In this document: piece by piece, positions 1-36,488 of the stretch
Layout of the letters: each line of letters starts with the position of its first letter
Position numbering within the stretch: the first letter of the stretch is position 1
NCBI GenBank assembly: GCA_003249935.1
Contig: QKHT01000319.1
Location: 1-36,488, forward strand
Reading direction: 5' to 3'
DNA: 36,488 nt
DNA from: Bacteroidota bacterium
GTDB lineage: Bacteria; Bacteroidota; Bacteroidia; Bacteroidales; UBA5342
Notes under the pieces: model-generated
Seen by the model: the letters and a program-made list of their open reading frames with translations, nothing else
Told to the model about the DNA's origin: nothing
Database searches by the model: none
Position numbers and translations under genes: made by a program

Positions 1-124
1 TCAGTGCAAAGTTAGGATAATTTTTATCGTGTTATTCGAAGCCAGCAAGGTTAAGTTAAAATGTCAACAACAATCCCAAGGCAAAGGCAAGGTCAAAAGT
101 CCAAAGGGCTTACAGCAATAGCTT

Positions 125-182
125 AGGGCAACGCCCTGAGAAAACGGACACGCTACCCCCAAGGAAAACGCCCCAACGGGGC
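125..182. repeat. Two short triloop palindromes
   Basis: Two perfect inverted repeats with 3-nt loops lie close together: AGGGC-AAC-GCCCT at 125-137 and GCCCC-AAC-GGGGC at 170-182. They share the AAC loop but have different, self-complementary stems. They belong to the hairpin family spread through bases 1-2940. The first 640 bases hold no convincing gene: reading frames across these palindromes give low-complexity Pro/Gly/Cys/Leu-rich peptides with no family resemblance. Confidence 0.75.
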
Positions 183-406
183 AAAAGCAAGCAGAAAAAT
201 CGAACCTTTCAGGATGAATACAGAACATTTTTGAAAAAGTATATTGTTGAATATTATACAATATGCAAATATAATTTAGGCCAATGTCATTCTGGTATTA
301 TGCCGATGAATAGAAATGTTCAGGCCAATCGAGTAAGCGAAGATTGGGCTGTTACATTTCTTCAATCGGTATGACGAACGGGGTATGCTTAGGATTGATT
401 GCTATC

Positions 407-553
407 GCCCCTTCAGGGCTGGTGTTGCGGCATTGCATAACAACAGGGCGTTGCCCTGCCTTATTGCTATTGCCCCTTTGGGGCATTCCTTTCGGCATGT
501 TATTTAACGGGTTGGGAGACATTGCCGAATGGTGGTGGTGGCCCTGCAAGGGC
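407..553. repeat. Cluster of four short palindromes
   Basis: Four inverted repeats occur here: GCCC-CTTCA-GGGC (407-419), CAGGGC-GTT-GCCCTG (444-458), GCCCC-TTT-GGGGC (472-484) and GCCCT-GCA-AGGGC (541-553). The last core recurs four more times downstream (1469, 1537, 2781, 2849). Frames through this stretch on both strands look like chance translations of the palindromes, so I call it non-coding repeat DNA. It lies just downstream of the higBA operon, which runs toward it. Confidence 0.75.
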
Positions 554-641
554 AGCATCAGACCAAGGCAACGACCTAATTTAGATTATGGCGAAGCAGA
601 TGTGTGGCAGAGGAGTTGATTAACCGCTTTGGTGCAAATGT

Positions 642-953
642 TTATACCGCTTGTGGTGGTGCGTTTTTTCTTATATTACTGATTCTTGTGAATGTTTCTG
701 TATGAACCTTCTTTTCCTCTTCAATATCAAAATCGGCCTGTAATCCGAGCCAAAATTTTGCCGAATTACCAAAATAGGAACCTAATCTTAAAGCAGTGTC
801 GGCTGTAATCCGTCGGTTACCTTTCAATATTTGAGAAACTCTGGTTTGTGGTATTTCGGTATCTTTTGAGAGTCTGTATGCCGAAATCCCCAATGGTTTA
901 AGAAACTCTTCAGCAAGAATCTCTCCGGGATGAATGTTGGTCAGCTTTACCAT
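642..953 (-). CDS. higA: HigA-family antitoxin
   Basis: A 103-residue XRE-type helix-turn-helix protein of the HigA addiction-module antidote family. It neutralises the HigB toxin encoded just upstream and probably represses the operon promoter. The N-terminus has the family signature IHPGEILAEEFLKPLGISAY, followed by a helix-turn-helix (about residues 23-60, TRVSQILKGNRRIT) and the segment ALRLGSYFGNSAKFWLGLQ typical of HigA. I start at the ATG at 953 because a strong Shine-Dalgarno (AAGGAGG) sits about 7 bases upstream, which is unusual in Bacteroidota and may raise antitoxin output over toxin. An in-frame TTG at 983 would overlap higB. The gap to the higB stop is 13 bases. Toxin-before-antitoxin order is normal for higBA. 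Confidence 0.93.
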   Translation of the reverse strand: MVKLTNIHPGEILAEEFLKPLGISAYRLSKDTEIPQTRVSQILKGNRRITADTALRLGSYFGNSAKFWLGLQADFDIEEEKKVHTETFTRISNIRKNAPPQAV

Positions 954-966
954 AACTTTGTCCTCC

Positions 967-1245
967 TTATTTGTGATAGTCAATTATTTCAACTTCATGA
1001 CTTTGATTGTTTTCCCATCGAAAAATTATTCTCCATTGATCGTTAATCCTAATACTATAGAAATTACTTCCTTGAAGTTTTTCCAATCTATTCGATGGTG
1101 GTATTCTCAAATCGTCAATACTTTGGGAGTTATTCAGCATTCTGAGTTTCCTCCTTCCCATGTTTTGTATTTCAATAGGCAATTTCCGAATTTGCTCGCC
1201 TTTCCATATTTTCTCAGTTTCTTTAGAACCAAAGGATGAAATCAT
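967..1245 (-). CDS. higB: HigB-family toxin (RelE/ParE fold)
   Basis: A 92-residue type II toxin of the HigB/GraT group. Family members are ribosome-dependent mRNA endonucleases with the RelE fold. Visible family features are the N-terminal SFGSKETEKIW, the central LEKLQGSNFYSIRINDQWRIIF and the terminal HEVEIIDYHK. The ATG at 1245 is chosen because a promoter -7 element lies at 1270-1277, so an in-frame TTG at 1272 would be inside the promoter. It is first in a two-gene operon with higA. Family assignment is firm; activity is inferred. Confidence 0.92.
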   Translation of the reverse strand: MISSFGSKETEKIWKGEQIRKLPIEIQNMGRRKLRMLNNSQSIDDLRIPPSNRLEKLQGSNFYSIRINDQWRIIFRWENNQSHEVEIIDYHK

Positions 1246-1269
1246 ACTTTTTTGCTGAATTACTAACGC

Positions 1270-1301
1270 CAAAGATAACTGTTTTTTCGATGAGAGTCAA
1301 A
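1270..1301 (-). promoter_or_regulatory. higBA promoter (Bacteroidota type)
   Basis: On the minus strand a -33 element TTTG (1298-1301) is followed by exactly 20 bases and a -7 element TATCTTTG (1270-1277), which fits the TTTG/TAnnTTTG consensus of the Bacteroidota primary sigma factor. Transcription would begin near 1263, leaving a leader of about 18 bases before the higB ATG at 1245. Confidence 0.75.
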
Positions 1302-1387
1302 TTAGATTAGTTGCTGTTTTTTATGGGCGCGATTCAAAACTGTTTAGATTTTCCTGCGCTTCCATGGCCAACACCCCCAAGGGTTTC

Positions 1388-1451
1388 GCCTCTCCGAGGC
1401 GATCGTGGCGGGAGCATTCGTTTTTCTACCAATATTTCGCCCCTCCGGGGC
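1388..1451. repeat. Two triloop palindromes with changed stems
   Basis: GCCTC-TCC-GAGGC (1388-1400) and GCCCC-TCC-GGGGC (1439-1451) share the TCC loop and differ by one base pair in the stem, with both arms changed together. The stretch upstream of the second, CTACCAATATTTCGCC, resembles the stretch upstream of the palindrome at 2739. That suggests one repeat family with exchangeable stems. Confidence 0.7.
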
Positions 1452-1465
1452 GAGTACACTGCGCA

Positions 1466-1620
1466 TTCGCCCTGCAAGGGCAGCTTATTTCAGCCCAAGG
1501 CATCGCCTTGGGTATGATGAACCAACGGGAAACAGCGCCCTGCAAGGGCAGGTTAACCGGTTGCGGCATTTATATTCAATATCCCTGACAGGGTTTAAAA
1601 CCCTGTCAGGGATAATAATC
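1466..1620. repeat. 155-bp direct repeat, copy A
   Basis: This block matches 2778-2932 over the same 155 bases with 7 mismatches and no gaps by hand alignment. It contains GCCCT-GCA-AGGGC twice (1469, 1537), CCCAAGGC-ATC-GCCTTGGG (1494-1512) and a 33-bp palindrome at 1581-1613 (ATCCCTGACAGGGTTT, a central A, then its reverse complement). No coding capacity is evident. The following bases 1621-1891 hold no gene that I can recognise. Confidence 0.9.
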
Positions 1621-1891
1621 AGAAAAAATGACGCTTACCAATGAGTTGAAGCCACCAATTTCAAGTAAACACTAAAAGCCATTTAATCAGCAGTGTTTTG
1701 CCATAGTCCCAAAAATCCAATGCCTTCTACACCGTTTTGAAAGCCCGAATTTTTTGTAGCCTTGTTTCAAAACCGTTTAGATTGTATTGGTTGGTGCGTG
1801 GATGGATAAGTGGTGAATAGATAATACGATGGGGTAAAAGAGCAGATCGTTTCATTAAAATGCGGAAAAGGCGCAAGATGTCGTTTAAGTA

Positions 1892-2134
1892 TTATATTGC
1901 GCCTTCATGCAAATCCCAAATAGGGAAACACATTTCGTAGTCGTTCCACATGATGTCGCCATATTCTATGGTGAAATTCCGGAATATCTGTTTGTCTAAA
2001 TACTTTTTTGTCATGGGGTTGTGAGCCTTTGCCAAAAACGGATAAAAGTCCACCACCTGAACTACACCATCGCTGAAAACGAATTCAATGGTATGTTCGC
2101 CGATATACGTTGCATTAATGATTGAAATGACCAT
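1892..2134 (-). CDS. DUF2442 domain protein
   Basis: An 80-residue protein matching the DUF2442 pattern: a variable N-terminus, VVDFYPFL near residue 30, an FTIEYGDIMWND segment, and FPIWDLH near the end. Molecular function is not established. Genes of this type are commonly paired with DUF4160 genes, as here, and the pair resembles toxin-antitoxin modules in size and layout; that reading is inference. The start is the ATG at 2134, 5 bases after the stop of the upstream DUF4160 gene, so the two are almost certainly co-transcribed. Confidence 0.85.
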   Translation of the reverse strand: MVISIINATYIGEHTIEFVFSDGVVQVVDFYPFLAKAHNPMTKKYLDKQIFRNFTIEYGDIMWNDYEMCFPIWDLHEGAI

Positions 2135-2139
2135 TTTTG

Positions 2140-2442
2140 TTATAATTTTTTTGTGATTTTTTCTGCCGATATCTCAATGTTGTAAACGAAAAAATCAATC
2201 CATTTTCGTACAATATCATCACGATACAACTCAACCAGTTGTTTTAGTTTTTTTGTGTTCTTTGCATCTAAAGGCATTTTGCCCGGAACCTCTTTAATGA
2301 TTATCTCCTTGAATTTTCCATTTTCAAAAACAATTTCTGCCTTGCTTTCTCTATCCTGAAATTTTCCATGAACATGAATAGGCTGATGTTCATGAGAATA
2401 AAACAGAATAATTAGCCCGAAATACTCGTATAATTTTGGCAT
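2140..2442 (-). CDS. DUF4160 domain protein
   Basis: A 100-residue protein of the DUF4160 family, recognised by the N-terminal pattern MPKLYEYFGLIILFYSHEHQ followed by PIHVHGKFQDRESKAEI. The conserved His residues near positions 18-25 could be a metal or active site, but no activity is established. The C-terminal half is lysine-rich and helical, ending in WIDFFVYN. The ATG at 2442 is chosen because a promoter -7 element covers 2458-2465, so an in-frame TTG at 2460 would be untranscribed. It is first in an operon with DUF2442, and the pair is bracketed by 155-bp direct repeats. Confidence 0.87.
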   Translation of the reverse strand: MPKLYEYFGLIILFYSHEHQPIHVHGKFQDRESKAEIVFENGKFKEIIIKEVPGKMPLDAKNTKKLKQLVELYRDDIVRKWIDFFVYNIEISAEKITKKL

Positions 2443-2457
2443 GACCAATGTTTTTAG

Positions 2458-2489
2458 CAAATATACTTTATTTGTAAAAGTATTTCAAA
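2458..2489 (-). promoter_or_regulatory. DUF4160-DUF2442 promoter
   Basis: On the minus strand TTTG (2486-2489) is followed by exactly 20 bases and TATATTTG (2458-2465), again the Bacteroidota consensus and the same spacing as the higBA promoter. The predicted transcript starts about 9 bases before the ATG at 2442, giving a nearly leaderless message. Confidence 0.75.
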
Positions 2490-2571
2490 TCTTTTGGAGG
2501 AAGACGATGGGAGCTAGGATGACTAAACAGTTTTGTAGTTACAGTTTCACTAAGAAGAAGTGTTTTCTTAA

Positions 2572-2751
2572 CCGCAGGTCAGCGACCTGCGGAGGAAGAT
2601 GCGATGAAGAATATCTGCCTGAATTGAAAATCGACGGAGTCAAAGGCAGGACAAAACCCTGTCAGGGATATCGGTATCGATAATGCCGCCGCTACGCGGC
2701 TAAAAAAACGTGGAAATGCGGTTTTCTACCATAATATCGCCGCTATGCGGC
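2572..2751. repeat. Palindrome cluster downstream of DUF genes
   Basis: It contains CCGCAGGTC-AGC-GACCTGCGG (2572-2592), CCCTG-T-CAGGG (2657-2667, a partial copy of the 33-bp palindrome at 1581-1613), GCCGC-TAC-GCGGC (2688-2700) and GCCGC-TAT-GCGGC (2739-2751). I see no gene between 2443 and 3511; frames here translate repeat DNA. Confidence 0.75.
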
Positions 2752-2777
2752 TGTGGTGCAAATTACGATGATATGTT

Positions 2778-2932
2778 TTCGCCCTGCAAGGGCAGCTTAA
2801 TTCAGCCCAAGGCAACGCCTTGGGTATGATGAACCAACGGGAAACAGCGCCCTGCAAGGGCAGGTTAACCGGTTGCGGAATTTATATTAAATATCCCTGA
2901 CAGGGTTTTAAACCCTATCTGGGATAATAATC
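2778..2932. repeat. 155-bp direct repeat, copy B
   Basis: Second copy of the block at 1466-1620, offset by 1312 bases, with 7 mismatches. It carries GCCCT-GCA-AGGGC at 2781 and 2849 and CCCAAGGC-AAC-GCCTTGGG at 2806-2824, where the loop base differs from copy A but the stem is intact. In the long palindrome two of the mismatches (CCCTGTCAGGG to CCCTATCTGGG) weaken the right arm. Confidence 0.9.
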
Positions 2933-3019
2933 GGTATTTATTGTCCTTTCATAATTGCTTTCGCTCCTTCGGGGTTGGTGTTTTATTTCGGCATTGTGTT
3001 TTCCCACGTGCTGGAAAAC

Positions 3020-3260
3020 GGTTACAAATCTGCGGGGCGTTTTCCACCCGGCGGAAAATAGGTTACAAATCTGCGGGGCGTTTTCCTCCCGGCGGAAAAT
3101 GGGTTACAAATCTGCGGGGCGTTTTCCTCCCGGCGGAAAATGGGTTTCAAATCTGCGGGGCGTTTTCCTCCCGGCGGAAAATGGGTTTCAAATTTGCGGG
3201 GCGTTTTCCACCCGGCGGAAAATGGGTTACAAATCTACGGGGCGTTTTCCTCCCGGGCGG
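3020..3260. repeat. 41-bp tandem repeat, six units
   Basis: Units begin at 3020, 3061, 3102, 3143, 3184 and 3225 with an exact 41-base period and only point differences; the last unit is shortened. Each unit starts GGTTACAAATCTGCGGGGCG (two have GGTTTC) and contains the imperfect palindrome TTTTCCnCCCGGCGGAAAA. A related palindrome with a CACGTG centre precedes the array at about 2999. Because 41 is not a multiple of 3, a frame running through it shifts phase each unit, so it is not a coding repeat. Confidence 0.92.
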
Positions 3261-3511
3261 CTTTGGTTCACCCAAAATAGGGCTATACATAATGTAGATA
3301 GGAGGTAATATCGCGGATTTTGTGTAGGGGCACTGGTCCATCAATCAATTGTCCTGGTATTCGGAAACATCATAATGTCATTGATGCGATCCTACCATCT
3401 TTTGGTTAAACATCGCATTTTGGGAATCATTGCTCATTTATTACCCATTAATGCTATTCCCCGGCCAATTTGTGGCACATTGGTCGGCAAGTGGCCGCTA
3501 TGCAACGGCCA
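3261..3511. other. Non-coding spacer after tandem repeat
   Basis: No gene is visible. Two imperfect hairpins lie close to the 3' end of the minus-strand muramidase gene: CCGGCCAAT...ATTGGTCGG (about 3460-3486) and GGCCG-CTATGCAA-CGGCC (about 3492-3509). Neither has a U-tract on the minus strand, so neither is a clear intrinsic terminator. Confidence 0.4.
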
Positions 3512-4675
3512 TTACTTATACAGCAAATACTTTTTACGTAGCTGTTTGTAGCTGTCGAGTGGTTTTTGCCAGGCAGCCCTGATTTGTTCTTCGCTGTTTC
3601 CGGCTTCAATTTGGGTGCGCAGGGTGGCGGTACCAGCCAGTTTGTCGAAAAAGGCCGCATTGGTAAAAAACTTGCCTTTGGGCGTTTTGCCGTAAAAATC
3701 GAGCAGATATTTCAGGTCGAACCCATAGGCCGGCACACTATGCAGGTTCAGCCCAAAACAGAGTTGGTTTTTGTACATGGGGTTTATGGCTGAACCGGGT
3801 AAGCTGCGGGGAGTAAAGGTAAAACTGCCGTAAGTGGCATCGGGAGCACCGATGACTTCGAACGGTGTATCGGTGCCGCGACCCACGCTAATGTTGGTGC
3901 CTTCGAACAAACACAACGACGGATAGAGGGCTACGCTTTGTGGCGTGGGCAAATTGGGCGATGGTTTTACCGGAAGGATGTATGGCGTATTGTGATCCCA
4001 ATTTTTTAATTTGATTACTGTTAATGTGCATTTTAAGCCGTTGTTTAGCCATTTTTCGCCGTTTATCATGCCAGCCAGTTCGCCGGGTGTAAGGCTATAA
4101 AGAATCGGTATGGGGTGCATGCCTACAAACGATTGCATGGCCGGTTCGAGTACAGGGCCGTCTATGGCCGGGCCTTGCGGATTAGGCCGATCAAGTATTA
4201 ACAGTGGCAAGTTACATTCGGCACACGCCTCCATAATATAATGTAATGTGGAGATGTAAGTATAAAACCGCACGCCTACATCCTGTATATCGTAAATTAC
4301 CACGTCGGTATTGGCCAATTGTTTGGGATTGGGTTTTTTGGCTGAACCGTATAGTGAAAATATCGGAATGCCCGTGAGGCTGTCGATGCTGTTCGACACT
4401 TTTGCGCCAGCGTCGTTGTTTCCCCGGAAACCATGTTCGGGCGAAAAAATGGCGACAATGTTGATGTTGCGTTTTTTAAGGGTATCGGGCAGCAACGCAT
4501 TACCAATGCGCGAAGTTTGGTTTACAACCAATGCCACGCGTTTGCCTTTAAGTTTGTAAATCCATTCGGTAGTCGCATCGGCCCCGCAAATTGTTGCTGC
4601 ATGGGCATACGGCATCATTGTAATTAAAAGGCTCTTTACTAATATAATTAACGAAATTCTAATATTCATAGTCAT
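3512..4675 (-). CDS. namZ: NamZ-like exo-N-acetylmuramidase (DUF1343)
   Basis: A 387-residue exported protein of the DUF1343 family, now linked to exo-beta-N-acetylmuramidases (NamZ, GH171), which release MurNAc from the non-reducing end of peptidoglycan fragments. A signal peptide (hydrophobic residues about 8-22, likely cleavage after YAHA) places it in the periplasm. Family hallmarks are KGKRVALVVNQTS near residue 43, FSPEHGFRG near 78, DVVIYDIQDVGVRFYTYIST near 125, LDRPNPQG near 160, and FEGTNISVGRGTDTPFEVIG near 255. Length is normal. It stands alone, divergent from the chloride channel gene. Two in-frame ATGs (4675, 4669) are both possible starts. It likely serves cell wall recycling; the exact substrate is inferred from family. 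Confidence 0.88.
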   Translation of the reverse strand: MTMNIRISLIILVKSLLITMMPYAHAATICGADATTEWIYKLKGKRVALVVNQTSRIGNALLPDTLKKRNINIVAIFSPEHGFRGNNDAGAKVSNSIDSLTGIPIFSLYGSAKKPNPKQLANTDVVIYDIQDVGVRFYTYISTLHYIMEACAECNLPLLILDRPNPQGPAIDGPVLEPAMQSFVGMHPIPILYSLTPGELAGMINGEKWLNNGLKCTLTVIKLKNWDHNTPYILPVKPSPNLPTPQSVALYPSLCLFEGTNISVGRGTDTPFEVIGAPDATYGSFTFTPRSLPGSAINPMYKNQLCFGLNLHSVPAYGFDLKYLLDFYGKTPKGKFFTNAAFFDKLAGTATLRTQIEAGNSEEQIRAAWQKPLDSYKQLRKKYLLYK

Positions 4676-4727
4676 TCTATATTTCCTTAAATTCTGATTT
4701 TATGACCGCAATTCTCCAAATTAGATA

Positions 4728-4735
4728 TATTTTTG
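4728..4735 (+). promoter_or_regulatory. Possible -7 element upstream of ClC gene
   Basis: TATTTTTG fits the TAnnTTTG -7 consensus in the divergent intergenic region, but I see no good TTTG at the right distance upstream, and the leader to the GTG at 4827 would be about 85 bases. Weak call. Confidence 0.3.
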
Positions 4736-4826
4736 TATAAATTTATATGAGGAGCTGCGGTTCTGTATGATAAAAACGACAAATTACGCAAATATTGTAT
4801 CTGAATAAATACTTAATCACACCATA

Positions 4827-6593
4827 GTGGCATTAAAAATAGACAAAAAACATTATGCTGTATTTTTAAAAATACCGCTCAAATATCAGATATATCTCAT
4901 TAGCTTACTTATCGGTGTTATAAGTGCTGTGGCGGCCTTTGCACTTAAAAATTCGGTGCATTATCTTCATCATTGGGTTACAGAGGAGTCGAGCGTTAGT
5001 AATAGCAACCTGCTACTGCTGGCCATGCCTGTTGTAGGCATCTTTATTACCTGGCTGTTTGTAAAGTATGTGGTAAAAGACGACATTGGGCATGGGGTTA
5101 CAAAAATTCTCTATGCCATTTCTAAAAACAACGGCCGTATTAAGCGTCACAACCAGTGGACATCGGTAATTGCGAGTTCTATTACGATTGGTTTTGGTGG
5201 GTCTGTTGGTGCCGAGGCCCCGATTGTGCTTACCGGAGCAGCTATTGGTTCAAATTTAGGCCGACGGTTCAATTTAGACCATAAAACGCTTTTTTTGCTT
5301 ATCGGGTGTGGTGCTTCGGGGGCGATTGCCGCAATTTTTAAGGCCCCTATTGCCGGTTTGGTATTTACGCTCGAAGTATTGATGCTCGATTTAACCATGG
5401 CTTCGCTTGTACCGTTGCTTATTTCGGCCGTTACAGCAGCTTCTTTATCGTATTTTATTATGGGTCGCGATGTATTGTTTAATTTTACGCTGGTCGATCC
5501 GTTTGTTTTTAAGGCGATCCCTTTGATTATCCTTTTGGGGGTGTTGTGCGGGTTCGTATCGTTATATGTAACCCGAGGCGTAAATGGTACCGAAGGCCGG
5601 CTTATAAAAATACAGAATCCTTTAAACCGACTGCTTTTTGGTGGATTAACGTTGTCGCTGCTTATTTATCTTTTTCCGCCGCTGTATGGCGAGGGTTATT
5701 ACACCATAACCGCATTGATGCATGGTGATACAGCCAGTGTTTTTGGTCAGAGTATATTTTATGGGTTAAAAGATAATCCGTGGGTAATTCTGGGTTATTT
5801 ATTTTTGGTGCTTATGTTTAAAGTTGTGGCAACCAGTATGACCAATGGCGCGGGCGGGGTTGGTGGAATTTTTGCTCCAACATTATTTATGGGGGGTATT
5901 ACCGGATTTATTGTGGCTCGTTTTTTTAACCTGCTGGGCTTTCATTTTTCGGAATCGAATTTTACATTAGTGGGTATGGCAGGCCTGATGGCCGGTGTTA
6001 TGCATGCCCCACTAACTGCAATTTTCCTTATCGCCGAAATTACATCGGGATATGGGCTTATTCTGCCATTGATGCTGGTGTCGGTGGTGTCGTATATAAC
6101 CATAATGTATTTCGAGCCGCATAGTATTTACCATAAACGATTGGCAAAAAAAGGGCAACTCATTACGCATCATAAAGATAAGGCTGTGCTTACCTTGTTA
6201 AAGCTGCGCAGTGTAATAGAAACCGATTTCGATACTGTTTTACCGGGTGTTACTTTGGGCGAATTGGTAAAAACCATTGCTCAATCGAAACGCAATTTGT
6301 TCCCTGTAACCGATCAATGGGGTTATTTAAAGGGTATTGTGGTTTTAGACGATATTCGCAATATTATGTTCCGACCCGAATTATACGAAAAGTTCAGGGT
6401 TCGCGATTTAATGATCCAGCCGCCGGGGTTTGTTTCGCCCGAAAACAGCATGGAAGAAGTCATGAATGTATTTGAAAAAACCGGTGCATGGAACTTGCCT
6501 GTGGTCGACAATGGCAAATACATCGGTTTTGTAAGTAAATCGAAAATATTCAACTCGTACCGCAAAGTGTTGGTGCACTATTCCGACGAATAG
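4827..6593 (+). CDS. ClC chloride channel/transporter with CBS pair
   Basis: A 588-residue inner membrane protein of the ClC family, which moves chloride or related anions, often coupled to protons. The ClC membrane domain covers about residues 20-430 and the cytoplasmic CBS pair about 455-580. Visible motifs are GGSVGAEAP (residues 124-132) with the gating glutamate at E130, GGVGGIFAPTLFMGG for the second anion-binding loop, and ITSGYGLILPL carrying the conserved late tyrosine. The GSGIP motif that supplies the central-site serine in classic ClCs reads GHGVT (88-92). The CBS parts include FPVTDQWGYLKGIVVLDDI and LPVVDNGKYIGFVSKSKI. The start is GTG; no nearby ATG preserves helix B. Ion and coupling cannot be told from sequence. 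Confidence 0.93.
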   Translation: MALKIDKKHYAVFLKIPLKYQIYLISLLIGVISAVAAFALKNSVHYLHHWVTEESSVSNSNLLLLAMPVVGIFITWLFVKYVVKDDIGHGVTKILYAISKNNGRIKRHNQWTSVIASSITIGFGGSVGAEAPIVLTGAAIGSNLGRRFNLDHKTLFLLIGCGASGAIAAIFKAPIAGLVFTLEVLMLDLTMASLVPLLISAVTAASLSYFIMGRDVLFNFTLVDPFVFKAIPLIILLGVLCGFVSLYVTRGVNGTEGRLIKIQNPLNRLLFGGLTLSLLIYLFPPLYGEGYYTITALMHGDTASVFGQSIFYGLKDNPWVILGYLFLVLMFKVVATSMTNGAGGVGGIFAPTLFMGGITGFIVARFFNLLGFHFSESNFTLVGMAGLMAGVMHAPLTAIFLIAEITSGYGLILPLMLVSVVSYITIMYFEPHSIYHKRLAKKGQLITHHKDKAVLTLLKLRSVIETDFDTVLPGVTLGELVKTIAQSKRNLFPVTDQWGYLKGIVVLDDIRNIMFRPELYEKFRVRDLMIQPPGFVSPENSMEEVMNVFEKTGAWNLPVVDNGKYIGFVSKSKIFNSYRKVLVHYSDE

Positions 6594-6602
6594 TCCGGCT
6601 TT

Positions 6603-6664
6603 GGTTCAACCAAAAAAGCCTTGCAAACTAATGTGTGCAAGGCTTTTTTATTTTGGGTTGAACC
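6603..6664. terminator. Bidirectional intrinsic terminator
   Basis: A stem GCCTTGCA (6618-6625) / TGCAAGGC (6636-6643) is flanked by six A and six T. Outer arms GGTTCAACC (6603-6611) and GGTTGAACC (6656-6664) extend it into a long nested structure. It lies between the convergent ClC gene and the FkbM gene and can end transcription from both sides. Confidence 0.92.
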
Positions 6665-6668
6665 CCGA

Positions 6669-7460
6669 TTATGCTTTAAGGAAGGTATATTCGAGTTTCG
6701 ACGGAGATATGGCGGCTATTTTATACCCTGCCTTTTGAATTTTTTCAATACAATCCTTAGTAAGCTCAAAACCATTTTCGATGTAACGGTGGTGAAATTC
6801 GATAAGTATTTGTTTTATTTCGATACCCGACGATAATATTTCGTCCATAACGTCGTATTCAGCACCTTCGATATCAATTTTCAAAATATCCATAGCTTTG
6901 ATATTCGATTTTTGAACCATGGTCGAAAACCTTTCGAATGGCAACGACACTTTTTCTTCCTTCACCTCTTTCGAGTCAGACCAAAAGTTGATGATAGACC
7001 CACTCACTAATGTATCCGATACCGGCAAATAGAAATCAGCCATCCCATCGAAATTCATCAGGCCCACAGCTCTGAAAATGAAATTTGCGCCGGGGTTCAT
7101 TTTTTCAACAAAACGAATAGCACGTGGCGTGGGGTCGAAAGCAAAAATTTTAGCATTATACTTAGCAATAAGTGCCAGGTCGAAAGTAATGTCTTCGCCC
7201 ACACCAATCGAGTAAACCACCGGATTCGAAGGCAGGTATTCGGTGCAAACATAAAATCCGGCATCGAGAACACCTATCCATTTCTTTTTACACTTTAGTT
7301 CCACTGCATAGTTCAACTCTTTTCCTTTCTTTACCAATTCGTCCGATTTGCGCTTCATAAGTCGCATATCATTTAGAAACAGCACTCTCCTGAAACCGAG
7401 GATTACCGGTTTGGGAAAAGCGGGCGAAATGGCTTTAAGAACTTTTACAGTGATGCTCAT
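6669..7460 (-). CDS. FkbM-family SAM methyltransferase
   Basis: A 263-residue protein of the FkbM methyltransferase family, SAM-dependent enzymes that usually O-methylate sugars, polyketides or other small hydroxylated substrates. The nucleotide-binding start reads VVYSIGVGEDITFDLALI (about residues 80-97), followed by IFAFDPTPRAIRF, VSGSIINFW and DILKIDIEGAEYDVMDEIL (about 190-208), which is the most diagnostic FkbM segment. It is the last gene of a minus-strand operon, 26 bases after the glsB stop. That suggests an acceptor connected with the amino acid lipid made by the upstream acyltransferases, but this is inference; an exopolysaccharide sugar is an alternative. Confidence 0.87.
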   Translation of the reverse strand: MSITVKVLKAISPAFPKPVILGFRRVLFLNDMRLMKRKSDELVKKGKELNYAVELKCKKKWIGVLDAGFYVCTEYLPSNPVVYSIGVGEDITFDLALIAKYNAKIFAFDPTPRAIRFVEKMNPGANFIFRAVGLMNFDGMADFYLPVSDTLVSGSIINFWSDSKEVKEEKVSLPFERFSTMVQKSNIKAMDILKIDIEGAEYDVMDEILSSGIEIKQILIEFHHRYIENGFELTKDCIEKIQKAGYKIAAISPSKLEYTFLKA

Positions 7461-7486
7461 TGGTTATGGGTTGAAGTGTAATTGGG

Positions 7487-8416
7487 TTAATCGTTGTATA
7501 TGCTTTCGAAATAACGTTTCTTTTTATCGTCGAAAATGTCGGCAATAGTAATCATAATACCGGTTTCCTCCACATCGCCAAAAATATGGTTCACAGCTGT
7601 ACCAAAAGTACGCATCGATGGCGACAGGTTCATGTAGGCATTAACCAAAGGTGGAATATTCATGCCCAGATTACGAACTTCGCGGTTGAGTATTTTGTAG
7701 TTTTCTTTGTAATTGTCGTGCACAAAGAGCTTGTCGGCTATGTCGTGATTTATTTCGATAGCGACCTCTGGTAATGGCCACATAATACTATCGGGGTCGG
7801 GAAAATGCTTGAGCATAAACGACAAGATCAGATTACGGGCTTGTGGATGAAAGTGCGGGTACATGGTTACTTTGCCGAAAAAGAATTCGATTTCGGGATG
7901 GTCTTTGGCCAATCCACCCAATCCGTCCCAAAGATTGTCGAGGGCAAAGAGTGCTTTTGCACCGGCCTTTGAGCTTTGATAATCGGGTTGAACAAACGAT
8001 CGGCCCAATTCTATGGTTCGGGGCAAAAACCCTTTGGTGAATTTTTCGGTAAAGTGAAACAGTTTTGAAGTGGCAATCATGGGCACACCATTATTGTCGA
8101 TAGGGATTTGAGAACCGAGCATATACCGGTAGCCTCCCAGAATTTCTTCGGCATCGGGATCCCACACAAAAAGCTGTTTGTATGGATTTTCCTGTATATC
8201 GTAGGCATCAATGTCAATATCTTCGCCGGTACCTCCACCAGCCAGGCGAAAAGAAATTTCGCGTAACCGGCCTATTTCTATCATTATGTTCGGCGAGTTG
8301 TGGTGTGTAACAATATATATTTCGTTACCACTCTTGTTGGTTTTGCGTAGAAATTTATCGGACGTTAATTCGGCCTTTATAGCTTCTCTGCTTATCTTTT
8401 CGTGTATTTCCTTCAT
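7487..8416 (-). CDS. glsB: GlsB/OlsB-type N-acyltransferase (GNAT)
   Basis: A 309-residue GNAT-like acyltransferase of the OlsB/GlsB group, which transfers a 3-hydroxy fatty acyl group from acyl-ACP to the amino group of glycine or ornithine, the first step of glycine/ornithine lipid synthesis. Typical segments are ISFRLAGGGTGEDIDIDAYD (about 53-72), QLFVWDPDAEEILGGYRYMLG (84-104), IELGRSFVQPDYQ (about 136-148), ALDNLWDGLGGL and FFGKVTMYP. Its ATG overlaps the glsA stop by one base (TAATG), so the two are translationally coupled. GlsB rather than OlsB is favoured by the Bacteroidota context; amino acid specificity cannot be read directly. Confidence 0.87.
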   Translation of the reverse strand: MKEIHEKISREAIKAELTSDKFLRKTNKSGNEIYIVTHHNSPNIMIEIGRLREISFRLAGGGTGEDIDIDAYDIQENPYKQLFVWDPDAEEILGGYRYMLGSQIPIDNNGVPMIATSKLFHFTEKFTKGFLPRTIELGRSFVQPDYQSSKAGAKALFALDNLWDGLGGLAKDHPEIEFFFGKVTMYPHFHPQARNLILSFMLKHFPDPDSIMWPLPEVAIEINHDIADKLFVHDNYKENYKILNREVRNLGMNIPPLVNAYMNLSPSMRTFGTAVNHIFGDVEETGIMITIADIFDDKKKRYFESIYND

Positions 8417-9225
8417 TATTTGTTCCCGTCCTTTAAATTATAGACCCTCAGTTTTATGTCCTGTGCCAGTTGTAAATGACTGCGCGATTTATCTAACGAT
8501 TCGATATTAATGGGTTCCCCAATAATAATTGTGATTTCCTTATTCTTAAACTTAAACAATTCGTGGGGCAAAAATAGCATTTCAATATTGATTTTAATCT
8601 TTAAAAATTGCCTTATTTTGGCCAAAATGTAAAAAAAGCTACTATTTCTACCACTAATATAAATAGGTATAATGTTGCGACGGTGCTGAATAGATTTTGA
8701 AACGAACGATTTTTTCCATTCGAGGTCCGAGATTCCACCTTTTTGAAGTCGCGAAACCAACCCCGCAGGGAAAGACATGAGAGGGAATTCAGAAATATAG
8801 GCATCGTTTATTATTTTTTGAATTTCCCGTCCCTGCAATCCGTGTTTATTCACGGGCAGAAAAATCGTTTCAAGGTTAGAAATGTTCATCAATATATCGT
8901 TGGATAAAATTCTGAACCCCGGATATCGCTCGCCAAGTATTTTGATACAAGCAAGCCCATCAAGTCCGCCAAGCGGGTGGTTGGCTACAAACTGTACGCG
9001 ACCGTTTTCGGGTAAATTCTCAATGCCTTTTACCTTTATATCCAGACCCATAAATTTTATGGCACTGTTCACAAATTCTAAACCTTGTAAATGGCCATAA
9101 ATGCTCAAAAATTCATTGATTTCATCCTGATGAATAATCCTTTTGAGAAAATTTACGATGTACTTTTTTTGAGCCGTTTTCGGGCTTTTACTCTTTAAAA
9201 TCTCTTCTACATCTATTTTGTGCAT
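8416..9225 (-). CDS. glsA: GlsA-type O-acyltransferase (PlsC-like)
   Basis: A 269-residue PlsC-like acyltransferase. With GlsB it would add the second, ester-linked fatty acid to N-acyl-glycine or N-acyl-ornithine at the inner membrane. The catalytic block reads FVANHPLGGLDG (residues 79-90); His83 and Asp89 are five residues apart rather than the four of the canonical HX4D motif, a spacing I associate with this subfamily in Bacteroidota. Other family segments are IFLPVNKHG, LMSFPAGLVSR (acyl acceptor site) and ITIIIGEPIN near the C-terminus. It is the first gene of the operon glsA-glsB-FkbM, with a near-consensus promoter about 30 bases upstream. Confidence 0.85.
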   Translation of the reverse strand: MHKIDVEEILKSKSPKTAQKKYIVNFLKRIIHQDEINEFLSIYGHLQGLEFVNSAIKFMGLDIKVKGIENLPENGRVQFVANHPLGGLDGLACIKILGERYPGFRILSNDILMNISNLETIFLPVNKHGLQGREIQKIINDAYISEFPLMSFPAGLVSRLQKGGISDLEWKKSFVSKSIQHRRNIIPIYISGRNSSFFYILAKIRQFLKIKINIEMLFLPHELFKFKNKEITIIIGEPINIESLDKSRSHLQLAQDIKLRVYNLKDGNK

Positions 9226-9254
9226 CGAAAATCAGCTTCAATTAGTTTATCATA

Positions 9255-9285
9255 CAAAATTAAAAAAATAATCGCATGGTTTAAA
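9255..9285 (-). promoter_or_regulatory. Promoter of glsA operon
   Basis: On the minus strand TTTA (9282-9285, one mismatch to TTTG), 19 bases, then TAATTTTG (9255-9262, full match to TAnnTTTG). The predicted leader to the glsA ATG at 9225 is about 20-25 bases. Confidence 0.55.
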
Positions 9286-9400
9286 TATTTGGTTTGCCTA
9301 ACCGCTATAAACCCTGATGAATAAACTGATTCCGAACTTATTAACAGGCTTGTTGATAAATAAATAGGATATAAATGTAGTTAGGTGTAGCAAAAAGATA

Positions 9401-9428
9401 TGGATGTGGAGGAAAATTTGTAATTTAG
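9401..9428 (+). promoter_or_regulatory. Candidate mraZ promoter and MraZ box
   Basis: TGGATGTGGAGG (9401-9412) contains two TGGA half-repeats of the G-rich kind bound by MraZ upstream of its own gene in other bacteria. TAATTTAG (9421-9428) is one mismatch from TAnnTTTG and would start transcription about 10-15 bases before the mraZ ATG. No good -33 element is visible. Tentative. Confidence 0.3.
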
Positions 9429-9447
9429 CGGTATAGAATTAGGAAAA

Positions 9448-9894
9448 ATGTTTTTCATAGGCGAACAAACGGTAAGGGCTGATAATAAGGGCAGAATAGT
9501 AATGCCGGCGATCTTCAAAAAGCAGATCGAAAAGGCCGGTATTGTCGATTTTGTGCTTCGACGCGACCTTTCGATGGATTGTTTGCTGCTTTGTTCGGAA
9601 GAAGACTGGCAAAATGAGGTTGCACTCGTTCGATCCAAAATAGATCCGTTTAATGAAGAACATAAAATTTTTCTCACAAATTTTTTCAGAGGAATACTTC
9701 CAATTTCGCTCGATGGTAGCGGCCGGTTGAATTTGCCCGAAGATAAATGCAGGCTTGTAGGTATCGATAAAGACATTGTATTGATAGGTGCCGAAAATAC
9801 ATTGCAGATTTGGGCTAAGAGCGAATTGGAAAAAGTAAGTTTAAGCAGCAGCTCTCTAAAAGATTCGACCAATAAGCTGCTAACAGGGAAGTAA
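9448..9894 (+). CDS. mraZ: MraZ transcriptional regulator
   Basis: A 148-residue MraZ protein with two SpoVT/AbrB-like DNA-binding units. The DxxxR motifs are at ADNKGRIVMPAIF (about residues 11-23) and SLDGSGRLNLPEDK (about 87-100). MraZ binds repeats in the promoter ahead of its own gene and represses the division cluster. It is the first gene of the dcw cluster, 61 bases before rsmH. The length is normal for the family. The ATG at 9448 directly precedes the expected FFIGEQTVRAD start. Confidence 0.96.
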   Translation: MFFIGEQTVRADNKGRIVMPAIFKKQIEKAGIVDFVLRRDLSMDCLLLCSEEDWQNEVALVRSKIDPFNEEHKIFLTNFFRGILPISLDGSGRLNLPEDKCRLVGIDKDIVLIGAENTLQIWAKSELEKVSLSSSSLKDSTNKLLTGK

Positions 9895-9955
9895 GATCAA
9901 ATACGAGCAATCACATCGGAAATAAAATCTGATGTAACATAATAAAACTATTTCG

Positions 9956-10864
9956 ATGCAAGATTTTGTATATCATAAACCGGTGCTTTTTCAAACGTGC
10001 CTCGAAGGGTTAAATATACACCCTGATGGCACGTATGTGGACCTGACCTTTGGTGGAGGAGGGCACTCGCGGGGTATACTCAGCTTGTTAGGGCCAAAGG
10101 GTCGTTTGGTTTCGTTCGATCAGGATGTGGACGCACAGCAAAATTTGCCCGACGATAAGCGACTCATATTTGTTCACGCTAATTTTAAGTATCTGCGCCA
10201 TTTTTTGGATTACCACAACATCGAAACGGTAAATGGAATACTTGCTGATTTGGGCGTTTCGTCGCACCATTTCGATGAAGCCTCTCGCGGGTTTTCGTTT
10301 CGTGCAGATGGGCCTCTCGATATGCGCATGAATCAAACCGCAGGAATTACTGCCGCACAGGTTGTGGCTACCTATTCCGAAGCCGATTTGGTTAGGCTGT
10401 TTAAGTTGTACGGCGAATTGTCGGATGCCAAACGATTGGCGGCGACGTTGATTGCTGCCCGGAGTGAGGGTTCAATAAAAACCACCACCGCGCTTAATTT
10501 GGCCATTGGTAAATTGGTGCCCGAAGCCGCGCGATCAAAATATCTGGCAAAAGTATATCAGGCACTGCGCATAGAAGTGAATGGCGAAATGGCTGTGCTC
10601 GAAGCGGCATTGAAAGCGGCGGGAGAAGTACTGGCACCTAAAGGTCGTCTGGTGATTATGTCGTACCATTCGCTGGAAGACCGTTTGGTGAAAAATTTTA
10701 TGCGTACAGGCAACTGTGAAGGAACTGTTGAAAAAGACTTTTATGGTAATTTACTTACACCATTCGAACAGATAACCCGAAAAGTAGTCATCCCGTCGGA
10801 CGATGAAATTAAGGAAAATCCACGGTCGCGTAGTGCTAAGTTACGTATAGCAGAAAAAAAATAG
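9956..10864 (+). CDS. rsmH: 16S rRNA m4C1402 methyltransferase RsmH
   Basis: A 302-residue SAM-dependent methyltransferase that N4-methylates C1402 of 16S rRNA in the ribosomal P site. Diagnostic segments are YHKPVLFQTCLEGL at the start, VDLTFGGGGHSRGIL (SAM binding, about residues 28-42), GILADLGVSSHHFDEASRGF (about 94-113), DGPLDMRMNQ, VYQALRIEVNGEM and ISYHSLEDRLVK-like MSYHSLEDRLVKNF. Length is near the usual 310. It sits second in the dcw cluster as in most bacteria, with ftsL starting 3 bases after its stop. Confidence 0.97.
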   Translation: MQDFVYHKPVLFQTCLEGLNIHPDGTYVDLTFGGGGHSRGILSLLGPKGRLVSFDQDVDAQQNLPDDKRLIFVHANFKYLRHFLDYHNIETVNGILADLGVSSHHFDEASRGFSFRADGPLDMRMNQTAGITAAQVVATYSEADLVRLFKLYGELSDAKRLAATLIAARSEGSIKTTTALNLAIGKLVPEAARSKYLAKVYQALRIEVNGEMAVLEAALKAAGEVLAPKGRLVIMSYHSLEDRLVKNFMRTGNCEGTVEKDFYGNLLTPFEQITRKVVIPSDDEIKENPRSRSAKLRIAEKK

Positions 10865-10867
10865 GGT

Positions 10868-11197
10868 ATGGCAGAAGATAAGCAACGGTTTAATATTAAA
10901 ACGTTTTTCTCGGGAACCACATTTGTAGAGAGATACATTGTAAAGTATCTCGATATTATTCTGTATCTCACATTATTGGCTTTTTTGTACATGGGTAACC
11001 GTTACAGTTGCGAAAAAAAATTGCTTGATATACGCCAAACCAACGAAAATATTAAAGAGTACCGTTTTTTGTCGATGACCTTAGCTGCAAAAATGGTGAA
11101 TAACGAAAGGCAATCGACTTTAATAAAAACACTTAAGGCCAACGGCATTGAATTGTATGAACCGGATGAGCCCCTTAAAGTAATAGAGAGAAAGTGA
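10868..11197 (+). CDS. ftsL: FtsL-like divisome protein
   Basis: A 109-residue bitopic membrane protein in the FtsL position between rsmH and ftsI. It has a short charged cytoplasmic N-terminus, one membrane helix (about residues 26-44, YLDIILYLTLLAFLYMGN) and a periplasmic segment with coiled-coil character (about 48-90). FtsL proteins bridge FtsQ/DivIC and the FtsW-FtsI synthase complex. Sequence similarity within this family is low, so the call rests on topology, size and position. Its stop overlaps the ftsI GTG start by 4 bases (GTGA). Confidence 0.85.
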   Translation: MAEDKQRFNIKTFFSGTTFVERYIVKYLDIILYLTLLAFLYMGNRYSCEKKLLDIRQTNENIKEYRFLSMTLAAKMVNNERQSTLIKTLKANGIELYEPDEPLKVIERK

Positions 11198-13311
11198 GTA
11201 GCATTAGCGCAAAAAAAGACATTGGCAAACGTACCGCATTTCTGTTTGCAGTATTCCTTACAATCGGCCTGGTTGTAGTGGTGCGGATACTGTATTTGCA
11301 GTTTATCGTGGGCTTTTCTTTGCGTGCTCAGGAAGAGCAACTTACTTCGAAACGCGATACGGTAATGGGCGAAAGGGGTGCAATTTTGGCTAATGATGGG
11401 CGTTATCTCGCGTATTCGATGCCTTACTATCGTATTAAAATGGATGTAAGTGCCAAAGGGTTGAAAAGCGAGCTATTGACGAAAAATATCGATTCGTTGT
11501 CGTTGTGTTTGTCACGGTTTTTTAAAGACCGTTCGGCAGCAGGATACAAAAATTACATATTGAGTGCATACCGTTCGGGTAGGGGAAATATTTTTATTGG
11601 AAATCGCAGGGTAAATTATGTCGAATACAAGTATATTAAACAATTCCCGCTGTATAATCTCAATAACTCAAACAGGTCGGGATTTTTGGCCGATGAAACC
11701 ATCGAACGTGTTTATCCCTACGGTATGATGGGGCTACGAACCATCGGAAAGGTAAGCGGGCGGTTCAGCCAAGGGATAACAGGTATCGAATTGTCGTTTA
11801 ATAAAGCCTTGGGCGGAAAGGCCGGCATTGTAGAAAATCGACGAATTGGCCGCACCAAGGTGCCATTTTATATCAAGGAACCAAAAAAAGGCAGTGATAT
11901 TATTACATCGCTGGATATTGAGTTGCAGGATTGTGCACACAATGCCCTGTACAATAAGTTAGTTAAAACCAATGCATATGCGGGATGTGCAGTGCTAATG
12001 GAAACGAAAACCGGTTTTGTTAAGGCAATATCCAACTTGTCGAAACAAAGTGATGGATCGTATGCCGAAGATTTGAACTATGCGATTGGTGTACCTACCG
12101 AACCGGGTTCAACTTTTAAACTCATGTCGTTTATTATAGGCCTCGAGGATGGTAAAATGGACCTGAATGCCACGGTAAACACAGGGAACGGGAAAGCACA
12201 TTTTTACGATGCCGATATTTCGGACAGTCACGAAGGCGGATATGGCACCATAACTTACCGCGAGGTGTTCGAAAAATCGTCGAACATTGGAACGGCCAGG
12301 TTTTTTCTGGATAATTACAAAGGTAAAGAGCAGCGTTTTCTCGATTATCTCGAAGATATGCATTTAATGTCGCCGCTTGGACTCGATATTATTGGCGAAC
12401 GTAAACCTTATTTTCCTTCGATGGACGATAAAAGGATGTGGTCGGGTATTTCGGTGCCATGGATGGCAGTTGGTTATGGTCAGCAGATTTCGCCTATGCA
12501 GACACTCGCATTTTACAATGCCATTGCCAACGATGGCATTATGGTTAAGCCAAGGTTTATAAAGGGGTATCGACGCGATAAATCGCTCGATATGTTACGC
12601 AAGAGGCCATATGTACTTAATTCATCTGTTTGTTCACGTGCTACGCTAAAAACGGTTCGTGGCTTGCTCGAAGGCGTGGTGGAGCGCGGTACTGCAACCA
12701 ATTTGCAGAGCAAGGATTATAAAATTGCCGGAAAAACCGGAACGGCGCAGATTGCGCAAAATGCAAATGGTTATCATAATAAATCGGGTCAAAGGGAGTA
12801 TCAGGCATCTTTTTGTGGCTATTTTCCTGCCGATGATCCACAGTATTCGTGTATTGTGGTAATTTATGGGCCACAAGGTTTTAACTATTACGGGAATACG
12901 GTTGCAGGGCCCGTTTTTAAAGAAATTTCGGATAAAGTCTACTATAACTATATCAAAATCAAAGAAAAGTATAAACCCACCGAAAAGTCGAACCCCACTG
13001 CAATGTCGGGTTATGGCGACGATGTGTTTTATGCACTCGATGAGCATGATGTGGAATACGACAACAACAGCAGTGGCAGCGATTATGTTCGACTTAAAAA
13101 CAGCAACGAGGAATCGGTAGTTGAACCACAAAAAATTGTAAGTGGGTTGGTGCCTAATGTAGTGGGTATGGGAGCCGTAGATGCAGTTTATCTGCTCGAA
13201 AAAGAGGGAATTAGGGTTCGTATGATGGGTGTTGGCAAAGTAAGGTCTCAATCGGTAACACCCGGAACGCGTATTGTAAGAGGGCGCGAAATTGTATTAA
13301 AACTGAGTTGA
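11194..13311 (+). CDS. ftsI: Septal peptidoglycan transpeptidase FtsI (PBP)
   Basis: A 705-residue class B penicillin-binding protein that cross-links septal peptidoglycan with FtsW. It has a membrane helix at about residues 14-36, a PBP dimer domain (about 50-230), and a transpeptidase domain with the nucleophile in PGSTFK (Ser306, Lys309), SSN at 362-364 and KTGT at 514-517. After an acidic, Asn/Ser-rich linker (about 600-640) a single PASTA domain closes the protein (about 642-705, VPNVVGMGAVDAVYLLEKEG), so it resembles the FtsI/Spo PASTA-bearing type common in Bacteroidota. The start is GTG inside the ftsL stop. The next gene murE begins 1 base after its stop. Confidence 0.96.
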   Translation: MSSISAKKDIGKRTAFLFAVFLTIGLVVVVRILYLQFIVGFSLRAQEEQLTSKRDTVMGERGAILANDGRYLAYSMPYYRIKMDVSAKGLKSELLTKNIDSLSLCLSRFFKDRSAAGYKNYILSAYRSGRGNIFIGNRRVNYVEYKYIKQFPLYNLNNSNRSGFLADETIERVYPYGMMGLRTIGKVSGRFSQGITGIELSFNKALGGKAGIVENRRIGRTKVPFYIKEPKKGSDIITSLDIELQDCAHNALYNKLVKTNAYAGCAVLMETKTGFVKAISNLSKQSDGSYAEDLNYAIGVPTEPGSTFKLMSFIIGLEDGKMDLNATVNTGNGKAHFYDADISDSHEGGYGTITYREVFEKSSNIGTARFFLDNYKGKEQRFLDYLEDMHLMSPLGLDIIGERKPYFPSMDDKRMWSGISVPWMAVGYGQQISPMQTLAFYNAIANDGIMVKPRFIKGYRRDKSLDMLRKRPYVLNSSVCSRATLKTVRGLLEGVVERGTATNLQSKDYKIAGKTGTAQIAQNANGYHNKSGQREYQASFCGYFPADDPQYSCIVVIYGPQGFNYYGNTVAGPVFKEISDKVYYNYIKIKEKYKPTEKSNPTAMSGYGDDVFYALDEHDVEYDNNSSGSDYVRLKNSNEESVVEPQKIVSGLVPNVVGMGAVDAVYLLEKEGIRVRMMGVGKVRSQSVTPGTRIVRGREIVLKLS

Positions 13312-13312
13312 A

Positions 13313-14773
13313 ATGAAAACGATACAACAACTTTTAGAACGATATGAACCGCTTCGCGTGGTGGGTTCAACCAACAAAACCGTGGTGGCTATTACGGCCG
13401 ACTCGCGCAATGTGGCGGTTAACGGCTTGTTTATTGCCGTAAAAGGAACCCAAACCGATGGCCATAATTATATTGAAAAAGTTGTAAAAGCTGGTGTATC
13501 GGCAGTGGTTTGTGAAGTTTTACCGGCTGAACCGGCTGCCAATGTAACTTGGATTGTGGTCGATAATTCGTTGAAATATACCGGATTGCTGGCCTCGGCG
13601 TTTTACGGTTATCCTTCGGAACTCTTAAAATTAGTTGGCGTAACCGGTACCAATGGAAAAACAACAACGGCCTCATTGCTTTATAAAATGTTTTCGCGTG
13701 CCGGGTTTTCCTGTGGTTTATTGTCGACAGTTCGGAACTATATAGGCAACGAAATGGTCGAAGCCACACATACCACACCCGATCCGGTTCAGCTTAATGC
13801 ATTATTGAACCGGATGGTAGAGGCCGGCTGTGGCTATTGCTTCATGGAGGTTTCGAGTCATGCTGTCGATCAGTACCGTATTGCCGGATTGGATTTCGAT
13901 GGTGCTGTATTTACAAATCTTACACGGGATCATCTCGACTACCACGGTACGTTTGCCAATTATCGCGACTGCAAAAAGCGATTTTTCGACGGGTTGAAAA
14001 AAACGGCCTTTGCATTGGTTAACAACGACGATAAAAATGGTGGCATTATGTTACAAAACTGTGCTGCTTCAAAATATACCTATTCGGTGGGAACGCCGGC
14101 CGATTTCAGAGCAAAAATTATTGAAAGCCGTCTGGATGGAACCCTTATAACCATTAACGACAAAGAGTTGTGGGTATCGTTCGCCGGGCGGTTCAATGTG
14201 TATAATTTAACGGCGGTTTTTGCTGCATCGCGCCTTCTGGGCTTGTCCGAAACCGATGCTTTATTATTTCTGAGTGCAATGCAATCGGTCGAGGGGCGGT
14301 TCGAAACGATTTCATCTGCTGTTGGGGTTACAGCTATTGTGGATTATGCCCATACGCCGGATGCATTGGTGAACGTAATTTCGACCATTGCTGATGTGAT
14401 GCAGGGAGAGGGTCGATTGCTGTGTGTTGTTGGTGCCGGGGGGAACCGCGATAAAGGAAAACGCCCGCTAATGGCTGCCGAATCGGTAAAAGGGAGCCAG
14501 TTGGTAATCCTTACTTCCGATAATCCACGGTTCGAGGAACCAGAAGATATTATTGCCGATATGATGGCCGGGGTAAATATGGTCGACAAGCGTAAGGTGC
14601 TTTGTATCACCGATCGTACTCAGGCAATTCGCACGGCTTTAACCATGGCTCAACCCGGCGATGTGGTGCTTATTGCAGGCAAAGGCCACGAAACCTATCA
14701 GGATGTGAAAGGTGTAAAACACCATTTTGATGATAGGGAAGTGGTTCGTGAATTTTTTAATCAACTTAACTAA
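13313..14773 (+). CDS. murE: MurE, UDP-MurNAc-tripeptide synthetase
   Basis: A 486-residue Mur ligase that adds the third amino acid to UDP-MurNAc-L-Ala-D-Glu with ATP in the cytoplasm. The ATP loop is GTNGKTT (residues 112-118). MEVSSHAVDQYR and FTNLTRDHLDYHGT are further family blocks. DNPR at 403-406 is the signature of enzymes that add meso-diaminopimelate rather than lysine, so the peptidoglycan is likely DAP-type. C-terminal IAGKGHETYQ is typical of MurE. Length is normal. It lies between ftsI and mraY with gaps of 1 and 12 bases. Confidence 0.97.
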   Translation: MKTIQQLLERYEPLRVVGSTNKTVVAITADSRNVAVNGLFIAVKGTQTDGHNYIEKVVKAGVSAVVCEVLPAEPAANVTWIVVDNSLKYTGLLASAFYGYPSELLKLVGVTGTNGKTTTASLLYKMFSRAGFSCGLLSTVRNYIGNEMVEATHTTPDPVQLNALLNRMVEAGCGYCFMEVSSHAVDQYRIAGLDFDGAVFTNLTRDHLDYHGTFANYRDCKKRFFDGLKKTAFALVNNDDKNGGIMLQNCAASKYTYSVGTPADFRAKIIESRLDGTLITINDKELWVSFAGRFNVYNLTAVFAASRLLGLSETDALLFLSAMQSVEGRFETISSAVGVTAIVDYAHTPDALVNVISTIADVMQGEGRLLCVVGAGGNRDKGKRPLMAAESVKGSQLVILTSDNPRFEEPEDIIADMMAGVNMVDKRKVLCITDRTQAIRTALTMAQPGDVVLIAGKGHETYQDVKGVKHHFDDREVVREFFNQLN

Positions 14774-14785
14774 ATACGCAGGATA

Positions 14786-16000
14786 ATGCTATACTATTTA
14801 TTCGAGTTTCTCGACAAACTTCACTTTCCGGGAGCGCGTATGTTTCATTACATTTCGTTCAGGAGCGGTTTGGCTATCATCATTTCGTTGTTATTCACCA
14901 CCATATATGGTCGTAAAATTATTGACATTTTGCGTAAAAAGCAGATTGGCGAATCGGTGCGTGATTTAGGTCTTCAGGGGCAAATGAGTAAAGCGGGCAC
15001 GCCAACTATGGGTGGTTTAATAATTCTTGCCGGCATTTTAATTCCGGTTCTGTTACTTTGCCGCCTCGATAATGTATATGTTTTATTAATGATTGTTTCG
15101 ACGATTTGGTTGGGTACTATTGGTTTTGTAGACGATTATATTAAGGTTGTTAAAAAGAATAAAGAGGGGCTGGCCGGTCGGTTCAAAATATTCGGTCAGG
15201 TTGGGTTAGGGCTAATTGTCGGTCTTACCTTGTATCTCAGCGACGATGCGGTGATTCGCGACAGAGTCGCCTTGCCGGCAGTAGAAGGGCAGGTGGCAGA
15301 ATATGTTAGTAAGGATGTGAAATCGACAAAAACGACAATTCCGTTTCTTAAAAGCACCAATTTCGACTATGCCGATATGCTCTGGTTTTTGGGTGATAGT
15401 GCTAAAAAATACGCATGGATTATTTTTGTGTTTGCGGTTATTTTTATTGTTACCGCAGTATCTAACGGGGCCAATCTTACCGATGGTCTCGATGGTCTTG
15501 CGGCCGGAACCTCGGCCATCATTGTGGCTACATTGGTCATTTTTGCCTATGTCTCGGGCCATATCGAAATGGCTCACTATCTTCAGATATTATACATTCC
15601 CGAGGTCCAGGAGATGGTCGTTTTCGGGGCAGCATTTGTGGGCGCAACAATCGGTTTCTTGTGGTATAATTCATACCCTGCGCAGGTTTTTATGGGTGAT
15701 ACCGGTAGTTTAACCATTGGTGGTCTGATTGCGGTTTTTGCAATTATTCTTCATAAAGAGTTATTAATTCCGGTATTGTGCGGTATTTTCTTTGTCGAAA
15801 GTCTTTCGGTAATGATTCAGGTATCGCATTTTAAACACACAAAACGTGTTTATGGCGAAGGTCGCCGCATTTTTCTTATGGCACCACTCCATCACCATTT
15901 TCAAAAAAAGGGTTTTCCTGAACCGAAAATCGTGACAAGGTTTATGATTGTTGCCGTGATATTGGCTGTACTTACACTTGTAACACTGAAAATAAGATAA
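14786..16000 (+). CDS. mraY: MraY, lipid I synthase
   Basis: A 404-residue polytopic inner membrane enzyme that transfers phospho-MurNAc-pentapeptide to undecaprenyl phosphate, forming lipid I. Catalytic segments are GFVDDYIKV (Asp116, Asp117), [15 protein letters not shown] (Asp233 region), [12 protein letters not shown] and the HHH block [11 protein letters not shown] near the C-terminus. It is about 40 residues longer than the E. coli enzyme because of an extra loop at roughly residues 151-210 (between LTLYLSDD and KKYAWIIF), which I associate with Bacteroidota versions. murD follows after 3 bases. Confidence 0.97.
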
Positions 16001-16003
16001 CCC

Positions 16004-17344
16004 ATGGAAAAACAACTGATGGTGATTTTAGGTTCGGGCGAGAGTGGCGTTGGTTCAGCAATACTTGCACAAAAGCAAGGTTTTAAGGTGTTTGTCTCCG
16101 ATTTTGGAGCGATTAAACCCAAATACAAAGCCGAACTCGAAAAATATCAAATTGCGTACGAAGAGCTTCAGCATACCGAATCAATCATTCTTTCGGCAGT
16201 TGAGGTTATAAAAAGCCCGGGTATTCCGGATAAGGCACCGATAGTTAAGGCTTTGCATGAAAAGGGAATTCCTGTTATCTCAGAAATAGAGTTCGGTGGC
16301 AGATATTCTCGAGGCAAACACATTTGCATAACCGGGAGTAACGGAAAAACCACTACAACCATGCTGATTCATCATATTTTGGTAAAGGCCGGGGTTTCTG
16401 CCGGATTGTGTGGTAATGTAGGCCACAGTTATGCCCGCATGGTAGCCGAAGATCCGCACGATGTATATGTATTGGAACTCAGTAGCTTTCAGCTCGATGG
16501 AATGTTCGATTTCAGGGCAGATATAGCGATTCTCATGAATATTACCCCCGATCATCTCGATCGGTACGAATATTCTTTTCAAAAATATATCGATAGTAAA
16601 TTCAGAATTGTAAGAAACATGACAAAAGATGATGCATTTATTTTTTGTTTCGATGATCCGGTACTGAAACAAGAGATTGAAAAGAGAGATATAGCGGCCC
16701 GCTTACTGCCTTTTTCATTTTTGGAAAATGTAGAAAAGGGTGCATGTATAAACGAAGAAAAAATAGTAATAAATACAGATAACGATTTGTTTGATATGAA
16801 TATAGATGATTTGTCGCTCAACGGCCGCCACAATGTGTATAACTCAATGGCTGCCGGTATTGCCACCAAGGTTTCGGAAATTAAAAATGACGTGATTCGA
16901 GAATCGCTCACCGATTTTAAAGGCGTTGAGCACCGACTCGAATATGTTGCCGCAGTGCGAAATGTGGAGTTTGTAAACGATTCGAAAGCAACAAATGTCA
17001 ACTCTACATGGTACGCTTTGGAGTGTATGCGTAAGCCGGTAATCTGGATTGCAGGTGGCGTTGACAAAGGCAACGATTACAGCGAATTAACAGATTTAGT
17101 TCGTCAGAAAGTAAGGGGGATGGTTTGTCTCGGAACCGATAATGCCAAGTTAGTATCGGCATTTTCGGGGGTTGTTGGTCGCGTCGAAGAAGCCACTTCA
17201 ATGGACGAGGCTGTTAAAAAGGCATACGAAATGGCCGAAAAAGGTAACGTTGTGTTGCTTTCACCTTGCTGTGCAAGCTTTGATTTATTTAAAAATTACG
17301 AAGACCGTGGCGAGCAATTTAAGAATTTCGTCCGCAATTTGTAG
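16004..17344 (+). CDS. murD: MurD, UDP-MurNAc-L-Ala:D-Glu ligase
   Basis: A 446-residue ATP-dependent ligase that adds D-glutamate to UDP-MurNAc-L-Ala. The N-terminal Rossmann-like start is VILGSGESGVGSAILAQKQG, the ATP loop is TGSNGKTTTT (about residues 109-118), followed by LELSSFQLDGM, NITPDHLDRY, EHRLEYV, NDSKATNVNST and LLSPCCASFDLFKNYEDRG near the end, all family blocks. Size is normal. It lies between mraY and ftsW; the 47-base gap to ftsW is the longest within this part of the cluster. Confidence 0.97.
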   Translation: MEKQLMVILGSGESGVGSAILAQKQGFKVFVSDFGAIKPKYKAELEKYQIAYEELQHTESIILSAVEVIKSPGIPDKAPIVKALHEKGIPVISEIEFGGRYSRGKHICITGSNGKTTTTMLIHHILVKAGVSAGLCGNVGHSYARMVAEDPHDVYVLELSSFQLDGMFDFRADIAILMNITPDHLDRYEYSFQKYIDSKFRIVRNMTKDDAFIFCFDDPVLKQEIEKRDIAARLLPFSFLENVEKGACINEEKIVINTDNDLFDMNIDDLSLNGRHNVYNSMAAGIATKVSEIKNDVIRESLTDFKGVEHRLEYVAAVRNVEFVNDSKATNVNSTWYALECMRKPVIWIAGGVDKGNDYSELTDLVRQKVRGMVCLGTDNAKLVSAFSGVVGRVEEATSMDEAVKKAYEMAEKGNVVLLSPCCASFDLFKNYEDRGEQFKNFVRNL

Positions 17345-17391
17345 CGTTAAATAGAAATATCAAGTTCTGACTTTTATAATAGATTGATGTA

Positions 17392-18609
17392 ATGAACCAG
17401 TTTGTAGCTAAAAATTTTAAAGGCGACATTGTAATATGGGGTATCGTGCTTGTACTTACCCTTATCTCAATGCTTTCGGTGTATAGTTCGGCCGGTTCAT
17501 TGTCGTGGGCTTCGGGAACCGATAACCCGTTTGCACCTATTGCCAAACATATTACGCTTTTGGGTGTTGGAATTACAATGATGTGGGTGTTCCATAAAAT
17601 TCATTATAAACATTATTTCAAATTAGCAAAATATGGGGCAATAATTATTGTTCCTGTATTGTTGTATGCCACATTACGGCATACACGATGGGTTTTTGGC
17701 ATCCAACCATCTGAAGTGATGAAGTATATAACAATTATATACATCGCTCATATTTTACATCAGTTTAACAACAAGGAAATTAGTGTTGCAGATACCATCC
17801 TTCGTATACTTATTCCGGTAGGGGTTGTGGTTTTGGTAATCTTTCCCGAAAATCTTTCGATGGCTCTCCTTATATGCTTTAACACCCTGCTTCTGCTTTT
17901 TGTAGGACGGTTTCCTGCAAGAGGCTGGATTGCGATAATTATTATAATTGCCGGCATTCTTGTTTTAGGGTTTTTAGCATACAAAGCTTTTCCCGATTTT
18001 AAATTCTTCCACCGTATCAGCGTTTGGCAAGAGCGCATCAACGGCACCGAATCTTATCAAAAAGATTTGTCGATCAAAGCCATTGCCAACGGTATACTGC
18101 CGCAAGGCCCGGGTCGAAGTGAGTTAAAGTACTTTTTGCCACAGGCCAATTGCGACTTTATCTATGCCATAATTGTAGAAGAGGGAAGTATTGTACTTGG
18201 CGCGTTTATCATTTTTTGTTATTTGGTGCTATTTTTCAGAGCCGGACTTATTTCTCAAAAGTCTGATGAGATATTTCCGGGACTTCTGGCCATTGGAATT
18301 GTGGGCGGTATGGTCATTCAGTCGTTTCTGCACATGTTTGTGGCCATTGGTTTGGGGCCGGTTACGGGGCAAACTTTGCCGTTTGTAAGTATGGGCGGAA
18401 CCTCACTGATTATTACCGGTTCGGCCATTGGTATGGTGTTGAGTACGAGCTATTTTTCTACAAAGCCTACTGCGGTTCATGTAGAAACCGAACCATCTGT
18501 AATTGGTGATGGGGTAAGCAAACAGGTTGTGTTTACAGAACACGACGATTTTTATAATAATACCGATAGTGATGAACTAATGAAACACGATATCGATGAT
18601 TTGGATTGA
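17392..18609 (+). CDS. ftsW: FtsW, septal peptidoglycan polymerase (SEDS)
   Basis: A 405-residue SEDS-family polytopic membrane protein that polymerises lipid II at the septum with FtsI. About ten membrane helices are visible. Family blocks are SVYSSAGSLSW near residue 26, HTRWVFGIQPSEVMKYITI (about 95-113), GILPQGPGRSELKYFLPQANCDFIYAIIVEEG (about 225-258, the catalytic loop region) and GPVTGQTLPFVSMGGTSLI near 325. The hydrophilic C-terminal tail (about residues 355-405) is acidic. Its end overlaps the start of the murG-murC gene by 14 bases. Confidence 0.96.
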   Translation: MNQFVAKNFKGDIVIWGIVLVLTLISMLSVYSSAGSLSWASGTDNPFAPIAKHITLLGVGITMMWVFHKIHYKHYFKLAKYGAIIIVPVLLYATLRHTRWVFGIQPSEVMKYITIIYIAHILHQFNNKEISVADTILRILIPVGVVVLVIFPENLSMALLICFNTLLLLFVGRFPARGWIAIIIIIAGILVLGFLAYKAFPDFKFFHRISVWQERINGTESYQKDLSIKAIANGILPQGPGRSELKYFLPQANCDFIYAIIVEEGSIVLGAFIIFCYLVLFFRAGLISQKSDEIFPGLLAIGIVGGMVIQSFLHMFVAIGLGPVTGQTLPFVSMGGTSLIITGSAIGMVLSTSYFSTKPTAVHVETEPSVIGDGVSKQVVFTEHDDFYNNTDSDELMKHDIDDLD

Positions 18610-21085
18610 AGATAAAATACGGATTATAGTAAGTGGTGGCGGAACCGGAGGTCATATCTTTCCGGCTATTTCTATTGCCAACGAACTTAAAAACAGAGAA
18701 CCCAATGTGGAAATCCTGTTTGTAGGTGCGTTGGGACGTATGGAGATGGAAAGGGTTCCGGCTGCTGGGTATCGCATCGAAGGGTTACCGGTACAAGGTC
18801 TGATCCGAAAGTTATCGTTGAAGAATTTTAGCGTGTTGTTCAATCTTATACGCAGTATGATCAAAGCGCGTAAAATGATCAGGACTTTTAAACCTCATGT
18901 AGTGGTGGGTGTTGGTGGTTATGCCAGTGGTCCAATCTGTAAGGCGGCTTCTAAAGCAGGTATCCCGGTGGTTTTGCAGGAGCAGAATTCGTATGCGGGG
19001 GTTACCAACAAGTTGCTTGCTAAAGTGGCCGATGCCGTTTGTGTGGCTTACCCCGATATGGGCCGGTTTTTCCCAAAAGAAAAAATTGTACTCACTGGCA
19101 ATCCGATTCGTCAGGATTTGCTAAAGCCTGTTACACGCGAAGAAAGTGCGGCTTATTTTGGACTCGACCCGAATAAAAAAACGGTGCTTGTGGTTGGTGG
19201 CAGTTTAGGGGCGCGTACTATAAACAGTTGTATTCTCAATGGGTTGGATGAAATATCAGGTAGCGGTGTTCAGTTTATATGGCAAACCGGTCGGCTTTAT
19301 GCCGAAGAAGTGGCCAGGGCGATGGATGGGAAGCAAATTCCCGGATTGGTGGTAAAAACTTTTTTAGACAGAATGGATTTGGCATATGGTGCTGCCGATT
19401 TGGTGGTTTCGAGGGCCGGAGCGGGTACGATTTCGGAGTTGACTCTGCTTGGTAAAGCCATGTTGCTGGTGCCATCACCTAATGTGGCCGAAGACCATCA
19501 GACTAAAAACGCCAAAGCACTTGTAAAAGTGAATGCTGCGGCCTTGGTGCCCGATGCTGGTGCATCGGTTTTGTTGCTAAAAACAGTGTTTAACTTAGTT
19601 AAGGATAGTGCTAAACTTACTCATTTAGCCGAAAATGCACTCAAGATGGCACTACCGGGTTCAGCCGAAAAAATTGCCGATAAAGTGTTTGGTGCAGCGG
19701 CCCGATATATGTTAAAGGGATACTCAAATATTTTCTTTTTGGGGGTTGGTGGTATTGGCATGAGTGCCCTTGCCCGTTATTTTGCTGTAAATGGCAAAAA
19801 TGTAGGGGGGTACGACCGGTCGGAAACCGAGCTTACCAAAGCCCTGAATCGCGAAGGTATTCAAACCGTTTTTGCTGACGATATTAAAAAGATTCCGGCC
19901 TGTTTTGTCAATGCATCCAATACTTTGGTGGTGGTAACGCCCGCAATTCCTGCCAACTCGGCCATGTTGCAGTGGTTCAGACAAAAAGAGTTTAAAATGC
20001 TTAAGCGGGCTCAGATTCTTGGGTTTATTACCCAGGAAAACAATGGTATTTGTGTGGCCGGAACACATGGTAAAACAACGGTTTCGACCATGACAGCACA
20101 TATTTTAACCGAATCGGGACATGGCTGCAACGCTTTTCTGGGCGGAATTTCGCGCAATTACAATACGAATTGTATTATTGATGCTAACAGTAATCTTGTG
20201 GTTATTGAAGCCGATGAATTCGATCGTTCGTTTCATAACCTTATGCCGGGCACAGCTGTAATTACCTCGGTGGATGCCGATCATCTCGATATTTATGGCA
20301 CTTACGCGGAAGTTGTTAAGAGTTTTGAGCATTTTTGTACCTTGATTAAGCCGGGTGGTGCACTCGTGTTGAAAAAGGGTGTAAATATTGCGCCTGTGCT
20401 GAACCGCGATGTGAAATTTTACAGCTATTCGGTAACGGAGGCGGCTGATTTTTATGCCAACGATTTTATGCTCGAAGATGGATTGTATCGTTTTACTTTC
20501 AATTATCCCGGAGGCAAAGTGACTGGCGTGAAGCTTGGTGTTCCTGGTAAACTCAATGTGGAAAATGCTGTTGCAGCACTTTCGCAAGCATGGCTCAATG
20601 GGGCCGATATTTCGAAAGCCTGTAAGGCCTTGGCCGGTTTTAAAGGGATAAAACGGCGTTTTGAAGTATATCTGGCCACACCGGATTTTCTTTTGGTCGA
20701 CGATTATGCGCATCATCCCGAAGAGCTTGCGGCAACAATTAGTTCGGCAAGGCAACTGTACCCCGACCGAAGGATTACAGGTGTTTTTCAACCCCATTTG
20801 TATAGCCGAACACGCGATTTGGCCGATGGGTTTGCGCGCAGTCTTTCGATGCTCGACGAAGTGGTTTTGCTCGATATATATCCGGCTCGCGAATTGCCCA
20901 TAGAGGGCGTAAGTTCGCAAATGGTATTTGAACAGATTACATCGGCAAAAAAAACATTATGCACCAAAAACGAATTACTCGCGGTACTCAGAAAAATTGA
21001 AAAACCGGGGGTGTTGCTTGTAATGGGTGCAGGTGATATAGATACCATGTTAAACGATATAAAAATAGTATTCGAAAACAGATGA
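18596..21085 (+). CDS. murG-murC: MurG-MurC fusion protein
   Basis: A single uninterrupted 829-codon gene. Residues 1 to about 370 are MurG, which adds GlcNAc to lipid I: GGGTGGHIFPAIS (14-26), VVGVGGYASGP, QEQNSYAGVTNK, VSRAGAGTISEL and NVAEDHQTKNA. Residues from about 372 to 829 are MurC, the UDP-MurNAc:L-Ala ligase: NIFFLGVGGIGMSALARYF, GTHGKTT (489-495), IEADEFDRSFHNL, DADHLDIYGTY, and DDYAHHP (702-708). Both halves are near full length with all key motifs. The join is AEKIADKVFGAAARY-MLKGYSN, with no linker. Met372 (ATG 19709-19711) could allow internal initiation of MurC. In most bacteria these are separate adjacent genes. ftsQ follows with a 4-base ATGA overlap. A sequencing indel is possible but not favoured, since the MurG reading frame is intact up to the join. 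Confidence 0.93.
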   Translation: MIWIEDKIRIIVSGGGTGGHIFPAISIANELKNREPNVEILFVGALGRMEMERVPAAGYRIEGLPVQGLIRKLSLKNFSVLFNLIRSMIKARKMIRTFKPHVVVGVGGYASGPICKAASKAGIPVVLQEQNSYAGVTNKLLAKVADAVCVAYPDMGRFFPKEKIVLTGNPIRQDLLKPVTREESAAYFGLDPNKKTVLVVGGSLGARTINSCILNGLDEISGSGVQFIWQTGRLYAEEVARAMDGKQIPGLVVKTFLDRMDLAYGAADLVVSRAGAGTISELTLLGKAMLLVPSPNVAEDHQTKNAKALVKVNAAALVPDAGASVLLLKTVFNLVKDSAKLTHLAENALKMALPGSAEKIADKVFGAAARYMLKGYSNIFFLGVGGIGMSALARYFAVNGKNVGGYDRSETELTKALNREGIQTVFADDIKKIPACFVNASNTLVVVTPAIPANSAMLQWFRQKEFKMLKRAQILGFITQENNGICVAGTHGKTTVSTMTAHILTESGHGCNAFLGGISRNYNTNCIIDANSNLVVIEADEFDRSFHNLMPGTAVITSVDADHLDIYGTYAEVVKSFEHFCTLIKPGGALVLKKGVNIAPVLNRDVKFYSYSVTEAADFYANDFMLEDGLYRFTFNYPGGKVTGVKLGVPGKLNVENAVAALSQAWLNGADISKACKALAGFKGIKRRFEVYLATPDFLLVDDYAHHPEELAATISSARQLYPDRRITGVFQPHLYSRTRDLADGFARSLSMLDEVVLLDIYPARELPIEGVSSQMVFEQITSAKKTLCTKNELLAVLRKIEKPGVLLVMGAGDIDTMLNDIKIVFENR

Positions 21086-21810
21086 AACGAATTCTGAGAA
21101 CGATATTGGTGGTAATACTTTCCGGCTATCTGCTTACAATGCTGGCAATATCCATACACTCTTCGGGAAGCCGGGTGTGTAAGGGTTTTGTTGTTAATGT
21201 GGCTGATAGTGCGGATTATAGTTTTGTTAACCGGTCGGATATTCGTAATCTGCTTTCGAATAAGGGAATAAAACTTTCGGGTAAAGCTTTTGGTAATATT
21301 AATACCAACGATGTTGAACTTTTGGTTTTAAAGCATCCTTTTGTAAAGAGTGTAAGTTGTTACAAAGGGTTGGATGGTTATGTTCATATCAGAATAAAGC
21401 AACGAGAGCCAATATTAACCGTATTCTCTGGTGGAAAGCAGTACTTTGTGGATACCGAGGGGAAAGTTATTGCAGGACGAGGCGGCAATGCGCCTAAAAT
21501 TATGGTGGCAACGGGAAATGTAAACAGCAAAACGGGTTTAGACCGATTGATAACCGTGACTAATTTTCTGCGTGATAATCGCAAATGGGAACGGCAAATT
21601 ACGCAATTGGCACTCAATAATCGTAACGAAGTATACATGATTCCGCGTGTAGGTAACTTCAGTATTCTGGTTGGAGATGGATTAAATCTCGAACGTAAAT
21701 TCGATAATCTCAACACTTTTTACGCCCGGGTGGTGGACAAAGGTGGTTCTGGTAAATATTCGGTTGTAAATATTAAGTTTGATAATCAGGTTGTTTGTAT
21801 AAAAAGATAG
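21082..21810 (+). CDS. ftsQ: FtsQ cell division protein
   Basis: A 242-residue bitopic membrane protein with one helix near the N-terminus (about residues 5-25), a POTRA-like domain (about 30-100, ending HPFVKSVSCYKGLDGYVHIRIKQREPI split over two strands) and a beta domain reading YFVDTEGKVI and then YMIPRVGNFSILVGDG. FtsQ recruits FtsL and FtsB-like proteins to the septum. Similarity is weak, as is usual for this family, but topology, size and position between murC and ftsA agree. Its ATG overlaps the murC stop by 4 bases and ftsA starts 4 bases after its stop. Confidence 0.9.
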   Translation: MKRILRTILVVILSGYLLTMLAISIHSSGSRVCKGFVVNVADSADYSFVNRSDIRNLLSNKGIKLSGKAFGNINTNDVELLVLKHPFVKSVSCYKGLDGYVHIRIKQREPILTVFSGGKQYFVDTEGKVIAGRGGNAPKIMVATGNVNSKTGLDRLITVTNFLRDNRKWERQITQLALNNRNEVYMIPRVGNFSILVGDGLNLERKFDNLNTFYARVVDKGGSGKYSVVNIKFDNQVVCIKR

Positions 21811-21814
21811 TAAA

Positions 21815-23101
21815 ATGAATGAGAATTTCACGGCAGTAATTGACATTGGCACCACATTTATTACCGGCGCAATTGGAGTAAGGGGTGCAAATGGTAACAT
21901 TCACCTCAAAACCATTCGTAGGGTAAAGAGTGAAGGGGTTAAAAGAGGGGTGGTAATAAACCCTTTGATGGTGGCAAACAAAATTAAGGAATTGGCGCGG
22001 GGGCTCGAAAAGGATGTCAACGCTAAGATTTTGGGATTTTATGTTGGAACCGGAGGTAATCCGGTATTCTTTCAGCGGAACCGGGTAACACGGTTGCTTG
22101 AGAAAACTGATACGGTGACTAAGGGGCTTCTGGACGAAATGTACCAGGAGAATAACAAGATTGATGTGGGCGATGGTAATGCGCGGCTCTCTATTGAGGA
22201 GCAAGGCTATTGGGCCGATAAAGAGCCTGAAGCTGCCACTACAATTTTAGGCCGGGTTGGTAGTCTTGTTGAAGGTGAGTATCTCATTTTGTCCATGCCA
22301 CAGGTAAACATGGAAAATCTTCGTAAAGCATTTAAAAATGCCGATTACGAGATTATGGATTTTGTAGTTTCTCCTCGTATTCTTGGTGAAACTTATCTCT
22401 CGCAAACTGAGAAAAATATTGGGGCCGCCATTATTGATATGGGGGCTGGTTCAAGCAAAATTGCGGTTTATTACGATGGTCGTTTGCGCCATTTGGCTGT
22501 TCTTCCTTTTGGTGGAAATTCGGTAACCAACGATATCAAAGAAGGACTGAAAATACTTGCCGAACAGGCCGAGGATCTGAAAGTTAAATTCGGTGTGGTA
22601 TCGCCCGAATTGGTTCAGGAAAATCTAATAATCTCGGTGGCTTCATCTGATGGTTGGGAGCCTCGCGAGGTTCAGAAATCAACACTGGCACATATTATAA
22701 ATGCCCGTGTTCACGAAATTGTCGACAATCTGGCGAATCAAATCGATTTATCAGGATACTTTGATAAAATAGGTGCGGGAATAGTGCTCGTTGGAGGTGG
22801 ATCTTGTATAAACGGACTTAACTGGCTTACTAAAGGTATTACCGGATTAAACGTTCGTGCAGTGGGTTTAGCCTCAAATATAACGATTCCCGAACGTATT
22901 GTGCTTAAACCGGGTGTTGAAGTGGCAATTAGTCTGCTCAATGGTGGTTTGGATGATTGCAGGAAAATTGTAACTGTGGAAAAACCACAGTTAGAAATAC
23001 CTAATGATATGAAACCACAGGAAAAACCCGGTAAAAAAAAGGGTAATGGTTTTATAACTATGCTAAAGGGTTTATTTGACGAAGATGAAAATATTAAATG
23101 A
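21815..23101 (+). CDS. ftsA: FtsA, divisome actin homologue
   Basis: A 428-residue actin-like ATPase that tethers FtsZ to the membrane. Phosphate-1 motif AVIDIGTTFITGAIG (about residues 7-21), a 1C domain region that follows, phosphate-2 segment AAIIDMGAGSSKIAVYY (about 204-220), and an adenosine-binding GIVLVGGGSCINGL (about 319-332). The C-terminus (GNGFITMLKGLFDEDENIK) has the amphipathic helix character of the FtsA membrane-targeting sequence. Length is normal. Its stop overlaps the ftsZ ATG (ATGA). Confidence 0.96.
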   Translation: MNENFTAVIDIGTTFITGAIGVRGANGNIHLKTIRRVKSEGVKRGVVINPLMVANKIKELARGLEKDVNAKILGFYVGTGGNPVFFQRNRVTRLLEKTDTVTKGLLDEMYQENNKIDVGDGNARLSIEEQGYWADKEPEAATTILGRVGSLVEGEYLILSMPQVNMENLRKAFKNADYEIMDFVVSPRILGETYLSQTEKNIGAAIIDMGAGSSKIAVYYDGRLRHLAVLPFGGNSVTNDIKEGLKILAEQAEDLKVKFGVVSPELVQENLIISVASSDGWEPREVQKSTLAHIINARVHEIVDNLANQIDLSGYFDKIGAGIVLVGGGSCINGLNWLTKGITGLNVRAVGLASNITIPERIVLKPGVEVAISLLNGGLDDCRKIVTVEKPQLEIPNDMKPQEKPGKKKGNGFITMLKGLFDEDENIK

Positions 23102-24690
23102 TGATTATGGAAGATTTGCTGGATTTTAAATTTAACAGGAATAATTCCTCGATAATAAAAGTTATTGGCGTTGGCGGCGGTGGCTGCAATGCTGTAAACT
23201 ACATGTATAGTCAGGGTATTAAAGATGTCGATTTCGTTGTGGTTAATACCGATGTGCAGGTGCTTGATAATTCGCCTGTGCCAAACCGTGTAATTATTGG
23301 TCGTTCGCTTACCGAAGGGTTAGGCGCCGGGGCCGATCCTACTGTGGGCCGCGAGGCTGCAATAGAAAACCTGAAAGATATTGAAGCATTTTTAATAGAC
23401 AGAACCAAAATGGTTTTTGTAACTGCCGGCATGGGGGGTGGAACCGGAACCGGTGCAGCCCCGGTAATTGCCAAGTTGGCCAAAGACATGGGTATTCTTA
23501 CGGTTGGCATTATTACTATTCCGTTTATGTTCGAACGCAGGCCACGTATCCAAAAAGCATTGGAAGGGCTTGAAGAGATGGAAAAATGCGTGGATGCGCT
23601 TGTGGTTATCAGCAACGAAAAACTATACGAAATGTACGGCAATCTTACACTGCCCGAAGCTTTCGGAAAGGCCGACGAAGTACTTTCAATTGCAGCCAAG
23701 GGCATTGCCGAAATTATTACACTTCCCGGATATATCAACGTTGACTTTGCCGATGTTCGCAGAGTAATGCGCGATAGTGGCGTGGCTTTGATGGGTTCGG
23801 CTACAGCCGAGGGCGACGACCGGGCTGTGGTTGCGGTAAATAGTGCACTAAGTTCGCCTTTGCTTAATAGTAACGATATAAGCGGGGCTCAAAAATTACT
23901 CATGAATATCACCTACGGAGAGCTTGAGCTAACGATGGATGAACTCAGGGGCATTACCGATTACATAGGGCAATATGTGGGACACGATGCCGAAACCATT
24001 ATTGGTTGTGGTAAAGACGATAGCTTAGGCAATAAAGTAAGTGTTACAATTATCGCCACCGGGTTTAATTCGAGCGATACACCAAGTTTTTCAATCAATG
24101 AAAAACCCGGCGCAAAAAGGGTGGTTTTAAACGAGGGACAATTTCCGGGAGGCTTACAGGGTGGTGCACCAACCATTAATTTTGGTCGGCAATCCGAGAA
24201 GCCGAGGGAGGTAAATTTCGATAATCCATACCAAAGTTCGCCATCTGTTAATCCACAAACACGGCCTGGTTCAAACGATGGATATAATCCAAATCGCGGT
24301 GGGTTTAATCCCCGAAATGAGATGAATGCCGGTATTCAGGCCCAACCGCAAAATCCATATCAGGCCCCGCAAGCCCCGCAAGCGAGTAGCATCGACAGCC
24401 GATACGATGCATTGTATGGTAATAATCGTTCGGTTCAGAATAACAAAAATACCATCTACGATCCGCTAAAAAGTTACAGCGAAGTAGGTTACCGGGGCAA
24501 TTTGTCAATGAAAGAACTTCAGGACGAACATCTCATCGACGAACTTGAGTCGGTGCCGGCCTATATGCGTAAAAATGCCAAAGTTCCGCCAACAGAGGTT
24601 ACGCGTTCGCGGTTTTCGGTGTCGTCTAACCAAAAAGGCGAAATGACTTTGAGAGATAATAACCGGTTTTTAAAAGGGGAGATAGATTGA
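23098..24690 (+). CDS. ftsZ: FtsZ, tubulin-like division GTPase
   Basis: A 530-residue FtsZ. The GTPase core (about 15-325) has IGVGGGGCNAVNYM near the start and the tubulin signature GGGTGTG at 113-119, with FVTAGMG before it and NVDFADVRRVM in the core. A long Gln/Asn/Pro/Gly-rich linker (about 345-450) is much longer than in E. coli. VPAYMRKNAKV (486-496) matches the conserved FtsA-binding peptide, but it is followed by 34 more residues ending NNRFLKGEID; such an added tail appears to be a Bacteroidota trait. Three clustered ATGs at 23098, 23101 and 23107 are possible starts; the first overlaps ftsA. Confidence 0.97.
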   Translation: MMIMEDLLDFKFNRNNSSIIKVIGVGGGGCNAVNYMYSQGIKDVDFVVVNTDVQVLDNSPVPNRVIIGRSLTEGLGAGADPTVGREAAIENLKDIEAFLIDRTKMVFVTAGMGGGTGTGAAPVIAKLAKDMGILTVGIITIPFMFERRPRIQKALEGLEEMEKCVDALVVISNEKLYEMYGNLTLPEAFGKADEVLSIAAKGIAEIITLPGYINVDFADVRRVMRDSGVALMGSATAEGDDRAVVAVNSALSSPLLNSNDISGAQKLLMNITYGELELTMDELRGITDYIGQYVGHDAETIIGCGKDDSLGNKVSVTIIATGFNSSDTPSFSINEKPGAKRVVLNEGQFPGGLQGGAPTINFGRQSEKPREVNFDNPYQSSPSVNPQTRPGSNDGYNPNRGGFNPRNEMNAGIQAQPQNPYQAPQAPQASSIDSRYDALYGNNRSVQNNKNTIYDPLKSYSEVGYRGNLSMKELQDEHLIDELESVPAYMRKNAKVPPTEVTRSRFSVSSNQKGEMTLRDNNRFLKGEID

Positions 24691-24691
24691 T

Positions 24692-25141
24692 ATGAATATA
24701 TATGATCAGATTTCCGAGGATATCAAAAAAGCGATGCTTGCAAAAGATAAAGTGAAACTTGAGGCTTTACGGGGGGCAAAAAAAGAGATGCTTGAGGCGA
24801 AAACGGCCAAAGGGGGAAATGGTGAGCTCAGCAACGAGCAAGCTATCACTATTCTTACACGAATGGTAAAACAGCGAAAGGATTCGGCCGCAATTTACGA
24901 AACTCAAAACAGACCCGAACTGGCTGCAAGTGAGTTAGCCGAAGTGCGTGTGATTCTCGAGTACCTGCCAAAGCAATTTACGGCCGATGAGTTGGATGAA
25001 GCACTCAGAGCTATTATTTCTGCCGTTGGGGCTACATCGGCCAAAGAAATGGGCAAAGTAATGGGCATTGCATCGAAACAACTCGCTGGTAAAGCAGAAG
25101 GCAAAGCTATATCCGATGCCGTTAAAAAGTTACTGTCTTAA
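24692..25141 (+). CDS. GatB/YqeY domain protein
   Basis: A 149-residue YqeY-family protein, related to the tail domain of GatB, the tRNA-dependent amidotransferase subunit. Its role as a free protein is not well established; it may bind tRNA. Visible blocks are the start YDQISEDIKKAMLAKDKVKLEALRG, the central ITILTRMVKQRKDSAAIYE, LEYLPKQFTADEL and a C-terminal GKVMGIASKQLAGKAEGKAI. It begins 1 base after the ftsZ stop and is the last gene before the terminator at 25166, a frequent partner of ftsZ in this phylum. Confidence 0.95.
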   Translation: MNIYDQISEDIKKAMLAKDKVKLEALRGAKKEMLEAKTAKGGNGELSNEQAITILTRMVKQRKDSAAIYETQNRPELAASELAEVRVILEYLPKQFTADELDEALRAIISAVGATSAKEMGKVMGIASKQLAGKAEGKAISDAVKKLLS

Positions 25142-25165
25142 TTAGTTATACAAACAACCAACAAG

Positions 25166-25196
25166 AAGCGCATCCGGTTTTTGGGTGCGCTTTTTT
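25166..25196 (+). terminator. Intrinsic terminator ending dcw cluster
   Basis: Stem AAGCGCATCC (25166-25175) / GGGTGCGCTT (25183-25192) with one G-T pair, loop GGTTTTT, then a run of T to 25196. It lies 25 bases after the yqeY stop. The bases from here to 25467 hold no gene that I can see. Confidence 0.92.
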
Positions 25197-25467
25197 GTCG
25201 ATATGTATCTCCTCTTTTTAATCGTTAAGTAATAGTCAGAATGTCATAATATCGCCAAATATATAGAGTCGACAACGATTTAGAACCTTTGGCGAAAGCA
25301 ATCCGTCTCAGTGGAGCAATATTTACCCCTCATCTGTAAAGCATATTTATTACTTAGGGTCTATCTCTGCCGGTTGCGACTGCAAATATTGGTTTCTTAA
25401 AACATGGTCGAAATATCGGACTTGTTTAAACCCATAACGGGTGCTTTTGTTAGGGCTATGTTTGCTA

Positions 25468-26769
25468 TTAAAAGGCTTGATTTATAAACATTTGCACGGC
25501 ACTGCCTTCGGACGATAAGCCCGCATCGACACGGAGCACCATCTGATTTGTAAATATGCGAATGCCAACTCCACCGTCGTATTTCAGATTTCTGGTCAGT
25601 AACTCTTTGTTCCACTGGTTGTTTACTCTGCCAAATTCTGTGAATGCCACAAATTGCATCCAATCGGTCCTGATGTTCATTCTCCTGAGCCAATTCCGGC
25701 CGCCTAATGGATTCCAGTATGGCGTAATGCGGTATTCGGCTGAACCAAGCCATGCTGCTCGGTCGTTGTAACGCGCTTCGGGTAACGCTCTGAATCTGTA
25801 TCTTCCGCCAAGATTCGGGCCCATAAACACCGAAGGTCGCATTGGTTTCCCTTTGAATGTTTGATCCCAACTTGTTACATTTTGACTCCAAAAATTGGTT
25901 GCAATCGTTTGCTGGCGCATACAACCTTTGGGTAACGAAATGTATTTGCTGAAGCTTATTTCAATCATTTGCCAGGGAACATCTGCATTAAAAGCATCTA
26001 TCCCTTTCCAAAATTTTATATAACTGCTTGTACCTTTTCCCGGATTGTCTTTAAAATCTGTGTTTTCGTTGCTGAGTCCAATCTTTATGCCCGATGTGAT
26101 GGTTTTTTTTGCTCCCAATGGCGAAGGGAGTGTTAAAGCCATATTTTGGTAAAAAACGCCAAAGTCTATAAAAGTTCGACCCGAACCAAACAGATTCATA
26201 CTTTGATTAATATCTGATGCCATTGTCATTCCATTTAATAACCGGATGGTGTCGAGTATCGTTGTTTTACCCTTTCCAAAAGGAATCAGATACTTGAAAT
26301 TGAGTTCAGCTTCGGTTTTGTTGCTTTCTATCGAATAATAGTTTTTGATGTCCGAGTTATTTGATCCGGCTTTTTGTCCCGGAAAAGCAACATGGGGAAG
26401 ACTCTGGCTATACAATTCGAGTGAACCGTAATGAGCGATGTTTAGATTCGGACTCATAAAAATACGTCGCGCAAAAGGAATTTGATAGTTTTCGGCATCC
26501 CAGTACAAATACCGCGAACTATTGGTGCTAATTAACCCTACCAATGTAGAGGTGGTTTGTTCCTGAAAAAGTCCCCTTGCTGCAATATCCATCGCTGCAG
26601 CTACACCCAATGCTGGCAAATAAAAGCTAAACGGTACTATGGAAATTTTTGTGTTATTCGTCATCGTTGTATCGCTAATTTCTTTCAAAATGTCTTGCGA
26701 TTTTGTTTCTGTAAAACAGTATGTTATAACTATAAATACTATAATAATTTTTTGGAAGTGCTGAGTCAT
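25468..26769 (-). CDS. Omp85/BamA-like outer membrane barrel protein
   Basis: A 433-residue protein with an N-terminal signal peptide (hydrophobic core about residues 7-18, likely cleavage near KSQ) and a beta-rich remainder with alternating polar and aromatic residues ending in Phe, as outer membrane barrels do. GPNLGGRYRFRALPEARYND and the following GSAEYRITPYWNPLGGRNW resemble the last third of Omp85/BamA barrels (the region with the RGY/F loop 6 motif). No POTRA domain is visible, so it is not a true BamA. Role unknown; membrane-bound surface antigen-like barrels are the nearest group. The gene stands alone on the minus strand. Confidence 0.62.
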   Translation of the reverse strand: MTQHFQKIIIVFIVITYCFTETKSQDILKEISDTTMTNNTKISIVPFSFYLPALGVAAAMDIAARGLFQEQTTSTLVGLISTNSSRYLYWDAENYQIPFARRIFMSPNLNIAHYGSLELYSQSLPHVAFPGQKAGSNNSDIKNYYSIESNKTEAELNFKYLIPFGKGKTTILDTIRLLNGMTMASDINQSMNLFGSGRTFIDFGVFYQNMALTLPSPLGAKKTITSGIKIGLSNENTDFKDNPGKGTSSYIKFWKGIDAFNADVPWQMIEISFSKYISLPKGCMRQQTIATNFWSQNVTSWDQTFKGKPMRPSVFMGPNLGGRYRFRALPEARYNDRAAWLGSAEYRITPYWNPLGGRNWLRRMNIRTDWMQFVAFTEFGRVNNQWNKELLTRNLKYDGGVGIRIFTNQMVLRVDAGLSSEGSAVQMFINQAF

Positions 26770-27291
26770 TTCTTTATCTGTTAAAGGAATAAAAGTATAA
26801 TTTTTATCACGGTGGGTATAGATAAAAAAAGTGAAACAATAATATCAGAATTTAGATTCATTGGTATGTTTTTTAAAAAGAAAAAAGCGATTTTAAAAAT
26901 CGCTTTCTTCCTTTTCAGGACAATTTCATTTCGTTTAGCACATTTGGCAATTTAACTTGAGAGGGTCAATTGAGTCTTGTCTAGTCTTTGGGAATTAAGC
27001 AAGGATTAATACGCTATTCTTGTTTCCTTTGTATTGCTGTTGTTATGATTAATTAACGATGTAAAAATAAGCGTTCATTTTCTGTAAAAAATCACTGAAA
27101 ACCATGAAAATTGTATTCACATAAAACCATTAAAAATATAAAGTAATACATTAGAAAAAGTGTATAAATAATTAATAAATAATACAATATAAAATGTTAT
27201 GTTTGTGTTTAAATCATAGATAAATTATTATTATCGTATTTTATAGTATTTTTTATGACAAAAAAATTAGTTTTATAGCGCAATAAAATAT
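26770..27291. other. AT-rich divergent intergenic region
   Basis: No gene is visible in about 520 bases between the divergent barrel gene and trmN6. An 11-bp inverted repeat, AAAGCGATTTT (26884-26894) / AAAATCGCTTT (26896-26906), stands out, followed on the plus strand by a C/T-rich stretch. It looks like a terminator stem but no plus-strand gene precedes it. The rest, especially 27100-27290, is very AT-rich and could hold promoters for both sides. Confidence 0.5.
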
Positions 27292-27300
27292 TTGGATAGT

Positions 27301-27308
27301 TATTTTTG
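27301..27308 (+). promoter_or_regulatory. -7 element upstream of trmN6
   Basis: TATTTTTG is a full match to TAnnTTTG and is followed by C, as is common. No clear TTTG at the right distance upstream. If used, the transcript starts near 27315, which rules out translation from the in-frame TTG at 27292 and supports the TTG at 27322. Confidence 0.4.
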
Positions 27309-27321
27309 CCGTAAAAATAGA

Positions 27322-28023
27322 TTGAATAACTATTTCAGATTTAAGTCGTTTACAATATACCAACAAAATACAGCCATGAAAGTTGGCATTGATGGTGTAT
27401 TATTAGGGGCTTGGACAAGTTTAGGGAATGGATGCCGGATTTTAGATGTTGGTACCGGTACAGGGTTATTAGCACTAATGATGGCTCAACGAAATACAGA
27501 ATCGTTGGTTGATGCAGTAGAGATTGATTACGATGCAGCTGCCGATGCTTATATGAATGTTTTAGAATCTCCTTTTGCTAAGAGGATCAAGGTTTTTGCT
27601 TCGGATATTTGTGATTTTGAATCACCTGCAAAATATGGTTTAATTATTTCTAATCCGCCCTATTTTGTAAATAATTTAAGGGGAAATGATCGGCAACGGA
27701 ATATTGCAAGGCATACAGAATCGTTGGATGCCTGCAAAGTTTTGCAGTTTGCAGATGCAAATCTGGAGTCAGATGGCAAGGTCTCTATGATTTATCCTTT
27801 TGAATATCATCGGATGGTCGAAAATTGTGCGTGGGAATTAAGTCTGTATCCGTTGCGCAGATGCAAGGTTAGCATGTCGAAATTGAATACGCCAACCCGA
27901 ATGATGGTTGAGTATGGCAGGAGCCGCAATTATTGTACTGATTCTGAATTATGCGTTCGTGACCAAATCGGTTACTCCGAATCATATAAAGAGTTAACCA
28001 AAGATTTTTATTTGTATTTGTAA
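27322..28023 (+). CDS. trmN6: tRNA1(Val) A37 N6-methyltransferase (TrmN6)
   Basis: A 233-residue SAM-dependent methyltransferase of the YfiC/TrmN6 family, which N6-methylates A37 of tRNA1(Val). Family blocks are NNYFRFKSFTIYQQNTAMKVG at the start, the SAM loop ILDVGTGTGLLALMMAQ (about residues 38-54), the acidic VDAVEIDYDAAADA, and the catalytic IISNPPYFVNNL with the N6-adenine NPPY tetrad. I place the start at TTG 27322 because homologues begin right at N-Y-F and a -7 element lies at 27301; TTG 27292 is the alternative, and the first ATG (27376) would delete conserved sequence. Gene is single, with no tight operon partner. Confidence 0.9.
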   Translation: MNNYFRFKSFTIYQQNTAMKVGIDGVLLGAWTSLGNGCRILDVGTGTGLLALMMAQRNTESLVDAVEIDYDAAADAYMNVLESPFAKRIKVFASDICDFESPAKYGLIISNPPYFVNNLRGNDRQRNIARHTESLDACKVLQFADANLESDGKVSMIYPFEYHRMVENCAWELSLYPLRRCKVSMSKLNTPTRMMVEYGRSRNYCTDSELCVRDQIGYSESYKELTKDFYLYL

Positions 28024-28064
28024 TATAAAAAAGGTAATTGTATATAAAAGTTATTTTGTAACGC

Positions 28065-28105
28065 ATCAAAACAAAAAAAGAACTAATTTAGTGTGTTGTT
28101 TTGAT
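28065..28105. repeat. 10-bp inverted repeat upstream of comB
   Basis: ATCAAAACAA (28065-28074) and TTGTTTTGAT (28096-28105) are perfect reverse complements separated by 21 bases, between the trmN6 stop and the comB ATG. There is no T-run, so a terminator is unlikely; it could be an operator or an RNA stem in the comB leader. Confidence 0.5.
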
Positions 28106-28129
28106 TAAACGCTAAAACAAAAATTAAAA

Positions 28130-28843
28130 ATGAGGCGAATAGAGGTTTATGGTCTACCACAAGTTGTTTCACCCGAAATGCTCTCGGGAAAATTAGTTGT
28201 GGTAATTGATGTATTGAGAGCAACTACGGTGATTACCAATGCGTTGGCAAATGGGGCGGATGGTATTCTAATTGCCCGGTCGGTAGAGGAAGCCAAAATG
28301 TTGGCTGCTACTCACAATGGGTTACTTGCGGGCGAACGGGATGCTATTATGATTGAAGGATTTGATTTTGGAAATTCTCCTTTAGAATTTACATCAGATA
28401 AAATTTTCAGACGGAAAATAGTGCTTACTACGACCAATGGTACATCCACATTACTATCGGCAGGTTCGGGCGAGCGATTAGTTGCCGCATGTTTTAATAA
28501 TATCAGTTCAATTGTTAAGTTTATACTTCACAATAGGCAGGATGTTGTTATTATTTGTTCCGGAACCAATGGCAAATTCTCGTTAGACGATGCTTTAGTT
28601 GCTGGTACAATTATTTGCAAATTGGCAAAGGAACAAGAATTTGTTCCGGACGATCAGGCTTTGGCACTCAAAATACTTGCAGATAAAGGAACATTGGCTT
28701 GTCAGACACTTATCTTAGAAACTGCACATGCCCGACGGCTAATCAGCCTTGGCTTTAATAACGATATCGAATTCTGTTTACGAGTAGATAATTCGAATGT
28801 TGTACCAATTTGGAATGGTATGGCATTTGTAAAAAATGCATAA
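28130..28843 (+). CDS. comB: 2-phosphosulfolactate phosphatase family (ComB)
   Basis: A 237-residue member of the ComB family, Mg2+-dependent phosphatases that convert 2-phosphosulfolactate to sulfolactate (coenzyme M synthesis in methanogens). Family blocks are VVVIDVLRATTVITNAL (about residues 23-39), LLAGERD and GFDFGNSPLEF (about 66-86), LTTTNGTSTL (about 99-108) and IICSGTNGKFSLDDALVAG (about 139-157). Size is typical. There are no other coenzyme M genes in the window, so the in vivo substrate is unclear; sulfolactate metabolism or another phosphate ester is possible. It is followed at once by a strong terminator. Confidence 0.92.
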   Translation: MRRIEVYGLPQVVSPEMLSGKLVVVIDVLRATTVITNALANGADGILIARSVEEAKMLAATHNGLLAGERDAIMIEGFDFGNSPLEFTSDKIFRRKIVLTTTNGTSTLLSAGSGERLVAACFNNISSIVKFILHNRQDVVIICSGTNGKFSLDDALVAGTIICKLAKEQEFVPDDQALALKILADKGTLACQTLILETAHARRLISLGFNNDIEFCLRVDNSNVVPIWNGMAFVKNA

Positions 28844-28881
28844 AAAAAACCGATGTCTATCATTGACATCGGGTTTTTTTT
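28843..28881. terminator. Intrinsic terminator after comB
   Basis: Stem CCGATGTC (28850-28857) / GACATCGG (28865-28872) is flanked by an A-run and a T-run, so it can work in both directions: for comB and for the small minus-strand gene at 28901-29077. Confidence 0.93.
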
Positions 28882-28900
28882 AATCTTTTAATGCCTGAAA

Positions 28901-29077
28901 TTAGTCCAAATCAACATATTTATTGATTACAACATGTGCAATAAGACCCAATACCATTAGTGTGCCACCAACTGCTAATACCGGATTACTTATTTTAGAC
29001 GCAACCGCCGAGATAACGAGAACCAAAACGCCAAGTAACACAATGATAATACCAAGATATTTAATAAAGTCTTTCAT
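28901..29077 (-). CDS. Small two-helix membrane protein
   Basis: A 58-residue reading frame from an ATG at 29077 to a TAA at 28901, which I translated by hand. It begins MKDFIKYLGIIIVLLGVLVL and ends VINKYVDLD. Two hydrophobic helices (about residues 7-25 and 32-51) are joined by a short SKISNP turn, so it should be an inner membrane hairpin with both ends inside or both outside. I do not know a function; small proteins beginning MKDFIKYLG occur in Bacteroidota as I recall. It shares the bidirectional terminator with the convergent comB. The coherent hydrophobic profile and the clean start and stop argue that it is real. Confidence 0.78.
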   Translation of the reverse strand: MKDFIKYLGIIIVLLGVLVLVISAVASKISNPVLAVGGTLMVLGLIAHVVINKYVDLD

Positions 29078-29193
29078 CGCTTTATAGAATTATATTTTTT
29101 AAAGTACAAAAAAAGTATAATTCATTCAATAATAAAAACTTTTCACTCAAAAAGATGCTTATAAAAGAATAATATTTTTTTCAACACAAGTAA

Positions 29194-30261
29194 ATGGTTC
29201 AATACAATAATAATATAACTCAAATTTTACTCGATTGGTTTTCCTCCAATGCACGCATATTACCTTGGCGAAAAAATCGAAGTGCCTATCGGGTATGGGT
29301 TTCCGAAGTTATACTGCAGCAAACGCAAGTGGTTCAGGGCGAACAATATTTTAACCGGTTTGTGAGCCGGTTTCCAACTGTTGAGTCGCTGGCAATAGCT
29401 GGCGAGCACGAGGTCCTTAAGCTCTGGCAAGGTTTGGGTTATTATTCGCGTGCACGAAATATGCATGCGGCTGCAAAACAAGTTGTTGAGTGCTTCGATG
29501 GTAAGTTCCCCGAAGAATTTAAAGCACTCAAATCTTTAAAAGGTATTGGCGATTATACGGCTGCAGCCATTGCATCAATTGTTTCGGCTGAACCTGTGGC
29601 TGTGGTCGATGGCAATGTTCTCAGGTTTATTTCGCGACTATTTGGGGTGGAAGAAGCGGTTGACTCTGCCATTGGTAAAAAGATAGTCAAAAATTTCGCT
29701 CAAAGTTTACTGCCGAAGGCAAACCCCGGCACTTTTAATGAAGCCATGATGGAATTTGGTGCATTAAAATGTGTTCCCCGCAATGCGCAGTGCGATAACT
29801 GTATATTCAGCGATGTGTGTTCGGCCAAAAGGCAAAACAGGGTGTACGACTTTCCGGTTAGAAGGCACAAAACAAAAGTTAGCGAACGCGAAATGCATTT
29901 TCTTGTCGTTGAAACCTCCAAAGGTATTTGGTTCGAAAAGCAAACAAGCAGAGATTTTTGGAAAAATATGTATCTGTTCCCTTTTGTCGATTCGTCTAAC
30001 GCGCTACTAAACGGCATTATAGATAAATATAACGTCGATTTAAAATTCGAAGGCGAATTGGTAAAGGTCTGTAATGTTAATCATATCTTAACGCACCGCA
30101 AGGTTTTGGCTACCTTCTGGAAAATAGAAGGTGACTTGCCGGAAATGCATTCAAATTCAATTCTGGTTAAAGTAACCGATCTGAAGAGTATGGAAATTCC
30201 TGTTCCAAAGCTTATTGATAACTTTTTGAGAAATTATATGCCGGATATGGAAAATTGTTGA
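29194..30261 (+). CDS. mutY: Adenine DNA glycosylase MutY
   Basis: A 355-residue DNA repair enzyme that removes adenine mispaired with 8-oxoguanine. Blocks are LPWRKNRSAYRVWVSEVILQ with the catalytic Glu38, the helix-hairpin-helix LKGIGDYTAAAI (about 115-126) and VAVVDGNVLRF with the catalytic Asp139. The [4Fe-4S] ligands fit C-X6-C-X2-C-X5-C (Cys193, 200, 203, 209). A C-terminal MutT-like domain (about 235-350) recognises 8-oxoG. Length is normal. ssb follows after about 85 bases, an arrangement frequent in Bacteroidota. Confidence 0.96.
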   Translation: MVQYNNNITQILLDWFSSNARILPWRKNRSAYRVWVSEVILQQTQVVQGEQYFNRFVSRFPTVESLAIAGEHEVLKLWQGLGYYSRARNMHAAAKQVVECFDGKFPEEFKALKSLKGIGDYTAAAIASIVSAEPVAVVDGNVLRFISRLFGVEEAVDSAIGKKIVKNFAQSLLPKANPGTFNEAMMEFGALKCVPRNAQCDNCIFSDVCSAKRQNRVYDFPVRRHKTKVSEREMHFLVVETSKGIWFEKQTSRDFWKNMYLFPFVDSSNALLNGIIDKYNVDLKFEGELVKVCNVNHILTHRKVLATFWKIEGDLPEMHSNSILVKVTDLKSMEIPVPKLIDNFLRNYMPDMENC

Positions 30262-30346
30262 GGGCAAGAAAAAGTGCTCATCAAAAAGAGACTTGTTTCT
30301 TAAAAAGTTGTATTTTTACCACTCGAAAACCATAAAGCAAAACACA

Positions 30347-30826
30347 ATGTCGGTAAATAAAGTTATTCTTGTAGGAAATGTAGGCACTGAACCCGATGTA
30401 AAATACATCGAAAGTAATCTTGCGGTTGCGAAGTTTAGTTTGGCCACCTCAGACCGTGGTTACACCACAAAGGAGGGTGTTGTGGTTCCCGAAAGAACGG
30501 AGTGGCACAATATTGTAGCATGGCGGCAATTAGCAGAAATTGCCGAAAAATGGATACATAAGGGAGCCACATTATATGTGGAAGGCAAAATAAGAACCCG
30601 TTCATACGATGATTCGGCGGGCCAAAAAAGATACATTACCGAAATTTTTGCCGATACTATCCAATTTGTGGGTCGTAAAGCCGATGGTTCGGGTCAGGCC
30701 GAACCAGTTGCAGCCGATCGGGTTTCTTCGCCTCAACCTGCTGCCAGTGCTCCACGTGTGGTCCCTCCATCGCCTCAATCCGATCCTTTTGCCCCTACTG
30801 GAGACAACGATGATCTTCCGTTCTGA
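30347..30826 (+). CDS. ssb: Single-stranded DNA-binding protein
   Basis: A 159-residue SSB with an OB fold (about residues 1-110: VNKVILVGNVGTEPDVKY, KFSLATSDRG, TEWHNIVAWRQLAEIAEKW, GATLYVEGKIRTRSYDD) and a Pro/Ser/Gln-rich tail ending DDLPF, the partner-binding tip. It protects single-stranded DNA in replication and repair. I start at ATG 30347, which gives the expected MSVNKVILVGNVG; an upstream TTG at 30293 would add 18 residues not seen in the family. A TATTTTTA element at 30311-30318 may be a -7 box. Confidence 0.96.
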   Translation: MSVNKVILVGNVGTEPDVKYIESNLAVAKFSLATSDRGYTTKEGVVVPERTEWHNIVAWRQLAEIAEKWIHKGATLYVEGKIRTRSYDDSAGQKRYITEIFADTIQFVGRKADGSGQAEPVAADRVSSPQPAASAPRVVPPSPQSDPFAPTGDNDDLPF

Positions 30827-30862
30827 ATAGGATCGGGAATGTTTTAATTAAATACATCCATT

Positions 30863-32185
30863 TTGAATACGATAGTTTTATTTTGCCAGCTTTTTCTTCT
30901 AAAGCCGGATTTTTCATTAAATCCGGGGTTTTTTTTGGTCTTAATTCTCATTGTTCTGTTGTTACTGGCGAGTGCAGCCATGTCGGGGTCCGAAGTAGCT
31001 TTTTTTTCATTGTCGCCAAACCAGATTTCTGAACTTCGCGCCGGAACATCGCACAGGGAAGGGATCGTAAAACGATTTTTAAATCAGCCCGAACGATTGT
31101 TGGCCACAATTTTAACGGCAAATAATTTCGTAAATGTAGGTATTGTCGTATTTACCACTTATTTGAGCAACGAATTGTTTGATTTTAGTGCAAATGTACT
31201 GGTTGGCTTTGTGGTAAATGTAATAATTATAACATCGTTAATATTACTCTTTGGCGAAATTTTACCAAAGGTGTATGCGTCTCAGAAACCCGTTAATGTA
31301 GTTCTGTCTATGGCGGTACCGTTACTTTGGGCTCACCGTTTATGTAAGCCTATTGTAGAATTAATTGTAGGCTCAAGTGGCTTTATTAATAAAGTGGTTA
31401 GTCGCAAATCCTCGTCAATTTCCATGGATGAACTTTCGGATGCATTGGAACTTACCGGCAACAGCTTAACCGAGGAAAAGGACATCCTGCAGGGTATTAT
31501 TAAGTTTGGTAATATTAGTGTTTCATCTATAATGGTGGCACGGGTCGATATTGTTGATATTGATATTAGTTCTGATTTTGAGGAAGTTATTGCTATAATA
31601 GTTGAATCGGGTTTCTCGCGGATACCGGTTTACGACAAATCGCCCGACAATATTAAAGGGGTTTTGTATATAAAAGATCTCCTATCGCATATACACAAAG
31701 GCAAAAGTTTTCGATGGCAATCACTTATTCGTCCGCCCTATTTTGTGCCGGTAGTAAAAAAAATAGACGATTTACTCGCAGAATTTCAGCTTAAAAAAAT
31801 TCACATGGCAATTGTAATCGACGAGTATGGGGGTACTTTAGGTATTGTTACACTCGAGGATGTAATAGAGGAAATTGTTGGTGAAATAAGCGATGAATAC
31901 GACGAGGAAGAACGAAATTTTGTTAAACTTCCCGATGGTTCATACATATTTGAAGGGAGAACAATGCTTGGCAAATTTGAAGAGGTTTTAAGTCTGAACC
32001 ATGGATTGGTGGCAAAATATAGTGGCGAAGCAGATACCTTGGCCGGAATGATCCTTGAAATAACAGAAGAAATGCCTAAGAAAAATGACATCATTGCATT
32101 TGACGAATATAATTTTAAAATACTATCGGCCGATGAAAGACGGATTAAGAAAGTTGGGGTTTCGGTTCGCAGGACAAAATCGTAG
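30863..32185 (+). CDS. gldE: GldE, gliding-associated CorC/HlyC protein
   Basis: A 440-residue membrane protein with a DUF21 (CNNM) domain of several helices (about residues 20-190), a CBS pair (about 205-330, FSRIPVYDKSPDNIKGVLYI and IVIDEYGGTLGIVTLEDVIE) and a CorC_HlyC C-terminal domain (about 345-430). Adjacency to gldD and ssb identifies it as GldE, which supports GldD in Bacteroidota gliding and type IX secretion; a CorC-like ion role is also possible. No ATG is in frame before residue 40, so translation must begin at a non-ATG codon, TTG 30863 most likely. A terminator-like hairpin lies inside codons 15-25. It overlaps gldD by 53 bases. Confidence 0.9.
   Translation: MNTIVLFCQLFLLKPDFSLNPGFFLVLILIVLLLLASAAMSGSEVAFFSLSPNQISELRAGTSHREGIVKRFLNQPERLLATILTANNFVNVGIVVFTTYLSNELFDFSANVLVGFVVNVIIITSLILLFGEILPKVYASQKPVNVVLSMAVPLLWAHRLCKPIVELIVGSSGFINKVVSRKSSSISMDELSDALELTGNSLTEEKDILQGIIKFGNISVSSIMVARVDIVDIDISSDFEEVIAIIVESGFSRIPVYDKSPDNIKGVLYIKDLLSHIHKGKSFRWQSLIRPPYFVPVVKKIDDLLAEFQLKKIHMAIVIDEYGGTLGIVTLEDVIEEIVGEISDEYDEEERNFVKLPDGSYIFEGRTMLGKFEEVLSLNHGLVAKYSGEADTLAGMILEITEEMPKKNDIIAFDEYNFKILSADERRIKKVGVSVRRTKS
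30905..30936 (+). terminator. Terminator-like hairpin in gldE 5' end
   Basis: CCGGATTT (30905-30912), loop TTCATT, AAATCCGG (30919-30926), GG, then eight T (30929-30936). It has the form of an intrinsic terminator about 80 bases after the ssb stop, but lies within the gldE reading frame. It may end ssb transcripts or act as an attenuator of gldE. Confidence 0.65.
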
Positions 32186-32747
32186 CAGTCGAATTTTGTT
32201 TTTTTCGTTGGCTTTGCTCACAGCATGTGCTGACCCGCCCGTGCCCAAACCATCGGGGTATTTTAGAATTGACTTACCCAAAGAAATACATTATCAACTG
32301 GTTGGGTTAGAATATCCATTTTCATTTGAATTCCCATCGGACACCCATATTGCAGATGTGAAATCGGATAACCCGGATGATATTTGGATTAATATTGAAT
32401 ACCCAAAAATTAATGGAAAGTTGCATTTAAGCTACATGCCATTGAAAGGCAATTTTAAGGCGGTTTCAGAAGATGCCCGCGTTTTTGTTTATAAGCATAC
32501 CGTGCGTGCCGATGCAATTAACGAAACGGTTTTTCGTTTCCCGAAGCATCATGTGAGTGGAATTTTGTTTCGTTTGGAAGGTAACTCGGCCTCTGCTCTG
32601 CAATTTGTGGCCAGCGACAGCTCCAAACATTTTTTACGTGGCGCATTGTATTTCAATTGCCCGGCAAACAGGGATAGTATTCAGCCTTTAGTTACTTTTA
32701 TCGAAAGAGATGTATTGCATTTAATCGAAACATTAACATGGAAATAA
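32133..32747 (+). CDS. gldD: GldD gliding motility lipoprotein
   Basis: A 204-residue lipoprotein with signal peptide and lipobox LLTAC (Cys32), followed by PPVPKPSGYFRIDLP, the GldD hallmark. GldD is needed for gliding and type IX secretion in Flavobacterium and is found in non-gliding relatives too. I choose ATG 32133, which overlaps the gldE end by 53 bases and gives a long but acceptable positively charged n-region; an upstream frame start at 32085 would add 16 residues with no benefit. The next gene begins right after its stop. Confidence 0.9.
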   Translation: MKDGLRKLGFRFAGQNRSSRILFFSLALLTACADPPVPKPSGYFRIDLPKEIHYQLVGLEYPFSFEFPSDTHIADVKSDNPDDIWINIEYPKINGKLHLSYMPLKGNFKAVSEDARVFVYKHTVRADAINETVFRFPKHHVSGILFRLEGNSASALQFVASDSSKHFLRGALYFNCPANRDSIQPLVTFIERDVLHLIETLTWK

Positions 32748-33383
32748 ATGCCACTTTTTCTCGATAATTCTATTTTTGGTGAAGGCAGGCTCTGGATTTG
32801 GGAAACAACCGAAGACGGGTTTTATTTTGAGAGTCGAATAAATTTACGACCTTATGACCGTAAACGATTGGCACAAATCGGAAACCCGGAGGCACGAAAG
32901 CATTGGTTGGCATATCGGTTTATGTTGAGTTCTGTGGATGATAATCCGGTATATGTTGATTACGATGAATTTGGAAAGCCTTTTCCCAATCACAAAAACT
33001 ATGAAATTGCGGTGTCGCATTCCGGTAAAATGGCAGCCATAGCGGTTCATCAAACAAAGAGAATCGGACTCGATGTTGAGTATTTCCGCCCGCAGGTAGA
33101 ACGGGTGGCGCACCGGGTTTTTTCGCAATACGAAATTGATTTTATTGGCAATTCGAATCGAATTGTGTATCTGACTCTGCTTTGGGCAGCTAAGGAGGCA
33201 ATGTTTAAGTTGATTGGAGAGGGCAATGTAGATTATCGTAATGATTTGAATGTAAGTAAAATAGATATTTGTGATGAAGGTAGTTTTGGAGGTTTTTATC
33301 TCCGAAACAATATAAAATTCAACGTTGAGTTTTATTACAAAGTTTTTAATAATTTTGTTGTTGTGAGTTGCGTAAACGAATAA
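32748..33383 (+). CDS. 4'-phosphopantetheinyl transferase
   Basis: A 211-residue Sfp/AcpS-superfamily enzyme that moves 4'-phosphopantetheine from CoA to a carrier protein serine. Signature blocks are EIAVSHSGKMAAIAV (about residues 86-100), GLDVE at 107-111 with the Mg2+-binding Asp109 and Glu111, and WAAKEAMFK at 146-154. It is likely the activator of the fatty acid synthesis ACP or a related carrier. It abuts gldD and is followed by the GGGP synthase after 2 bases. Confidence 0.93.
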   Translation: MPLFLDNSIFGEGRLWIWETTEDGFYFESRINLRPYDRKRLAQIGNPEARKHWLAYRFMLSSVDDNPVYVDYDEFGKPFPNHKNYEIAVSHSGKMAAIAVHQTKRIGLDVEYFRPQVERVAHRVFSQYEIDFIGNSNRIVYLTLLWAAKEAMFKLIGEGNVDYRNDLNVSKIDICDEGSFGGFYLRNNIKFNVEFYYKVFNNFVVVSCVNE

Positions 33384-33385
33384 AC

Positions 33386-34114
33386 ATGGTATACGAAAAT
33401 ATTTTAGCCAAAATAAAATCAGGGGAAAAGCTGTTGGCGGTACTTATCGATCCTGATAAATATTGCTTTAACAGTAATATCGATTTGCGTCAAGTTGATA
33501 AGTACGCCGATATTATTTTGGTTGGTGGCAGCTTGGTTTTTAACGGTATAGATAAACTTGTAAGTGATATAAAGGCCGTATCAAACAAACCTGTGGTCCA
33601 TTTTCCGGGTGGGGCACATCAATTGTCTCCCTGTGTAGACGCGCTCCTTTTTTTATCATTGCTTTCCGGGCGAAATGCCGATTTTTTGGTCGGTAATCAC
33701 GTTGTTGCTGCTCCTTTTATCAAACAATATCATATTGAACCTGTATCGGTTGGTTATATACTCATCGATGGCGGAAAAACAACTACGGTAGAGTATATAA
33801 GTAATACCCGGCCCATACCATCGAACAAACCCGATATTGCTGTAGCAACGGCTATGGCCGGCGAGATGTTGGGCCTTAAAATGATTTATCTCGAAGCCGG
33901 AAGCGGAGCCGAAAAGCCTGTGCCCATGGATTTAATTAAGCAGGTTCGAAAGAATATTTCAATTCCGTTAATTGTTGGTGGTGGTATGCGTTCTGTATTG
34001 GCCGTAAAGGAGGCATTGCTGGCAGGAGCCGATATAGTGGTTGTGGGAACCTTATTCGAATCGCAACCCGAAATACTTAAAGAGATTGGGGATATGGTTC
34101 ATTCCTATAATTGA
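33386..34114 (+). CDS. Geranylgeranylglyceryl phosphate synthase family
   Basis: A 242-residue TIM-barrel protein of the GGGPS/PcrB family, which links a prenyl diphosphate to sn-glycerol-1-phosphate. Such enzymes make archaeal ether lipids; bacterial group II members exist in Bacteroidota with unclear product use. Blocks are VLIDPDK near residue 19, LVGGSLVFNG, VHFPGGAHQLSPCVDALLFL (about 69-88), YLEAGSGAEKPVP (about 168-180), PLIVGGGMRS and VVVGTLFE. ATG 33386 gives the expected MVYENILAKIKSG start; an upstream TTG lies inside the previous gene. The next gene starts 7 bases after the stop. Confidence 0.9.
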   Translation: MVYENILAKIKSGEKLLAVLIDPDKYCFNSNIDLRQVDKYADIILVGGSLVFNGIDKLVSDIKAVSNKPVVHFPGGAHQLSPCVDALLFLSLLSGRNADFLVGNHVVAAPFIKQYHIEPVSVGYILIDGGKTTTVEYISNTRPIPSNKPDIAVATAMAGEMLGLKMIYLEAGSGAEKPVPMDLIKQVRKNISIPLIVGGGMRSVLAVKEALLAGADIVVVGTLFESQPEILKEIGDMVHSYN

Positions 34115-34121
34115 ACCATTT

Positions 34122-35021
34122 ATGCTAACTTTTTTAAAACCAGGCGATAAAATAGCGGTGGTGTCTCCATCGGGTCCTTTAGACGAATCGTACATAAATT
34201 CTGGTGTAGCATTATATCGCAGTTGGGGATACGATTTAGATGTATTGCCAAACGCAAAAAATGTGCATCAATGTTTTGCCGGAACCGATGAGCAAAGGCT
34301 TGCCGATTTTCAGTTTGCATTAGATTGCACCGAATATAAGGCTATTGTGGCTACTCGCGGTGGTTATGGGGCAGTTCATCTGCTAACAAAACTCGATTGG
34401 ACGACATTTAAGCAAAACCCAAAATGGATTATCGGGTTTAGCGATATAACAAATTTTTTAGCCTGTTGCCAAAGTTTTGGTATCCCTTCATTGCATGCTC
34501 CAATGCTTAAAAATTGCGATAACCCGCTTCAGCAGCCTGCATTTGAGGCCTTAAAAATGTTATTGGCCGGCCAATCGATAACATTAAAATGCTTTAATAT
34601 TTTCGACCGAACCGATGGCGTAATTGAAGCCGGTATTGTGGGCGGTAATTTGGCTACGCTAATTGGATTAAGGGGAACCACTTATGAACCGGATTATGAA
34701 GGGAAAATTCTTTTTTTGGAAGATATTGGAGAGGAACTTTACAGAGTAGACCGAATGCTGCACAATTTATACCTTGGCGGCGTATTTGGAAAAATTTCGG
34801 CCCTCGTTGTTGGTTCGTTTTCACAAATGACTGATCCCGAACCCGGCTTTGGAAAGTCGCTCGACGAAATTATTTGGGAGTTGACCGACGAATATAAATT
34901 GCCGGTGGCATTTGGTGCAAAAATTGGTCATGGCGATGTGAATTTTCCTTTGGTTATGGGAAAAAAGGTAACACTAACCATCGCGGATGAGTTTTGCACA
35001 ATTAACCAATCACTGGCCTAA
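34122..35021 (+). CDS. LD-carboxypeptidase (peptidase S66)
   Basis: A 299-residue serine carboxypeptidase of the LdcA family, which cleaves the terminal D-Ala from tetrapeptides in peptidoglycan recycling. Likely catalytic residues are Ser107 in IIGFSDIT, Glu200 in LFLEDIGEE and His270 in KIGHGDVNFP. Other blocks are GDKIAVVSPSGP at the start and ATRGGYGAVHLL (about 77-88). There is no signal peptide, so it acts in the cytoplasm. ATG 34122 is chosen to give MLTFLKPGDKI; a longer frame from 34041 lies in the upstream gene. Confidence 0.93.
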   Translation: MLTFLKPGDKIAVVSPSGPLDESYINSGVALYRSWGYDLDVLPNAKNVHQCFAGTDEQRLADFQFALDCTEYKAIVATRGGYGAVHLLTKLDWTTFKQNPKWIIGFSDITNFLACCQSFGIPSLHAPMLKNCDNPLQQPAFEALKMLLAGQSITLKCFNIFDRTDGVIEAGIVGGNLATLIGLRGTTYEPDYEGKILFLEDIGEELYRVDRMLHNLYLGGVFGKISALVVGSFSQMTDPEPGFGKSLDEIIWELTDEYKLPVAFGAKIGHGDVNFPLVMGKKVTLTIADEFCTINQSLA

Positions 35022-35024
35022 CTG

Positions 35025-35405
35025 ATGAATCAAGAACTTACCACAAACAAGCAAAAGGGAAACTTTGGCGAAGAAGTTTCTGTGGCATTTCTGAAAAAGA
35101 AAGGTTATGAAATAAGACATACCAAATGGCAATTCAGTCATAAAGAGATTGATATTGTTGCTGCCGATGGTAATATGCTGGTTATTGTAGAAGTAAAAAC
35201 CCGTAAATCCGATTTTTTCCAGAATCCCGAAGATGCCGTGTCGCGCAGTAAAATACGTTTCTTGCTGGATGCTGCCGAAGCATATGTCGATATTTTCAAT
35301 CTTAATATGGATATCCGGTTCGACGTTATTACTATTATTTTAAAGGAATCCGGGGGTTACGACCTCGAACATTTCGAAGATGCTTTTCTTCCCCCATTAA
35401 TGTGA
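35025..35405 (+). CDS. YraN-family protein (UPF0102)
   Basis: A 126-residue protein of the YraN/UPF0102 family, with a fold related to restriction endonucleases and Holliday junction resolvases. The key block is KEIDIVAADGNMLVIVEVKTR (about residues 41-61) carrying the E...D...ExK pattern of that fold, preceded by KGNFGEEVSVAFLKKKGYEI. Biological role is not settled; a nuclease function is only inferred. It starts 3 bases after the peptidase stop and may be translated with it. Confidence 0.93.
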   Translation: MNQELTTNKQKGNFGEEVSVAFLKKKGYEIRHTKWQFSHKEIDIVAADGNMLVIVEVKTRKSDFFQNPEDAVSRSKIRFLLDAAEAYVDIFNLNMDIRFDVITIILKESGGYDLEHFEDAFLPPLM

Positions 35406-35467
35406 TGGCAAACAGTTTTTTAGTTTGCTTCAAAAATGTTAATTTCGGCCTGTGACTATTTTTTCTC

Positions 35468-36488
35468 ATGAACAAAAAAGTTTTAATAATTACATATTAT
35501 TGGCCGCCAAGTGGTGGCGCCGGCGTGCAAAGGTGGTTGAAATTTGTAAAGTATTTGCCGGAATATGGTTGGACACCGGTAGTTTATACCCCTGAAAATC
35601 CCGAAGCTCCGGCAATCGACGAATCGCTATTACATGATGTATCTTCTGAAACAGAAGTTATTAAATACCCAATTTGGGAGCCATATCAATGGTATAAAAT
35701 GTTTACAGGCCGAAAAACGGGTGAAAAGGTGAATGCCGGATTTTTGAGTGAAGGCGAAAAACCACGGTTCACCGAAAAACTCTCCATTTGGGTTCGGGGT
35801 AACTTTTTTATACCCGATGCCCGAAAATTTTGGGTAAAACCTTCGGTTCGATTCCTCAAAAAGTATCTGGAAAACAATACAATAGATGCCATTGTAACTA
35901 CCGGTCCACCGCACAGTATGCATCTTATCGGTTTGGCACTGAACCGCGAAACCGGCATTCCATGGATGGCAGATTTTCGTGATCCTTGGACTGAAATTGA
36001 TTTTTACGATAAACTCATGCTTACCGGTTCAGCCAATAAAAAACACCATAAACTGGAACGAAAAGTGCTGCAAAGTGCTGATAAAGTGGTTACAGTGGGA
36101 TGGGATTGGGCCAAAGGGCTTGAAAAACTTGGCGGTCGCGCGGTCAATGTGGTTACCAACGGTTTCGATCCGGCCGACGGCGATGCAACAGAGGCAGTGG
36201 TCGGTTCTAACTTCACAATTACCCATGCTGGCGCTATTAATGCCGACCGGAATCATACAGAGTTCTGGAAAGCAATACGCGAATTAATTGACGAAAATGC
36301 GGGGTTTTCCCAAGCGGTAAACATAAAGTTAGTGGGTAAAAACGATGTCGCTGTATTACGCGATATTGAAGAATATAAATTAAACAATTTCGTCGAACGC
36401 ATTGCCTATCTGCCTCATAACGAGGTGATGCCATATCTCAAAAGTGCTTCTGTACTTTATTTGCCCGTAAACAACACGCCCAATGCCA
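35468..36488 (+). CDS. Glycosyltransferase family 4 (partial)
   Basis: An open reading frame from ATG 35468 that continues past the window end, about 340 codons visible without a stop. The start MNKKVLIITYYWPPSGGAGV is typical of Bacteroidota GT4 enzymes with a Rossmann-like N-terminal domain. TTGPPHSMHLIGL, WMADFRDPWTEIDFY (about residues 162-176) and VVTVGWDWAKGL, VVTNGFDPAD and FTITHAGAINADRNH are further segments that fit a GT-B retaining sugar transferase. The donor and acceptor cannot be told; exopolysaccharide or lipopolysaccharide O-antigen assembly is plausible. A hairpin GCAAAC-AGTTTTTTA-GTTTGC (about 35408-35428) lies in the short gap ahead. Confidence 0.88.
   Translation, partial: MNKKVLIITYYWPPSGGAGVQRWLKFVKYLPEYGWTPVVYTPENPEAPAIDESLLHDVSSETEVIKYPIWEPYQWYKMFTGRKTGEKVNAGFLSEGEKPRFTEKLSIWVRGNFFIPDARKFWVKPSVRFLKKYLENNTIDAIVTTGPPHSMHLIGLALNRETGIPWMADFRDPWTEIDFYDKLMLTGSANKKHHKLERKVLQSADKVVTVGWDWAKGLEKLGGRAVNVVTNGFDPADGDATEAVVGSNFTITHAGAINADRNHTEFWKAIRELIDENAGFSQAVNIKLVGKNDVAVLRDIEEYKLNNFVERIAYLPHNEVMPYLKSASVLYLPVNNTPNA

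What the first reader, a model, noticed from the sequence alone, without database searches (positions are those of the whole stretch)
18596..21085. MurG and MurC are fused in one 829-codon gene
The two genes are usually adjacent in dcw clusters. Here no stop lies between them, both halves retain their motifs, and the join is direct (IADKVFGAAARY-MLKGYSN). MurC makes the first cytoplasmic peptide addition and MurG the last cytoplasmic sugar transfer, so the fusion could hold precursor synthesis near the membrane rather than channel adjacent steps. Met372 may still start a free MurC. A +1 shift just before 19709 would end MurG at a TAA overlapping the murC ATG (ATGTTAA), so a lost or gained base is the main rival explanation.
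Basis: partly seen in the sequence, partly recalled or inferred. Interest (0 to 1): 0.75.

Follow-up and report, generated by a model that had tools for sequence, protein, structure and literature searches.

The report
Fused MurG–MurC cell-wall enzyme gene
In this bacterium, two cell-wall-building enzymes normally made from neighbouring genes appear to be made as one long protein; related bacteria carry the same join in several separate lineages, so it is probably a real but already described kind of gene fusion.

Summary
In detail: 18596-21085 is one 829-codon frame, MurG then MurC, and no other murG or clear murC was found in the assembly. Both halves pass NCBIfam's cut-offs, and the window keeps the conserved residue at 143 of 143 columns conserved in relatives. 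The same fusion recurs in Bacteroidales: 18 fused rows of 175 in a tree, needing at least 10 changes of state. An assembly error is therefore the weaker reading. Met372, proposed as a free MurC start, has a context in the lowest 1% of starts in this genome, while nine other division-cluster starts look normal. That argues against both a hidden separate murC starting there and internal initiation there. The likeliest origin is loss of a stop abutting murC's ATG; the codon before Met372 is TAT, one base from a stop. AlphaFold2 runs MurG's last helix through the join (pTM 0.91), whereas a fusion from another lineage gets a low-confidence linker (pTM 0.75). MurG/MurC fusions were noted in print in 2016 and 2019, so this is a new member of a known kind. 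Tethering of MurC at the membrane through MurG is inference; no activity was tested.

The parts
18596..21085 (+). fused murG-murC gene, 829 codons plus TGA stop
   Evidence: no other murG in G000 at E<=0.001, and apart from Mur-ligase paralogues no other murC
18596..19708 (+). MurG half, residues 1-371 (GT28 glycosyltransferase)
   Evidence: TIGR01133 308 bits vs cut-off 250; PF03033 and PF04101; VIA-align to 3s2u Z 38.6, rmsd 2.1, 325 aligned
19709..21082 (+). MurC half, residues 372-829 (Mur ligase)
   Evidence: TIGR01082 360 bits vs cut-off 335; PF01225, PF08245, PF02875; VIA-align to 1p3d_B Z 48.2, rmsd 2.0, 446 aligned
19661..19717 (+). predicted continuous helix, residues 356-374, running from MurG across the join; MurC's first strand is residues 378-382
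   Evidence: AlphaFold2 model, mean pLDDT 95.4, pTM 0.91
19706..19708 (+). TAT (Tyr371), codon before Met372; one base from TAA/TAG; inferred former stop position
   Evidence: sequence; abutting in-frame stop|ATG in L031, L111, L113, L114
19709..19711 (+). Met372 ATG, position of the inferred old murC start; poor start context
   Evidence: score -7.8, 1st percentile of starts and 4th of internal ATGs
17392..18609 (+). ftsW, overlapping the murG start by 14 bases
   Evidence: TIGR02614 is the best hit, below its cut-off
21082..21810 (+). ORF at the ftsQ position, overlapping the murC end by 4 bases (ATGA)
   Evidence: no NCBIfam match at E<=1e-10, named by its position between murC and ftsA

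Best explanation
A genuine, established gene fusion: murG and murC of this Bacteroidales genome are read as one polypeptide of about 90 kDa carrying both enzymes. Most likely murG's stop abutted murC's ATG in frame, as in several relatives, and a one-base change turned it into TAT; the start signal at Met372 then decayed because it was no longer needed. Each half should catalyse its own reaction (MurC: L-Ala onto UDP-MurNAc; MurG: GlcNAc onto lipid I). The reactions are not consecutive, so I expect fixed 1:1 supply and co-location rather than handing over of a product: MurG's membrane-binding N-domain would carry MurC to the inner membrane and into MurG-centred assemblies. Shown: ORF, families, conserved residues, recurrence in relatives, poor start context, predicted helical join. 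Inferred: translation as one protein, both activities, stop-loss route, signal decay, membrane tethering.
For: Uninterrupted ORF with both families above cut-off; 0 of 143 conserved columns changed. Same fusion in 17 other places, including 2 of 2 genomes of one genus, at least 11 of 45 genomes of family f92 and three loci forming one supported clade (L047, L056, L096); 10 changes of state on a 175-row tree, all 10 forced by starred branches. Met372 context -7.8 against 2.1 to 6.9 for nine other dcw starts; none of 57 tightly spaced separate relatives as low, 1 of 140 overall. One frame break in 23,906 aligned residues of G000. Model pTM 0.91 with a continuous helix over the join. MurG as a scaffold that binds MurE-MurF: PMC6420597 (abstract and passages).
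Against: No reads, no protein data, and no second genome of the same genus: of 3 genomes held for the family, the other two have murG and murC separate. The join keeps a Met at the usual murC start position, as a recent or artefactual fusion would. The G000 evidence comes from one assembly of 326 contigs. Fused and separate states mix within f92, so the fusion is not needed there and may be neutral. The start-context argument assumes that a separate murC would start at 19709; an in-frame GTG at codon 365 has a middling context (-0.8). The helical join rests on one model, and L121's model differs.
Confidence: 0.82

Rival explanations
1. Assembly or sequencing error: two ordinary genes, joined on paper by a wrong, missing or extra base near the join.
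For: The same-family relative with both genes adjacent (G002) has them separate with a 4-base overlap; a TAA lies in the shifted frame just after the ATG; Met372 sits at the usual murC start position; the assembly does hold at least one frame break, in L229.
Against: Frame breaks about 1 per 72 kb, so roughly 5 in 10,000 for a join of some 36 bases, against at least 4 of 392 other genomes of the order sample with a stop-free fusion. No homopolymer longer than three between 19674 and 19730; runs of five or six lie on either side, where conserved residues fix the frame (I360 and the IGMS motif are conserved columns). The start context at Met372 is below that of nearly all murC starts scored (139 of 140).
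Confidence: 0.12
2. The fused frame is real, but the cell also makes free MurC by internal initiation at Met372 or a nearby codon, giving two products.
For: ATG at the usual start position; GTG codon 365 with a middling context (-0.8).
Against: Met372 context at the 1st percentile of starts; no stop beside it, so no re-initiation by a terminating ribosome (inference).
Confidence: 0.1
3. The fusion is real but neutral: stop loss in a tight in-frame gene pair is easy and tolerated, and gives no gain in flux or location. (This is compatible with the gene-level part of the best explanation.)
For: In-frame neighbouring pairs are common among the fetched relatives (133 of 156 full separate pairs, a sample biased to in-frame pairs); both states occur within one genus.
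Against: Fused state kept through speciation in two supported clades (L147/L148; L047/L056/L096); no conserved column lost in the window, though that would also hold if the fusion were neutral.
Confidence: 0.4

Closest known systems
MurG/MurC fusion of Cellulomonas gilvus (Laddomada 2016, PMC4929429) and as a class in Laddomada 2019 (PMC6420597)
   Same: Same two enzymes joined from adjacent dcw genes; both papers say the reactions are not sequential (passages).
   Different: The named example is an actinomycete ('C. gilvus' in the legend; the genus name is recalled); its sequence and linker were not examined here. The Bacteroidales cases and their repeated appearance are not in the passages read.
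MurE-MurF fusion of Bordetella pertussis (PMC6420597)
   Same: Two Mur enzymes in one chain; interacts with MurG (abstract).
   Different: Two consecutive ligases, elongated and flexible by EM and SAXS in that paper; here a transferase plus a non-consecutive ligase with a predicted helical join.
MurB-MurC fusion of Verrucomicrobium spinosum (PMC4803751) and MurC-Ddl of Chlamydia (in its reference list)
   Same: MurC fused to another precursor enzyme; MurC kinetics of the V. spinosum protein are reported (passages).
   Different: Different partner enzyme.
MurF-alanine racemase fusion, NF008897 (PRK11930)
   Same: Bifunctional Mur enzyme; present in the window's own genome, 972 bits vs cut-off 804.
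   Different: Other enzymes. It is a curated NCBIfam family, whereas no MurG-MurC family is among the 25 families shown (of 30 matched) for the window protein.

Membership tests
MurG (TIGR01133) | score above curated cut-off | tested here: met
   308.1 vs 250.25 bits, residues 6-363
MurG (TIGR01133) | columns conserved in relatives kept (GGTGGH, QEQNS, GGS.GA and others) | tested here: met
   68 of 68 columns
MurC (TIGR01082) | score above curated cut-off | tested here: met
   360.4 vs 335.1 bits, residues 378-818
MurC (TIGR01082) | columns conserved in relatives kept (GTHGKT, EADE.DRSF, DHLDIY, DYAHHP and others) | tested here: met
   75 of 75 columns
MurG/MurC fusion proteins | both enzymes in one uninterrupted frame, MurG first | tested here: met
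MurG/MurC fusion proteins | one polypeptide with both activities in the cell | not testable with these tools
   needs protein work
assembly artefact | separate frames in reads or in another genome of the species | not testable with these tools
   no reads on hand; the family search held 3 genomes in 3 genera, none other of the window's genus
assembly artefact | hidden murC start at 19709 with a normal start context | tested here: not met
   Met372 -7.8; 1st percentile of starts

The most novel reading that the evidence does not exclude
Bacteroidales repeatedly evolved a bifunctional MurG-MurC enzyme because tying the first peptide-adding ligase to the membrane-bound last transferase is useful. 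The window's form is a rigid version in which MurG's last helix runs straight into MurC and fixes the geometry of the two active sites, unlike the flexible linker predicted for another lineage. It would be natural evidence for a MurG-centred cytoplasmic Mur complex.
Probability: 0.25. Interest if true: 0.55.

Novelty: new member of a known kind. Interest (0 to 1): 0.35.

Why it matters
Whether cytoplasmic cell-wall enzymes work as a complex around MurG is an open question, and natural fusions are among its evidence. A pair that fuses repeatedly although the two reactions are not consecutive favours co-location or shared dosage over product hand-over, or else shows how easily tight gene pairs fuse. 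A predicted rigid form offers a single-chain target for structure determination. Fused and separate states within one genus allow matched comparison.

Tried and rejected
Indel rival: 739 kb of G000 (window included) compared with 513 ORFs of G001 gave 1 frameshift-like case in 63 matched places, in L229, and no in-frame stop; the rate is rough because it rests on one event. The comparison the other way gave 0 frameshift-like cases and 3 in-frame stops in G001.

Second copy: searched G000. The 455-aa ligase on C187 scores 229 bits for MurC and 172 for Mpl, both below cut-off; similar distant ligases appear in many of the 60 genomes, whose list was cut, so I do not take it for a replacement MurC, but this was not tested.

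One origin of all fusions: not favoured. At least 10 changes on both trees, of which starred branches force 10 (FastTree) and 9 (IQ-TREE quick). No AU test was run. The window's sister was G002 in the first tree (98, starred); in the second its place among L031, G002 and others was unresolved.

Viral relatives: one stretch matched a pattern, none was confirmed. Phylum sample: of 395 genomes, 24 matched at E<=1e-150 and only the window's own was stop-free; weaker matches were not looked at.

Start-context controls: 1 of 140 separate relatives scored below Met372, L080; that ATG lies 57 bases past murG's stop and its upstream bases read like the GGIG motif, so I judge it a mis-picked internal ATG. 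7 of 140 have as few A's (3 or fewer) upstream. The 140 are those of 156 full separate pairs in which an ATG was found. The matrix included window genes in its training; one search left out the murG start and Met372 and gave -7.76. The count of residues before MurC's first strand (median 16) looked like an alignment slip and was not used.

Classification: 182 loci with both genes, 175 full length, 19 fused, of which L146 repeats L006. Tree rows dropped: L146, L135, L136, L019, L027, L160, L163 (duplicates or partials). Loci are not genomes and rows may repeat (L040 and L117 are identical). Loci fetched by whole-length similarity favour in-frame pairs. Alignment A1 used 58 of 153 usable separate pairs, drawn at random, plus 17 fused rows.

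Structure: no coordinates were on hand, so distances between active sites were not measured.

Literature: searches; two searches listed 30 of 62 and 20 of 237 papers. Of the six papers opened, by passages only (PMC6420597, PMC4803751, PMC4929429, PMC7231273, PMC8657477, PMC8256705), two name the MurG/MurC fusion (PMC4929429, PMC6420597). No listed title or abstract start concerned a Bacteroidales MurG-MurC fusion; papers outside the held library were not seen.

Full report
What is there. The window holds a Bacteroidales-type division and cell-wall (dcw) cluster: an ftsI-like penicillin-binding protein, murE, mraY, murD, ftsW, murG-murC, an ORF at the ftsQ position, ftsA, ftsZ. The order is inferred from the organisms named among the closest loci. 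The 829-codon frame 18596-21085 is uninterrupted. Its halves match MurG (TIGR01133, 308 bits, cut-off 250) and MurC (TIGR01082, 360 bits, cut-off 335), with the expected Pfam domains. At 143 columns that are at least 95% conserved among the other rows of alignment A1 (40 or more letters), the window never departs from the conserved residue. In G000 the MurG half has no other match at E<=0.001; other matches, to the MurC half, are murE, murD, a MurF fusion on C78 and a distant MurC/Mpl-like ligase on C187 that scores below both cut-offs.

Is it an artefact? Three results speak to this. First, recurrence. In a sample of 393 genomes of the order, 57 had a match spanning both genes at E<=1e-175 and 5 of these were stop-free: the window's own, G052, G194, G088 and G189. 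G088 and G189 are the two genomes held of their genus, and both are fused. In the family of G194, at least 11 of 45 genomes are fused (loci of 30 matches were fetched). Three public loci, L047, L056 and L096, are fused. In a phylum sample only the window's own genome was stop-free among 395 at E<=1e-150. Second, assembly quality. Comparing 739 kb of G000 with ORFs of the same-family genome G001 gave one frameshift-like case in 23,906 aligned residues, so an error in a join of some 36 bases has a chance of about 5 in 10,000 by this rough estimate. Third, Met372 lacks a start context. A weight matrix from 342 starts and 3253 internal ATGs of this genome separates the two with AUC 0.88; Met372 scores -7.8, the nine other dcw starts tested 2.1 to 6.9. 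Of 57 tightly spaced separate murC genes in relatives, none scores as low, and 1 of 140 overall, probably a mis-picked ATG. If 19709 were a living murC start hidden by an error, it should look like one. A start at GTG codon 365 (score -0.8) is not excluded.

How it arose. In relatives such as L031, L111, L113 and L114 the murG stop abuts the murC ATG in the same frame. The window's codon before Met372 is TAT, one base from TAA or TAG. A single stop-loss substitution would therefore give this exact join; this is inference. A frame-changing indel from an overlapping arrangement, as in G002 (ATGA), is the alternative. In G001 the two genes lie on different contigs, murC beside ORFs that look like ftsQ and ftsA by eye.

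How often it arose. On a 175-row FastTree tree of MurG plus MurC, 18 fused rows need at least 10 changes of state, all forced by starred branches; shuffled labels need 17.4 on average. IQ-TREE on 55 rows gave 10 changes, 9 forced. Changes include losses as well as gains, so the number of origins is not fixed. On the first tree the window, G052, the G088/G189 pair, the trio L047/L056/L096 and family f92 lie in separate places; on the second, G052 and G088/G189 come near each other with separate-gene rows between them.

How it probably works. AlphaFold2 gives mean pLDDT 95.4 and pTM 0.91, and runs MurG's last helix, residues 356-374, across the join to MurC's first strand at 378. The halves match MurG (3s2u, Z 38.6, rmsd 2.1, 325 aligned) and MurC (1p3d_B, Z 48.2, rmsd 2.0, 446 aligned) structures. 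The f92 fusion L121 modelled in the same way has a low-confidence stretch at 376-381 and pTM 0.75, so joins may differ between lineages. The relative placing of the halves comes from one model each, with 18 fused rows in each alignment, and I had no coordinates to measure. MurG attaches to the membrane through an N-terminal hydrophobic patch (PMC8256705, passage) and has been proposed as a scaffold for Mur enzymes (PMC6420597, abstract and passages). Fusing MurC to it would hold MurC at that site in 1:1 ratio. Product hand-over is unlikely because other steps lie between the two reactions (established pathway).

What is known. The 2016 review states that fusions between murG and murC were found, and its figure legend names C. 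gilvus (PMC4929429, passages); the 2019 paper repeats this and comments that the steps are not subsequent. So the kind is known. What I did not find described, within the searches made, is its repeated appearance in Bacteroidales and the predicted helical join. The window's genome also holds a MurF-alanine racemase fusion of a curated family.

Verdict. A real fusion, with confidence about 0.82 in the gene-level explanation and less in the tethering mechanism; a new member of a known kind; moderate interest.

Noticed in passing
L221:16423-18888 (-), G000 contig C78: 821-aa MurF-alanine racemase fusion in the same genome (NF008897, 972 bits vs cut-off 804).
   Followed up: yes
L222:3187-4554 (+), G000 contig C187: 455-aa Mur ligase scoring below the cut-offs of both MurC and Mpl; similar distant matches occur in many relatives.
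   Followed up: partly
L229 near 1083-1101 (-), G000 contig C67: Frameshift-like break: a 955-aa ORF of G001 matches here in two frames; assembly error or pseudogene not decided.
   Followed up: no
L159:769-3372 (-): The linker of this fused MurG-MurC holds repeated TLHSS-type motifs, as if a short repeat expanded in frame between the genes.
   Followed up: no
L143 and L144 (G001 contigs C7 and C112): Same-family genome with murG and murC apart, murC still beside ftsQ-like and ftsA-like ORFs; its murG carries a run of N in the assembly.
   Followed up: partly
loci L121, L149-L177 (family f92): Fused and separate murG/murC occur within one genus, useful for gain and loss studies.
   Followed up: partly
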